Below, piece by piece: positions 1 through 64,000 of a stretch of DNA of 64,000 nt; positions within the stretch are counted from its first letter, which is position 1; every line of letters begins with the position of its first letter. The position numbers were made by a program, and so were the translations under genes. The DNA is taken from positions 558,001 to 622,000 of the forward strand of contig CATKHK010000003.1 of the NCBI GenBank assembly GCA_949751835.1, written 5' to 3'. A model generated the notes under the pieces. It was not told the DNA's origin and did not search any database. It saw only the letters and a list, made by a program, of their open reading frames with translations. The DNA is from Blepharisma japonicum (taxonomy: Eukaryota > Ciliophora > Heterotrichea > Heterotrichida > Blepharismidae).

Positions 1-910
1 GAAATAGCTCTTCACTTAAAACTACTCCTTCATTAATTTTTTTTTCTAATTCACTCGAAGATTTGCCTATAAAAGGAGGTCTGCCTGTCAGCATAACATA
101 GAGAACTATCCCTAAACTCCAAATATCACTTGAAGTCCTAAAATATTTGCCTTGAATCATTTCTGGAGCTATATAATGAAGCTGTATAAGTATTACAGTA
201 TCCATTCGACTTAATAATAGATCGCAAACACCTGGAGGCGGCTCGAAGTCCATTATTTTTAAAATAGCATCACTAGATTTTGATTCGAAAACAAGGTTTT
301 CTGGTCTTATATTTCGGTGGACAATTCCTCGGCCGTGATAATATTTCATGGCTCCTAGTATATCAGAAATATAAACACTTGCATAATATTCATTTACTTG
401 GCCATCGATTATTCGATCAAAGAGATTACCACCCATCAAACTTTCAAAAACAAAATAAATTTTATCCTTCGACTTGATAATTTCATAAATCTTTGCTATA
501 TGTGGATGATCCTAAGTTAGTGTTACAAGTTCCAATAATTTATTTAGTTCTTTTCAGCCTTTTGCTTCCAACTTTGGGTTTATTAAGGACTTACTTATTT
601 CTTTTATCAGTCTTTGGCAGTTATTTCTTTTGTCAATAGCAAGTTTATTGTCGCCAAATAGCCCAGTTTCTAGCTTTTTAATGATTATAAAATTTTCTGT
701 AATTGCCTTGGGGACAGTTTTTATAAATTTAGCACGGTTTAGGCCTGAAGATTTTTTCCTTATTTTTAAGGGATCACGTTTCGATGTAGCTTCCCTTTGA
801 AGATTACTATGGTTTTGTTTTTTATTTTTCCCTTTTGTGTTTCCTTTCTTTGCAGGAGATTGTTGTTCCTCAATATTTGTGGGTTCTTCTCGAATCTCAC
901 AGCAGCCCAT
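1..910 (-). CDS. CDPK-like pseudokinase, copy 1 (3' end outside window)
   Basis: The start is the ATG at 910; the gene runs off the left edge. The protein begins MGCC, a classic N-myristoylation plus palmitoylation signal, so it is probably membrane-bound. A basic tail leads into a protein kinase fold. Two 15-nt introns are inferred, at 512-526 (GT...TAG) and 182-196 (GT...CAG). TGA at 554-556 reads Trp. The kinase looks inactive: the VAIK lysine position reads LAID, the catalytic HRD reads HRN (HRNIRPEN) and DFG reads DFE. The glycine loop is only partly kept (ETGLFG). The paralogue at 2816-4357 shares both intron positions and carries four EF hands, so EF hands are expected beyond the window edge. 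The family is calcium-dependent protein kinase; loss of activity is inferred from residues, not shown. Confidence 0.8.
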
Positions 911-1197
911 TTATAAAAACTATTAGAGCAGTAAAATGTCAGAATTTTATTTTTTGCAATCTTTATCGCTAAACTAAGTCTATCAAATGATTTTGCTTTA
1001 TATTTCATAAAAAATTATGTAATATAGCAACAATTTTATTAATAGAAATCTTATTTATAATTATAGCAAAAATAAAGGATTAGTAAATTAATGAATTTGC
1101 ATTTAAAAACTAGTTATTTATGCTAAATTTTAGAGGGTATTTTAAAATTATTTTGTTACATCGAATAATTCATTAAATTTAATGCACTTTTTTAAAA

Positions 1198-2048
1198 ATG
1201 AAGGGACGAGAACATTTCACTGGCGATTCACTAGGCCCATATGCTAACCAAGTATTGGGAATTGATAGTGAAGGCTTGGTTTTTTTTTCAACTTCGACTG
1301 ATACTTTACCTACAATTGTGGAGTCAACGATGATGTAAATTCTGACAGTGAAGATTTCATTCCACCTTTTATTGATGGAGACAGAGCTTCAAGTGAAGAG
1401 CTTTTCAAATTATTTTTAAGATTCCATCATGATGATTTTCTACTTGAAGAGATTGATTTGCTACTTGATAATAGTTACTTAGAAATTTTTACTAGTGATG
1501 AAGATACTGAAAGCGACGAGAAAACTGCATCGAACCTAGATGAAAGAATACTTGAAGCGATGGATAAACTAAATGGTGACATCTTAGACAGCAAGGGGGT
1601 TGTGCAAGTTCTTGCAAAATTGATAGACGAAATTACTGAATCAAATATTGTGAATCATTCAAGTGAAAACCTTGAAGGTAATAACTCAAATTTTAATGAT
1701 AGAATGCTACAATAAAATTCATAGCATAAAAATAGAAGCGAACAAGAAGAAAAAAAGGATGAAATTTCAGATCAGAAAGGAGAAATAACTCTAAAAATTT
1801 AGGAAGAATCTGAATATATCCAAACTGTAATGAATCGCAGCTACTATGCAAGGTGTCATATTAATAATACTATGGCAAAAACATTAATTAGAAAGAAAAG
1901 CAGGAGAAAATTACCAGCTACAAATAAAAATAAAATCAAAAAGAATATAAAGAAAACAGGTAAGATGGGATCAAGACAAGCATGGAAAATAAGGGAAAAA
2001 ATTAGTTTCAATCGGGAATTGGTCAGACTAAAAGTCTTATGGCCATAA
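1198..2048 (+). pseudogene. Broken gene of unknown family
   Basis: An ATG at 1198 opens a frame that reaches TAA at 1333. The frame used from about 1327 on carries a 130-residue acidic stretch up to TAA 1713-1715. The same frame then continues past TAG at 1722 and 1800 into a strongly basic tail ending at 2046-2048. The first break could be a 14-nt intron (1335-1348, GT...CAG) or a change in the T-run near 1280. The later in-frame stops suggest a decaying gene, unless only 1198-1715 is real (about 168 residues with the intron). The acidic front and Lys/Arg-rich tail give no family match that I recognise. It lies between two CDPK-like genes but is on the other strand. Confidence 0.35.
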
Positions 2049-2290
2049 TTAATTTTGTAGTTAGTAGTTGCTTTGCATGCACAATGCTTCACCATGTCAG
2101 TTGATTCTGTGAAATAAAAATATGTTAATTTACGACTTAATTTAACCTTATTTTATAAATATGTATTTTTTGATAAACTGCAGTAAAAGAATTAAAATTA
2201 TTATCTCTATTAGTATATTCTAATCCAAAAAATTGATTCATGAACAATTTATAGAAAAATTTAATCCAAATATTCCTTATTATTAATTAT

Positions 2291-2612
2291 TTAAGATTTC
2301 TCTCTTTCATATGAGTGAGTTAAAACTTTAAAGCGAATTTTACCATCATTACTAATGCCTGATTTCTCAAAAAAACTATCCCATTTTGGATCTCTAAATT
2401 TAACTGCCAATCACCTCTTTTATAAAGTTTATGAGTGCCTTTCTGAGTCTTTCGATTTGCTTTAAATAATTGCAATTAGCCGCAATAAAAAAAAACTCAG
2501 AGATTTATTCGATCTCTGAAGCATTTTCTATTGATAAGATTTCAACTCTATTTATAAGTTCTTATCTTATTAACGAGCCATAATTATTTATGCCCAATAA
2601 TTTAAAAATAAT
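2291..2612 (-). pseudogene. Decayed EF-hand tail of a third CDPK-like copy
   Basis: Read on the minus strand, this stretch matches the C-terminal EF-hand region of the neighbouring gene at 2816-4357 nearly end to end. The recognisable pieces are the last EF-hand (around GISNDGKI), the WDSFFEKS segment and, further upstream, the segment matching the first EF loop. It contains in-frame TAA/TAG and small length changes, so it cannot encode the domain. It is a relic of a tandem duplication; no kinase part is left. Confidence 0.65.
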
Positions 2613-2815
2613 AAAACGGTGAAATATATAAAATTTCAGTCATCTACTCCCTTTAAAAGCCTCTACTCTTGTGAAGGTGTTATTTTTATTTAAAAAATTT
2701 TGTATGGCGAAAATATTTAAAACAAATAGATATTTCCGCTTGAAAGAGTAAAATATTAAAATTATATTTATGAGATAAACTATTCTTAGCTTTTATTTAG
2801 AATATTTAATTAATA

Positions 2816-4357
2816 TTATTCCTCTTTTAAAAGGATGGTTTGAAACTCCTCAAAGCTTATTTTTCCATCATCAGTAATGTCTGCTCTATTAAAAAATTTG
2901 TCCCATTCTGAATTTTTAAATCCCGGAACAGCTAATTTTAACTCTCCTATACTAAGCTGCCCATCACCACTTTTATCAAAACTTTTGAAAACTTTTCTAA
3001 GTTTTTCAATCTGCCCTGGAGTATTTCAATTAGTTGTAGAAACAATAAACTCAGAAAATTCTATTTTACCATCTCCATCTACATCACAAGCTGAAATTAT
3101 TTTTTCGATTTCCGAAACATCTTCTATTGATAAGGTTTTGCACGCATTTATAAGCTCCTCTTTGCTTAACGAGCCATCATTATCTGTATCTAATGATTTA
3201 AAAAATTTTATATATGCTTTTTCTTCAGAAAAACTTGAAAGTTGTTTTGCAACATATCTAAAAATGGCTTTTTCTATCATACTTCTGACCTATATAAAAT
3301 GTACTTGAAATTTTGTTAGCTGAATCAATGACTGCTTAATTTCTTCAGGCAGTCTAACTTGGATATGATTATTTGCTATTCATGGATGTTTAAGTGCTTC
3401 AGAAGCTGTGATTCTCTGGCTATAATCGATGGTAAGTAATTTTTGTAAGAAATCTTTTAAGTCATTTGAATACATAGAAAAAAATGATTCACTTAAAACT
3501 AAACCTTTACTGATTTTTTGGCCTAAGGCAGCAGGCGTATCACTTGGAAATGGATGCTTTCCTGTCATCATTAAAAATAAAATTATACCTAGGCTTCATA
3601 TATCACTTACAGTCTGTCTAAAATCCCCTTTAAGCATTTCTGGAGACATATAATGAAACTATATTATAATTACGAATTCCAGTCTATAAGGGCTATCAAA
3701 AATCTTAGACGATGATTCAAAGTCTTTTAACTTTAATAATGCATCATGCGACTTTGATTCGAAGACTATATTTTCAGGCCTGATACTCTTATGGACAATT
3801 CCTTTGCTGTGATAAAATTGCATTATTTTTAAGATTTCCCCAATGTAATTGCTTGCTTGCTGCTCATTTATTCCATGATCCAAAATTCTATCAAAAAGGC
3901 TATCTCCTTTTAAGTACTCAATAACAAAGTAGATTTTATCATCTGTTAGCAAAATATCATAAACTTTTTCAACTCCTGGATGATCCTAAATGACACTTAC
4001 AAGTTCTAAAATTACATTAAGATCTTCTCAGTCACTATCTTTTGCTTTTGGATTAATAATTGATTTATTAATTTCTTTGACAATTCGTTGAGAATTAAAG
4101 CGTTTATCAATTGAAAGTTTGCTATCTCCAAATTGAGTTTCTTGGAACTTTTTAATAACAGAAAAGTTTTCTCTAATCCATGAAGGATCGATTTTTAATA
4201 TATGGTTTTGAAATGTTTGTTTTCTACTTAATTCTTCCTCTTGAGATTTAGCTTTAGAGTTTTGTGTAATGTTTCTGATAAGCTTCTTCTTTTTCAATTT
4301 ACCTTTCTTTGACGATTTGTCTGTTGTAGGATCTTGTCTAGAACCACAGCATCCCAT
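2816..4357 (-). CDS. CDPK-like pseudokinase with four EF hands, copy 2
   Basis: The start is ATG at 4357 (MGCC, predicted dual acylation) and the stop is TAA at 2816-2818. The protein has 498 residues after removing three 15-nt introns at 3986-4000, 3659-3673 and 3290-3304. TGA serves as Trp several times, for example just before intron 1 and in the SDIW motif of the kinase. The kinase domain is followed by four EF loops, the first three canonical (DTDNDGSLSKEE, DVDGDGKIEFSE, DKSGDGQLSIGE). Catalytic residues are lost: HRD reads HKS (HKSIRPEN), DFG reads DFE and the VAIK lysine is absent (KLSID). MSPE and the C-lobe are kept. It therefore reads as a calcium sensor on a dead kinase scaffold, probably membrane-bound. 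Introns 1 and 2 are shared with the copy at 1-910. Confidence 0.87.
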
Positions 4358-4735
4358 TTTAATTATTAAATAAATAATTCTGTTTTTTTTTAGAGTGACT
4401 TTGCTTAAAATAAAGTTAGAATAAAATTATAAGAAATTAATTTAAAATAATAATTTATAATCAATCCATGATAAAGTCAAAATAAAACAAGAGCAAATAA
4501 TTTATATTTAGAAAATTATAGAAATAATGAGGTTTTTTTTATTGAGAAAAGTTAAAAGCATATTTTAGATTTTAATCCAAACAATTATAATGTATTAGGG
4601 TTCAAAAACTCTTATCACAATTTACTAAAATTTAACGTAATTCGTAAAGCTTAATGTTTCTTCCAATTAAACAATTTCAAAATTTTCAATTCTTTGAAAT
4701 GAATGCAATTAATACTTATTAATTAAAATAAAATA
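4358..4735. other. Intergenic spacer, nothing recognised
   Basis: This AT-rich spacer lies between the start of the CDPK-like gene and the stop of the GCN2-like gene, both on the minus strand. It should hold the upstream region of the CDPK-like gene. I see no open frame, RNA gene or repeat. Confidence 0.5.
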
Positions 4736-7700
4736 CTAGCTTCTCTTAGGATAGACTAACTGCTCATCAACAAAGTAATTTTTCATCTTCTTTTGGAGAT
4801 ATTTCCCAACTAATTCTTTTTCTATAGTCTTAAGTGAGTCTTTCGCAAAATCTTTGATTGATGCCATAATGATTCCTTCTTCGCCTTCACATTTTAATGT
4901 CACTAAAAATCTGATGCGATATTTCTTACATGTTTGCAATATATCATCACTATTTAAATTCCCATAATCATAAACAGCTGAAATGTCTAATTTTCAGAGT
5001 TTTAACACTAAATTAACTTTTTCACGATGCAAAGTCTTAAAATCTATTTTCTGTCCATGTGTTTTGCATATGACTATAACAAGTGGACCTTTTATTCAAG
5101 GATCAGTGTTTCCTTGAATAATTATCTTAATTATTTTTTCAACGAAGATACGAGATCCAATGCCTGAAATCTTATTTTGACTGGCTTTTGAAGAAAGTGC
5201 AAAAGAATCAATCAAATTATCATATCTTCCACCTGAAGCAATTGAAATTCTTTCTTTGCTAATCATTTTTCCTTTAGCAACTGATTGAGATGTCGTTACT
5301 TTAAATATAAATCCTGAGTAGCATAAAATTTCATCATGTATTAGACCGAGATCAACTAAGAAATTAACATTATAGTCTTTGCAAGCTTCTTCCAAGTGTT
5401 TTAATTCAATATCTAAAATCCTTACAAATGAATTGTACTTCCAAATTGAATTTTTTTTTATTGTTTCGATAAGTGTTTGCAAGTTTTCTTTTAATTTTAA
5501 ATAATATCCTAATCTTTCAGCGGAGTTTGCAGAGATCCCTATATCAATTAAATCTTTTCTAACTTTTGCCCATTTTCTTCTTGGTATGTCTCGGCATAAT
5601 GATAAAACTTTCATTCTTAAATTTTCTGTTATTTCGCAATGATGTAAAATAATGTCAAGTAGCCTTGTATCATTTACTGTAATTTCTAGCATTGGTAAGC
5701 TATTTCCAAACTGCTCTAAAGCTATTAGAGTAATTTTAAGAAGTTCAGCTTTGTATAAATATTTAAAAGAACTTAACTGTTCAGGATCATAGCAAAAATC
5801 AATACTTGCTTCCAGCGACTCTTCCGGATGCTCGCCTGCTGCCAGAGGCTTGTAGACGCTTGAGATTGTAAATCTTTTAAGAACTCCTTTTACATTGATT
5901 GTATGAAGCAATTTTGCCCATGGGCAAAGCAAATTGCTATTCAGTTGAACTAAAATTCCTGAAGATTCCAAAAACACAGCATTTTTATTGCTTTCAATTT
6001 TAGTTTTTTCCATTTTTCCATCTTTTTGATACCAAAATATTGAAACATTTGTTGAGTATGGCATGAGTAATGGAGTATTTATTTCAATAGCTCCAGCTTT
6101 ATTTAAAACTGTTTGCAACTTATTAATAACGTTGCTTTTAATCATCGCTTCAATTTTCTTATTAAATTTTTTGCCACCTGATAATTCTGATATTCCTTCA
6201 GATATATTGTAAGTAAAATTTTGATGTTTAAGATTTGACTTCTCAAATAAAGCATGAAGTAGCATATTATTTTCTGAGTTTTTAGGATTTAAGCTTATAT
6301 TCATAAAATCATTGAAGGCTTTTGGGTCAATCTTGTGATATAATAAACCACTTTGCAGAAGCTCTTGAGCAGATGGCCTATTGTCAGGAGTTTGCTCGGT
6401 AAGTCATAGGATTATTCTGGGAACCTCTTTGGGAACAGTTTCTAAGAAATCTCCAGGTAAAATTCTATTATCCCTTAATTTCATAATTTCATCTATTCTT
6501 TGCATCATTGATCCAAAAGGTCTTCACATTTCAAAGAAAATTATTCCAAGAGAATACATATCAGTTTTTAAATTGTATTTTCCAGAAATTTTTTGCTCAG
6601 GGGAGCAATAAATTGGTGTGCCAATTCCTGTGCTTAAGCTTTCGCTTATCTGCCTTTTTAACGATGCTTTTTCAGGTTTTAAATTTGTCGTTGTGGCAAG
6701 ACCAAAATCTCCCAACTTAACTTCTCCAAACTCGTTTAAAAATATATTTGATGGCTTTAAGTCTCTATGTATAGTTCCCTTAGAGTGGATGTATACTAAA
6801 CCTTGCAATATTTCTCGTAGCATTTTTCAGATTTCTATTGGAGATGGAATTTTTTGATCGAGAAGAGTACGAAGAGTATCTCCTGCACAATATTCCATTT
6901 GTATATAAAGTTTGCTAACTTCAGGATCAAAGTCATGCAGTACTGATCCAGTCTTATCTGAAGCAATTTCTAAATCTTCACTTAAATCATCTTCACTGCT
7001 GCTTTCTTCTTCGCTACTGCTTTCTTCTTCACTATCATAGCTATCTTGCTCATCAGAGTCAGAGCCGCTACTTTCATCCTCTTCAAATCAAGCATTATGA
7101 TATCTTACAATATTTTGGTGCTGTAATTTAGACAGCAGAACAACTTCTTTCAGTATATATCTAATATGATTCTGCTTTTTTCCTTTTAATTTTATCTTTT
7201 TAATCGCATAGATACTCCCATCAATTTTATTTTTTGCTTTGTAAACACTTCCTCCACCACCTTTACCGATTCTTATTTCTTCTTCAAAGTATCTTCTATA
7301 TTCAAACCCGCTAATAGTGCAAGATAAAGCTGGCTCTGGCAAATCAATTTCTTCTTCATTCTTTCTCTCATTGATTTCAAATTGCACAGAAGGCTCTTTT
7401 TTCTTTCTTTTTTGAAGTTCTCCGTATATTTCTTGCATCAATAAACCAGAATTTTCACGTTTCATTTCTACTTCGATTGGCTCAGGAATTGTTTCTTCCG
7501 GCTCAATATTGTACTTCATAAGTTCTCGCTGTATGAGCTCACACATATCGTAAACCATTGTTTGAGAAACTTTGGATTTTTCTTCAATCAAAGCTTGGAC
7601 TTTTAATTTAATATCATGAATCACATCTTTATGAATGTTGACTGCATTTATTAAGGAAAATATCGGCGGCACATGAGGATAGCCTGGAACATAAGTAATT

Positions 7701-8248
7701 GAAAGGTAAATGCTGCTAAAATTCAAGGCAGAATCTGAAGGATTAGAACGTATAAATATTTTAAAGGAAGCATTGCATAATTCAGTCAGAGGGTTTATAA
7801 CAGTGACATCATCAGAAAAAATAGCTAATAAAGCATCTAATTCTTCTTTTTGTTCTTCGTAAGTGTTTAGAACTTCAGCTGCATCTTCAATAGGTGATAT
7901 TTCACAATTAATTATATTTTCGTATTGATTTTCTTTTTTATTTTCTTCAATCAAGTTTGTAAGCTTAATTTCTTCATTAATTATATGCTGAATATCTTTT
8001 GGCTCTTTTGTTTCAATTAAAACAGGAGAATGAACTTCTTCTTCATGTAATGGGTGCACTTCTTCGATTGGTTTTAATTTTTCAGGCAATTTTTGAAGGA
8101 TTTTTTTGCTTCTTTTTCTCTTCCCTTGTCTTTTTGGAGGTTGAGTTTGAATTATTTGAGGGGTTTTAGGCTGGGTTTTATTAAATCATAAATAACCAAA
8201 AAATATTCCTAATAGAAAGGATGAGAGTATAATTAGTAGTCCTTCCAT
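4736..8248 (-). CDS. GCN2: GCN2-type eIF2-alpha kinase with N-terminal membrane segment
   Basis: This is one uninterrupted frame of 1170 residues when TGA is read as Trp. The ATG at 8248 is followed by a hydrophobic helix (about residues 4-20) and a basic stretch, so a signal anchor is predicted. An RWD domain follows at about 130-245, then a kinase at about 315-640. The kinase has a glycine loop GKGGGGSVYKA, YAIKK lysine, HRDLKPSN and GDFGLA, all intact, and the GTPIYCSPEQ segment typical of eIF2-alpha kinases. A very acidic Ser/Glu/Asp insert sits at about 387-430, as in the kinase insert of GCN2. From about 660 to the C-terminus is a histidyl-tRNA synthetase-like domain with SGGRYDNLI and a final anticodon-binding-like part. 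The family senses uncharged tRNA and phosphorylates eIF2-alpha. Cytosolic GCN2 has no membrane helix, so the N-terminus is the odd feature. Confidence 0.9.
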
Positions 8249-8445
8249 AATTTAAAAATTTTGTATTTTAGGTGTCTTTAATATATCAGAAATACGTTTT
8301 TAAAATAAAATTTTCAACTATTTCTAAGATTTTATTATCAAAAATTCAAAATTTTTGAACTTGGTATAATAAAAATACTTAAATTATTTTTTTGATAATC
8401 TGAGTGCTAATCATGCCAATAAAAAATATAAGGGTTAATAATTAA

Positions 8446-9468
8446 ATGGATCCAGACGAAGAAATTCTCAAAGAATACCAGCAAGAAATTCGTAACATGA
8501 AAGATGAGATCATTCAGCTTAACAGACAAATCGCTCAAGCTGAAAATGCTGAGAAAGAGCTTGATGAAAATAACCCCCAATCCGAAGATCGAGATGAAAT
8601 CTTGAAAAAACAGTCACTTTTAAGGCACTGTCAAGAAGAAATTGAAGAGCTCACTGAACAGCTCAACAAGTTAAGAGAGACCAACATTGAACTTGCTGAG
8701 AGCTGCGAAGAGCTTAACAATAGGATTGATCCACTCCCTATCTCTGACGGTCAGCTTGAAGAGCTTAGAGAACAAATTGCATCCTTGGAAAAAGAAAATG
8801 AAGACCTCAGAAGGCAGAATAGCGAGATTGAAAGCTCTGGTCTTAGGGAATGGGAAAATTTGTCTCCACATGCTTCTAATGAGTTTTTTGTGAATCTCCA
8901 AAAGAAACTCTCAACATTGGAGCAAGAAAATACATCCCTTTCAGCAAAATATAAGAAAGCTGAAGCAGAAACCAAGAGATTGAAGGAAAACTGCGAAAAA
9001 GCTGCCCATAGGTTCAAAAACAACGAAGACACTAGAACAAAGCTGCATTTGCTAGAAGAGAGCTTAGAAAGATGTGTGCAAACTGAAAATGACTTAAAAG
9101 AAGAAATAGATGATGTGGAAAGGCAAATCATGCAAAAGTCAGCAAGCACTGAAGGCCAGGATATTAGAAGCTTGCAACATATGATTAGAGATCTCAATGA
9201 AAAGATCAGCCAAGAAAAAGCTCAATGCACAAGACTAGAAAAACAGTTACAAGATAAGCAGCAAGAATTGAGAACTGTGAAAATAACAGCAAACCAGCCA
9301 GTCAGCAAAACTTCAACTAAGCTCAGCAATGATCTTGAATTGCTTGGAAAAGTCCTTGCAGATAAGATGAAGTCAGTAAGAGAAAAAGATAAAGAAATCG
9401 CTGAGCTGACCTTGAAATATGAAGAAGCCAAGATGCAGCTCTATGGCCCAGAGAAGTTCAACGTCTAA
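8446..9468 (+). CDS. Coiled-coil protein, function unknown
   Basis: The protein has 340 residues in a single frame with no TGA codon. Almost the whole length is heptad-rich, charged coiled coil (many LEKENEDL- and ELTEQL-like turns), broken near residue 140 by a short non-helical segment around GLREWENLSPHAS. No catalytic domain, signal peptide or membrane segment is seen. Its codons are richer in C and G at third positions than in neighbouring genes, which suggests strong expression. It is divergent from the GCN2-like gene, with a spacer of about 200 bases. A structural role in cortex or basal body would fit a large ciliate but is inference only. Confidence 0.8.
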   Translation: MDPDEEILKEYQQEIRNMKDEIIQLNRQIAQAENAEKELDENNPQSEDRDEILKKQSLLRHCQEEIEELTEQLNKLRETNIELAESCEELNNRIDPLPISDGQLEELREQIASLEKENEDLRRQNSEIESSGLREWENLSPHASNEFFVNLQKKLSTLEQENTSLSAKYKKAEAETKRLKENCEKAAHRFKNNEDTRTKLHLLEESLERCVQTENDLKEEIDDVERQIMQKSASTEGQDIRSLQHMIRDLNEKISQEKAQCTRLEKQLQDKQQELRTVKITANQPVSKTSTKLSNDLELLGKVLADKMKSVREKDKEIAELTLKYEEAKMQLYGPEKFNV

Positions 9469-9525
9469 CTAAAAATTATTTAATTTCAAAAAAAAATCAG
9501 CTTCATTTTATATAAAAATTGTGTG

Positions 9526-10878
9526 TTAAATCAGATTTTCTTCGATTTGTTCTTCTGTGTGTTCTTCTGTAATAGGTAAAGGCATAGATTTTGGCATCAT
9601 ATATGTTATTTTTAAGCTGACTAACAGCGTTCCCGCCATTATTCAGAATGTACCTTGATACCCAACATACTAAATAAATTTTACAGGCCATATAAAAAGT
9701 TCAACACCCCATAAAGAAATTGCTAGCCCAGTGAACCCTAAAAAGGACCAAGAAAGGATTCAATCGTCATGGGGATAAATTATTTTGCAGGCGACTATTA
9801 TTATCAAATAAGTGCTGCTACCAAAAATGAAGCCGAGAGTTGACCAAATAAAATAAAGAATTTTCACACTAGCTATATAATAGATAGTGCCACATATAAA
9901 CACCTGAGATATGATTGCAACATAAGAAATTGTTTTCCAGTCATATTTATCAATTGCAAACCCCCATAAAAGTCTGGCAACCCCTCCAACCAGAAATCCA
10001 GTCGAGCCTAAATAGGATAAAAAATGATCATCCTTGATTTTTGTATGTCCAAAATTTTTGTATTCTGAGACAAAATATGCATAAAATGCAAAACTAAAAA
10101 AACAGTTTAAACTTAAAAGCCAAAAATTTTTTTGCTTTGCAGCATCTTTGAGAGTTAGTGTCCTTTGATCAATTTGGGTCTCATGGGCGCCTCTTTCAGA
10201 TCTAATTACATAAACCCCTAATAAAGATGACACAAGATATATTAAAGACATCCACCTAATTGCAGATGGAACATTGTCATAAACGGAAGATCCGAAATAT
10301 TGAGATTCATCATCCTTATTTTCAGGGAAAGTAATAAACGGAGATTCATTGGATGGATTGATCAAGCTTGTCCATATAAGGCCAAATATAGTTGGTCCCA
10401 AACTATAGGCCGAAATTCCGAAGCTTGATACAAGTCCAATATTTTTTGGAAAAAATTCCCAGCAGGCCCAAATAATAGGCATATTCAACATTCCACTGAT
10501 TATTCCTGCATAGGTCCCATAGAGTATGCAAAATAAATAATAATTTGGGGCAAAAGAACTTGCAAATAAAAAGAGTGATCCGGAACTTGTTCCAACAGTA
10601 GCCGCAATTTTGCAGCCAAACTTTATGCATATATAGCTGGCAATGACTGAATAATTATTACTGAACGCGATTGACTCAATGACGTATGAAAGAGTATAAG
10701 CTAGATACATATCTGACTCAGACACATTGTGGTCCTTTGCATGGTAATAAGAAGCGAAATATAAACTAACAGCGCCTCACAAATTTATTGTCCCAGATAC
10801 CTAATTATGGCTCACTAAGTTAACTATAAAGCATCCAACCAGTGCGAGCAGGCTTTTGGTCTTTTTGGAAAATGGCAT
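9526..10878 (-). CDS. MFS transporter, monocarboxylate/oxalate-formate antiporter type
   Basis: The protein has 440 residues after removing two 15-nt introns, at 10801-10815 (GTGAG...TAG) and 9670-9684. TGA is used for Trp before and after the introns. It has about twelve hydrophobic segments in two halves split by a polar loop near the middle (around residues 200-240). Typical MFS signals are visible: a Gly-rich helix near LYGTYAGIISGM and, in the second half, GGVARLLWGFAIDKY, matching the conserved loop motif G-x3-D-R/K. The C-terminal tail is acidic and cytosolic. The substrate cannot be told from sequence; the family imports or exchanges small organic anions. The start at 10878 gives a short basic N-terminus before helix 1. 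Confidence 0.8.
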
Positions 10879-10930
10879 GTTTTTATTAAATTTTATGTGG
10901 CTCTTAGTTATTTACACATATAATTATTTA

Positions 10931-11425
10931 TTATGCGACGTTGGTTATTTCTTCGCTAAAATTGAGATATGTTATGAGCTCGTTTCCAGCTGAAAGAATT
11001 TGGTCTTTTAATCTTAGACTGGGATCTATCGCCCTTTTTTTCTTGATAAATTCTACTGCTTGTTCATAGGTTCAGCCTTTCTTTGCCATATAATAAGCAA
11101 TAAGAACTATTGCGCTTCGGTTTTTTCCCCACTTGCAATGCACCAACACTTTTTCTCCTTTCGAGTTCGCTTCATCAATGAATTTAAAGCAATCTTGGAG
11201 ATATGGTAAAACACTAAATGTCTTTCCTCTTGGTAAAGGTCTTATACATAAGTTAAACATTTTTCCATTAGTGGGCACTTCAAAAAGTTGTAAGATGTGT
11301 TTAATTCCATGCACCTTTAGCTCGTTTTCGTTTTGTACACTGTATTGATCTCCAATAAAGATGTATTCATCTATTTTGTGCATGTGATACTTTTTGACAC
11401 TTGTTCTAGATTCGTTCACGCCCAT
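10931..11425 (-). CDS. Dual-specificity phosphatase
   Basis: The protein has 164 residues in a single frame with one TGA (Trp, 11072-11074). The Cys-x5-Arg signature HCKWGKNRS is intact, followed by AIVLIAYYM and a C-terminal helix, the standard compact DSP fold. The length is typical of an atypical DUSP without extra domains. The N-terminus MGVNESR could be myristoylated. Odd point: where the general-acid Asp loop is expected (around CIRPLPRGKTFS) I see no Asp, so activity may be weak or changed. The substrate is unknown. It lies head to tail with the MFS gene, with a spacer of about 50 bases. Confidence 0.82.
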
Positions 11426-11880
11426 TTTAATTTTATTTCATATGCATTTTTTAAGAAAGTTATCATCAGTATTTAGCAAATTTTTTTTAATGCCAAAAAA
11501 AAGCTAATCAATTTTTGATTAAAAAATTGTCCGAGTTGATATGAATAAGGACAATAATTATTTTGGCGAAGTTTTTTATTCTGTCAGAATTTGAAATTAT
11601 TGAATGTAATTGAACAATAATAGATGCTGCAGCTTTTGACGGTACTTCCAGTAATATTAGCTTAATAAAATTGAAAAAATTGCTACTATCTCTCAAATAA
11701 TTTTTTGCAACGCTGCAGCAAAGAAAATAACGCTATTTATAAATCATGCCATAATTAATTATTAGCAATACTTTAAACTTTTGTTTCTCAAAATTAATTG
11801 TAACTTTATAGCTTCGATAAAAAATCTTTAATTGTTAAAATATTGACTTTTTTTTATAACTAATAATTTTTTTGCTTAAT
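11426..11880. other. Intergenic spacer between divergent genes
   Basis: The spacer separates the phosphatase start from the plus-strand gene at 11881. A minus-strand open stretch of about 90 codons (roughly 11463-11735, with one TGA) has no ATG and no family resemblance. I do not call it a gene. Confidence 0.4.
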
Positions 11881-12600
11881 ATGCAAAAATCTAAACATTC
11901 AAAAAAAGAAAAAGTTCCTGCAAGCACATTTACCATTATAGCAAGAAAAGATGAGCCTGCAATTTGTTGCCTTTCACATCAATTTAAAGTTGACTTAGAA
12001 CTAGAAAAAACAGAAAGTGAATCATCAGAAAATATAAAGCTACAACCAAAAAGATTATCTCATTCTCCTAAACTTGAAGAGTTTAAGCAATTTTCATTTC
12101 AAAATAATTTCTTTAAAGAATTTGATTTCAAGCCTGGAAAACCAAGAACAAAGCAAACTCTTGTATTTCCAAAACCAAAAACTCCTATTTCTATGAGTAT
12201 TTATGATATTGATTCTAAAATCAAGCTAAAAAATAGAAGAAGTATAGAAAATGTTGTAGAACCTCCTAAATCTAAGCCAGAATCACTACCTTATGAAGGC
12301 CGGGTCAGAATATTCCAGGACTTTTCTAAACTAAGAGATTTAACTGATCGAAATCAATATCTTAAACAAGAAATCATGAAATACGATAATTACTTTACAA
12401 CCCCACAGCCGAGCTTAAAAACCTGCTCATCATGCCCAGCCTTGCCTTCCATAATTTCAAACAGCCAAACAACTTTTGCATTACCAAAACTATGAAGTGA
12501 TACTATTCAGCCTTCCATCTCAGGGTCAAAAAAGAGAGTTAAAACATATGATCCAACCTCAAAACGACCCCGGAAATCAATCTCAAACTATTTTGTGTAA
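11881..12600 (+). CDS. Unknown protein, basic and Ser/Pro-rich
   Basis: The protein has 239 residues from ATG 11881 to TAA 12598-12600, with one TGA read as Trp near residue 205. It is low in hydrophobic residues and rich in Lys, Ser and Pro, with a short possible helix near FSKLRDLTDRNQYLKQEI. No domain is recognised. The C-terminus is basic (SKRPRKSISNYFV). It looks like a disordered regulatory or cytoskeleton-linked protein. Its stop is only 11 bases from the stop of the convergent TPR gene. Confidence 0.7.
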
Positions 12601-12611
12601 TTAATTAAAAA

Positions 12612-13610
12612 TTAATTAAGATACTTAGCACAGTACAGTTTTAATCGTCGAGTTGCATCTAAATATTTACGTGTCCCACCAATCCCAATTTCAATCATTT
12701 TTTTCCTTTCAATTGGTGAGCCTGATAAAGGTAGAAAATTGCCGGGGCTATAATGGTAACTATGGTTCAAACTCACCTCTGGGCTACTTCTTTTTCTTGA
12801 TCTCACATTCGGTAATGGAGATTTTCGATGCCCTGGGCTGTTCAGCCTTGAAAAAGTATCGAGAATTTCTGGTTTTCTTGTCTTAATAAGCGGTGTTATA
12901 TTGTGAGGAATCACTCTTCCAAGCTCTCTTTTGGTTTGGCGAGTTTGGAGGAAATTATTAATTGCTCCATGTCTTTTGTTTAACTGCATCAGACTGTTTC
13001 ACAAGTTTTCAGTTAATTCATTACTTGGTCCTAAGTGTTTTAGAGAGAAATCATAGCCTTTTTGATAATGCTCCAAAGCAGAATCAAATTTTTGGAGATA
13101 CTCTGATTCTGCACCAATATTATAATGAGCAACAACCAATGTTGTTATAGAATTTTCAGCTAGATTCTCATCATTATTTTCCAAATCCCTTAACAAACTT
13201 AAAGCTTGCTTTGCATAGCTCAATGCGATATCATGCTTTCCCATTTGTGAATTGATTGCACAAATATTAAGCTGAGTTGATGCAATTGCTGCAGGATCTG
13301 AATAAGTTTGCACTTCCAGTTTAAATGCTTGCTTCAGATAGAATAATGCCACATTGGGCTGTTTGATTCGTTTATAGTGGCAGCCGAAATTATTGAATGT
13401 AATTGCAGTTAATTTTAATCGATTTTGCATTCTACTAATATCAGGATTTGTCCCATCGAGTAGAATTTTTTCAGCTTTTTGCAAAAGCAGAAGAGATTCT
13501 TTCGGATCGTCTAAATTCGCCATTGCATTTTTGTTTAAGTCAAGAATGTGTGATTCTAGTTTGGAAATGCTATCTTCTGGAGAGTCTTCAACTTCAAGAT
13601 TTTCAGACAT
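12612..13610 (-). CDS. TPR-repeat protein with basic tail
   Basis: The protein has 332 residues in a single frame; TGA at 12999-13001 reads Trp. Residues 20-200 form a run of tetratricopeptide-type helix pairs (for example NVALFYLKQAFKLE and DIALSYAKQALSLL with the expected Ala/Gly/Tyr spacing, and DSALEHYQKGYDFS). The rest is a basic, Ser/Pro-rich tail with RSRKRSSPEVS. TPR folds bind partner proteins; the partner is unknown. A similar layout occurs in ciliary and kinesin-light-chain-like proteins, but no clear assignment is possible. Confidence 0.78.
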
Positions 13611-13879
13611 TTTGAATTATGGTGTTTTTGTCTTAAAATAGTTTTAATGTAATATAAACATTGAGCTTTCTTAAATTCTTAAATTATTTTCAGCTTGACT
13701 ATAATTTTATTATATTTGTTTAATTAAATTTTAATTTATATGAATTATCATTAGGTTTTTGCTGATTCATCCAGCTTTTAAGCTTATGATTAATATCTTT
13801 TTTAATTTAAAGATTTCACTATTAACTATGCAATCGGTTGCGTTTTTTCATTCCTCCAACCTTTAATTCATCACATACT

Positions 13880-14254
13880 TTAACTATTTTCTTTTAATAA
13901 GCTATATATAAAGCTAAGCACTAAAACAATAACCTTAATTTTGATGTGAGTGCGAACAAAATTTAAAATTAAATAAAAATGGAAGCTAATTAAATAAAAA
14001 ATCATCATAATATCTTGCATATTTTTTATTTTCTTAATATTCTGTCTTGCGTAATTTATCAAAAGACTGAACAACACAATAATAAAACCAAAGTTAAGCA
14101 AATAAATAAGAGAGAGCTCATAAGAGCAATTGCAAACCCTTTTGCATGCCTGGCAATGATCTTGTCTTATAAATCTGAGCTTATAAGTTTGGCTTAAAAT
14201 GACTTTTTAAGAAGAATTAATACTGCTAACTGCATTTTTAATTAAGGAAAGCAT
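13880..14254 (-). CDS. Possible small Cys-rich two-helix membrane protein, uncertain
   Basis: From about 14209 down to TAA at 13880-13882 there is an open frame. It carries a Cys cluster (DHCQACKRVCNC) followed by two long hydrophobic segments. The only in-frame ATG upstream is at 14254, and a TAA lies between it and the Cys cluster. A 21-nt GT...AAG stretch (about 14210-14230) would remove that stop, but 21 is not the usual intron size here. It may be a real small gene, an exon of one, or a decaying gene. Confidence 0.3.
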
Positions 14255-14303
14255 AATGGATAATATATCAAAAATAATACGATCAAAATAGGTTTATTTT
14301 TAT

Positions 14304-14740
14304 TTAATTATTTTCGCTTTCTCTTTTCCTTTGTTCATCTGCATAGGCTTTTCTGAATTCTCTAAATTTCATATATCCTTGATACTGTTTATAATTCTTT
14401 CTTAATAAGTTCAATTCGCTATTCATTTTTTTGCTAAGAACCATAACTCCTTGGATCATTCCACAACAAATTACGCAAAAAATAAAATTCAGCAAAAACA
14501 CACTTAATACCTTGGTATCATCTTCTAACCCATCATCATCTTCTCCTGAGCCATCATTGCTCAGCTGCATTAAATCTCTATATAATTCATACTGGTAGCA
14601 TCATTACTTAATTGCAATGTTCTTGGCTCAGATAAAGCTTGAAGAAAACTCTTATTTCCTTTGGCGTCTTCACTATACTGTTTGGATTCTAAAGTTACAC
14701 ACCCCAGAATAAGAAAAGTGAAAACGATATATTGTTTCAT
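14304..14740 (-). CDS. Small type I membrane protein with signal peptide
   Basis: ATG at 14740 opens a signal peptide (MKQYIVFTFLILGCVTLES). A second frame, to TAA at 14304-14306, contains an acidic spacer, one hydrophobic membrane segment (around FLLNFIFCVICCGMIQGV) and a charged cytosolic tail. Joining them needs an intron of length 2 modulo 3: a 17-nt GT...GAG stretch at 14576-14592 fits and gives about 139 residues. A 15-nt version (14578-14592, ...TAG) would instead end the protein after about 50 residues. The motif LQLSND occurs on both sides of the junction. No family is recognised. Confidence 0.55.
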
Positions 14741-14988
14741 TGAATATTGTAAAACGGATACCTTTACAAAAATTAAGATAATTTTCCATTAAGGGATATG
14801 CTATCAAAATAGTTGGTGAGCAAAAATATTATTTAGAAAAAATATAATGATGGAAAGTTTAAATAAGTTAAACTTTTGCTCATTATACGAAATAGCAAAG
14901 AAATGGATAATAAATAAATGAAAAATTTCAAAACTTTCAATATTTACCACCAACATATTATATGTGCAGATATATCAATCTATATTTG

Positions 14989-15699
14989 TTAACTTAAAGG
15001 TGTTGCTTCTTTAAATATATTTAGTTCTTCTTTAAACTGTTCTTGCATATCCCACCAAGTTGACATACTTGGCGGCTTTTCTCCTGAATAAACCTGTGGC
15101 CATACACTAGGCGCTGTTGTTTTAGCAAGCTTAATTTCTATTCTTCCAGTCAAGATTTCATTAGTTTCAGTTCCTTCAGGATCAATGGCTTCAAAAAGTG
15201 GCAAATAAAGCTCAAACTTTAGCTTATGGTTTGAATGTATGCACTTAGCCATAAACTCAATATGATCTGCTTTCACATCAATAGTTTTATCATAAACTTC
15301 ATTGCAGCCTGCAGCATCCATTCTGTGAGAAAATTTGATATCAAGATATACATGAGTTGTTGACTGTGCCCATCTGAAGCTTGGTCTTATTATTTGTGGA
15401 TCTTTTTCGACATTTAATAAGTTGGACAATCTTGCTAAATATCTCTTATAGTTTTGTAAAAAATTTGTAACTGATTTTAAGTCAACTTTAGATTCATCTG
15501 CTCTAGAGATTAAATATTCAGCTTCATCCCAAGATCCTTTTTGAATATATGTCAAAATACAACTAAATAAAGGTTACTCTGAACTCAAGTTTTCTGGAAC
15601 AATTTGTTGAGCGATAACATCTTTGAGATCATAAGCTTGATCAAACATGTTCTCACAGAGCAGCCCAAAACTTACGTGTATCAAGAACAATAAAAGCAT
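14989..15699 (-). CDS. Secreted or ER-lumenal CS-domain (p23-like) protein
   Basis: The protein has 231 residues after removing a 15-nt intron at 15563-15577. It starts with a signal peptide (MLLLFLIHVSFGLLC). A helical segment follows, then from about residue 105 a CS/HSP20-like beta-sandwich: FRWAQSTTHVYLDIKF, then KLKFELYLPLFEAID, then GRIEIKLAKTTAPSVWPQV. The last matches the family pattern in which the final strand ends with Lys and a Trp-containing segment. CS domains usually act as cytosolic HSP90 partners, so an export signal is unusual. No KDEL-type tail is present. The start lies only 25 bases from the stop of the DHHC gene upstream. Confidence 0.75.
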
Positions 15700-15724
15700 A
15701 AAAATATGGCTTTTTAAAAATTAA

Positions 15725-16816
15725 TTAAATAGGGATTTTAAATGCTCTATCACTTAGCATTTGGTCTCTTGTAGATGTAGAGCTTGCGGATTCAAAAATA
15801 TTTCTTTTAGTTTCATGAGAAGGAGACATTTTTACTTCAACTCGCTCATCTGGAGGAGACTCCCTTCTGATTTTGGTTAGAGGTGGGCTCAGGACGATTT
15901 TACTGCTAACTTTAGGCTCATTTCTGATTGGAATTGATGGAGAAGGCTTTGTGGTATTTGCAGGTCTGCTCTCATTCGGCGGTACTTCATCGAGACTAGG
16001 TCTAGTTTCATTATTCCAAACCACGCCATCTCCTATCTGCTTTCCAGTGGCACCAGTTATTGGCAAAAGCCATAGCCAAGGGTTTTGTCCGAAAACTTGA
16101 ATCCAATTTCTCCATGCACCTTTATTATAAATCCCTAGCCTATTAGCTGTTTTTTTATCCATTTGCTCAATTGTAGTGGAGTTAGTCAATATAAGTTTTA
16201 TATGAAACTTCATAAATAATGTAAGCATCACTGACAGCAATGCTGCAAGTAAGAATGCTCCAATTAAAACCGCCTCTGAATAAGCATGCAAATCTCTAGT
16301 GTGTATTATATAAAGCAAATTATCATAAGCGGGCTTTGAAAGCACCACTACTGCTATATACAAACAAATCAGTACATAAAGTAAAACCAGAATAAAAAAC
16401 TTTCTATTGAAGAAACCTACACAATTGTTAAGCCATGGACAATGATGGTCCATGTTCAATACGCATCGATTACATGCTGAGCAATGATGACATCGCTCAG
16501 GCTTAAAAACGTGGCACATTAAGCAGTATCGTCGTCTTTTAGTCTCGGCGTCTCCCATATAAAAGCCCCATAAAGGTGGAACCATCCCTGGATCTGTAAG
16601 CATTGCTTTGAAGAAACTTCAAAGAAACATAAAAATCAAGATATGAAATACAGAAAGAAAAGAGATGATCTTCAGATTTAAATTGTAGATATCTTCAATG
16701 TGAGTGAGATATAGTTGAACTACGTTGATGTAAATAAAAGAAACCACCAGAAATACAAAGAGAACAAAAAAATTTCCGAGAAGTTTAGTGCAGTTTGTAA
16801 ATGTGCATCTGCTCAT
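15725..16816 (-). CDS. DHHC palmitoyltransferase
   Basis: The protein has 363 residues in a single frame with one TGA (Trp, 16619-16621). Two membrane segments precede the cysteine-rich domain (CLMCHVFKPERCHHCSACNR then NMDHHCPWLNNCVG), which has the catalytic DHHC Cys intact. Two more membrane segments follow, then the TTxE motif (NSTTIEQMD) and a Pro/Ser-rich cytosolic tail of about 100 residues. It attaches palmitate to cysteines of membrane proteins. The acylated CDPK-like proteins in this window (MGCC, MGVCC) are the kind of substrate such enzymes act on, but a link is inference. Confidence 0.93.
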
Positions 16817-17200
16817 TTTATCTTTGCATGTATAAGTAGTTATTTTGGGAAATTAGGCAAGACAAAGAGAATTTATTAAGTGTATCAATTATTTAATAAG
16901 AATTACAATGATTAAGAAAAAGAGACTTTCTCATTTATCTTGGCTCTCTTACCTTACTTAACAATAACTTAATTGTTAGCTATAAATTCTATTTATTTTA
17001 AGTATTAAATAACTTAATTAACCCAGTTTTTATAAATCTTAATTCCAAAGTAAAGCAATTAATAGTATATCATAATCTTTCAAAATTATGAAATATCAAA
17101 GCAACTATTCTAAAAAATAAGAAATAATTAGCAGAAGAAATATCGATAGAATGCAAACCATATTTCTTCCATAGACAAAAATATAAATTATTTATAAATC
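16817..17200. other. Intergenic spacer between divergent genes
   Basis: The AT-rich spacer should contain the promoters of the DHHC gene (minus) and the sorting nexin gene (plus). No open frame or RNA gene is seen. Confidence 0.5.
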
Positions 17201-19237
17201 ATGTATTCCGAATTTGGAACAAACTCAGAAAAAAATACAGATGCTTTAATTAGCGACATTTCTGAGTCAGTTACCAGAGTTTTATACCAAGAAGAAGAAA
17301 GAATGAAAAAAGAAAACTACTTAAGAGAAGAAATTTTAATAGGAAATTATTCACCTGAAATTTTCAGCGAATTTCTTAAGTTAAAGAAAAGGTCTGATAT
17401 TGATCTGTTAAGCATGAAAGAGCTTGAAGCTTGTCTAAAAGAATTCAAGGAAAGCTATAACGACCTAGAAATTGAATTTTCTATGAAAATCGAAGAGGAA
17501 ACTAGCAGAAGCAAAAGAAAGAAAGAAGACGAGCTGCAAGAAAAAGAAAGAAAGAAAATTGAGGATTATGATGGAAAAGAAATTGAAAACATCAAAGAAA
17601 AAGATATTTTAGCTGAATGCATTAAAGAAGACTTTTCTTCTGATTCTGGGTCAGAAATTTCAAGTCCCAGGATGAAAAAAAGCCCATCAATAAAACCGTT
17701 TGAGCATAGAACAAATAATAACGAATTCATACTAACACTTGATGGAAAAGAGCTTCTAAGTGAAGAGCATTCATTAACTGACCATGATAGTTTAAATGAC
17801 TCACAGTTTTCAGATTCTCAAAGTACTATAAAAAGAGCTACTCTTGAGCAAGAGTTTTTAAACCGAATCAAAAAGACACAGAGCCCTAAAATGTCACCCC
17901 ATAGGCTGTCTCCTCCAGAAATATCAATTGATACGAGAGTCTCAAAAGACAGAAATTCCAAAGAAATTTCCCCATTACTGTTAGACTCATCTTTGATGGA
18001 CGCTGGGGTTTACTTGCACCAAGATGTCTATAAAATTGAATCAGTCAAAATCCCAGACAATGAATTATCTATGAAAACTTGCGAGGTCGTAATATCAGAG
18101 TAAGATTTATATAGCCCTGAAAAATCAAACACAGTCTACTACACAATTACAACAATTCCATTAGGCTGAGTAGTAAAGCGCCACTTAAATGATTTTTCCT
18201 GGCTTAGAACTACCTTTGCATTTTTATATCCAGGTGTATATATTCCTCCACCTCTCCCTAAAAAATGGACTGGAAAAGATAAAGACGATACTTTGGTTAA
18301 AGATCAAAGATTTCTTCAAAGGTTTATTAATTCAGCTATATCTCATCCGTTATTAAAAAAATCGCCATATCTATTCGAATTTCTTAAAGAGCAAGATTAC
18401 TCTTATTTCGAGACCTTTAAAAAAGACTGTTCTAAATTAAAAAGACCCGAATCCGTAGAATTTTTCCCAACTTTAGAAGGATTTTCATATTGCGATGCTT
18501 CATATCCGAAGGAATCCTCAAAAGATATGAGTGATTTTATTACTCTTTCCCAAACTTTGCAGAAAAAAATAAAAAGAAGGTCAAACAAGCTTGAAGAACA
18601 GTTGATCGAAATATCAGTTTCTATTAATAAACTCTCAAAAACTATAAAAAAATTGCAGAAAGCACAAGAATTGGTTTCTAATAACAGAAAAAACTCTGAG
18701 CTGTTTAGACTGTTTAGCCAAACGATGGCTGCATGGGCTAAATGCAACATAGAAAGAGTGAAATCTGTAAAAGAACACATGAGCTCTTTTTTCAAATACA
18801 CTTATAACGAAGTTCTCCCAATTAAAGATATAATCAAAGAAAAAGAGCTAAATTTCCAAAATTACTTAAAAGCCGATAAAAAAATCAAAATAAAAAAAGA
18901 AAAATTATGAACCCAAGGAGATATCAGCAAATGGGAAATAGAAATGAGAGAACCGATACCAAATGTAAATGTTTTACAGACAGACAAAGAACTGGCTTTC
19001 CATAAGATGCTTACCCAGGAATCCCAAAAAGTCCAGAAATTGAAAGATTTATATGCGTATTACAACTATAAGCTAAACGAAGAGAGCTTATGATTTATTC
19101 CGTTCAATGCAGATCGAAACATCAAAGAATTTAGAGAACTCGCTAAAAAGGAAATTGCTGTCATATGGAAACTGAAACAGACTTGGGAAAATTTTTCAGA
19201 AAAATTAGCAAGACTTGGAGGCGACCAATCGTTATAA
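17201..19237 (+). CDS. PX-BAR sorting nexin
   Basis: The protein has 673 residues after removing a 15-nt intron at 18100-18114; several TGA codons read Trp. The N-terminal 300 residues are acidic, Ser-rich and partly coiled coil. A PX domain follows (about 308-400): YYTITTIPLG, the RHLNDFSWLRTTF segment where PX folds carry the lipid-binding Arg, the YPGVYIPPPLP proline loop and FINSAISHPLL. The remaining 270 residues are long charged helices, as expected for a BAR domain. The layout is that of SNX1/2/4-type nexins, which bind PI3P and tubulate endosomes. The PX Arg is followed by His rather than the usual Tyr/Phe, so lipid specificity is uncertain. Confidence 0.85.
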
Positions 19238-19297
19238 ATTGATTAAATCAATAATAGCATAAATTTAAACGTACAAAAATAATTATTTGAAATATCG

Positions 19298-20857
19298 CTA
19301 TTCTATAGGTAAGAATTGACTCAATTTTGGATCTGGAGATGGACTTTTGGTTGGTTTTTTTGGCATTAATGGACTGTCAAGCATCGGAGAGCTTTGCATA
19401 ACGACATCTTGAAATGCATTGAAATCAAATTCTTTATTAATTGCTCCTTTAAGCTGATTTATCATCTCATTAACATCACTTAAGCTGATTTCAATTCCAG
19501 CATGCAAAAAACTTTCATATAAATCTTGTGAAGTTATAGCGTCTCGAGAACCCTAAATAAATTTTACCTTTGTTAATAAATAAAAAACGTCTTTCAAAAT
19601 ATCTTCGTTCAAAATTTGCTTTTTATCAAGTGTAGCAATGACAAAGTCACTGTAAGCAAAATCTCCATTTGATAAGTATTTGTTTTTTTCTAAGCACTTT
19701 TCTAGCTTTTCTACAGCTTTTATCTGTTTGGCATTTTTTAGAGCTTGAATAACATCATATGCATTGACAATCCCAGTTTTATTAGTATCCAAAGCTCTAA
19801 AAATTTCATCAAGCTCTCTGATTTCATTATAAGTCATATGTTTTATGATTAACTTCATCAGATAATTTTTAAGTTTATTTGGCGCATGATATTTCATCAA
19901 TGTTTCTATCACATCTAAAGGTACATGCTTAAGTTTGCTTTGTCTGTATTTTTTAAACCAAGGATGTTTCAAAACCTGAGGCAATTTTATTCTGTTATGT
20001 ATATTCTTTGTAAGCATTTGGCTTATCAAATCTTTGGCTTCATGAGAAATCAAGTCCCATCTTTCATGGCGAAATGCAACTTCATCGTGCAAAATCTTTT
20101 CAAAAACTTCATGATGATTTTCTCCAGCAAATGGAGGATAGCCTCCTAATAGCACATACATCATCACTCCAATACTTCAGACGTCACATTCAACCCCATA
20201 ATGCTTGCCTATCACTTCAGGAGCAAGATAATAAGGAGTCCCAACAATAGAATGAAATTCTTTTGTTTCTTCAGCAAATTTAATAGATAACCCAAAATCT
20301 ATCATTTTCAGCTCAGCGTCAGGTAATCGACTGGTTAATAAAAAATTCTCAGGTTTAATGTCCCTATGACAGATGTGTAAGTTATGCAAGTAATTCACAG
20401 CTGAGCATATTTTTTCTAATCATTTAGCAGCAGTTTCTTCATTTAATACTCCTTTTAGAAGGAAATCTTCTAAAAGATCTCCTCCATTGCATAATTCCAT
20501 GACTAAATGAACATAATTTGAATCTTCATAGCATTGAAGCAGTTTTATTATGTTAGGATGATCAGCTTGTTGTAATATTTCTAGCTCATTTTTTAGCACA
20601 TCAATTGAATGAATTTTTGCGACAGGAATTGATTTAATGGCAAATTTTTGTTTTCTTGAAGATTGGTGGATTCGGACTGCTTCTCTAACAGTTCCAAAAT
20701 GGCCATGGCCTAATACTTTTATAAACTTATAATGATCACGTATATCTGAATAATAATTACTTTCACGAACCACACCCCTTAAAGAGGATGTGGGAACAAA
20801 CTCACCGATTGTAGGGTATCTTCCTCGATTGTGCGGAACATTGCAGCATACTCCCAT
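19298..20857 (-). CDS. Calcium-dependent protein kinase with degenerate EF hands
   Basis: The protein has 514 residues after removing a 15-nt intron at 19553-19567. The chosen start, ATG 20857, gives MGVCC, a myristoylation/palmitoylation signal; an upstream in-frame ATG at 20938 would bury it. The kinase is complete: GHGHFGTV loop, FAIKS lysine, CHRDIKPENF, IDFGLS and GTPYYLAPEV. TGA reads Trp twice in the kinase, including the conserved CDVWSIGV. The region after it follows the CDPK autoinhibitory and EF-hand layout, but the loops are poor. One keeps DTNKTGIVNAYD with Asp at position 12; the others have lost most Ca-binding positions. It is probably active with weak or altered calcium control. 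Confidence 0.9.
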
Positions 20858-20963
20858 ATTTGTGTGTATAGAATCAGTGAAAGAGATTATTATAATTATT
20901 CCAATAAGATTTATAACAGATCTTAAAATAAAGGACAAATTATTTCATAAAGATTAGTTAATA

Positions 20964-21192
20964 ATGTCTATATTAAAAAAAATAGATGAAACTGGCCAAT
21001 CAATCAAAAGTTATAAAAACTCTTCTGATGAAATATTTAAATCTTTCTGAATTTTTGATCAGTAAAATCTGCACCAGCTTAAAATTTAAATGCTCCAACT
21101 GAATTCATGAGTATTTTATTTTAAAATTTCCTTCTGTACATAAACTGGATTTGAAAGATTTTTACTTTAAAATCAGGCCAGAATTTATATAA
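20964..21192 (+). CDS. Small spliced gene, unknown product
   Basis: ATG 20964 opens a frame that would stop at 21063. Removing a 16-nt GT...CAG stretch at 21062-21077 gives an open frame to TAA 21190-21192, about 70 residues with two TGA read as Trp. The product is mixed charged and aromatic, with no signal or membrane segment. The start of the striatin-type gene follows 53 bases later. Support rests only on the intron restoring the frame. Confidence 0.4.
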
Positions 21193-21245
21193 AAACTTAT
21201 TTCTATTGTATTTATTTATGAAAGCGAATAAGTAAAATGATATAA

Positions 21246-22757
21246 ATGGAAAGAAAAGCAATAGACCTGTTAATCTTTATTCCAGAACAGCCAACTTACT
21301 GAATAATTGCCCCTGATACTCTAAAAGAGCTCCTAGAAATGGTCTCACGGCAAATCCATTTAGACCCTTCTCAATTCCACATAATGTACGAAAGGAGAGG
21401 AAACCTTGTCAAAATAATTGACGAAAGGACCTATTCTTCTATCATAAACCGGTCAATTTCATCATCCATTGACGAAATTTCTTTTACTGTCCAATTTGTC
21501 AAAAAATCAATCACAGCACTACATGAGCCGATATCTGACTTATTAGTCTCAAGTATTCCTCAAGAAAGTGCCCAAGCCTCAACAGAAGACACAACTCAAG
21601 AAAGCAGCTTTAAAATTGAGCGAAAATTGTTAAATATCCCTAGGATTTGGGTCGAAAATGACCCACAGTGGATGGATTCAGATTCGAATCCAAAGATAAA
21701 TTCTATCTCAGCAAAGAAAAAATTGTTATGCCCCAAATTGACAATGAAATCACATGTAGATGGCATCAGAGGGATTCATTTTTTTAATTCCAAAGCAGTT
21801 CTTGCTTCAGGATCTGAAGACTGTATGATCAAGCTCTGGGACTTGAGAAACTTAAGAAATGAGACTGAGGCATGAGATCCTTACTTGACGTTAAGAGGAC
21901 ATATAGGAGCTATTTTAGCAATTGCAGGAGGATATAGTTGGGGTGGCATGAATATTAATGAAAATTTATTATATTCGGCAGGAACTGAAGGAGCCATAAA
22001 AATATGAAAAATTCCACATCCAGATACAATTGATAATGAAATTTCTTCAGAAGGAGAAACTTATTGTCTTGGAACCTGGACTGGTCATAATGATGCAATA
22101 TGAAGTTTAAGTCACAGTCAAACTGAAAATGCACTGATTTCTGCTAGTTCTGACGGTTCTGTATTACTATGGAAAGCACTTGAAATTTCAAGATTAAATG
22201 AAAATTTAAGCTCAGGACGAAGACATGCTCCATCAAGCATTTTCAATATTCCAAACGAAATCCCGACATCTTGTACATGAGTCCAAACAAACCTGCAATA
22301 TATAGCGGTAGGTTACAATTCAAATGCATTGAGTGTTTTTAATAGAGAAACATCAAGATATTATAGAATTCCTTATGCTGGAGAATTACAAAGATTTTGC
22401 CATCAAGTCAACCAGCTGATCAGTTCTTCTGCAAATTCCTTGCTTATTGCGGCGCATGATGATAAAAGAATAAGGTTTTATGATATAAACTCTAACTCTT
22501 GTATCAAAGATATGGTAGCTCATACAGATTCTGTGACCACTGTTTCGGTTGATAAATCAGGATTTTATTTAACCTCTGGTGGACATGATGGAAGCTTGAG
22601 GTCATGGGATCTAAGGAAGTTTCAATGCTTGCAAGAGCTGCCTGTGCACAGAAAAAAGTATGATGAAGCTGTTCATATTGTTACACATCATCCAACTTTG
22701 CCTTTATTAGCTTCTGGAGGAGCTGACTGCTTAGTAAAACTTTTCGAATTTAAATAA
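21246..22757 (+). CDS. Striatin-type WD40 protein
   Basis: The protein has 503 residues in a single frame with several TGA read as Trp, for example in LWD- and IW-type WD endings. A novel N-terminus of about 150 residues precedes WD40 repeats that resemble the striatin propeller. Examples are LTLRGHIGAILAI, TWTGHNDAIWSL and SASSDGSVLLW. At the end, VHRKKYDEAVHIVTHHP and ASGGADCLVKLF match the last striatin blade. Striatins are regulatory B''' subunits of PP2A in STRIPAK complexes. The usual N-terminal caveolin-binding, coiled-coil and calmodulin-binding part is not visible, which is odd. The PP2A scaffold gene lies at 29179-30855. Assignment to striatin rather than another WD40 family is fairly strong from the last blade. 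Confidence 0.8.
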
Positions 22758-22782
22758 TGTAATATATTTTTGGAATTAAATT

Positions 22783-23739
22783 ATGGTTTCATCCCCCCTG
22801 ATAAATAATATGAAAACAAATAGAAATTCTAAACAATTGAATATATTGAATCAGCTATCCAAATATCTTGATTTAGAAATTAGTTATTTTAAAAGCCTGC
22901 TAATTAGCTCTCAAAAAGCAGAGATGAATAGAGAAATCGCTAAAATAGAGAATTTCTTGGAAGCAATGTGTTGAGAGATAAAATGGAATTATCAAAATGA
23001 CATCCTAATACAACAGATTTTAAAGCATTATAAAACTATTACTGGCCAAATCAAAATTTTATCTGACTTTATAGGACAAAAAGAAGAGAGACTTAGAGAC
23101 AACTCAATATTTGAAGAAGTTCACAATTCTTCTGAAAAGTGCAAAAGCAAAATTATTAGAGAAATCAAAAATATGCTGCTTGCTGGAGAAGATGAAAATG
23201 AATTAGTAGAAAGATTTGATTATCCTGAAGTCCAAAAATCTTCAGGGTTTTTATTCGATATCTATTTAGAACTTGTATTAAGAGCAACTTTTTCTGATTA
23301 TATTGTACAAATAAAAAATGAGCTCCTTTTCGATATTAAAAATGCATTTGAAAGTTTATCAGATGAAGACATACAATTAATTTTTACACAGCAGAGCATA
23401 TTTGGAGATGATACAAGAATAAAATATAACGATACGGTTTTAAAAAAATACTCTATTGATATAGATAAATGAGATTTCTATCAGCTGATAGCAGATAAAA
23501 AGCGAGAATCTAGCTCTTTAAGCTATAATGAGTTAGAAAATTTCTTAAATTGGATGGATCTGAACCAAGACAGTATATATAGGTGCTTAAAACATTATAT
23601 TTTGAATTTAATGCTAACAGATTTATTAGCTAAAGCTCAAACTCCAAAGACTGATGATGAGCTTGACTGAGATCAAATTATGTTTTCAGATTTAGTTAAT
23701 ACTTCAACAATCATTAGTGGGAGTTTAGCTAATTCTTAA
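22783..23739 (+). CDS. Unknown helical protein
   Basis: The protein has 318 residues in a single frame with three TGA read as Trp. It is mainly charged alpha helix (for example QLSKYLDLEISYFKSLL and DYIVQIKNELLFDIKNAF), with no signal peptide, membrane segment or known domain. Near the end DLNQDSIYRCLKHYI could be a partial EF-like turn, but it lacks a full loop. It begins only 25 bases after the stop of the WD40 gene on the same strand, so its upstream control region must be very short or overlap that gene. Confidence 0.72.
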
Positions 23740-23764
23740 TAATATTTTTTATAAATATCTTAAT

Positions 23765-24877
23765 TTAATATTTGGTTGGGCAAAGTAAAAGAAAGCTGTC
23801 TGTGGGACTTCCGATTATAAGTGTTCCGTTCAATATAACTGCTGATGAAGCAAAAATTTTATCTTGCATGATTATTTCTTCAACAATTCAACTACCATTA
23901 TTGTTTGCCATTCTACTTACTCCTCCTGCTATACTTGACCTTTTATCTCCATGCTTGTAATCTTCTGAAATCTTCATATACTCAATGATTTTGCTTATTC
24001 CTGTTACCAAGAAGGAGCCATCTTTTTGTTTAACAATATTATCGGCATGGTGTGGGATTTTCACTGTTGCATTATAAGAAATAGTGAAATCGCTCTTAAT
24101 ATCATAAATTTTCACAAACTTTTGTGCGGCTTCATCAACAAAAAGTTGATTATTTGATAAATGCATTCCATTAAAATTTCCTTCAGTATCCTGAATAGTG
24201 CATTCTGGGTGTCATCCTTTAATTTCTTTGCAATAGTAAAGATTTGTACTTTTAGTCATTATCACATAATAATCTCTTTTAAGAGTTGTCCATAGTGAGT
24301 TGTCTCTTCCTTCAGGTTCATCAGCGAATGGGAGTCATTCACTCACATAGAAATGCCCATCTTTCACAACAGCGATATCATTTAATTTTCCAAGCCATTC
24401 ATTTGGAAACACAATAGATCTCATGTACCTTGCTTTAATGCGTTCTTTTTGAGTTTCTAATAGCCCAAAAACTTCGATTCGTTCGCCATAGTTACCATAT
24501 GCATGATTTACGACGTAAAGTGTAGAATTGTCTAGTAGGTATATTCCATGAGGATTGAACGGAATGTCAGATGGAAATTTAGACATAGCGATTGATCCCC
24601 AGGTTTTTGAAGCTGGGTCAAAATAAATTAATGAGCCTCTGGTACTATTGCTAGCACTTAAGTGCTTATAGTTGTAAGTTTTCATATCGCCTATTGCTGA
24701 TATGACTAGATTTCCGTAAAGCTCAAAATCTTCTGCAGCTAAAGGTATGGCATGCATTTTACAGTCTCCATGATCATGCAGTTCTGTTGTCACTGTAATG
24801 CCAAAAAAGCTAATAAAAAAGTATGCAGCCCAGCTTATAAGAATCACGAGGATGCTAAAAATTAGACTACAAATCAT
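23765..24877 (-). CDS. Paraoxonase/arylesterase-like protein, copy 1
   Basis: The protein has 370 residues in a single frame with three TGA read as Trp. An N-terminal hydrophobic helix (about residues 2-28) acts as signal anchor, as in serum paraoxonases that keep their leader. The rest matches the six-bladed PON propeller: KLNDIAVVKDGHFYVSEW corresponds to the PON NDIVAVGPEHFY calcium-site strand, then HHADNIVKQKDGSFLVTG, and near the end FASSAVILNGTLIIGSPTDS matches the last PON strands. The family hydrolyses lactones and aryl esters with two Ca2+ ions. The exact substrate is unknown. A tandem paralogue lies at 25091-26197 in the same direction. Confidence 0.8.
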
Positions 24878-25090
24878 TTAAGAATATGGCTTATATATAA
24901 CTTAAAATGATGATCTAGAAGGGGAGCTCCTTAGAAATTTATTTAAATTATATATGCATTGAATATTTTGCCTTATAATTTGATAAATTATATATTATAA
25001 TTTTAAAATTAGTAAAAATTAATTTCATATTCTCGTTTAAAAATCTAAATATAACACATCATATCTTATTCTCCTAAATTAGTTCTTATT

Positions 25091-26197
25091 CTAACCAATT
25101 CTGCAAGTCAAGATAAAATTATCGGTGGGCCCTCCAATGAAGATATTTCCGTCTTCTATCACTGCAGAAGCAGCAAAAATTTTATCTTCTTCTATCACCT
25201 CTTCAACTTTCCAACTGCCATTATTTTTACTCATCCTACTAATTGTTGATACAACTGGTGATTTTTCCTTATCTGCTTTCAAACGGTCTGAGAGCTCCAG
25301 AAATTCAATCATTTTATTTATTCCGGTAACTAATATAGACCCATCTTTCTGCACAACCATATTGTCTAAGTGATGAGTAAAGCTTACTGACTCAGCGAGT
25401 AAAAGGCTGTAATCTTCCTGTATATTAAAAATATGCACAGAGTTTGCAAGTGTATCAGCAACAAAAAGCTGATTATTGATCTTATTTATTCCATTCAACA
25501 TATATCCTTTTGCTTGAGACATGCACTCAGGAGCTTTCCCTTCAACCTCTTTACAGTATAAAACATTCGTATATTTCCCTGAAACATTCCAAAACATTTT
25601 TTTTAGCGCTGTAGTCATTGAATGGTCTCTTCCTGCTGGTAAATCTGGATATACCAACCATTCTGTGATATAAAAATGTCCTTCTTTTATGACTGCAATA
25701 TCATTTAATCTTCCAAGTCATTCGTCTCCAAACTCAATTGATCTTAAATATTTAGCTTGAATACCCTCTGCAGATTCATATAAACTGAAAACTTCAACTC
25801 TTTCTCCAGATTTTCCATATGCCATATTTATTGCGTAAAGTGTATTATTATTGTGGATATCAATTCCAAGAGGATTGAAAGGTAAATCTGATGGGAAGCC
25901 TAGCATAGGAATGTAGCCCCAATGTTTAGTCTTGGGATCTATATAAATTAAGGATCCTTTCTGAGCTTTATGAGCTGAAAGATGCTTGTAAAAGCATGAT
26001 AAAATATCGCCCATTCCTGAAATTATAACATTTCCATAAATAGCAAAATCTTCAGCTTCTGCAGGGAGTGAGATTTTTTCACATTTTTCATCATGATGCA
26101 GGTTGGTTGTGACAAAGACATCTAATGTTTTAAGCAGAGAATAGGCAAGCCAGCTGACTCCTATTGTTAAGAGGCAGACGATCAGTTTAGGACCCAT
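25091..26197 (-). CDS. Paraoxonase/arylesterase-like protein, copy 2
   Basis: The protein has 368 residues in a single frame with one TGA (Trp, 25718-25720) at the same place where copy 1 has TGG. The layout is the same as copy 1: N-terminal membrane helix, RLNDIAVIKEGHFYITEW strand, LDNMVVQKDGSILVTG and a C-terminal FAASAVIEDGNIFIGGPTDN. The two proteins align along the whole length but differ at many positions, so the duplication is not recent. It is probably anchored to an internal or surface membrane with the propeller in the lumen or outside. Substrate specificity cannot be read. Confidence 0.8.
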
Positions 26198-26397
26198 TTT
26201 ATGTTAATTATATAAATATGCAGAATTAAAAATAATTTTATGAAAGCATTGAATCATTATTATATTATATATTTAATTTATCACAATATAGATCATAAAT
26301 TACAGTTTAAATTTGTCTAAAATAACAATAACCATATAAATTATTAATAATTTAACTTTCACAGAATTTGATATGTAAAAGTGAATGGATAATTGAT

Positions 26398-26811
26398 CTA
26401 ATAATTTTTAGATATTGGTGAAAAGAATTCTATCGGTATTTTAATTTGTTTTTTCAGTTTTTCTATGCTTTGAAATTTGTCCTCCATCTCATCCAAATAA
26501 TTGTAAAACGAATTAATAATTGGAGGAATTGATATGCTCGAAGGCATTAAAAATTTTTTAATAGCAAATAACCCTTTTTCATAGTTAGAGCAATGCATAT
26601 TTTTATTCAAAGGTTTAAAAATGGTTATGCTCTCCCGAGTAATATAATTTTTACGACCTTTTAGATGTCTTACTTTTTTGTGCCAATGAATTTTCTTATA
26701 GCAGGCTGATTTTTTATAAGAGCTTGTCAGTACATTGGTGTCGTCACAAATTGAGAAGATAGTTTTGTCAGATTTAATCAAATGCGGGGATTTTCTTGAT
26801 GAAGGTTTCAT
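26398..26811 (-). CDS. Unknown basic protein
   Basis: The protein has 137 residues in a single frame without TGA. It is strongly basic in the first two thirds (KKIHWHKKVRHLKGRKNY) and ends in a charged helix. No domain, signal peptide or membrane segment is seen. It is flanked by a paraoxonase-like gene and an oppositely oriented MFS gene. It could be a true small gene; support is the length of the frame and its isolated position. Confidence 0.5.
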   Translation of the reverse strand: MKPSSRKSPHLIKSDKTIFSICDDTNVLTSSYKKSACYKKIHWHKKVRHLKGRKNYITRESITIFKPLNKNMHCSNYEKGLFAIKKFLMPSSISIPPIINSFYNYLDEMEDKFQSIEKLKKQIKIPIEFFSPISKNY

Positions 26812-27013
26812 TTTGATTCAATACAGATTAAATAACAAATAAATTTAATTTTTGAGTTTATAGTAAATTTCAAGCTATAAAAATTAAATTTCTTTGATTA
26901 ATAATCCAAATAGATATAAAATATGATTAAATCTAAACTCAGCGCCTAAAAACTTAGGCCTATTAAAAATAATGCAGCTTTATATGCAATTGCACAATCA
27001 ATGAAAGTAAAAT

Positions 27014-28364
27014 ATGATAGATTGAACTTTCATAGGCCTAACATCAGTTGTCGTAATTGCTACATCTGCGCTTATTAACATTGCTCCATATCTTCCTCTA
27101 ATTACAGAGTCAAAAAATATTTCAAGCACAGTGACTGGAATCATATTTTCCTCACATCCTTTTGTGGCATGCATTTTCTTGCCTATTTATGGAAGTATGA
27201 TGGCTCGAATAGGCAGAAAAAAGCTCTTATTGAGTTCTATTCTTTTAGAAGTTATTAGTTTGGTTATATTATCTACCTTTCCTTATTTTGACTCAGAATC
27301 CTTTGCTGTTATGGCTATTTTTTCACGAGGAATTCATGGAATCGGATCAGCTGGAGTATCATCAACAATATTAGCACTGATGTCTACAACATATAAAGAT
27401 ACATTAGCCAATAAACTAGGAAATTACTATATCATCGTAAATGTGAGTCTTATTTTTGCTCCGTTGTTGGGATCTTTATTTAATTTAATAGGTGGTTTTA
27501 CAGCTGTTTATTGGGGTTTTACATTTTTGTTAGTTTGTGTAACACTTTTTGCAGCTGTTGTAATTCCTGAAGACAAACCTTATAGACCTCCTGAAATAAA
27601 GGTTTCATGAAGTAGCATTTTAAAACTCAGGACGCCTAATTTAGATTTTTGGTGCGTTTTCTTTTGCTTTTTTGGTTATGCATCAATTGAAACATCACTA
27701 ATTCAGCTTTGGAATACTTTTAAAATTCTAAAATGCATATATATTTTATTGACTAGATATATTTTATTGAAGTTTCCTATAAAAAATACGCTCTTTTAAT
27801 ACAGAAGTAAGCCTATATTTATCAAATAAGCTTGCAATTAATCAGAGCATTATTCCGATATTTTTCTCAATTTTCCCTCTTTTTTGGAGTTTAGGTTCTT
27901 TTGCAGGAGGAAAATTCTATGGTAAAATGAAAAATAAATTGCTACTTTTAGCTTATCTACTTTTTGCGGCATTCGCTCTAGAGTTTATAGGGCCTACATC
28001 ATTGATCCCAATTAATTCAAGTGTAATCTGTGTTATAATTTCATTAGCAGTTATAGGATTTGGTGTAGGTGGCGTAATGGTGGTCGCTCTACCTGATATG
28101 ATTGAAGATACCATGATAAACGCTCCTTTTCTACAAAGAGACCATGCTTCAGATAGGATATCTGCTTGGCTAGACCTTGCAATGTGAATTGGAAGAATGG
28201 CTGGCCCAGCAGCTGCAGGCTATCTAAAAGATCAAATAGGATTTCGAGACACACAAGCAACAATCGGCTGCTTAATAATTTTGTATGCGATACTTTTTAA
28301 AATATGCAGCAAAGATTACTCAAAGATCACTCAATATAATGAGCCACTTATTCAAAAATATTAA
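27014..28364 (+). CDS. MFS transporter interrupted by an 85-bp insert
   Basis: ATG 27014 starts helix 1 (MIDWTFIGLTSVVVIA, with TGA as Trp). The first half carries the MFS loop motif GSMMARIGRKKLL. At about 27713-27802 the frame is broken by an 85-bp AT-rich stretch between two AATAC copies. Taking out one repeat unit joins the halves exactly (ETSLIQLWN to TEVSLYLSN), giving a 421-residue protein. The second half has a matching loop (GGKFYGKMKNKLL), a TGA Trp and the rest of the helices, ending at TAA 28362-28364. The family resembles SLC18-type or drug/amine transporters. Either the insert is removed in most copies of this DNA, or the gene is broken. Confidence 0.7.
27718..27802. other. 85-bp insert, possible retained internal eliminated sequence
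   Basis: The stretch lies inside the MFS gene between direct repeats AATAC (27713-27717 and 27798-27802), so it has TA at both junctions. It is about 18 percent G+C, well below the coding flanks. It has stops in all three plus frames and holds two copies of the 14-mer atatattttattga separated by ctag. Its length (85, 1 modulo 3) shifts the frame; removal restores it exactly. It has no GT...AG ends, unlike every other intron here. I do not see strong terminal inverted repeats. Confidence 0.5.
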
Positions 28365-28454
28365 TCATATACATTTAATAATTAATTTTTTTTAGAAAAT
28401 TTTAAATTGTAAATATTGAATAATTCTTTTATTTTAAATAGAAATTATGATAAA

Positions 28455-29037
28455 ATGGAAAATACTCTCGATATTCAAGAATATTCGCCAATCATAAAAA
28501 GCCAAATTTGGCATTATGAAATAGGAAATACTCATGGATTTTGGTTTTCAAGCACAGGGAAACCAAGAGTAATCATTGGTCCTCACTGTAACAAACAAAT
28601 TAGGGATTTATTGTTTAATTTCCGTTTTATTATTTACAATTATTTTTGGAACATTACTGCTTTTTAGCTCTTATTTTGTCCCAAGATTTATATCTATAAT
28701 AAGCTGAGTTGCTTATTTTACTTGTATAACAAGCTGGCTCATATGTGGAATAAAAAATCCAGGCCTAGAACTTGAAATGCTTACTAATCAACAAGAAATA
28801 ATCAAATATTTTAATGATAAGAAATTTTGCAGAGTTTGTGAAGTGTTGAGAGAGCCTGGGACGCTTCATTGCGTTGAATGTGATGTCTGTATCAAAGAAA
28901 AGCAAGGTCATTCCTTAATAGCAGGAAAATGTATTGGTAAAGAAATAAAAGTTCCTTATTATATATTGGTGGGCTCGGGTATTTTTGTTACATCATATAT
29001 TGGATTTCTTGCAGTATTTTCTATTTTTATTCATTAA
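28455..29037 (+). CDS. DHHC-family protein without the catalytic DHHC
   Basis: The protein has 188 residues after removing a 16-nt intron at 28588-28603 (GT...TAG). The join produces IIGPHWIYCLISVLLF, matching the GPDWPY segment before helix 1 of palmitoyltransferases. One TGA reads Trp. The cysteine-rich domain is recognisable (KFCRVCEVLREPGTLHCVEC), but where DHHCPWxxNCIG is expected it reads QGHSLIAGKCIG, so the catalytic Cys is replaced by Ser and the Asp and first His are lost. A third and fourth membrane segment follow and the protein ends early, without a TTxE motif. It is likely an inactive relative with some other role, or a decaying gene with an intact frame. Confidence 0.72.
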
Positions 29038-29178
29038 TAGCACGAGTTAATTACCTTATTATAATAACTTATAAACGTTGTAACATTTTGTTATTATGTA
29101 TGAAAGAAATAGATAGCTACGCTAAAAAAATAGATTAAAGAAAACTAAAATTTATTTATTAATTAAGTATTTATGGAC

Positions 29179-30855
29179 TTAAAGTGCTCTGACTGCATCT
29201 TCAGCATAATATTTAACATCCATATCTGTGTCATTTTTTAGTTGATCAAGCAACATCATTATATCTTTTCTGTTAGTTGAGGAATCCACTAAATTTTTGA
29301 TTGTTTTTGCTACATTGAACCTTATATTCGGCACTCTATCTTTTGAAAGTGTTTTTAAGCACAAAAAATAATCACTGTCATCTAAATATTTTCCAAGCTT
29401 ACTAATGATCCTAAGTGCAGTCATTCTTTTATTAAAAGCAGGACTATAGCTCAGCACATTTATAAGTGGCATGATATAAATTCTTAATCATTCCCCTTCA
29501 AAAGCAACAGCTAGCTTATTAGCAGCCTCTAGCACAGCTTCTCTAACTGCAAAAACTGGGTCTTCAATCCATTTCATTAAAGGTGTTGCCAAATGCTCAT
29601 TAAATTCATCTTTCCCCAGCATAGTTCCAAGCTGAGCCAAGCATTCCACAGCTTTTAGCCTGACCCTTCATTGGGAATCTCCCATAAGCTGAATTATCAA
29701 AGGAACAGAAAACAATGAAATTTTATCAGTCGCTAATGACCCATTAAAAGTTTGAATATTTTCTGCAAAGCCCATCCTTACTTCAAAATTGTCGTCTTTT
29801 AAAAGCTGTGTTATCAATGGGAGAAGTTTCATTATTACGGTATCAGAGCTTAAATGAGGAGAAACTTGGCATATACTTTGCATGAGAGCAAGCCTAACAT
29901 ATAATGATGAATCTTTTACTAATATTTCTAAGATTGGGAAAAGCTGAGACTCAATCATATGTGAAGGAATTGATTCAAAAATCAAAGGCAGTTTTTTTAA
30001 AGCAATACATCGAACCTCAGATTCTGAGTCTTGGAAAAAATTTAAAATTTCTGGAAGGAAGTCATGGATCACATTTTCCAGCTCGATTATCTCTTGTAAA
30101 TGGTCTAAAACTGCATATCTCACTCTTCAGCTTTTATCGCTAGAAAATGTTTTTACATTTTCAAGCAATTCTTGATGATTTTTAAGTAGTTTTGTAATGC
30201 TTTCTAATGCCATTTGTCTGATGCTGTCATATTCGTCAATACATAATTCATCAAATAATTTCATCAGCTCTTTACTTTCATATACTTGAAGAATTTTTCC
30301 TAAGTTTTCTGCAGCAACTTTTCTAACAAATGAAGATTCGTCTTTAGCCAGTTTAATAAATTCAAGCTCTAGCTCGGATTTTTTATCGCTAGTTAATCGT
30401 GATAATGGAATGTGGAATAAATTACACGCGGCAACTCTTCCATAGTATGATTCACTCCCAGAAAGATTGATAATCACTTCAATTATTTTTTCTTCTAAAA
30501 TTTGTTCAGGAAGTTGCTCAGCAATTTTATTGATGCTTTGAACAGCCCGATCTTGGACAACTGTTTCTTCACTTCTTGATAAGTTTTGTAATGGAGGAAG
30601 TAAGCAAGCAAGATAATCGAGCCCTCCCACATAATTAGAGAGGTCTCCTAATTTTGAAGCGATTGCAAGTAAAACTTCTTGATTGTCATCTTCTAGTAGC
30701 TCGTTTATATAAGGCACGAGCTCTTGTCGAGTTCTTATATCTCCTATTGCTTCTGCAATTTGTTCCAAACTATTGATGGCGTGTAGTCTTGTGTTGTGGT
30801 CTTCTGCTTTAAGCTCGTCAATTAAATAAAGAATTGTATCAAATTCTTCATCCAT
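29179..30855 (-). CDS. PPP2R1: PP2A scaffold subunit A (PR65), HEAT repeats
   Basis: The protein has 558 residues in a single frame with three TGA read as Trp, two of them in the repeat signature W-R-V-R (SDKSWRVRYAVLDHL and GDSQWRVRLKAVECL), where PR65 has conserved Trp. The whole chain is HEAT repeats of about 39 residues, about 14-15 of them, with typical DxxxxVR turns. PR65 holds the catalytic C and variable B subunits of protein phosphatase 2A. The length is slightly below the usual 580-590. A striatin-type gene (a B''' subunit) lies 6 kb away. The assignment is strong. Confidence 0.92.
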
Positions 30856-31365
30856 TTAAGTAGCAATTATTATATCATATTAAAATTTAGAGTGCTTTGA
30901 TAGGGCTGGTCATCTTATGAGTAATATATGCCTTTAATCATTGAAGCTTTCGAATATGGGACTTTCATTACTAAAAAATATTTTTTAAATTTTAGCTTAT
31001 ATGAAAATGAAATGGGTTTCAAAATTGAATCACAGGTTCTGAGCTTATTTCAAACTCAGGCTAATCAAATTTATTTTGTTTAAAATTCTTAATTATCAAA
31101 GTGATAATTAGCAATTAAATCTTGATAAGTATAGCACACTTGTTATTGTATTATTACAGCTTGCGATTTTTTGTTTTCGCATTATTTTTCAAAATAACTT
31201 AATTTAACTAAAGATTTAATAAGCTTGTCTTCCATTATAATAATTTATATTCTCAATATACACATAAACTCCAAGAAATTTGAAAATTAATAACCGTTTT
31301 TAATTATCACTTGATTAATTAACAGATATGGCAGGAGATAATTAAATATAACAAATTTAAAATTT
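30856..31365. other. Intergenic spacer between divergent genes
   Basis: This AT-rich stretch of about 510 bases lies between the PP2A scaffold start and an unknown plus-strand gene. It should hold both promoters. No open frame, RNA gene or repeat is seen. Confidence 0.5.
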
Positions 31366-31914
31366 ATGTCGATATTTTTAAAACAAACTACACAGCGCAA
31401 GAACCCATACTTACAGCTTATCAATTTGACTGAAAACCTCAAAATTCGTCGTTTTTTAAGATACTGAATCCATTTTTATGAGGACTGAAAAAGTAACCTG
31501 CTTCACGTGCCTATAAAATATCCGAATATAATCAATAATATGAGCCTATTTGGATATACGTTAGAAGAAACCAGAAGCGAAATCGACTCTTGGGTGTCCG
31601 AAATCAGAGTAAACCTAAACAACATAACAAATAAGAAAGCCGAAGACTACGGCTTTGACTTCACAAACGAAATTCCTCAAACATCGAGTAAAAAACGGTT
31701 TGAATGGGAAGAAATCCAAGATGATACTAAACCATCATGTGGATTCTATTCCAATCTTCGACATTCTTATGCGAGATCAAGTTTATCTACTATGCCGTCT
31801 TTAGACGCCGATCAAGTTGAAGAAATTCCAAAAATCCTAGACTTAAATCTCAGGGTTTCACTAGAAAGCGAAAATGTCAGCGATTTTTCTTTGAAGAATC
31901 ACCAACCTATATAA
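31366..31914 (+). CDS. Unknown protein
   Basis: The protein has 182 residues from ATG 31366 to TAA 31912-31914, with two TGA read as Trp in the first 60 bases after the start region (about residues 35 and 43). The N-terminus is basic (KQTTQRKNPYLQLINLTENL) and the rest acidic and Ser-rich. A coiled segment YTLEETRSEIDSWVSEIRV is the only likely helix. No domain is recognised. If TGA were a stop, translation could begin only at 31540 and the N-terminal third would be lost. Confidence 0.6.
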
Positions 31915-32344
31915 TCTAGTTCACAATTTTGGTGTAAGGTAACTAAGAATTTAAAGTTAAACTTGTAAATTGTGGAGTAAATGTAAAGTGCGCCATATTC
32001 ATATATGATTAAAAGCATGATTATGTTAGATTAAAGTCACGAAAACCCGCGAAATCGGAATATTGAGGATTTAGCAATGGCTAATTCCTAATTATGAAAT
32101 TAAGAGAAAAAGAAATAATTTAAGCCTTTTTTAGCTTGGAGCTAAAATGTTGGTATCTTAAGTAAAAAAATTATGAATTATGGCAGATTAGATGAATAAC
32201 AAATTTTCAATATCAGCTAATTCTAACGATTTTAAAAATTGTTTAAAATAAATCTAATAGTTTTGAAAGTAGAAAATAATTAAATCCCTCATTCTTTCAA
32301 AAATAAAGCATTCCATTTTCAATTACAATCAATTATTGTACCCG
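31915..32344. other. Intergenic spacer
   Basis: This spacer of about 430 bases lies between two plus-strand genes of unknown function. I see no open frame of note, no RNA gene and no repeat. Confidence 0.5.
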
Positions 32345-33013
32345 ATGTCGAGAGTAATCCTTGAAAAAACCTTGCAAGCAGCAACCCAATGCCCAGCCCT
32401 TCTTAATGAAATATCCATTTCATCATGCCAAGAAACTCATGTGCTATCTATATTCCAAATCTTAGCAACCCATAAAATTCCTCCTCCAGTAATTTACTAT
32501 AATTTATCCTATTCTTTATTAGGAGCATCTCAAAGTTTTTCTATTTATCGCGAAATCCTAAAACAAATCGATACAAGCTCGACATCAACTATGATAAAAA
32601 GTTTGATTACAAATTATTACAAATATAAGCCAAGTTCAATGCCAGCATTGAATTTTTCAATTGACCAGCAGGTGGAACTTATAAAATCACTCTCTATTTT
32701 AAGCCTAGAGCCTAACTATTCCTCTACAGCAAACAATTTACTTTTTTATTTTTCAGATCTGATAATAAGAAACCCTAATTTTTTAACACCAAATCAGAGC
32801 ATAAAGATTCTAAAATCAATTATGCAGCTAAAAACCACAGATCAGAGCCTTGAATGCCTTAAAAATATGTGCAAAGTTAATCTGATTAATAATATCACAT
32901 CAGCTTCTGAAGATCTTGAATTTTATAAAGTAGTAGATTTTGGACCTTACACTGAGAGAGATTTTTTATATGATCTTATTATGGCAAAACATTTAAGAAA
33001 TAACTTAAAATAA
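32345..33013 (+). CDS. Unknown helical-repeat protein
   Basis: The protein has 222 residues in a single frame without TGA. Short helices repeat along the chain (HVLSIFQILATHKIPPPVIY, IKSLSILSLEPNYSSTAN, SIKILKSIMQLKTTDQS), resembling the helical arrays of mitochondrial RNA-binding proteins in protists. The gene at 62195-64000 has a similar texture. The N-terminus (MSRVILEKTLQAATQCPALL) could be a mitochondrial leader. Its stop is one base from the stop of the convergent gene on the minus strand. Confidence 0.65.
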   Translation: MSRVILEKTLQAATQCPALLNEISISSCQETHVLSIFQILATHKIPPPVIYYNLSYSLLGASQSFSIYREILKQIDTSSTSTMIKSLITNYYKYKPSSMPALNFSIDQQVELIKSLSILSLEPNYSSTANNLLFYFSDLIIRNPNFLTPNQSIKILKSIMQLKTTDQSLECLKNMCKVNLINNITSASEDLEFYKVVDFGPYTERDFLYDLIMAKHLRNNLK

Positions 33014-33014
33014 A

Positions 33015-34439
33015 TTAATTTTTACCAAAAAATTCATTTATGTTCTTGTTCAATTTAATTCGAATCTTTTTTTTAATTTGCTGGTCTTTTCTACCTTTCT
33101 TTTTGAGACTGCACCAATAAAAGTTTAAAATATTTGTATAGAACGTGAAAAATAAATTACTTGGCTTCCCAGCGATAAGTTTTTGATAAAAATTTCAATT
33201 TTGTAAGTATTCGACCACAATATTTTTAATGTTAACAGGCATTATGGCAAATATTTTTTTGTCTTCTAAGGATAATGATTCAAATCTTCCGTACACATCT
33301 TTTCTTTTTTGTTTTAAAAATAAAAGTTCAAGCAGCACTAATAATAGGCCTTTAGTTGGATCATAATCTATTGAATCACTGAGAAAAGATTCTCTTCAAT
33401 CGGCTAATGTTGCTGGAAAGCCGATCAATTCACGTTGTATTTCTCTTAGAACGCTATTATAAATTTTGACTTGAATTTCATCACTTGGGTCTAGTTCTTT
33501 TTGAGATAGCCAAATCAGAGTATTATAGCTCTCATTTTTTATTTCTATCTCTATTTTCAAACAAAAGAATCAAGACCTTTTATGTATCTTATGCCTCTCC
33601 TCACTTCCAGCAGGCACACATTTTTGAAAATTTGTTTTATAATCATAAGCGCTTTCTTCTTCAATCATGAATGTTACAATTTCAGTATCCAAAGGTTTTT
33701 TCTCAAAAATACTTTTATTCGATGATGGGCTAAATATGGGGTGTTGCTCGTCTATTTGTGCGTTAGATGGTTTTTTATATATGGGATATTGCACATCTAT
33801 TTGTGTTTCATTAGTTTTAGTTATCGTGCTTGGAATATAATCTTCATCAACCACTTCTATTTTTAAATCATCTCTCGGGTCTGAGCTTTGAAATTGAGGA
33901 TGATTAGGTCTTTGAATTTCGCTCTCATCAAATCTGACATTGAAAGATTCTACAACTATATGAGGACCTCCTACGCTTGAATGATACTTTCCTGCTCCTA
34001 GATCTCCTGTGCGCTCTCTTCCTTTATATTGATGATGAATTGTTGAGCTTCGGCTTATGGGCTTTCTGGCAACTTCAATGTTTAAGTTAGAATCTTGAGG
34101 AATGACAGGCTCCTCAGTTCACCGTTTAATGCTGAATTTTTTTCTATCATTTTCTTGGACGGCATCAAGATCTCTGATATTATGGCTACTCTCAGATGAT
34201 TCTCTATGTTCTAAAGAGATAGGATCTGAAATTAGTGCTGCTTCAGAGTAGCCTAGAGTATCTGAACCTGATAATTTTATTTCTTCCGATCGATGGGTGT
34301 CTAAATCTCTATCTGAATTGGCTTTTTTATGAAGTTTTACATTAAATTTTTTTGATTCTTGTAGTAGAGCTTTACTTTCCTCATCCTTACTTTCAAATAT
34401 ACTTATTTTGCCCACGAGAATTCTTTGAGGATTTTCCAT
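33015..34439 (-). CDS. Unknown protein with disordered N-half
   Basis: The protein has 474 residues in a single frame with five TGA read as Trp. The first 300 residues are polar and disordered-looking, with two similar short units (IDVQYPIYKKPSNAQ and IDEQHPIFSPSSNKS). The last 170 are helical and more hydrophobic, with a Trp-rich pattern (NTLIWLSQKELD, GFPATLADWRESFL) and end in a very basic tail (KKKGRKDQQIKKKIRIKLNK). The texture of the C-half faintly recalls ELMO-type helices but I cannot assign it. The stop lies one base from the neighbour's stop. Confidence 0.68.
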
Positions 34440-34524
34440 TATTATCTACCAATTTAAAGAATTAAGATTCATCATTCTTATAAAAAATTTTTTAATCTAT
34501 TAATTTTAATTAGTTATGCAGACA

Positions 34525-35058
34525 CTAAGATTCAGTTTTGCTTGTGGCTACAAAGGTTGAAACGCATGCACAGACCTTTAAAGTGCAGGAACATAATAAT
34601 CTAAAAATGTTTGCCATAAAGTAAATAACGACTACAAGGGCAACAGAGTCTGTAAAATTCAAGTCTTGGTCACAGGAATTGTATTCAATATAAATTACAA
34701 TACAGACTATTCCTCATGCGAGCTGGAAGCATAAAATAAACCAAGTTACTATACAATATGATATAGCACAGTATGCAGACAAAGCATGCTTGATACAGTT
34801 TGGAGGCTTCTTGACGAAAAACACAAAATTGAAGAATATGAGAGCATCCGCTGCCATTGTGATGAAGGAGCCTAACAATAGCTGTGACATCATTTCTCCA
34901 CAATAACTGGATAATATATAAGTTATCATGCACAAAGCGCTCAAGCAAAGCTTCAATATTGAGAAGACTAAATCAAAATAAAAACAAGGAATAACTTTTT
35001 GATTTAAAAATTCTGATCCTGATCGCTGAATTAGAACTTCGTCATGGCCGCTGTCCAT
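34525..35058 (-). CDS. Four-helix membrane protein, unknown
   Basis: The protein has 177 residues in a single frame with one TGA read as Trp (34714-34716). There are four hydrophobic segments, at about residues 27-47, 56-78, 93-115 and 145-165. The loop between helices 2 and 3 is short; an Asp/Asn-rich loop lies before helix 4. The layout recalls tetraspan or MARVEL-like proteins, without a recognisable signature. It is divergent from the isocitrate dehydrogenase gene with only 138 bases between the starts. Confidence 0.65.
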
Positions 35059-35196
35059 ATTGAGATTATTATAGCGGAATTGAGTATATTACTCATTTTT
35101 ACTCCAAGTCCCTTGATGCATCCAAATAAGTTATAAGCAAAATATATATAAAATTCTTTAATAATACTATTTTTATCATTGGTTTTCATATTAAAT

Positions 35197-36240
35197 ATGT
35201 TTAGACAGATTATTAGGCTTTCTTCTACTTGTTTCCCCCAAAAGCCTGGGGAATCATTAGTCCGCAAGCTAGCCTTAATTCCAGGAGACGGAATAGGCCC
35301 AGAAATTTGCTCAGCAGCTACAGATGTTTTATCTGCAATTCACGCTCCAATAGAATTTGAAACATTCCCCAGCCTCAATATCAACGATGACGACTCGATT
35401 AAAAAAATAAAATCATACCCAGCTGCATTAAAAGGAACAATCAGTCACCAAGTAGGCGAAGGCGCAAGCAACCCAAACGTGCTTTTAAGGAAAAAATTAG
35501 AAGTCTATGCTAACGTCTGCCATGCTTTTTCGCTTCAAGGTATCAAGACAAGGCACGATAATATAAATGTCATTGTAATCAGAGAAAATCTAGAAGGAGA
35601 ATACAGTGGACTTGAGCATGAAGTTTACCCTGGCGTCGTAGAGTCTATTAAAGTTATTACATATGCAGCCTCACTGAGAATTGCGAAGTATGCATTTGAG
35701 CTGGCTTATATGAATAATCGCAAAAAAGTCACAGCAATTCATAAAGCGAATATTATGAAAAAAGCTGATGGAGAATTTTTAAAAGCAGTGAGACAGGTAG
35801 CAAAAGAGTATCCGACTATTCAATATCAGGAGATGATCATTGATAATGCATCTATGCAAATGACATCAAATCCATGGCAGTTTGATGTTGTGGTATTGCC
35901 GAATCTGTATGGATCAATTATTAGTAATATTGTTTCTTTTCTTGTAGGAGGGCCAGGAATAACTCCAGGTGTAAATATTGCTAATGATTTTGCATTATTT
36001 GAGCCTGGGACAAGACATTTGGCGAAAGATATTTCAGGTAAAGGGATTGCTAACCCAACAGCAATTTTATTATCAAGTGCTATGATGCTAAGACATTTAA
36101 ATCTTCCTCACTTTGCAGAAAGAATTCAAGAAGGGCTATTCAAAACAATTCGCGAAGGAAATGTACTTACTAATGATATTGGAGGCACTGCGACTACATA
36201 TGAGTTCACTAAAGAAATAATTAAAAACATCCAACAGTAA
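35197..36240 (+). CDS. IDH3: NAD-dependent isocitrate dehydrogenase, regulatory-type subunit
   Basis: The protein has 347 residues in a single frame without TGA. The N-terminus (MFRQIIRLSSTCFP) fits a mitochondrial leader. Family motifs are clear: LIPGDGIGPEI, VIRENLEGEYSGLEHE, VTAIHKANIMK, DNASMQM and GGPGITPG. The subunit looks regulatory. VYANVCHAFSLQGIKTRH follows the IDH1/IDH3-beta/gamma pattern instead of NVRPCKSIEG. The metal-binding Asp pair of the catalytic subunit (GDILSD) reads GSIISN. A catalytic partner must be encoded elsewhere. It acts in the TCA cycle in mitochondria. Confidence 0.93.
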   Translation: MFRQIIRLSSTCFPQKPGESLVRKLALIPGDGIGPEICSAATDVLSAIHAPIEFETFPSLNINDDDSIKKIKSYPAALKGTISHQVGEGASNPNVLLRKKLEVYANVCHAFSLQGIKTRHDNINVIVIRENLEGEYSGLEHEVYPGVVESIKVITYAASLRIAKYAFELAYMNNRKKVTAIHKANIMKKADGEFLKAVRQVAKEYPTIQYQEMIIDNASMQMTSNPWQFDVVVLPNLYGSIISNIVSFLVGGPGITPGVNIANDFALFEPGTRHLAKDISGKGIANPTAILLSSAMMLRHLNLPHFAERIQEGLFKTIREGNVLTNDIGGTATTYEFTKEIIKNIQQ

Positions 36241-36728
36241 TTGGATATTTATGCTTACTGGTGTCAAATAATTGGCTTTAAATGCTGATAAGAAATATAT
36301 TCAATGATTTAAAGAAATAAAATTATTTGTTTATTTGTAAAACCATTTTAGTGTCAGACAAATCTATTAAGAGGAAGCCTATCCTAATATTTTTGTAAAT
36401 AAAAATAATTAGAAATGCAATTGAATACTTAAATAACAGAGATTATGAAATAAAATTTTATCATATCTTAATCAATTATAAGAAAAAAAATCCCTCCAAA
36501 TTCTTTTTTCATCACACTTGAATTAACATTAATATTTTTCTATCTGATATTGCTCCTTTTCTTATAATTTCTCGTTTTATCCGTTATCTTGCTCTTACCT
36601 GTCATGCAACGCAATCATATTTAGAAATTCATCAAAAATCTACCTCGCCATATTGAATTAGAAAATAAACAGATTTTCAACTATATTAATTCTTTTATCT
36701 AAAACAGTGATTTTGCCTCTAATAAAAT
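36241..36728. other. Intergenic spacer upstream of ISWI
   Basis: This AT-rich spacer of about 490 bases lies between two plus-strand genes. It ends with a T-rich, C-containing stretch before the ISWI start. No gene or repeat is seen. Confidence 0.5.
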
Positions 36729-39653
36729 ATGGAACCCGGCAATTTGTCTGCTGACCCAAGCAGCTCAGAATCTGAGAGTTCAAATTCTCGTGAAGAAACA
36801 ATCAATGAGCACCGCGAATTCGCTAAGAAGCTTAAGACTGAGCAATCCAAATTCAATAAAAACCACAAGACTCTGCAAGAGAAGCTTAATCATCTCCTTC
36901 AGCAAGCAGAACATTATGCAAGTTTTCTCTTTTATGGAGGTGCCACAAACAATAAAACACCTGCTAAAAGTCCTGTGAAAAAGCGTCTTAAACGTGGCAA
37001 AGACGAAGATGAACTTATCCACGAAATGAAGCATGAGCATCGATTTAACAGACTTACAGCTCAGCCCTCAATAATGAAAAATGGAGTCTTGAGAGACTAT
37101 CAAATTGAAGGAGTTAACTGACTCTACAGCTTGTATAGAGCTGGAATCAACGGGATTTTGGCAGATGAAATGGGCTTAGGCAAGACAATTCAGTGTATTT
37201 CTTTTCTTGCATATTTGAGGGAGCAGGAAGGAATTATAGGCCCACATTTAATTGTAGTACCGAAATCAACATTAGGGAATTGGATTAAAGAATTCGAAAA
37301 ATGATGCCCAATTATCAGAACAGTTAAATTGGTGGCCGCAAAACCATATAGAGAAGAAATTCTTAAGAATGAGTTAATTCCAGGAAAATTTGATGTTTGT
37401 GTCACTTCTTATGAAGGAATCACCATTTGTCAGAATTATCTCAAAAAATATAAATGGAGGTTCCTTATCATCGATGAAGCTCACAAAATTAAAAATGACG
37501 AGTCCAATTTATCACAACTAATTAGACGCCTACATAGTGATAATAGACTCTTAATTACAGGAACTCCATTACAAAATAATTTACACGAATTATGAAGTCT
37601 ATTAAATTTTTTGCTTCCGGACTTGTTTAGTTCGGCCTCAGATTTTGATGAATGATTCAGATTGGGAGCTGAAGAAGGTCTCACTGAAGAAGAAATCGAA
37701 GATAAAAACGTAAAAATGGTCCAGCAGCTTCACAAAATTTTAAAGCCCTTTATATTGAGGAGGACTAAACTTGAAGTTGAAAAAGGAATCCCACCTAAAC
37801 GAGAAATTCTTGTTACAATTGGCATGACAGCCATGCAAAGAGATTTATATAAAAAAATCCTAACAAATGAGCTCTGTAAACTGGACAATAAAAGCCACTA
37901 CTTAAATATCGTAATGCAGCTTAGAAAAGTATGTAATCACCCTTTCCTATTCCCTGCAATGGATGACGAAAACGCCGCTGAAGAAAACGTTATTTTGACA
38001 TCCGGCAAAATGAAGCTGCTCGACAAGCTTTTGCCAAAGCTCAAAGAAGGCGGTTCACAAGTCTTGATTTTTTCACAAATGACTACTATGATGGACATCT
38101 TAGAAGACTATTGTGTCTTTAGAGAGTTTAAATTCTGCAGATTAGACGGAACAACAGATATTTATGAGCGAGAAAAAATGATAGCAAAATTCAATAAGCC
38201 TAATTCAAAATACTTCATATTTTTATTATCCACAAGGGCTGGTGGGCTTGGAATTAACTTAGCATGTGCTGATACTGTGATTATTTACGACTCTGATTGG
38301 AACCCTCAGATGGATTTACAAGCTATGGATCGTGCTCATAGAATAGGGCAAACTAAGCAAGTTAATGTGTATAGATTGGTGACAAAAGATACATTGGAAG
38401 AAAGAATTATAGAAAGACAGTGTCTGAGACTTAAGCTTGACTCTTTAATTATTCAGCAAGGCAGATTAGCACCTAGACATAAGCCTTTAGATAAAGAAGA
38501 GCTCCAAGAAATGCTTCACTATGGAGCTGATGAAATTTTTAACACTATTGAAGATAATTCAGACATCACTGAAGAAGAGCTTGCCCTTATTTTGCAAAGA
38601 GGTGAGCAAAAAGTGCAAAGGATTGAGCAAGAACTTGACAATCAGCTTGAGAAGAAAAAGATGAATTTAATTGATTTTGAAAGCAAAATTGACATGTGGA
38701 ATTTTGAAAGCGTTGACTACTCCAAAAAAAGAAGAGAAGACTCACGAGAAATTTTACAAAAAGCAATCCATGATAAGATCTTAGAAGAGTTCAAAGAAAG
38801 AAGAGAAAGAAAACTCCAGCAAAACTACAACACAGACTCCAAATTTAATTTCCAAAATTCTGGGTCTTCTAAGCCTAAAGAATTCAAACCCGCCCCTGAT
38901 TTCAGATTTTTCGATAATAGACCAAGGCTAATAGAACTTCAAAAAAAAGAATTCAATAAAGAAATAGCTGACGAAGAAAAAGCAGAACTTGAACAAATGC
39001 TAATGACAGGGTTTGACTGGAATCGAAAAGAATACAACGCTTTCTTAAAAGGCTGCGAACTCTATGGCAAAGATGAATATCAGCTGATTTCTGAAGTCAT
39101 GGGAACTAAGACTCCAGAACAAGTGAAAGCTTATGCAGAAGTGTTTTGGAGCAGACTTGATGAGTTGGCTGACAAAGAAAGAATTTTGAAATCTTTTGAA
39201 AAACGAGAAAGCCTTGTAGAAAAACACAAGCTGTCTCAAAAATTGATTGACCAAAAATTTTTGCAATATAAGAATCCATGGAGAGAGTTGACGTTTGAAT
39301 CGAATACTTCTCATAAATCGAGGATTTTTACACATGATAATGATAGATTGTTGGTGTGCATGGCTAAAACAGTTGGATATGGTAACTGGGAAGCATTGAA
39401 GATAAAAATTAGAAAAAGTCCATTATTGAGGTTTGACTATATGCTTAGGTCTAGAACTGCTGGAGAACTACAAAGGAGAATTGATAGCTTGATTAGAATA
39501 TTAGAAAAAGAAGGAGAAGATAGACCTAAACCAGAAGGAAATTCAGGAAAAAGAAAAAGAGAAGCAGCAGCCACAAATGTAGAACCTGAGCCAAGAAAAG
39601 CACTCAAGGTGATTGATAATTCTGCAATTACAAGCTTGCTTAATAGCGTTTAA
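36729..39653 (+). CDS. ISWI: ISWI chromatin-remodelling ATPase
   Basis: The protein has 974 residues in one frame, with four in-frame TGA at 37119, 37302, 37593 and 37653. Each falls on a Trp conserved in [33 protein letters not shown] and DFDEWF. The Snf2 ATPase is complete: [11 protein letters not shown] (Walker A), [28 protein letters not shown] and DRAHRIGQ. The C-terminal part carries the HAND-SANT-SLIDE region ([19 protein letters not shown], then [14 protein letters not shown]). It slides nucleosomes in the nucleus, normally with larger partners. The length is close to the usual 1000-1050. This gene is the best internal proof of UGA as Trp. Confidence 0.96.
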
Positions 39654-39714
39654 TCTAAATAGTATAATGAAAACCGGTTATAATGAACAATTTCATTAAT
39701 TAGTAATGTACCCC

Positions 39715-40974
39715 TTAACTTAGCTTCTGTACTCCAAAGAAAACTACAATAACAGTAATATCATCGACAGACTTATTGTAAGCCTGCTTCCACCTTCTTG
39801 TTGCTTCATTTATAAGGCTGTCACAACAAACGTCTTTTTTATCTTTTTCTAATGCTTTTCCTACCATTTTTACTGCTTCTTCGCTAGAAATTACATCCCA
39901 TATCCCATCTGAAGCAACAATGAGAAACTTATCATTTTCTCTTAAATGGTGCCTTGAAAACTCAGGCTCAGAGCTCACTCCGAATTCGTGGGCAATTGTG
40001 TCCCCAATCGAGCGAGACATCGCTAAGCCGTGGTTATTTATACTTTGCCAGACCCTTAATGGGCCAATATCTTTTCCAACTGAGCTGTGTGCACGATCAA
40101 CAATTCCATTTGACTTGAGAATTCGGTTTTTTTCGTCTTCTTCTGTAGGCTTGTGGTCTCTGGATAAATCTTTGGAAGTCCATTGGCCATTAAAGCTGCC
40201 TAAAACAGCTCTCGAGTCTCCAATGTTGGCACAAACTAACTTGTCGCCATTAACTAATACAGCATTCAAGGTGCTTCCTGAATTCTCAGTTGGAAGTTTG
40301 CTTTCTGCAATTTGGTCAGTCAATTTTTTGATAGATTTGCTTAATGAGTCTTCTAAATCATTAAGTGAAAATTTGGTATGCTTTAGTTTAGATTCAACCA
40401 AGCCAGGGAAGATTTCTTTGATTTGGAAAGAAACCTCATGGCCTGAAGGGCCATGTCCATCACAAACTGTGAAAAGATAAAATTCATTTACTTGATGAAA
40501 TAATGGTTTAGCAATACAAGTATCTTGATTGCATTTTTTATAAATTCCGCCGGTTTCGCCAATTCTGGATTTAGAACTATATGAAATTACGCAGGGCTTT
40601 TTGGTTCTCGTTATCACTGGATGTTGAAGCCCTATAAAATTTTGGGTTTTTGACCTAAAAAGTCGATGCTCATCTGTGTTTGAGTCTGAATTTTGTGGGG
40701 TCATAAAAATATCATCATGAAGGAGACTAAATCTTGGGATGCAAGTGCGTTGTTTTTTTAGTCTTAGGCGATGTTTGCTGGTCTCGACCAAGCTTGATCT
40801 TGGGGAAATTACAAATGGTAGCGAGGTTTTTGGTGTCATTTCAAGGTTAGTAGATTCTGACGTCACCTCACTAGTAATCAAAAACTGGACAGGATCTTTA
40901 AAAACTGTCCTTGTAGATGTGCAAGGAATCTGTAAGGAGTCCATTCTTAACATAGATCTTTGCCTGTTGAGCAT
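39715..40974 (-). CDS. PP2C-family Ser/Thr phosphatase
   Basis: The protein has 419 residues in a single frame without TGA. A disordered N-terminal 140 residues precede a full PP2C domain. Motifs are NQDTCI, FTVCDGHGPSGHEVS (metal Asp and Gly), VCANIGDSRAVLG, GLAMSRSIGD and IVASDGIWDVIS, with DDITVIVV at the end. All metal-binding Asp positions appear present. The enzyme is monomeric and Mn/Mg-dependent; the substrate is unknown. It converges on ISWI with 61 bases between stops. Confidence 0.94.
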   Translation of the reverse strand: MLNRQRSMLRMDSLQIPCTSTRTVFKDPVQFLITSEVTSESTNLEMTPKTSLPFVISPRSSLVETSKHRLRLKKQRTCIPRFSLLHDDIFMTPQNSDSNTDEHRLFRSKTQNFIGLQHPVITRTKKPCVISYSSKSRIGETGGIYKKCNQDTCIAKPLFHQVNEFYLFTVCDGHGPSGHEVSFQIKEIFPGLVESKLKHTKFSLNDLEDSLSKSIKKLTDQIAESKLPTENSGSTLNAVLVNGDKLVCANIGDSRAVLGSFNGQWTSKDLSRDHKPTEEDEKNRILKSNGIVDRAHSSVGKDIGPLRVWQSINNHGLAMSRSIGDTIAHEFGVSSEPEFSRHHLRENDKFLIVASDGIWDVISSEEAVKMVGKALEKDKKDVCCDSLINEATRRWKQAYNKSVDDITVIVVFFGVQKLS

Positions 40975-41647
40975 ATTTTTATTATCTCACAACTAAAAAT
41001 AGATTTTTCACTGATCATAAATGAAAGTTCTTGGAAAATGACCATATCAATTATAAATGGTTATATGCATTAAAAAATAAGCTTAAAATCTAAAGAACTT
41101 TGTAAGAAAATCATGAAAACCAAAATGTAGAGAATATTATTTGATTAGAAATTATTCATTTAGGATAATAAAATGAATTTTAAAGTTATTTTCATTATTG
41201 TAAAAGCCATTTCTGGAAACATTTACATTTTGCATATGATAAATATATTCAAAAAGCCAACATCAAAAATTAAAATCCCTTAAAAATTCAAAAGGCGGGT
41301 ATATATTCTTGCTTATTATTTTCGACTTTTGCTGAATTTTTAAAGATATTCAATACCATATATTTGCATAATTTTTGGATAAGAATATTAATTTGCTATT
41401 TTGCTTAAATTATTTGAATTAATGCTTTTAAATGCATTTGATCAATGCTTGACTTTTGATGAAGATGTATATTTAATTTAAAATTTATTTACTTGTCCAC
41501 CACATGTAATTTTCATTTCAAATATTAGAGGGTTATCAATTGAGAAAAGAGAATAATTCTCATCAAAAATGCTGATATGCTATTTTCTCAATTTAATTTA
41601 AATCAAAAAGTAATAGTAAAAATAAGTTCTTTTGCTGGAATTTTATA
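40975..41647. other. Intergenic spacer between divergent genes
   Basis: This AT-rich stretch of about 670 bases lies between the PP2C start and an unknown plus-strand gene. I see no open frame worth calling, no RNA gene and no repeat longer than expected by composition. Confidence 0.45.
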
Positions 41648-42364
41648 ATGAAATCTAAGCCAATAACACGTGAAAAATTAATGAAGATTCCATCAAGTTT
41701 AAGCTCAGCAATTTTCGAAAAATCAGGCCAATCAAATTATATAAGTGAGCTGAAAAGAATTATATCGGTTAAAACATTTTTAAATGAATCACGTGGCGTA
41801 GCGGAATCCAAGACAAACGAATCATGATCTCATTTATTATCTTCTCATCTAAATTCTAGCAAGTTGATATCTCAAAAAAAAGTGAAAAATAAAGCAATCA
41901 AGCTTAAACGAAAGGCTGCTGTAAATAAAAAATCAAGCCCAATAGAGAGAAGCGTTAGAATTATGGGCAGCTCTATGGCCAGATATTCTAAACAAAATTC
42001 GCCTAGAATTACTCAAAGACCTGTGCACCGGTCTTATAATTCTTGTGATTTTTCGTGTCAGAGGAAATTATCATCTGATTTAGATGCAACAATCTCTAGA
42101 AAATCATCTGTTCATAGGCAGCCAATTACACGGATAAATAGCTTAATGGAATATGAAAAAACTCGAGTTGGGGTGATTTTATTCCGACCCCCATCACTTA
42201 TTAGATCTTCGTCCCTGAAGAGTTCAAATATTAAAAGAAACACACTCTCAGGAGGATTTAAAAAAGTTAGTAGAAGGAAGATAAATTTATCAGCGGATTT
42301 TATTCCTTTTGCTGAACTAACAAACCATCTGGCATTAAATTTTGATAAGTATGTAAAACAATAA
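41648..42364 (+). CDS. Unknown basic Ser-rich protein
   Basis: The protein has 238 residues from ATG 41648 to TAA 42362-42364, with one TGA read as Trp near residue 60. It is highly basic and serine-rich (KAIKLKRKAAVNKKSSPIER, then RRKINLSADF), mostly disordered, with many possible phosphorylation sites. No domain is seen. It could be a nuclear or cytoskeletal protein; nothing firmer can be said. Confidence 0.6.
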
Positions 42365-42474
42365 AAAAATTAATATCATATACTTTAATATAAGCTAATT
42401 TTGGAACTAGATGATTCAGATTTATATTTAAAATATTAATTTCGCCTTCTAATTAGGCTATCCTAATTTCTTAC

Positions 42475-42880
42475 TTATTTTTCAATTGTCATGTCTTCTT
42501 GAAAAATTCCTTCTTCAATTAATTCTTTTTCATAATCATTAATATCATATTTTCTATTAACTTTAACATTTAATCAATTCTTTAAATAATCATCGTAATG
42601 AAATCTACCTCAGAGTCAAGTATTGCCATTATTGTAGTTCTAAAACATCTGCCGTCAAATTTAAATAGTTAATTATGATTTCGTCTTTAAGTTTATTATC
42701 GAATGCTCTTTTTTACGATTTTAAATATTGGCACAAATCCAATATGTTAAGTTCTGTTTTCGAACTTGAGATTTTTCACATAGATCACTTGCATTTTCAA
42801 TGTTTTTCAGGCTTTTACAGAAGCTATCCCAAACCAGGAGAATATTTCGTATTTTGCTAACTATCTTTAGCCTACAACAT
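42475..42880 (-). pseudogene. Fragment of a broken gene, family uncertain
   Basis: On the minus strand several protein-like stretches follow each other in shifting frames: a piece with NIENASDLCEKSQVRKQ and LTYWICANI, a piece FDNKLKDEIIINYLNL, a piece CFRTTIMAILDSEVD and a last one with WGRFHYDDYLKNWLNVKV ending at TAA 42475-42477. Read with TGA as Trp the last piece is about 55 residues long. The order TYWIC...ILD recalls a domain common in protists (TYWVCxxANNQ followed by ILD and RIWC), but this is weak. It is not an intact gene. Confidence 0.35.
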
Positions 42881-43519
42881 CATTAAATATTTCTTAAAAA
42901 TTGTCTGATCGAACAGTTTTCATATAGTAATCTATATTAATTTAATGGAAACACTTGCAATACCTTAAAAATTATACCTCTTATGCAGGATCTCCATTTT
43001 TGAATTTAATCGTATTACTTCCTCGGTTAGAATAAGCGAAGTAGGTAGTAAGAATACTTATTAATGCCAGTGTAAAGGGGTATCTTAAATTAAAGATTAA
43101 TTTATAATAAAGATTATTAAAATTTGCTCCTTTAGTTGTAAATTTTGTTTGCACTTGTCAATGATTTTGATATTCCATCAAAATTTAGTCCAACTATTTC
43201 ATAAGTAAATTAAAAAAATTATCAAAACTACATTAAACTAGTTTAAAATTAGTGATACTTTATTTATAATTGACTATTTCTCTAAATAGTGCTGAATTGT
43301 GTAAAAATATGAAGCCCTTTAGCATGATTTAATGTTTGAACGATGGTAGCTCATGCAGGTGTGGTCTATATATAATTTTTTCAAGAATTGATTTTTAATA
43401 GCATAATAGCAATCAGCTTTATCGATGATGGGAAAATAAGGCAATAGATCATATAAAATAGATATAAACAATAAAAAGATTGATATTTAATATTCATGAA
43501 GTATTTATCAGTAAAGTAA
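42881..43519. other. Intergenic spacer
   Basis: This AT-rich spacer of about 640 bases precedes the first S9 peptidase copy. I see no gene, RNA or repeat in it. Confidence 0.45.
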
Positions 43520-45538
43520 ATGGAAGGAAGGGTGAAAGAAATTTCAAAGCTGCTTGAGTCTGCTATGAGACTTTCTTGCACAATCAAAAAAGGCATCTTA
43601 TTTAGCAAAACTTCAGCATTAGTTAAGTTCTGCACAGAAGAACCCTATCAGAGCCAAGGCCGAGATTTCTTTAAACTATATGGCTTCAACTCACTTTTTT
43701 CTTTAACCCAAGCCAACTCTGAATATTATTCCCCATCAAGGAATTATAAAATCATAATCAGAAGTGAAAAAGAAGAAGAGCAATATTTTGAACTTTGGGA
43801 CCAATAAAGATTAAGACTTGTAAAAGAGCTCAAAAAAGTTCATTCAATAATTATAGAAAATCCTGTTTTCGGAGAAATTTCTTGGAGTAGTGATGAAAGA
43901 TACATTTCTTATATCGCTGAAGCTTCAAAGAAAAAGTCTGGGTCATTTTGGAGTGGAGAAGAAAATATTGGCAATTCAAATCTCTATAAAGAAAACTTTG
44001 GAGAAGGGCTTTCAAATGTTACTGATCCTAAACTATTTATTTTTGACATACAAGAAAATTCAATTTCAGAAATTTCTTTACCAGCAGACATATATCCGGC
44101 ACAATCAGTATTCAGACCTAATTCGCAAGATTTAGTTATTGTTGGATTCAAAAAGACTCCATACAAAGTTGGCATGACTGCAATGCTTAACAGAGAATCC
44201 AATTTATATCAAATTAACATCACTACTAAAGAAGCAACTAAAATCGATATCCAAAATACTTTGCAAGGGATCCTTTATCCTAGATTTAATCCAAGTGGCA
44301 ATTTACTCGCATATTATGGAGTTCCAAAAGGAAAAAGATCCCATGTGATGTGCTTGTCAATTAATTTGCTTGACTGGGAAAATAAAGTTCCTCGTTGTAT
44401 TGTAGATGTTGTTGAAGACTATAATGATCACTATAATGGAATTTATGGCTTTCAGGATACGCTTTCAACACTAAGCTGGCTTAATGATGAAAAACTAATA
44501 TTTGAAACTAATCATAAAGGAAGCGATTGCATATTTACAGCTGATTTGAATGGAAACGTAAATGAATTCACTTATGATCTTCAAAAGCCATATCATTTAT
44601 CCTTACTCGATGTGCAGCAAGACACTGCTTTAATTAGAGCTGCAAATGGCTTGAATTTTCATAGAATTCTTATCGCCAATCATACTAATGGTACCTGGTC
44701 AAATAGTTTGATTGACAATCTAACCCCAACACCTAGGACTCCAGAAGCAGAAAAAATAATTGAAGCCTTAAATAGTACCACTATGACTACAATCCAACAT
44801 CAAAATACAGATATGTCGAGCTTTTTATATCATACTTCTCCAGGTAACCCATTATTTATAATCCCTCATAGTGGTCCACATTCTTCAGGGGATGTTGATT
44901 TTTCATGGTCATTAGGTGTAAGATTGGCACTGGGCTATAATGTTTTGATGGCTAATTTTAGGGGAGGCACTGGATATGGCAATAAAAATTTAGAAGCTTT
45001 GCTCAAAAATGTTGGAACGATGGATATTGAAGACTGTTTGGAATCTTTAGAGCTTGCAAAGCAATATGTAGATACAAACTATGTAATATCATTTGGTGGA
45101 AGCCATGGAGGATTTTTAAGTGCACACTTAGCATCAACTGGAGTACCCAAACTAAGCATTGTCGTAAATGGCGTTTATGATATTTCTTCAATGAGTCTAG
45201 TAACTGATATAACAGATTGGTGCTATGCTGAAGTATTTAATGAAGATCCAGTTTTCCCTCCTAGTGAAGCTCATATTGCAGGGATGTATAGAGCTTCACC
45301 TGTAGCTAGAGCTGGAAATATTAACATACCAGTTCTTATTGTGGCAGGAGGTTCTGATATGCGTGTTCCACCTCATTTATCTATGGAACTCTATAGAGTC
45401 TTGAAAGGAAGAGGAATTGACGTTAAGTTACTTTGGTATGAGAAGGACGGACATGGTCTCTTAAGCAAATCTACAGCTTACGATTTTATAGCTAACCACT
45501 TTGTTTGGGTTGAAGAAAAGATGAAAGGATCAGCATAA
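43520..45538 (+). pseudogene. S9 acylaminoacyl-peptidase-like, copy A, one in-frame stop
   Basis: The frame runs 672 codons with a single TAA at 43805-43807. Copy C has CAA there (WDQQRLRL) and copy B CAT. No GT...AG stretch covers it. Everything else is intact: an N-terminal beta-propeller half, then the alpha/beta hydrolase with FRGGTGYGNKN, nucleophile GGSHGG, acid in GGSDMRVPP and base in DGHGLL. The family removes acylated N-terminal residues or cleaves short peptides. Either this copy is freshly inactivated, or translation restarts downstream, or the stop is read through. An internal start at 44174 would lack half the propeller. It is a direct repeat of copy B and inverted relative to copy C. 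Confidence 0.75.
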
Positions 45539-46213
45539 TAAAAACTAATAATAAGTTTTAAAAATGGGAGTAAGAATCAAAGATATCGCAAACATTGCTG
45601 AACTCTATAAGTGCATTCCTGCATTCCTGCATTCTAACTAAACGATTTTAATCCAAAATTTGGCTGTTAAAAATATTAAATAAGAATCTAATTAATCCAA
45701 AATGAATGATATCATAAATTTATATAAGTAACCCTAGCAATCTTTGAAAAACCATGTAAATAATTATAACTCATTATGTAAAATTGGATAATAATATTTC
45801 TATAAAAATATAGAGTTTATTGCAATTTTAGTGATCTTTTATTTTCTATTAATCAATACATAGCATTAAGTTGAAATAAATTTTGGCAAGCATGCAAAAC
45901 AAGAAAGAAATTAATTATAATATGATTTTACATAAATTATTTTTGTAACTTGAAGAATAATTCTTATTTTCCGAACTCTTCTTTTTGGGAATTAACCTAA
46001 AGAAAAATTATTAAATAAAATGAAAAATCTTTTCAAAGTGAGAAATCAATCTTGCTCTTAAAGGGGCGGAAGCAAAATAATGAGGATACCTAAAAACTTG
46101 CAAGAATTTAATATTAACGAGATATAAAGCATTTTCACATAATTGAAAGATGCAAATCCAATATTTAGCGAAGTTCTTAATTATTATGAATGATAATTAA
46201 TCAATAATATAAA
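45539..46213. other. Spacer between peptidase copies A and B
   Basis: This AT-rich spacer of about 675 bases includes a tiny tandem repeat, three units of tgcattcc near 45612-45635. No gene is seen. Being between two related genes it may hold the promoter of copy B. Confidence 0.45.
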
Positions 46214-48226
46214 ATGGAAGGAAGAGTGGGAGAAATTTCAAAACTGCTTGAATCTGCTATGAGACTTTCTTGCACTGTCAAAAAAGGTATCTTATTTAAT
46301 AAAACCTCAGCGCTAATTAAGTTCTGCACAGATGAACCGTATCAGAGTCAAGGCCGAGATTTCTTCAAGCTATACGGCTTTAACTCACTTCTTCCTTTAA
46401 CTCAAGCGAACTCTGAATATTATTCTCCTTCAAGGAATTATAAAATCATTATCAAAGGTGAAAAAGAAGATGAACAATATTTTGAAATTTGGGATCAGCA
46501 TAGATTAAGACTTGTAAAAGAGCTCAAAAAAGTTCATTCAACAATTATAGAAAATCCTGTTTTTGGAGAAATTTCTTGGAGCAGCGATGAGAGATATATT
46601 ACTTACATCGCTGAAGCTTCAAAGAAAAAATCTGGGTCGTTTTGGAGTGGAGAAGAAAATATTGGCAATACAAATCTCTATAAAGAAAACTTCGGGGAAT
46701 TGCTTTTTAATGTTACTGATCCTAAGCTATTTATATTTGATATAAAAGAAAATTCAATTTCAGAAATTCCTTTGCCAGCAGATATATATCCAGCGCAATC
46801 AATATTCAGACCTAATTCGTATGATTTAGTTATTGTTGGATTCAAAAAGACCCCATACAAAGTAGGTATGACTGCAATGCTTAACAGAGAATCCAATTTA
46901 TATCAAATTAGCATCGCTACTAAAGAAGTAATTAAAATCGATACCCAAAATACTTTTCAAGGGATTGCTATTCCTAGATTTAATCCAAGCGGCAATTTAC
47001 TCGCATATTATGGAGTTCCGAAAGGAAAAAGATCCCATGTTACGTGTTTATCAATTAATTTGCTTGACTGGGAAAATAAAGCTCCCCGCTGCCTTGTGGA
47101 TGTGGTTGAAGACTGCAATGATCATTTTAATGGGATTTATGGATTTTACGATATACTTTCAACACTAAGCTGGCTTAATGATGCAAAATTAATATTTGAA
47201 ACCCAGCATAAAGGAAGCAATTGTATATTCACGGCTGATTTAAATGGAAATGTCAATGAATTCACTTATGATCTTCAAAAGCCATATCATTTATCATTAC
47301 TCGATGTGCAGCAAGACACTGCTTTAATTAGAGCTGCAAATGGCTTGAATTTTCATAGAATTCTTATCGCCAATCATACTAATGGTACCTGGTCAAATAG
47401 TTTGATTGACAATCTAACCCCAACACCTAGGACTCCAGAAGAAGAAAAAATAATTGAAGCTTTAAGTAGCGCCACTATGACTACAATCCAACATCAAAAT
47501 ACAGAAATTTCAAGCGTTTTATATCATACTTCTCCAGGCAATCCATTATTTATTATCCCTCATGGTGGTCCACATAATATAGGAGTTGTAGATTTTACAT
47601 GGCAATTGGGTGTCAGATTAGCATTGGGCTATAATGTTTTGGTGAATAATTTTAGGGGAAGCACTGGATATGGCAATAGAATTTTAGAAGCTTTACTAGG
47701 AAATGCAGGAACTGTGGATGTTGAAGACTGCTTGGAGGCTTTAGAACTTGCAAAGCAATATGTAGATACAAGCTATGTTATATCATATGGTCGAAGTTAT
47801 GGGGGATTTTTAAGTGCACACTTAGCATCAACTGGAGTCCCCAAACTAAGTATTGTCGTAAATGGTGTTACTGATATTTCTTCAATGAGTTTAACAACAG
47901 ATATAACAGATTGATGTTTTGCTGAAGTGTTTAACGAAGATCCAGTTTTCCCTCCTAGCGAGGCTCATATTTCAGGAATGTATAGAGCTTCACCTATAGC
48001 TAGAGCTGGAAATATTAACATACCAGTTCTAATTGTGACAGGAGGCTTCGATAAACGTGTTCCACCTCATTCATCTATGGAACTCTATAGAGTATTAAAA
48101 GGTAGAGGAGTTGATGTTAAGTTGTTTTGGTATGACAAGGATGGGCATGGCCTCTTTGGAAAAGCAACAACATATGATTATACAGCTAATCATTTAGTTT
48201 GGATTGAAGAAAAAATCAAAAGATAG
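46214..48226 (+). CDS. S9 acylaminoacyl-peptidase-like, copy B
   Basis: The protein has 670 residues in a single frame; TGA at 47912-47914 reads Trp where copies A and C have TGG. The layout is N-terminal propeller (about 1-390) and C-terminal Peptidase_S9 hydrolase. The nucleophile elbow is GRSYGG, different from GGSHGG in copies A and C. The acid loop reads GGFDKRVPP instead of GGSD; the base is in DGHGLF. All three triad residues remain, so it is likely active, perhaps with changed specificity. Bases 47255-47441 are almost identical to 44561-44747 of copy A, while the flanks differ more. No signal peptide is present, so it is probably cytosolic. Confidence 0.88.
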
Positions 48227-48486
48227 GAATAATAAAGCTTAATAATAAATTCCTAAAAAAGGGAGAATTAAAGATATCTAAAAATTTTTTGTGTATTTCC
48301 TTCATTCCTAAACGAGTTCATATTAGCCAAACTCTGTAAATATTGTTATATTGCAAGAGATTACCAAAGCATATGCTAGATTTCACAAAATTTTATAATA
48401 TTAATCAAATTTGTCTAAGTGATGCGTAGATTGATTCAAGAAGACTTGCTTCTTTCTTCCATTTTTAGGAATTTATTATTGCTTAA

Positions 48487-50505
48487 TTATGATGATCCTT
48501 TCATCTTTTCTTCAACCCAAATAAACTGGTTAGCTATAAAGTCGTAAGCCGTAGATTTGCTTAAGAGACCATGTCCATCATTATCATACCAAAGTAACTT
48601 AACGTCAACTCCTCTTCCTTTCAAGACTCTATAGAGCTCCATAGATGAATGAGGTGGAACACGTTTATCGGAGCCTCCTGTCACAATTAGAACTGGTATG
48701 TTAATATTTCCAGCTCTAGCTATAGGTGAAGCTCTATACATTCCTGCAATATGAGCTTCACTAGGAGGGAAAGCTGGATCTTCGTTAAACACTTCAGCAT
48801 AACACCAATCTGTTATATCAGTCACTAAACTCATTGAAGAAATATCAGTAACACCATTTACGACAATACTTAGTTTGGGCACTCCAGTTGATGCTAAGTG
48901 TGCGCTTAAAAATCCTCCATGACTTCCTCCAAATGATATCACATAGTTTGTATCTACATAATGTTTAGCAAGCTCTATAGACTCTAAACAATCTTCAACA
49001 TCCATCGTTCCAACATTTTTGAGCAAAGCTTCTAAATTTTTACTGCCATACCCAGTACTTCCCCTAAAATTAGGGATCAAAACATTATAGCCCAAAGCCA
49101 ATCTTACACCTAATGACCATGTAAAATCTACAACCCCTGAAGAATGTGGACCACCATGGGGGATTATAAATAATGGGTTACCTGGTGAAGTATGATATAA
49201 AAAGCTTGACATTTCTGTATTTTGATGTTGGATTGTAGTCATAGTGGTACTATTTAAGGCCTCAATTATTTTTTCTTCTTCTGGAGTTGTAGGTCTTGGG
49301 GTTAGATTGTCAATCAAAGTATTTGACCAGGTACCATTAGTGTGATTGGCGATAATAATTCTGTGAAAATTCAAGCCATTTGCAGCTCTAATTAAAGCAG
49401 TGTCTTGCTGCACATCGAGTAAGGATAAATGATATGGCTTTTGAAGATCATAAGTGAATTCATTGACGTTTCCATTTAAATCAGCTGTAAATATGCAATC
49501 GCTTCCTTTATGATGGGTCTCAAATATTAATTTTTCATCATTAAGTCAGCTTAGCGTTGAAAGTGAATCGTGAAAACCATAAATTCCATTATAGTGATCA
49601 TTATAGTCTTCAACCACATCGACAAGACAGCGTGGAACTTTATTTTCCCAGTCAAGCAAATTAATTGACAAGCACATCATATGAGATCTTTTTCCTTTTG
49701 GAACTCCATAATATGCGAGTAAATTGCCACTTGGATTAAATCTAGGAAAAACAATGCCTTGCAAAGTATTTTGGGTATCAATTTTAGTTACTTCTTTAGT
49801 AGTGAGATTAATTTGATATAAATTGGATTCTCTGTTAAGCATTGCAGCCAGTCCAACTTTGTATGGGGTCTTTTTTAATCCAACTATAACTAAATCATAT
49901 GAATTTGGTCTAAATTTTGATTGTGCTGGATATATGTCTGCTGGTAAAGGAATTTCTGATATTGAATTCTCTTGTATGTCAAAAATAAATAGCTTAGGAT
50001 CAGTAACATTTACAAGCCCTTCTCCGAAGTTTTCTTTATAGAGATTTGAATTGCCAATATTTTCTTCTCCGCTCCAAAACGACGCAGATTTTTTCTTCGA
50101 AGCTTCGGCGATGTAAGAAATATACCTTTCATCACTGCTCCAAGAAATTTCTCCGAAAACAGGATTTTCTATAATTGTTGAATGAACTTTTTTGAGCTCT
50201 TTTACAAGTCTTAATCTTTGCTGGTCCCAAAGTTCAAAATATTGCTCCTCTTCTTTTTCACCTCTGATCAAAATTTTATGATTCCTTGAGGGGGAATAGT
50301 ATTCAGAGTTAGCCTGGGTTAAAGGAAGAAGTGAGTTGAAGCCATATAGCTTAAAGAAATCTCTGCCTTGGCTCTGATAGGGTTCTTCTGTGCAATACTT
50401 AACTAAAGCTGAGGTTTTGCTAAATAAGAAGCCTTTTTTGATGGTGCAAGAAAGTCTCATAGCAGATTCAAGCAGTTTTGAAATCTCTTTCACTCTTCCT
50501 TCCAT
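48487..50505 (-). CDS. S9 acylaminoacyl-peptidase-like, copy C
   Basis: The protein has 672 residues in a single frame; TGA at 49546-49548 reads Trp (STLSWLND). It has the same architecture as copies A and B, with nucleophile GGSHGG, acid in GGSDKRVPP and base in DGHGLL, so it should be an active serine peptidase of family S9, subfamily of acylaminoacyl-peptidase/prolyl oligopeptidase type. It is closer to copy A than to copy B over the hydrolase half. It is inverted relative to both, with 260 bases between its stop and the stop of copy B. Confidence 0.9.
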
Positions 50506-50573
50506 TTATATTACGGAAATTTTATGATAAATATTGGGTATCTATCTTTAATTATGTGAAATTACTTACTTAG

Positions 50574-51500
50574 CTATTTCAATTTTTTAAAGCGCTCTTC
50601 GATATCATCTAGCTCATTTCGCGGCCCAGACTCTATTTTTGGATCATCCTTAGGAGAATTTGTAGGGCTTGGAGTTTTTGTTTCTTCTTCATGCAAATCT
50701 TCAATATCAGGGTCAGGATATTGGCTCTTGGGTTTTTCAATCTCTCCATTTGCATCTTCAGCTCTTTTATCAATAGTAGCTTTTGGATATAAGTTTTCCC
50801 CGAGGTTGGGTGTTGCGTTTTTTTCTTCTTCATTTTCAACAACTTTTGTGCTCATCCTTGTCGGACAAGAAGCTTCAAAATTTCCAAGATTTTGCGGATT
50901 AAATTTCATTGGATTTACAATAGTTTGCATATACTAAATAATTTTTACCTTCTTAACTTCTGATCCAGGCACAAAGTCGACTCTTTTTTCTGATGCAATT
51001 TCAATTATTTTCATCATTTTTTCATTTTCTGATGGTATGCAAGAAACTAATTTATTAAGAACAGCATGGTTTACCATCCCATCTGCATCAATATTCGCTT
51101 TTTCACAGTACTCAATGCCATATTTTCCTGCAAATTGTTTTCTTATTTTTATCATTTCTTCACATTCTGATCGGCCTGCACTTCATATTAATGTGTCAAC
51201 TGCTGTTCTTAATTCTGCAGGACAGACTTTGGATTCAGAAATTTGTCTAATTCTTTCATTGCATTGAATACAAAACATAGAAACGATTTCTAAAGCTGAG
51301 ATATAATTTTCTGTGTTTATAAAACCTTCCACTTTGATCATAGCCATCTCTTCTTGACCATTTCTGAGAAGGGAAGCTATTTCATCTTTTAAATTATAGT
51401 TTGCGGCCATTCGTTTGTTTTTAATGAGACCGATTCTGATGACAGCCATTTGGAGACTTGTTTTTAGCTTGTCAGCATTGTAGGATGGTTTATTCCCCAT
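50574..51500 (-). CDS. IST1: IST1-like ESCRT-III-associated protein
   Basis: The protein has 303 residues after removing a 15-nt intron at 50934-50948; TGA at 51183-51185 reads Trp. The start at 51500 gives MGNKPSYNADKLKTSL, matching the IST1 start F-x-K-LK-x-L with basic helix 1. The IST1 helical bundle follows (NYNLKDEIASLLRNGQEEMA, KVEGFINTENYISALEI, CPAELRTAVDTLIW). A Pro/Asp-rich linker leads to a C-terminal MIM-like helix (LDDIEERFKKLK), the motif that binds MIT domains of Vps4 and similar proteins. IST1 works on endosome tubules and at the abscission stage. Assignment is good. Confidence 0.88.
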
Positions 51501-51716
51501 TTTTAATAAATAAACGGCCAATGGTTAGTATCATAGATAATGACATTTTTTTAAAAATAAAATTGATAAAAATAATAAAATAATTATTTTTGATTTCTTG
51601 CTGTGTTTTGGCCAGATTCATAAGAAAAATATATGCTAGGGTCAGAAAATTTTTATAATAATAATTTATATTTCCAGTGAGTTTAAGTTAATCGATTTTT
51701 TAAATTCTACTTACAC

Positions 51717-52337
51717 TTATAATCCTTGCTTTATGCTTCTTGATTTCCCTTCAGATGTAAATGGTCTTGCTTTATTAAAATCAAACTTTTGAAAAGTTCC
51801 TGCAGTTGTAGGTCTATTATACTCTGTAGCAGGCGAATTTGTGCTTAAAAGATCAAAGCTTGTAGACTTTGGAATTCTTCCAGCATTTTCTGAAAGCTTA
51901 AGTGACAAATATTGATTGTAATTGAACTCTCTATTTCATTTCTTTGTTGAGTACACAGATTTCGCACTTTGCAATCTTCTAAGTATTTTTTTGTTTTCAT
52001 CTGTTATTTTGGTAAGCTCTGTAACTCTTGAATTCTTATTCAATGATAGATTTTGAGGGGCGGTTTTAGAGAGTAGTGAATGAGGAGTTAATGTTGAAGG
52101 CTTCATATCAATTTCTAGCATTTTTTGAAGAAGAAGCTTATTCTGTTGGTCAATCACAGCTCCTCTGTCATTTTTTATCCTTTCTTGCTTGGCTCGGCTT
52201 TGAAGATGAGGCATTGCTTTTGGAGGAAGATTGTCTATGCGAGGTCTAATATTTCTAATTTTTATTTGATGCAGCATATGCTCTCTTAAGATTTCTCGAT
52301 CTGTGCAGCGCTTGTTGGCACCTACGATATTCCACAT
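51717..52337 (-). CDS. CFAP97/hemingway-like ciliary protein
   Basis: The protein has 206 residues in a single frame; TGA at 51936-51938 reads Trp. The front part (residues 1-135) follows the KIAA1430/CFAP97 pattern: AMPHLQSRAKQERIKNDR, then NKLLLQKMLEID, then ELTKITDENKKILRRLQSA and a final YSTKKWNREF, with the conserved Tyr...Trp ending. The rest is Ser/Thr-rich and disordered. Proteins of this group are needed for ciliary and sperm axonemes in animals. It fits a ciliate well; assignment is from pattern memory. Confidence 0.7.
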
Positions 52338-52732
52338 TCAGATAATTTATATTTGACTAATTAAAGTAATGAAAAAAAATTAATAAGTTCATTGCTATTA
52401 AAAATATACATGAATAGTTTTCAAAATTCTATAGTTTCTTAATCATAATATTCTGTGGCTTTAATTAATTTGTAGGAATTGCTTTAAAATTTATGGAAAA
52501 AAGTTTGTAGTTAAATATTCATAGTGCTAATTATATAGTAAGAATATACATTAAAACTTGATGATAACTGAGAAAATTACAAGAAAAATTTTTAAAGATG
52601 ACAATTTAAGTCTATTTTATTTATCCAAAAACAAGATATATTTCGATTTTGAAATATTAATGAAGCTTTCCTATTCATCTCTCAGCTCATCTCTACTTCG
52701 CTATAAATTAATATTAAAACCATAAAGAATAA
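52338..52732. promoter_or_regulatory. Divergent upstream region of uL4 and the CFAP97-like gene
   Basis: This spacer of about 395 bases separates two divergent genes. Near the uL4 start is a pyrimidine-rich stretch (52670-52700) followed by a TATAAATTAA-like string around 52703-52712, about 25 bases before the ATG. Whether these act as promoter elements is inference. No gene is seen. Confidence 0.3.
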
Positions 52733-53779
52733 ATGGCTACTACACCTGTAATTACAGTATACGACGCCCAAACCTCAGGCGAAGTTAAAGAAAGCATCGC
52801 CCTTCCAGCTGTTTTCACTGCTCCAATCAGGCTAGATATTGTTCGTTTTGTTCACGATAACCTCAATAAGAACCACCGCCAGCCATACGCAGTCTCCCTC
52901 TGGGCAGGCCACCAACATTCCGCCGAATCCTGGGGTACAGGTCGCGCTGTGTCCAGAATTCCAAGAGTTTCAGGCTCAGGAACAGGCAGAGCAGCTCAAG
53001 GTGCCTTCGGTAACATGTGTAGATCCGGCAGAATGTTCGCCCCTACCAAGATATGGAGAAGATGGCACAGACGTGTTAACATCAAGCAAAAGCGCCACGC
53101 AGTCGCCTCCGCAATTGCAGCTACCGGCGTTCCATCCCTTGCTATGGCAAGAGGCCACCAAATTGACAATGTAAATGAAGTTCCTTTAGTCTTAGACGGA
53201 ATTGAAAAAATTGAAAGAACCAAAGAACTCCTTGACGTCCTCCAAAAATATGGAGCTGGAGACGATTTAGAAAGAGTCGAAAAAAGCGTCCATTTAAGAG
53301 CTGGAAAAGGAAAACACAGAAATAGAAGGTACACTCTAAAGAAAGGACCTTTGATTATTTATGAAGACAAAAACTGTGCTTTAAGAAGAGCTTATAGGAA
53401 CATTCCTGGTGTAGATGCAGTCTCAGTGCACGAATTAAATATCCTCAAGCTTGCACCTGGTGGGACTTTAGGAAGATTTGTAGTCTGGTCTGCAGCAGCT
53501 TTTAAGCTTCTTGATAACATTTTTGGAACTTACTCAACACCTGGAGTTGAAAAGAAAGGCTACACATTGCAAAGACCGACCATGACCCAAGCTGATGTTT
53601 CAGCTATTGCTAAGTCAGATTCTGTACAAGCAGTGTTAAGACCAATAAAACTCGGGGAAGAGGAGCACCATCCTAAAAAACAAAATCCTTATAGAAGCAA
53701 ACGAGCTATGGAAAAGCTTAACCCATTTTTCAAGCTGAAGAAAAGATTTGAAATTCTTAAAAACCGCAGAGGACATTAA
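52733..53779 (+). CDS. RPL4: Ribosomal protein uL4 (RPL4)
   Basis: The protein has 348 residues in a single frame. It matches eukaryotic uL4 along its length: VITVYDAQTSGEVKESIALP, FVHDNLNKNHRQPYAVS, the internal loop GTGRAVSRIPRVSGSGTGRA with the GQGAFGNMCRSGRMFAPTK-like segment, then KRHAVASAIAATGVPSLAMARGH. It is part of the large ribosomal subunit, with the loop lining the exit tunnel. All tryptophans use TGG and codons are C-rich in the first half, as expected for a strongly expressed gene. Its stop is 21 bases from the stop of the convergent gene. Confidence 0.97.
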   Translation: MATTPVITVYDAQTSGEVKESIALPAVFTAPIRLDIVRFVHDNLNKNHRQPYAVSLWAGHQHSAESWGTGRAVSRIPRVSGSGTGRAAQGAFGNMCRSGRMFAPTKIWRRWHRRVNIKQKRHAVASAIAATGVPSLAMARGHQIDNVNEVPLVLDGIEKIERTKELLDVLQKYGAGDDLERVEKSVHLRAGKGKHRNRRYTLKKGPLIIYEDKNCALRRAYRNIPGVDAVSVHELNILKLAPGGTLGRFVVWSAAAFKLLDNIFGTYSTPGVEKKGYTLQRPTMTQADVSAIAKSDSVQAVLRPIKLGEEEHHPKKQNPYRSKRAMEKLNPFFKLKKRFEILKNRRGH

Positions 53780-53800
53780 GTAATTATTTAGAAATAATTT

Positions 53801-54361
53801 TTAAGCTATAACGACTATTCCAGTTCCTTGAACCTTCATAAGAGAAGCACCAATGTAGAACCCGAACAATTTCCATTTTTTGGCCTCATAAGCTTGGACG
53901 GCGTCATAGATGTCTTTGTGAATATCAACTCCATTGACTACCATAATGTTTTCGTCATAGTCAAATGATAGAGGATTTTCGAAAACATTGAGGATATGGT
54001 AAGCTTTAGGAGAGTCTCTTAAAGATTCACCACAATCTGAAAGAATTTTTGGAAGTGATGAGAAAGCTTTTTTAATTTCTTTTAGACCTTCAAGTACTGA
54101 AACTACTGAAGCCTTCTTAAAAAGACTAATAGCTTTTGTTAAATGGGTTTTAATTGAAAGAAGATCTGTAAGGCAATCTTGAATATCATTAACTTCTGAT
54201 TCCGATGCAATTCCTTGTAAAACTCCTTCAATAATTTCATATATTTCATCTTCTTCTGAAAGGGGTTTTGGGGCAGATTTCAGGAGATTCGAGCTTTCTT
54301 CTGGAACATATAATCTTGCAAGTGAAATGCTGAGCAAGCACAAGATTAGAGCAGCTTTCAT
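53801..54361 (-). CDS. Small secreted protein, unknown
   Basis: The protein has 186 residues in a single frame without TGA. A clear signal peptide (MKAALILCLLSISLARL) is followed by a Cys-poor helical domain. Two Cys (QDCLTDLL and LSDCGESL) could form one disulphide. The C-terminus carries a hydrophobic Gly-containing segment (GFYIGASLMKVQGTGIVVIA) that might insert in a membrane. Short secreted proteins with this EIIEGVLQGI...DCL layout occur in several ciliates in large families of unknown role; that comparison is from memory. Confidence 0.75.
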   Translation of the reverse strand: MKAALILCLLSISLARLYVPEESSNLLKSAPKPLSEEDEIYEIIEGVLQGIASESEVNDIQDCLTDLLSIKTHLTKAISLFKKASVVSVLEGLKEIKKAFSSLPKILSDCGESLRDSPKAYHILNVFENPLSFDYDENIMVVNGVDIHKDIYDAVQAYEAKKWKLFGFYIGASLMKVQGTGIVVIA

Positions 54362-54627
54362 ATTTATTAATTCAACATCACTTAGTCAAAATTGGTGAAA
54401 GAATTTCAATGCTACAATAAAAAATATAGATCTTATACAGTGTATACATTTATTGGCACTATAAGTTCTAATAGCTACAGTAGCAGCCTTAAATAGGTTT
54501 TACCTAAATTAAAGTTTAATCTTATATTTATTAAATATACAAGAATTAATAAAACTATATAACTTATGCTTTTATTTTAAATATTTTTCCCAATATTTTG
54601 CCATCTAGCTTAAAAATATGAGTTAAA

Positions 54628-55515
54628 ATGCTTTCAAGAAATAATTCCAAGCATAATTCAGGAAGATATTTTCAGAAAAAGATTGATGAAGATGAGCTAT
54701 CAAACAGGTATCATATGAGAAAAGAACAAATTTGACAAGAAGAGCACGAAAAGGATATTGAGCACAGCAATATTCTAACTTGCCAAAAAATAGAAGAAGA
54801 CTGAGTTAAAGCTTACTTCAAGAGAAAAAGCGAGCCAAAGCAAGACTACTCAAGAGATGCTATAAATAATACTTCTAATAGTATTGCAATACAGACAATT
54901 GAAGTCGATCACAACAGTGATTATGATTCAGAAAATGAATATCCTGATAATTCAATAATACAGCAATATATCGAAGATCAAACCTTATGCCAATCTCAAG
55001 AATATACGATAAAATGAGAAAGCAAAAGAATTGTTCCAAAGACACCAAAACAAATTTGTGTACCAACATATAGAAAACGACGCACAAAAACGTTAGATCT
55101 TGACAAATTGTTTGGTAGCATCCCAATAGTAAAAGCATCTTCGAAGTATTGTATAAAGCCCTTAAAAACTTGCAAGCATTCAAGGGAAGTAAAATCAGTT
55201 GATTTATCAGCAAAACCAAAATCAACCAAAAAGCGGGGAATGCCGAATCTATTATCTAAAGAAAGTTTATTTGAAAGAAGCACGCTGAGTATAACTAAAA
55301 AGAGAAAAGCTTTAAAGGAGGCTTCGAAAATAATTTTTAGCTTCAGAAGCAAATCTGAGCTAAAATCTACTTCATTTATAAAAGAAAGGCCAGCATCACA
55401 GCTGAATTCTTATCGAGATGAGGATGGGATGAAATTACGAGACTTGAGAAAATTAAAACTTTTAGAGAATTTAAACAGGCAACGACGCCCTTGTGTAGCA
55501 CCGATTGGAAATTAA
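54628..55515 (+). CDS. Unknown basic protein
   Basis: The protein has 295 residues from ATG 54628 to TAA 55513-55515, with three TGA read as Trp in the first half. The N-terminal part is acidic and Ser/Asn-rich; the second half is basic (PTYRKRRTKTLDLDKLFGSI, then AKPKSTKKRGMPNLLSK). A short helix ends it (MKLRDLRKLKLLENLNRQRR). No domain is seen. Without TGA as Trp the first 160 residues would be lost. Confidence 0.62.
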
Positions 55516-55627
55516 TCGCTAATATTTTTTTGTATAATTAGAGGGGAAAAAATATAAATTTGCTTGCATTATTAATTTGACACTAAATTTCCACATTTCT
55601 TTAATATATATTAGAATTTTAAAGGGA

Positions 55628-56537
55628 ATGAGCAATCTAGATGAGGAAGTGCTTGTTTATTATATCACCTTACCTTTCTGTGTTTTTAGTATAATAGGAA
55701 GCCTCTTCATAGTTACTATATATCTCCTCCTTAAGGAGATTCGTGTATTCACCTTTAGATTGATTTTTTACCTAGCCTTAATGGATCTTCTCTTTGCGTC
55801 CTGTAACACTTAACACAGCTTTTGCAATCCCATGGTTCATAAACGAATACTACTGCTACATTCAAGCCTTATTAATGAATTTCGCAGGGTTATCTGTCAT
55901 TTTGTGAACTGCAGCCATTGCATATACATTAAATAAATCAGTTGTATATGAAAAAGAAAATCTGGAGTCCTATGAGCCTTATTACTATTTTATTGCCTTT
56001 GGCATTCCTGCACTTCTTGAAGGCCTCCCTTTCATTACTGGAAGCTATGGTAAAGCTCAAGGATGGTGCTGAATCTCTCTTGGAGACAGTAATGATATTA
56101 AGCAATATACTGAGCCATGGTTTTACGGGCAGATGTGAAGGCTGCTATGCTACTATTTGCCTCTATGGCTGACCATGGGCTACAACTCATGGGTGTATTA
56201 TAGGATTTCCAAAAAAATTGTGATAGTGCTGGATAATTCCAAACAAGAAGAAAAAATGAAAAGGATGCTATTAATCAGGCTGAAGCTTTATCCAATTATT
56301 TTGGTGATCTGCCAAACTCCAGTTTCCATGCTGAGAATTGCATATTTCATTGGCATGGAAGATGATGGAATGCTGTGACTTTCAGCAATTGCTGGTATTT
56401 TTGTTATATTGAATGGAATTTTAAACGCGCTTGTATATGGTCTTACAGATACTGTAAAAAATGCGCTGAGGAGATATCGTGAAAAGTACAGCACCAATTT
56501 TTTTGAAAGCAGTTCTCTTATTGAAGGAACTATTTAA
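55628..56537 (+). CDS. Seven-helix receptor, cAMP-receptor/GCR1 type
   Basis: The protein has 297 residues after removing a 16-nt intron at 55803-55818 (GT...CAG); several TGA read as Trp. Seven hydrophobic segments are visible. Features of the cAMP receptor-like (Dicty_CAR/GCR1) group include helix 2 with LALMDLLFA, a Trp-rich extracellular loop (KAQGWCWISLGD) and a helix-6 region with ICQTPVSMLRIAYF. Helix 7 ends with ILNALVYGLTD, and a basic tail (RRYREKYS) follows. The family couples to G proteins in slime moulds; in ciliates ligands are unknown. The start gives a short extracellular N-terminus. Confidence 0.82.
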
Positions 56538-56582
56538 ATTGTATTTGATATAAACTTATTAAGTTGAAGTTAAATAATTAAG

Positions 56583-58490
56583 TTAAGATTCAGCTTCCAG
56601 CTTTCTTAAGTGAGCCAAAACTGTTTCTTGTATAAGAGCCACCGTTTTTTGTTTGAGATTTTCTGAAAGATAATTGTATTCATTCAAAATTCTATCACGA
56701 TCTTTGGAAGTCTTCATTAGGTCCATCTCTAAATCATGAATTTGGCTAGTTAAGTTTTCTTTTGTATTTTCACTTTGCTTTCTATCATTAGTTTGCTCTT
56801 GAAGCAAGGTTTCTAGCTGTTTCATATGAGCTTCTTTTCGTTCATTCAGAGTTTCGTTGAGCTCTTCATTTTCGGTTTTTGATCTATCTAAATTGGTATT
56901 AAGCATATAAATTTCTCCTCTTAAACTTTCAATAGTGGCATTTGCTTTTGCAAGCTGCCTTTGCAGCTCAGCTCTTTCTTCTCTCAATTGATTAATTGTG
57001 GTTTCCAAAGCTATAGTTTGTTCAGAAGCGCGCTTATCATTTTGCATGATTTCTCTCTGCAAGTCTTGGTTTCTTTTATTCAAATTTTCTCTTGATTCCT
57101 CAATTGATCTCATCCTGGTTTCCAGCCCTTTAAGTGTCGTGTTAAATTTTGTGGTTTCTTCTTCTCTGATCTTAAAATCCTGCTCCGTTAATGCTTCTTG
57201 ATGATTAGATTTAAGCTGTGCGATTTGACCTCTGAGGGTTTTATTCTCATTTTCCAATGCTTCTCTTGCAGTTCTCAAATTCCTAATGCTTTCTTCAGCA
57301 TCTTCTAACTTATTTGTAAAATCTCTATTAATTTCAAAAACCTCTTGGAGGTGCTCTTTTTTAGTTCTATCTAAAGAGTTTCTGCTGGTTTCTTCGAGCT
57401 GCTTGTAAAGTCTGTCTTGTTGGGAAAGTTTTTCGTCATATGATCTATATCTTTCCATAGTAGAGTTTTGAAGCTTTTGGAACTGTTCTTGGAGGTTTTC
57501 TAGTTCTTGATTTAAAATCCCTTTTTCGTTGTTAGCCCTACTTAATTTGGTTTCTAAGTCTTGTATGACTCTTCTGTCATCCATTTCACGCTTAAATGAT
57601 TCTTCTTTTTGAATCATGACTGCTTCTTCAGCCATAGCTCGTTTCGCTTTTTCGTTTTCTAGCTCTCCTAGTAGGTCATTTCTCATTTCATTACTTCTTC
57701 GAGCTTCTTGGTCCAATAATAATTCCAATTCATTAACTTTTGATTCACTTCTTGCAGTAGCCATAATTTGAGCTTCTAATTTCAGGTGAATATCATCAGA
57801 AAAATCCCTTGAAGCTGTCCTTTCCATGCTTTTCGAAATACTACGTGGAGATCCATACCTTGATTTATTGAGAGACTCGCCTTTCAAAATTTGTTCAAGT
57901 TGTTGTAAAAGGTCTTCTGGGATTTTATTCCCTGACACTTCAACTGCTTGAATGGTATGAGGCTTTCTTAAAGCTGACAGAAGTGATCTTGCTCCAGATG
58001 CTCCAATGTCATTCCATCTTAAATCAATTTTTGTAAGCGACTTATTGGTTTCTATCAAATCTGCAATATATCCAGCACCTTCAGGACCAATTCGGTTATT
58101 TCGTATATCTAAAGTTTGAACTGACTCATTATAAGCAAGCGCTTCAGCTAAAGGCTTAAGATTGTTTCCTAGATTGTTCCACTCAAGTGATAAGTTACGT
58201 ACAAAAGTTTGTCCTCTAAGAGCTGAGGCGATGACTCTTAATCCTTCACCAGTGATATTGTTGCCACGAAGCTCTACACTGTGAACTCCTAAGTTGTCTT
58301 TCAAAAATTGTGCAACTATTCCACAGCCTTCGTCCCCAATAAAAGCATCGCCGAGATTTAAGGTAGAGCTGCCTTGCTGGGCAGAGAGCTTGTTTTCGAT
58401 CTTGCTTAAAGAAAGCTCGTTGATGATGAGTGGTCTATCAGAGTCTAGCGATCTTCTTTGATCTGGAGTTGCACCTTCGTAACTTGACAT
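56583..58490 (-). CDS. LRRC45: LRRC45-like centrosomal protein (LRR plus coiled coil)
   Basis: The protein has 635 residues in a single frame without TGA. ATG 58490 (MSSYEGATPDQRRS) is preferred over the upstream in-frame ATG at 58610, which would add an AT-rich leader. Ribonuclease-inhibitor-type LRRs at about 45-205 include NLSLEWNNLG, TLDIRNNRIGPEGAGYIADL and KIDLRWNDIGASGARSLL, followed by GNKIPEDLLQQLEQIL. A coiled coil of about 400 residues then ends in KQKTVALIQETVLAHLRKLE. The layout, the LEWN...LRNN...LRWN order, the length and the final VLA-helix all match LRRC45, a distal appendage and linker protein of centrioles. A basal-body role is a reasonable inference. Confidence 0.85.
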   Translation of the reverse strand: MSSYEGATPDQRRSLDSDRPLIINELSLSKIENKLSAQQGSSTLNLGDAFIGDEGCGIVAQFLKDNLGVHSVELRGNNITGEGLRVIASALRGQTFVRNLSLEWNNLGNNLKPLAEALAYNESVQTLDIRNNRIGPEGAGYIADLIETNKSLTKIDLRWNDIGASGARSLLSALRKPHTIQAVEVSGNKIPEDLLQQLEQILKGESLNKSRYGSPRSISKSMERTASRDFSDDIHLKLEAQIMATARSESKVNELELLLDQEARRSNEMRNDLLGELENEKAKRAMAEEAVMIQKEESFKREMDDRRVIQDLETKLSRANNEKGILNQELENLQEQFQKLQNSTMERYRSYDEKLSQQDRLYKQLEETSRNSLDRTKKEHLQEVFEINRDFTNKLEDAEESIRNLRTAREALENENKTLRGQIAQLKSNHQEALTEQDFKIREEETTKFNTTLKGLETRMRSIEESRENLNKRNQDLQREIMQNDKRASEQTIALETTINQLREERAELQRQLAKANATIESLRGEIYMLNTNLDRSKTENEELNETLNERKEAHMKQLETLLQEQTNDRKQSENTKENLTSQIHDLEMDLMKTSKDRDRILNEYNYLSENLKQKTVALIQETVLAHLRKLEAES

Positions 58491-59412
58491 CCAATAAAAT
58501 AATATGAATTTTTTTAAGTAAAAGTGCTGGATTGAATTTAACTGGATTGTGCATAGACGATGAGCTAATTTAATTGTGATGTTATAGCATTCAAAGTATT
58601 GAGAGAACAAATAAATTGGAATTATAAATAAATGATTTTGAAAAGAAACAGTCTCTACATCAGGAGTAGAAATTTGGATTTATTAGGTGGATTATTTGGA
58701 TTGTACAATGGATTTAAATCAATAAATATTTTATTTTAAGCTTACTTAAATTGCATAATTTTTATCAATAAAATTTAAGGCTATATTGAATTAGAAAAAA
58801 TACAAAATGTAAAGTCATTTTAATTAATTGAGCATCAAATTGGCTTTCTAGATTAGACATTTACGCTAAACCTTAGCTCCTTAAAGCAATGATTTTGCTA
58901 TTTTATTATAAAACTTTCTAATTATGACAGCAAATTATCGAATTTATAAATCATTTTGCTTATCAAGATAATAAAGTAAGTTTATTGATTCAATGCTTGT
59001 AATTATTGGTTTTATATCAAAAATTATTTTTCTGATTTGATTGTGAGAAGCTGGACGAGTGATAGAAAAAGTTCACCACTGCTATCTCTTCAATTTGCTT
59101 TATGTCTGCTGGATTTTTAAGGCTAATGAGCTTTGAAATCCAACGACGGCTAATTGTATTTTTCTGAACTCTCCTTACTTCGCCATTAAATGATTATTAA
59201 ATGTCTGAAAAATGGATAAATTTCTTATATCTAGAAGCTTCAAAACAATTAAACCTATCATAGACTTAATATAAATTTCTTACATTCCAAAATAAATGAC
59301 AATTAAACAAGAATTCGTTTATTTTCAGTCAGAAAATTTGCAACAATTTTCAAAAAAAAAATCTAATAGTTCATCTTCGAAATTGTAACAAATATAATAA
59401 CAAAAATACAGC
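58491..59412. other. Long intergenic spacer, with a possible gene remnant
   Basis: This is one of the longest spacers in the window (about 920 bases). On the minus strand at 58960-59193 there is an open stretch with two TGA read as Trp, carrying KNTISRRWISKLISLKNP and KQIEEIAVVNFFYHSS. It looks protein-like but has no ATG and no recognisable family. A 15-nt GTAAG...CAG stretch lies near its start. It may be an exon or a remnant. The rest shows nothing. Confidence 0.3.
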
Positions 59413-60717
59413 ATGTACGGATGCCCATTCTTCATGCAGTCTTCATCAAAAGGCACAATAAAATCTCCTTTCGCAGTAAATAAAATCCAAAGAGCAGATG
59501 ACCCCACCAGTTTCCAATTCACCCAAGATTACTCTAAGCCTTACATTTCCCCTTATGTCGATTCCTTTGCCCGCTACAAGCCTGAAAAGTTCCCATGCTT
59601 TTATGATCTGCCCTTTTATCTTCAAAACTCTTTATTCCATCACACCTTTATATCCCGTCATCGAAAAACTGAGTTCACTAATAAAGTGATGATTGCAAAT
59701 GAACTCAGGGAGTCTGGAAATAAGAATTTCCACAAAGGCCATTTTTTCAAAGCATTTATGTGCTATGACCATTGTTTAGGCCTATTTTCTTGGATTGAGC
59801 TTGAAAGCCAAGAAGATGATGAAGGGCTAAGAATAATTCAAAATCCAGAAACGGACGAATTAAACGAAAAAGCAAGAATTGGAATGATTTCACAAGTTTT
59901 ATTGAACTTGGCTGCCACACTTATAAAATTGCGAAATTTTAAGGAAGCTTTAGAAGTTTTAAAAGAAGCCATTTTAGTGAGTCCGAAAAATCTAAAAAAC
60001 AACGGCATGAGAGCTATATGTAGAGCAGCAAATAAAGAATCTGATATTGCTGCTTTACAGTTAGCACTAGATGATGCTACCAAAGCTGTCGAAAAATACT
60101 CTGAATATCGCGCCGTTGTTGACAAAATTAATGAAATATTGCAAGATAAATACCAAGAAGAGTGTCTATTTTACAAAAATTTTTTCAAAAACGTTAAAGA
60201 CTATTCTGGAGTCAGGCCAAATACCGACTATGAGTTCGAACATACAGTGATCAAAAAGCTTGAAAATAAATACCAAAATATGTTAATATATTATAGAGAA
60301 TCTGATATTTTAGGAAAAGTCGAAGAGGAACATCGAGAAGTTGTAAAAGTTTGCTCAAAAATGAACTGGATTTCAAACCTTTCTTTAAACAGCCCAAGCA
60401 TATTGATGGCAAAGCATGCAGAAGCTGCTGGGCTTGATACTTCTGATATTTCAATTGATAATGCATTTGAAGGAGCGAAAAGGCTTGAAATCGTAAAATC
60501 ATTCAAAGATGGAAAATACAATCAGCGGCTCTTATACCAATCTATCCAAGAAACTATGGAAGAATTTGAAAGAAATCCTAAAAAAGAAGAGATAGAAGAG
60601 GATGATGGCTGGTTTACTTGGCAAAAAGGCTTGATAATGTTCCTTATATGTGCTATCCTCATTTATATATTTTCAACTCCAAGCAAGAATATCACTAGAT
60701 TTAGTTACAATTACTAG
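59413..60717 (+). CDS. Tail-anchored TPR protein
   Basis: The protein has 434 residues in a single frame without TGA. The N-terminal 90 residues are aromatic-rich. Then come TPR-type helix pairs (ANELRESGNKNFHKGHFFKA, QVLLNLAATLIKLRNFKEAL, LKNNGMRAICRAANKESD), as in Hsp90-binding co-chaperones of the TTC4/FKBP type. The C-terminus has a single membrane helix (GLIMFLICAILIYIFS) close to the end, so it should be tail-anchored, facing the cytosol. No peptidyl-prolyl isomerase domain is present. A chaperone-linked role on ER or mitochondria is inference. Confidence 0.8.
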   Translation: MYGCPFFMQSSSKGTIKSPFAVNKIQRADDPTSFQFTQDYSKPYISPYVDSFARYKPEKFPCFYDLPFYLQNSLFHHTFISRHRKTEFTNKVMIANELRESGNKNFHKGHFFKAFMCYDHCLGLFSWIELESQEDDEGLRIIQNPETDELNEKARIGMISQVLLNLAATLIKLRNFKEALEVLKEAILVSPKNLKNNGMRAICRAANKESDIAALQLALDDATKAVEKYSEYRAVVDKINEILQDKYQEECLFYKNFFKNVKDYSGVRPNTDYEFEHTVIKKLENKYQNMLIYYRESDILGKVEEEHREVVKVCSKMNWISNLSLNSPSILMAKHAEAAGLDTSDISIDNAFEGAKRLEIVKSFKDGKYNQRLLYQSIQETMEEFERNPKKEEIEEDDGWFTWQKGLIMFLICAILIYIFSTPSKNITRFSYNY

Positions 60718-60765
60718 TGTTTTTTCTAATCATTATTATATCATAAATTTCTAGTCATAAATAAA

Positions 60766-62175
60766 ATGTTGGCGATCATTTGCGTTTTGATCACAGCAGT
60801 TGCCTCGAAGGTGTTCGTTTACAGTCCAGAAGACCTCCGCAAAGATTTTCGGAGCAAGTATGGGCAAAATCCAATCCCGTCATCACTTGCTAATTTTGGA
60901 AATCCACCATATGGGTCAGTCATTACAGGAAGAGTTTTTGCTCCGAACAAAGAAGACGAAAAAAGAGGATGTGGTCCCTTAACTCCTATCTCCTGGGAAG
61001 GAGATCCAGATCAATATAATAGTCCAATTCTGCTACTAGAAAGAGGTGGCTGTGGTTTTGTAACTAAGATCAGAAATGCACAAAACATTGGAGCTTCAGC
61101 TGTTCTTATAGTTGACCACACTTCTGAGGACGTCACAAAGATTGTGATGATTGATGATGGGACTGCTGGAAATGTCTTTATTCCTTCAATATTAATTGGA
61201 AAGGATGACGGAGCATTAATTAGAAACAAGGTTATGGAAACTATGGGAATAAATGACCGTAACCACAATGTCGCTCTTACGTTTACTTTTGAGATGCCTC
61301 ATCCCGATAACACAGTTGAATATGATATTTGGATGTCCAGTGAAAATAATTTAGTCAGGTCTTTCTTGCATGACTTTGCCCCATTTGCAAAGAAGTTTGA
61401 GGAAAACATGGTAACTCTGACCCCACATTATGTGCTTTGGTACTGCTCTACATGCAAAGTCAAAAATTGGATGGAAGGACACCCTGACTGTGTTAGTGGA
61501 GGGAGATATTGCGCCCCTGATCCTGATTATGATGGCCCTAGAACTGGTCGAGAAATTGTTCTTGAGGATTTGCGACAGTTATGCATCTATCAGCTAGCTG
61601 AAGAAAAGCATAATCAAAAAATATGGTGGAATTATGTAAAAACTTTCAACGAGACCTGCTCAAATAACAAATTCAAAGAAAGTTGCGCAGTAGATGCTAT
61701 GAAAGAAGCTAAAATAGATGTAGATTATGTAGAAAACTGTATGGAAAAAAGCTTCGAAGGCTCAAATCATAATTTAGAGCTTGATGATAACAAAATATTA
61801 AGAAAGGAAAAAGAAAGCCTACTCCAATCAGGTATATTTTTCTATCCAACTATTTATATCAATAATCAAACTTTCAGAGGCGATTTAGAAGCTACCGAAA
61901 TGATGACAGCTATTTGTGCAGGATTCAAAGAGGAGCCAAAAGTATGCATAGATTTTAGGCTTAATAGAGAAGATGACCCAACACCAACACAAACAGGCAT
62001 TGGAGTGTCAACATTAGTGATGATTATTATTTTTTCAGCTGTGGTACTTGGAGTTATATTATTCTTCTATAGAAGATGGATTAAGAGAGAACTTAACTAC
62101 GAAATGAAAATGCAGGTGAACTCGGCGGTGAGCCAATATATTGCTCTTAGCGACCAAAGTACAGCAAGAGATTAA
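60766..62175 (+). CDS. Vacuolar sorting receptor (VSR/BP-80 type)
   Basis: The protein has 469 residues in a single frame. A signal peptide (MLAIICVLITAVASK) is followed by a PA domain (FGNPPYGSVITG, LLERGGCGFVTKIRNAQNIG, VLIVDH). The VSR-specific central domain is next: MPHPDNTVEYDIWMSS, LTPHYVLWYCSTCK, SGGRYCAPDPDYD, DLRQLCIYQ and WWNYV. Many conserved Cys are present, and a thioredoxin-like end contains FYPTIYINNQTFRGDLE. One membrane helix and a short tail with YEMKM, a possible adaptor signal, complete it. The EGF repeats of plant VSRs are absent. VSRs carry hydrolases from Golgi to vacuole. All Trp codons are TGG. Confidence 0.93.
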   Translation: MLAIICVLITAVASKVFVYSPEDLRKDFRSKYGQNPIPSSLANFGNPPYGSVITGRVFAPNKEDEKRGCGPLTPISWEGDPDQYNSPILLLERGGCGFVTKIRNAQNIGASAVLIVDHTSEDVTKIVMIDDGTAGNVFIPSILIGKDDGALIRNKVMETMGINDRNHNVALTFTFEMPHPDNTVEYDIWMSSENNLVRSFLHDFAPFAKKFEENMVTLTPHYVLWYCSTCKVKNWMEGHPDCVSGGRYCAPDPDYDGPRTGREIVLEDLRQLCIYQLAEEKHNQKIWWNYVKTFNETCSNNKFKESCAVDAMKEAKIDVDYVENCMEKSFEGSNHNLELDDNKILRKEKESLLQSGIFFYPTIYINNQTFRGDLEATEMMTAICAGFKEEPKVCIDFRLNREDDPTPTQTGIGVSTLVMIIIFSAVVLGVILFFYRRWIKRELNYEMKMQVNSAVSQYIALSDQSTARD

Positions 62176-62194
62176 GTAATTTCATTTATAAATT

Positions 62195-64000
62195 ATGTTT
62201 AGGCTCTTTAGGAAATTTTCAGACATTGCTCAAAAGCCTTTGAGAGACCGCATCCTTGAGGCTTCTACCACTTCAGCGCTTCTCAATACAATTACCAGCC
62301 CTGAGGCAACTTCTGCAGATTTGGTTTTCGGATTGAAAGAACTTTCAGATAGGATTAGAAAACATAATTTAAGTAGGAGAGTATTAGCTGAGCCAAAATA
62401 TCATGAAATTCAATACAGAATATCTAAAGATATCATGAATCTTGACAAAGACAGTATTATGAGCTATTCAAATTTCTTAAAAACTTATGATAAGCTTACA
62501 GAAAAAGAGTTCTCGCTAACAAATGAGAAATGGCTAGCTACTAAAATCAGGGGAATTGCAAATGAGAATGGCTTTACTGCTAAGGAGCTAGGAGAGCTTG
62601 CAGAGAATCTATTATCAATCAATAAATATATATATGAAATAGAAAGCAGCGCTGCTTCTCGAAATGATGGAACATTAGAAGACTTTATGAAAATAGTAAA
62701 AGTGGCAAAGACTTTAAATAAAGAGATTGATGATGATTTTTGGAATAAATTTACTGAGTTTTTTGATGATATGAATTATGAGAATATGAATCCTCAAGAA
62801 ATTTTTTTAAAATTAAGCACCTTATACTCACAGCCTAATATTTATCACAAAAAAATTTGTCAAATCACTGATAAAGCTTTATCTTCCCTCTTGCCAAAAA
62901 TAAACACCTTCGACTTTTCACTAATTTTGAAAATTCTAGAATATTATACTTTACAGGCTGATTTAGATCAAAATATTTATTCATCTTTTATATCAAAATT
63001 AGAAGAAATATTGCAAAATCCTCCTTATACTATAAAATCCGAGCAGACATTTAAGCTTATTTCATTAATAGCTGAAATCAGTAAACAAAAAGAATACCCA
63101 GTTGTTCCATCCTTAAAAAATGCTCTATTAAATGATATAAAGCTCAAGCTTGATTCTAGGGCGTTGCATTTATCTCAATATAAGCCATTGGTAAATGACA
63201 TTATGAAAATCGAAAAAGTGTTGCCCAAAGATTTATCATTAAGCTTATTAAATTTCATAAAAAATTCACAATTTATTGGGATTTGGACATTTGAGTGCAT
63301 TAGGCTATTTGAAAATTTAGGAATAGGAGAATACACAGATGGCTTTATTGCTGTAAAAATAATTTAGGATACAAAGGAAGCAATAAAGGCGATATCCAAG
63401 TTAAGCTGGGTTGATAAGTTTTCTATTATTGATGTTATTTTGCAGATTGATGGGTATGATTTTAAACCTGGCTGCTTTGACTGCTTTAAGAGCTTAAAAT
63501 CAGAGTAACTTTTAATTAGACTTCACTATGTAAGCGGAAACAATTCTTATGAAGTTTTAGACGCTTATCTACAAGCAGATTTATCTAAAAAAACGAAATT
63601 AAATCTGGTTTCAGAAATAGAAAGAATTGTAAGGACTTTAAATGCAATTAAAGACCCACTAAGTGATCCATTAATATTAAAACACTTATTAGTACTTGAA
63701 GACTCTAAATCAGAATTGCCTAAAGAGCTCTTAGGGCCCCTTGCATCTAGAATGTCTCTTTCTGACATAGAAAAAGTCTTAGCCACAGATTATCCAGTTT
63801 TCACTGCAAAATCAGTGCTTATGCTATTTAAAGAACTAAAAGATAGAATAGATGATAGAATACTAGTATATGGTATGAAATATTTGTCAGGATCTTATGA
63901 TTATATAGATTGGGTTGATTATTCACAGGCTACTGCTAATATCGAAGAAAAATTCTTTTTATCTCCTTTATTTGACAAATACTATGATAAGTTTTTCAAC
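62195..64000 (+). CDS. Helical-repeat protein, probably mitochondrial (3' end outside window)
   Basis: ATG 62195 gives a mitochondrial-type leader (MFRLFRKFSDIAQKPLRDR). Two 15-nt introns are clear, at 63353-63367 and 63505-63519; both hold an in-frame TAG or TAA that would otherwise end the frame. The open frame then reaches the window edge, giving at least 592 residues. The chain is an array of short helices, similar in texture to FASTK/RAP and other organellar RNA-binding helical proteins, but no signature motif is visible. It starts just 19 bases after the VSR stop on the same strand. Confidence 0.8.

Follow-up and report, generated by a model that had tools for sequence, protein, structure and literature searches.

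The question raised by this locus is what an 85-bp stretch is doing within the coding sequence of an MFS (SLC18-like) transporter gene, whose reading frame it breaks. An initial annotation of the window, by which we mean the whole 64-kb stretch of DNA analysed here, had read it as a retained internal eliminated sequence (IES). That the gene is interrupted by a real insert is an observation. As to its nature, the best explanation we considered, with about an even chance of being right, is that the insert would be an IES-type germline segment left in a somatic copy of the gene. Sequence alone cannot separate a retained IES from an ordinary insertion, and the two readings are weighed below.

In its sequence the window resembles somatic DNA of Blepharisma, with long reading frames that stay open only if TGA is taken as a tryptophan codon, introns of 15/16 nt and gene models over 78% of its length. 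Open reading frames (ORFs) of at least 180 codons, with TGA counted as a sense codon, number 40, overlap little and cover 47 kb. They contain 69 TGA and 139 TGG codons, a count that is partly circular given how the ORFs were defined; independent support comes from the TGA at 28185-28187 in the transporter gene, which aligns with a Trp of SLC18B1. A purpose-written gene finder that allowed only 15/16-nt GT...AG introns produced the 45 models covering that 78% and listed 17 such introns as needed, 12 of them beginning GTAA. Three of the 17 (at 27557, 39747 and 55803) each lie inside a single open ORF and are not needed, and among the 14 that remain the intron at 39648 is doubtful, falling at the very end of its gene. 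In Blepharisma stoltei, UGA is reported to encode Trp and introns to be predominantly 15 and 16 bp (PMC9942806), and the somatic genome is described as having a GC content of 33.5%, with genes occupying 77% of the assembly (PMC9942856). One further stretch of the window, at 1198-1715 (+), has a frame break resolvable by a 17-nt GT...AG intron (1252-1268, found by eye), beyond the usual 15/16 nt.

The idea that the window derives from a germline assembly was rejected: about 62 IESs would be expected per 64 kb (from 39,799 per 41 Mb), against one candidate found. This survey is weak, in that the finder split the MFS gene itself into two complete-looking models and so could hide others, and it is blind to in-frame and intergenic inserts. 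A Pfam scan of 20 further ORFs gave a match in 11, and no domain was split between neighbouring models, bar a receptor-like model (55875-56537), closely preceded by a modelled intron, whose match starts part-way into the profile. The Blepharisma telomere unit CCCTAACA, sought in that phase or its complement, does not occur within the window; most MAC windows would lack one.

Several other genes of the window deserve mention. An ISWI-type remodeller with SNF2, Helicase_C and SLIDE domains lies at 36729-39653 (+); an ISWI homologue is reported to be needed for correct IES excision in Paramecium (PMC9942856). A GCN2-like gene at 4736-8248 (-) carries RWD, kinase and histidyl-tRNA synthetase-like domains. 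Three close acylaminoacyl-peptidase-like S9 peptidase paralogues occupy 43520-45538 (+), 46214-48226 (+) and 48487-50505 (-); the first, with 92% and 88% DNA identity to the other two, is interrupted by an in-frame stop at 43805-43807, whereas the others are open there.

The transporter gene extends from its ATG at 27014 to a TAA at 28362-28364, and its two parts lie on either side of the insert (Table 1). The upstream part matches MFS_1 positions 4-225 (1.6e-27; the query was extended to 27796 and the match ended at residue 230, about position 27703), and the downstream part, scanned alone, matches positions 227-316 (3.5e-06, 26.6 bits, the family cut-off being 33.4). The insert is thus bordered by profile position 225 on one side and 227 on the other. 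Median coding scores of the two flanks are alike (3.15 upstream and 3.03 downstream), and across the 421 codons there is no further stop or frame break. General decay around the gene was rejected as an explanation, the frame break of the next gene (28455-29037, +) being resolved by a 16-nt intron at 28588; this small gene has a Cys-rich, DHHC-like stretch by eye, and a 100-aa piece of it had no Pfam match. A second MFS ORF (9673-10800, -; MFS_1 50.9 bits) is uninterrupted but too distant from the broken gene for an alignment across the insertion point (blastp 20.8 bits, E 0.067). The upstream part found no confirmed locus in viral_contigs, nor did the 85-bp-removed version match a plasmid, ciliates being expected in neither collection, and no title retrieved from the open-licence PMC literature concerned this locus.

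Table 1 Features of the interrupted transporter gene, in window coordinates.
Feature	Coordinates	Strand	Remark
Upstream part of MFS (SLC18-like) transporter gene, ATG to insertion point	27014..27712	+	MFS_1 match; open with TGA=Trp
Insert, 85 bp, left-most placement	27713..27797	+	Removal gives a 421-aa ORF
Left AATAC copy	27713..27717	+	Chance level
Left copy of the alternative 7-bp direct repeat CTTTTAA (76-bp unit)	27717..27723	+	
Direct repeat of 14 bp within the insert (27739-27752 and 27757-27770, separated by 4 bp)	27739..27770	+	
Possible 40-nt GT...AG intron	27772..27811	+	Removal also reopens the frame; MFS_1 122.9 bits
Third AATAC copy, within the insert, 72 bp from the first	27785..27789	+	Removal up to this copy leaves an in-frame stop
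Right copy of the alternative 7-bp direct repeat CTTTTAA (76-bp unit)	27793..27799	+	
Right AATAC copy	27798..27802	+	Chance level
Downstream part of MFS gene, to its TAA	27798..28364	+	MFS_1 match; coding score like the upstream part

Omission of the 85 bp restores the frame to the base, as the initial annotation had claimed for deletion of one repeat unit, and every placement of the insert within the AATAC repeat gives an identical product. We compared four versions of the gene with the MFS_1 profile. The version with 85 bp out scored best (129.8 bits), followed by those with 76 bp out (129.3 bits), with a 40-nt GT-AG segment removed (122.9 bits) and with read-through of the insert and one base dropped (112.3 bits); the half-bit gap between the first two decides nothing. 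Comparison with PDB entries (SLC18B1 and VMAT2) covered the 85-bp-removed version only. Its alignment with human SLC18B1 (E 5.9e-06) is gapless from 7 residues before the junction to more than 30 after it, with small gaps of 1 and 3 residues farther upstream, and in the better-scoring match to VMAT2 there are gaps of 1 and 2 residues close to the junction. Together these alignments indicate that 28 extra residues would be atypical of the family, whereas small length differences are tolerated.

The composition of the insert sets it apart from its flanks. The claim that an AT-rich stretch splits the gene held up: its GC content is 17.6%, compared with 25.9% for the lowest flanking 85-mer within the gene, and only 1 of 1,610 coding 85-mers sampled from the window is as low. 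An every-position scan of the gene models, however, found four other low-GC places, two of which reach 17.6% (one in the GCN2-like gene, window starts 7895-7911), so low GC alone is no proof of foreign origin. Stops are present in every plus frame with TGA read as Trp, again as annotated. In the upstream gene frame, which stays open for 28 codons into the insert, the first and only one is at 27797; the other two frames are stopped at 27729 and 27780 and at 27721 and 27754. Scored in the gene frame, the codons of the insert reach −4.4. The median over 1,190 long-ORF windows is 4.8, and one of these windows is as low as the insert; one window of the MFS gene itself falls to −4.6. The insert also contains a 14-bp direct repeat, matched by 1 of 5,000 shuffles and by 5 of 2,131 tiled 90-mers of the window. 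An RNA gene inside the insert was rejected, the window having no Rfam match at gathering scores.

The flanking repeat is compatible with an IES but is no argument for one. The initial annotation had pointed to AATAC copies flanking the insert with TA in each, and the coordinates and the 85-bp start-to-start spacing stand; a third copy lies within the insert, however, a longer CTTTTAA repeat is available, and the AATAC pair is at the level of chance. Removal of the 76-bp CTTTTAA unit also restores the frame, which leaves the insert boundary ambiguous. The 90-nt segment was dinucleotide-shuffled 5,000 times with its flanks fixed, and 25.5% of the shuffles contained a repeat of at least 5 bp that includes TA and restores the frame (25.0% in a run of 2,000 shuffles). 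Such a repeat of at least 7 bp was seen in 3.9%, and two or more of at least 5 bp, one of them at least 7 bp, in 1.7%. Frame aside, 46 TA-containing repeats of at least 5 bp spaced 65-115 bp apart occur in the MFS gene, where the window as a whole has 45.0 for the same length; for those of at least 7 bp the figures are 13 and 6.4. Terminal inverted repeats (TIRs) scored in five registers, without a chance control, gave 3, 4, 6, 7 and 10 matches of 20 positions, none clear; in the best register (27720/27799) the first six positions all match.

The retained-IES reading may be set out as follows. The 85-bp (or 76-bp) stretch would be an IES-type germline insertion in the SLC18-like gene that was not removed from the assembled somatic copy. 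During normal somatic development an excisase, for which a domesticated PiggyBac, BPgm, is the published candidate in Blepharisma, would make its cut at the TA of the flanking repeat, and precise rejoining would yield the 421-aa transporter. For the uncut form to be the one assembled, excision of the segment would be confined to a share of the somatic copies, or the segment would no longer be excisable. The species, limitation of the insert to the germline elsewhere, action of an excisase on this insert, and partial as opposed to complete retention are all points that we infer. If excision did take place in only a fraction of somatic copies, its efficiency might determine how many working copies of the transporter gene a macronucleus has and so provide a heritable, adjustable somatic gene dosage in a heterotrich, an extension of the argument that we regard as quite unlikely.

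We prefer a retained IES mainly on base rates, and further because of the length of the insert, the precise fit of the restored protein and the absence of lesions in the flanks. For B. stoltei, 39,799 reconstructed IESs are reported, about 70% of them intragenic; 10,778 lie in the 65-115 bp range, and about three quarters of all are TA-bound (PMC9942856). An insert of 85 or 76 bp is within this range of short IESs, in which lengths of 65, 72 and 110 bp are named and the periodicity has a 10-11 bp step (PMC9942856). Given tens of thousands of intragenic IESs, beside which de novo 85-bp events are presumably rare, an IES that escaped excision would be the likelier source of the insert. A Blepharisma-like organism, the size and intragenic site of the insert, the TA in the flanking repeat and exact restoration of a conserved protein agree with the initial annotation's case for an IES. 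That case is weakened by a repeat and TA that are expected by chance in such AT-rich DNA, by the longer CTTTTAA repeat and the 40-nt GT-AG removal that likewise reopen the frame, by GC far below the IES mean, by the lack of a clear TIR and by low published retention. Among these objections the lack of a clear TIR is a weak one, since TIRs in published Blepharisma IESs are common but heterogeneous and not universal, with no single TIR shared. Retention is given as 0.02 or less in MAC-enriched DNA (PMC9942856), and an IES in a consensus assembly must accordingly be exceptional. A caution comes from Loxodes, where the calls of an IES-detection pipeline included indels that would fit heterozygous alleles (PMC11441545), and it applies to this insert too; B. 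stoltei ATCC 30299 is reported to be virtually homozygous (PMC9942806).

The main rival is an ordinary insertion that is never eliminated, either filler DNA at a repaired break or the remnant of a tiny element, so that the gene would be a pseudogene of recent origin in both soma and germline. We consider this somewhat unlikely. It would be in keeping with the chance-level repeat and the lack of a clear TIR, and the GC of the insert lies within the 5-95% range found for intergenic 85-mers of this window. The in-frame stop in the first S9 peptidase paralogue, moreover, indicates that ordinary gene breakage occurs in this window, which counts against an IES. Set against an ordinary insertion are the presumed rarity of such events noted above, the absence of any other lesion in 421 codons, and the lack of a source copy within the 64-kb window, where the best non-self match to the insert scored 28.3 bits compared with a median of 27.4 for 150 random 90-mers. 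As a short DNA transposon or MITE, the insert likewise shows no clear TIR (best 10/20, no chance control) and no second copy within the window.

Two further explanations would leave the insert wholly or partly coding, and we judge each of them improbable. In one, a 40-nt GT-AG intron in a longer coding insert would be removed at the RNA level, so that the gene is intact and its product 15 residues longer. The initial annotation had stated that intron ends are lacking; this is correct in that no 85-bp placement within the repeat starts with GT, but the 40-nt removal does reopen the frame, leaving 436 aa that still match MFS_1. Its score is nevertheless 6.9 bits under that of the 85-bp version, and the candidate begins GTTT in a window where 12 of 17 introns begin GTAA. 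Introns of the window are 15/16 nt (the finder being limited to these, with the one 17-nt candidate found by eye), and lengths of 15 and 16 bp predominate among published introns (PMC9942806). Tiny introns do not mend the gene: no set of up to four of its seven 14-17-nt GT...AG candidates opens the frame.

In the other, the insert would encode 28 extra codons, with the frame broken by an indel of 1 nt or by misassembly of an A or T run. The upstream frame is indeed open through the insert, and it overlaps the downstream frame at 27783-27796, beside A and T runs, such that one 1-nt shift anywhere between these positions would join the two. Reading the insert as coding, however, costs 17.5 bits against MFS_1 and brings in a codon score at or below all but 1 of the 1,190 windows, albeit above that of one window of the MFS gene itself. 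Its GC is also under that of any flank window of the gene, though two coding places elsewhere in the window equal it. Expression of a longer protein by programmed +1 ribosomal frameshifting at TTT-TAA (27794-27799) is hardly credible: a +1 step at this stop enters exactly the downstream frame, but it requires a coding insert, which codon and profile scores disfavour, and frameshifting of this kind is known from Euplotes but is not known from heterotrichs.

If the insert is not an IES, the locus is an ordinary broken gene. Should it prove to be an IES in somatic DNA, it would be a new case of a known kind, retained IESs being already known, and it would represent failed or partial genome editing in a coding gene of an early-branching ciliate for which published retention is otherwise very low. 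Such a case could help to ask what renders an IES refractory to the excisase.

Among known systems, the tiny 15/16-nt spliceosomal introns of Blepharisma (PMC9942806) resemble the insert in being non-coding stretches that break a frame, but the insert is 85 bp and has no GT...AG ends. Another parallel is offered by small, exon-mapping, incompletely excised IESs in Paramecium (PMC7606892), since a coding-sequence IES present in part of the somatic copies would give such a picture, though the genus is another one. The short, periodic, TA-bound intragenic IESs described in B. stoltei (PMC9942856) differ from it in that it sits in a seemingly somatic assembly and in its GC content, 17.6% compared with a published IES mean of 33.3%. 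Like them, the insert interrupts a gene, measures between 65 and 115 bp and, at chance level, has a TA in a flanking direct repeat; it is not repeated in the window, and its precise removal would restore the frame.
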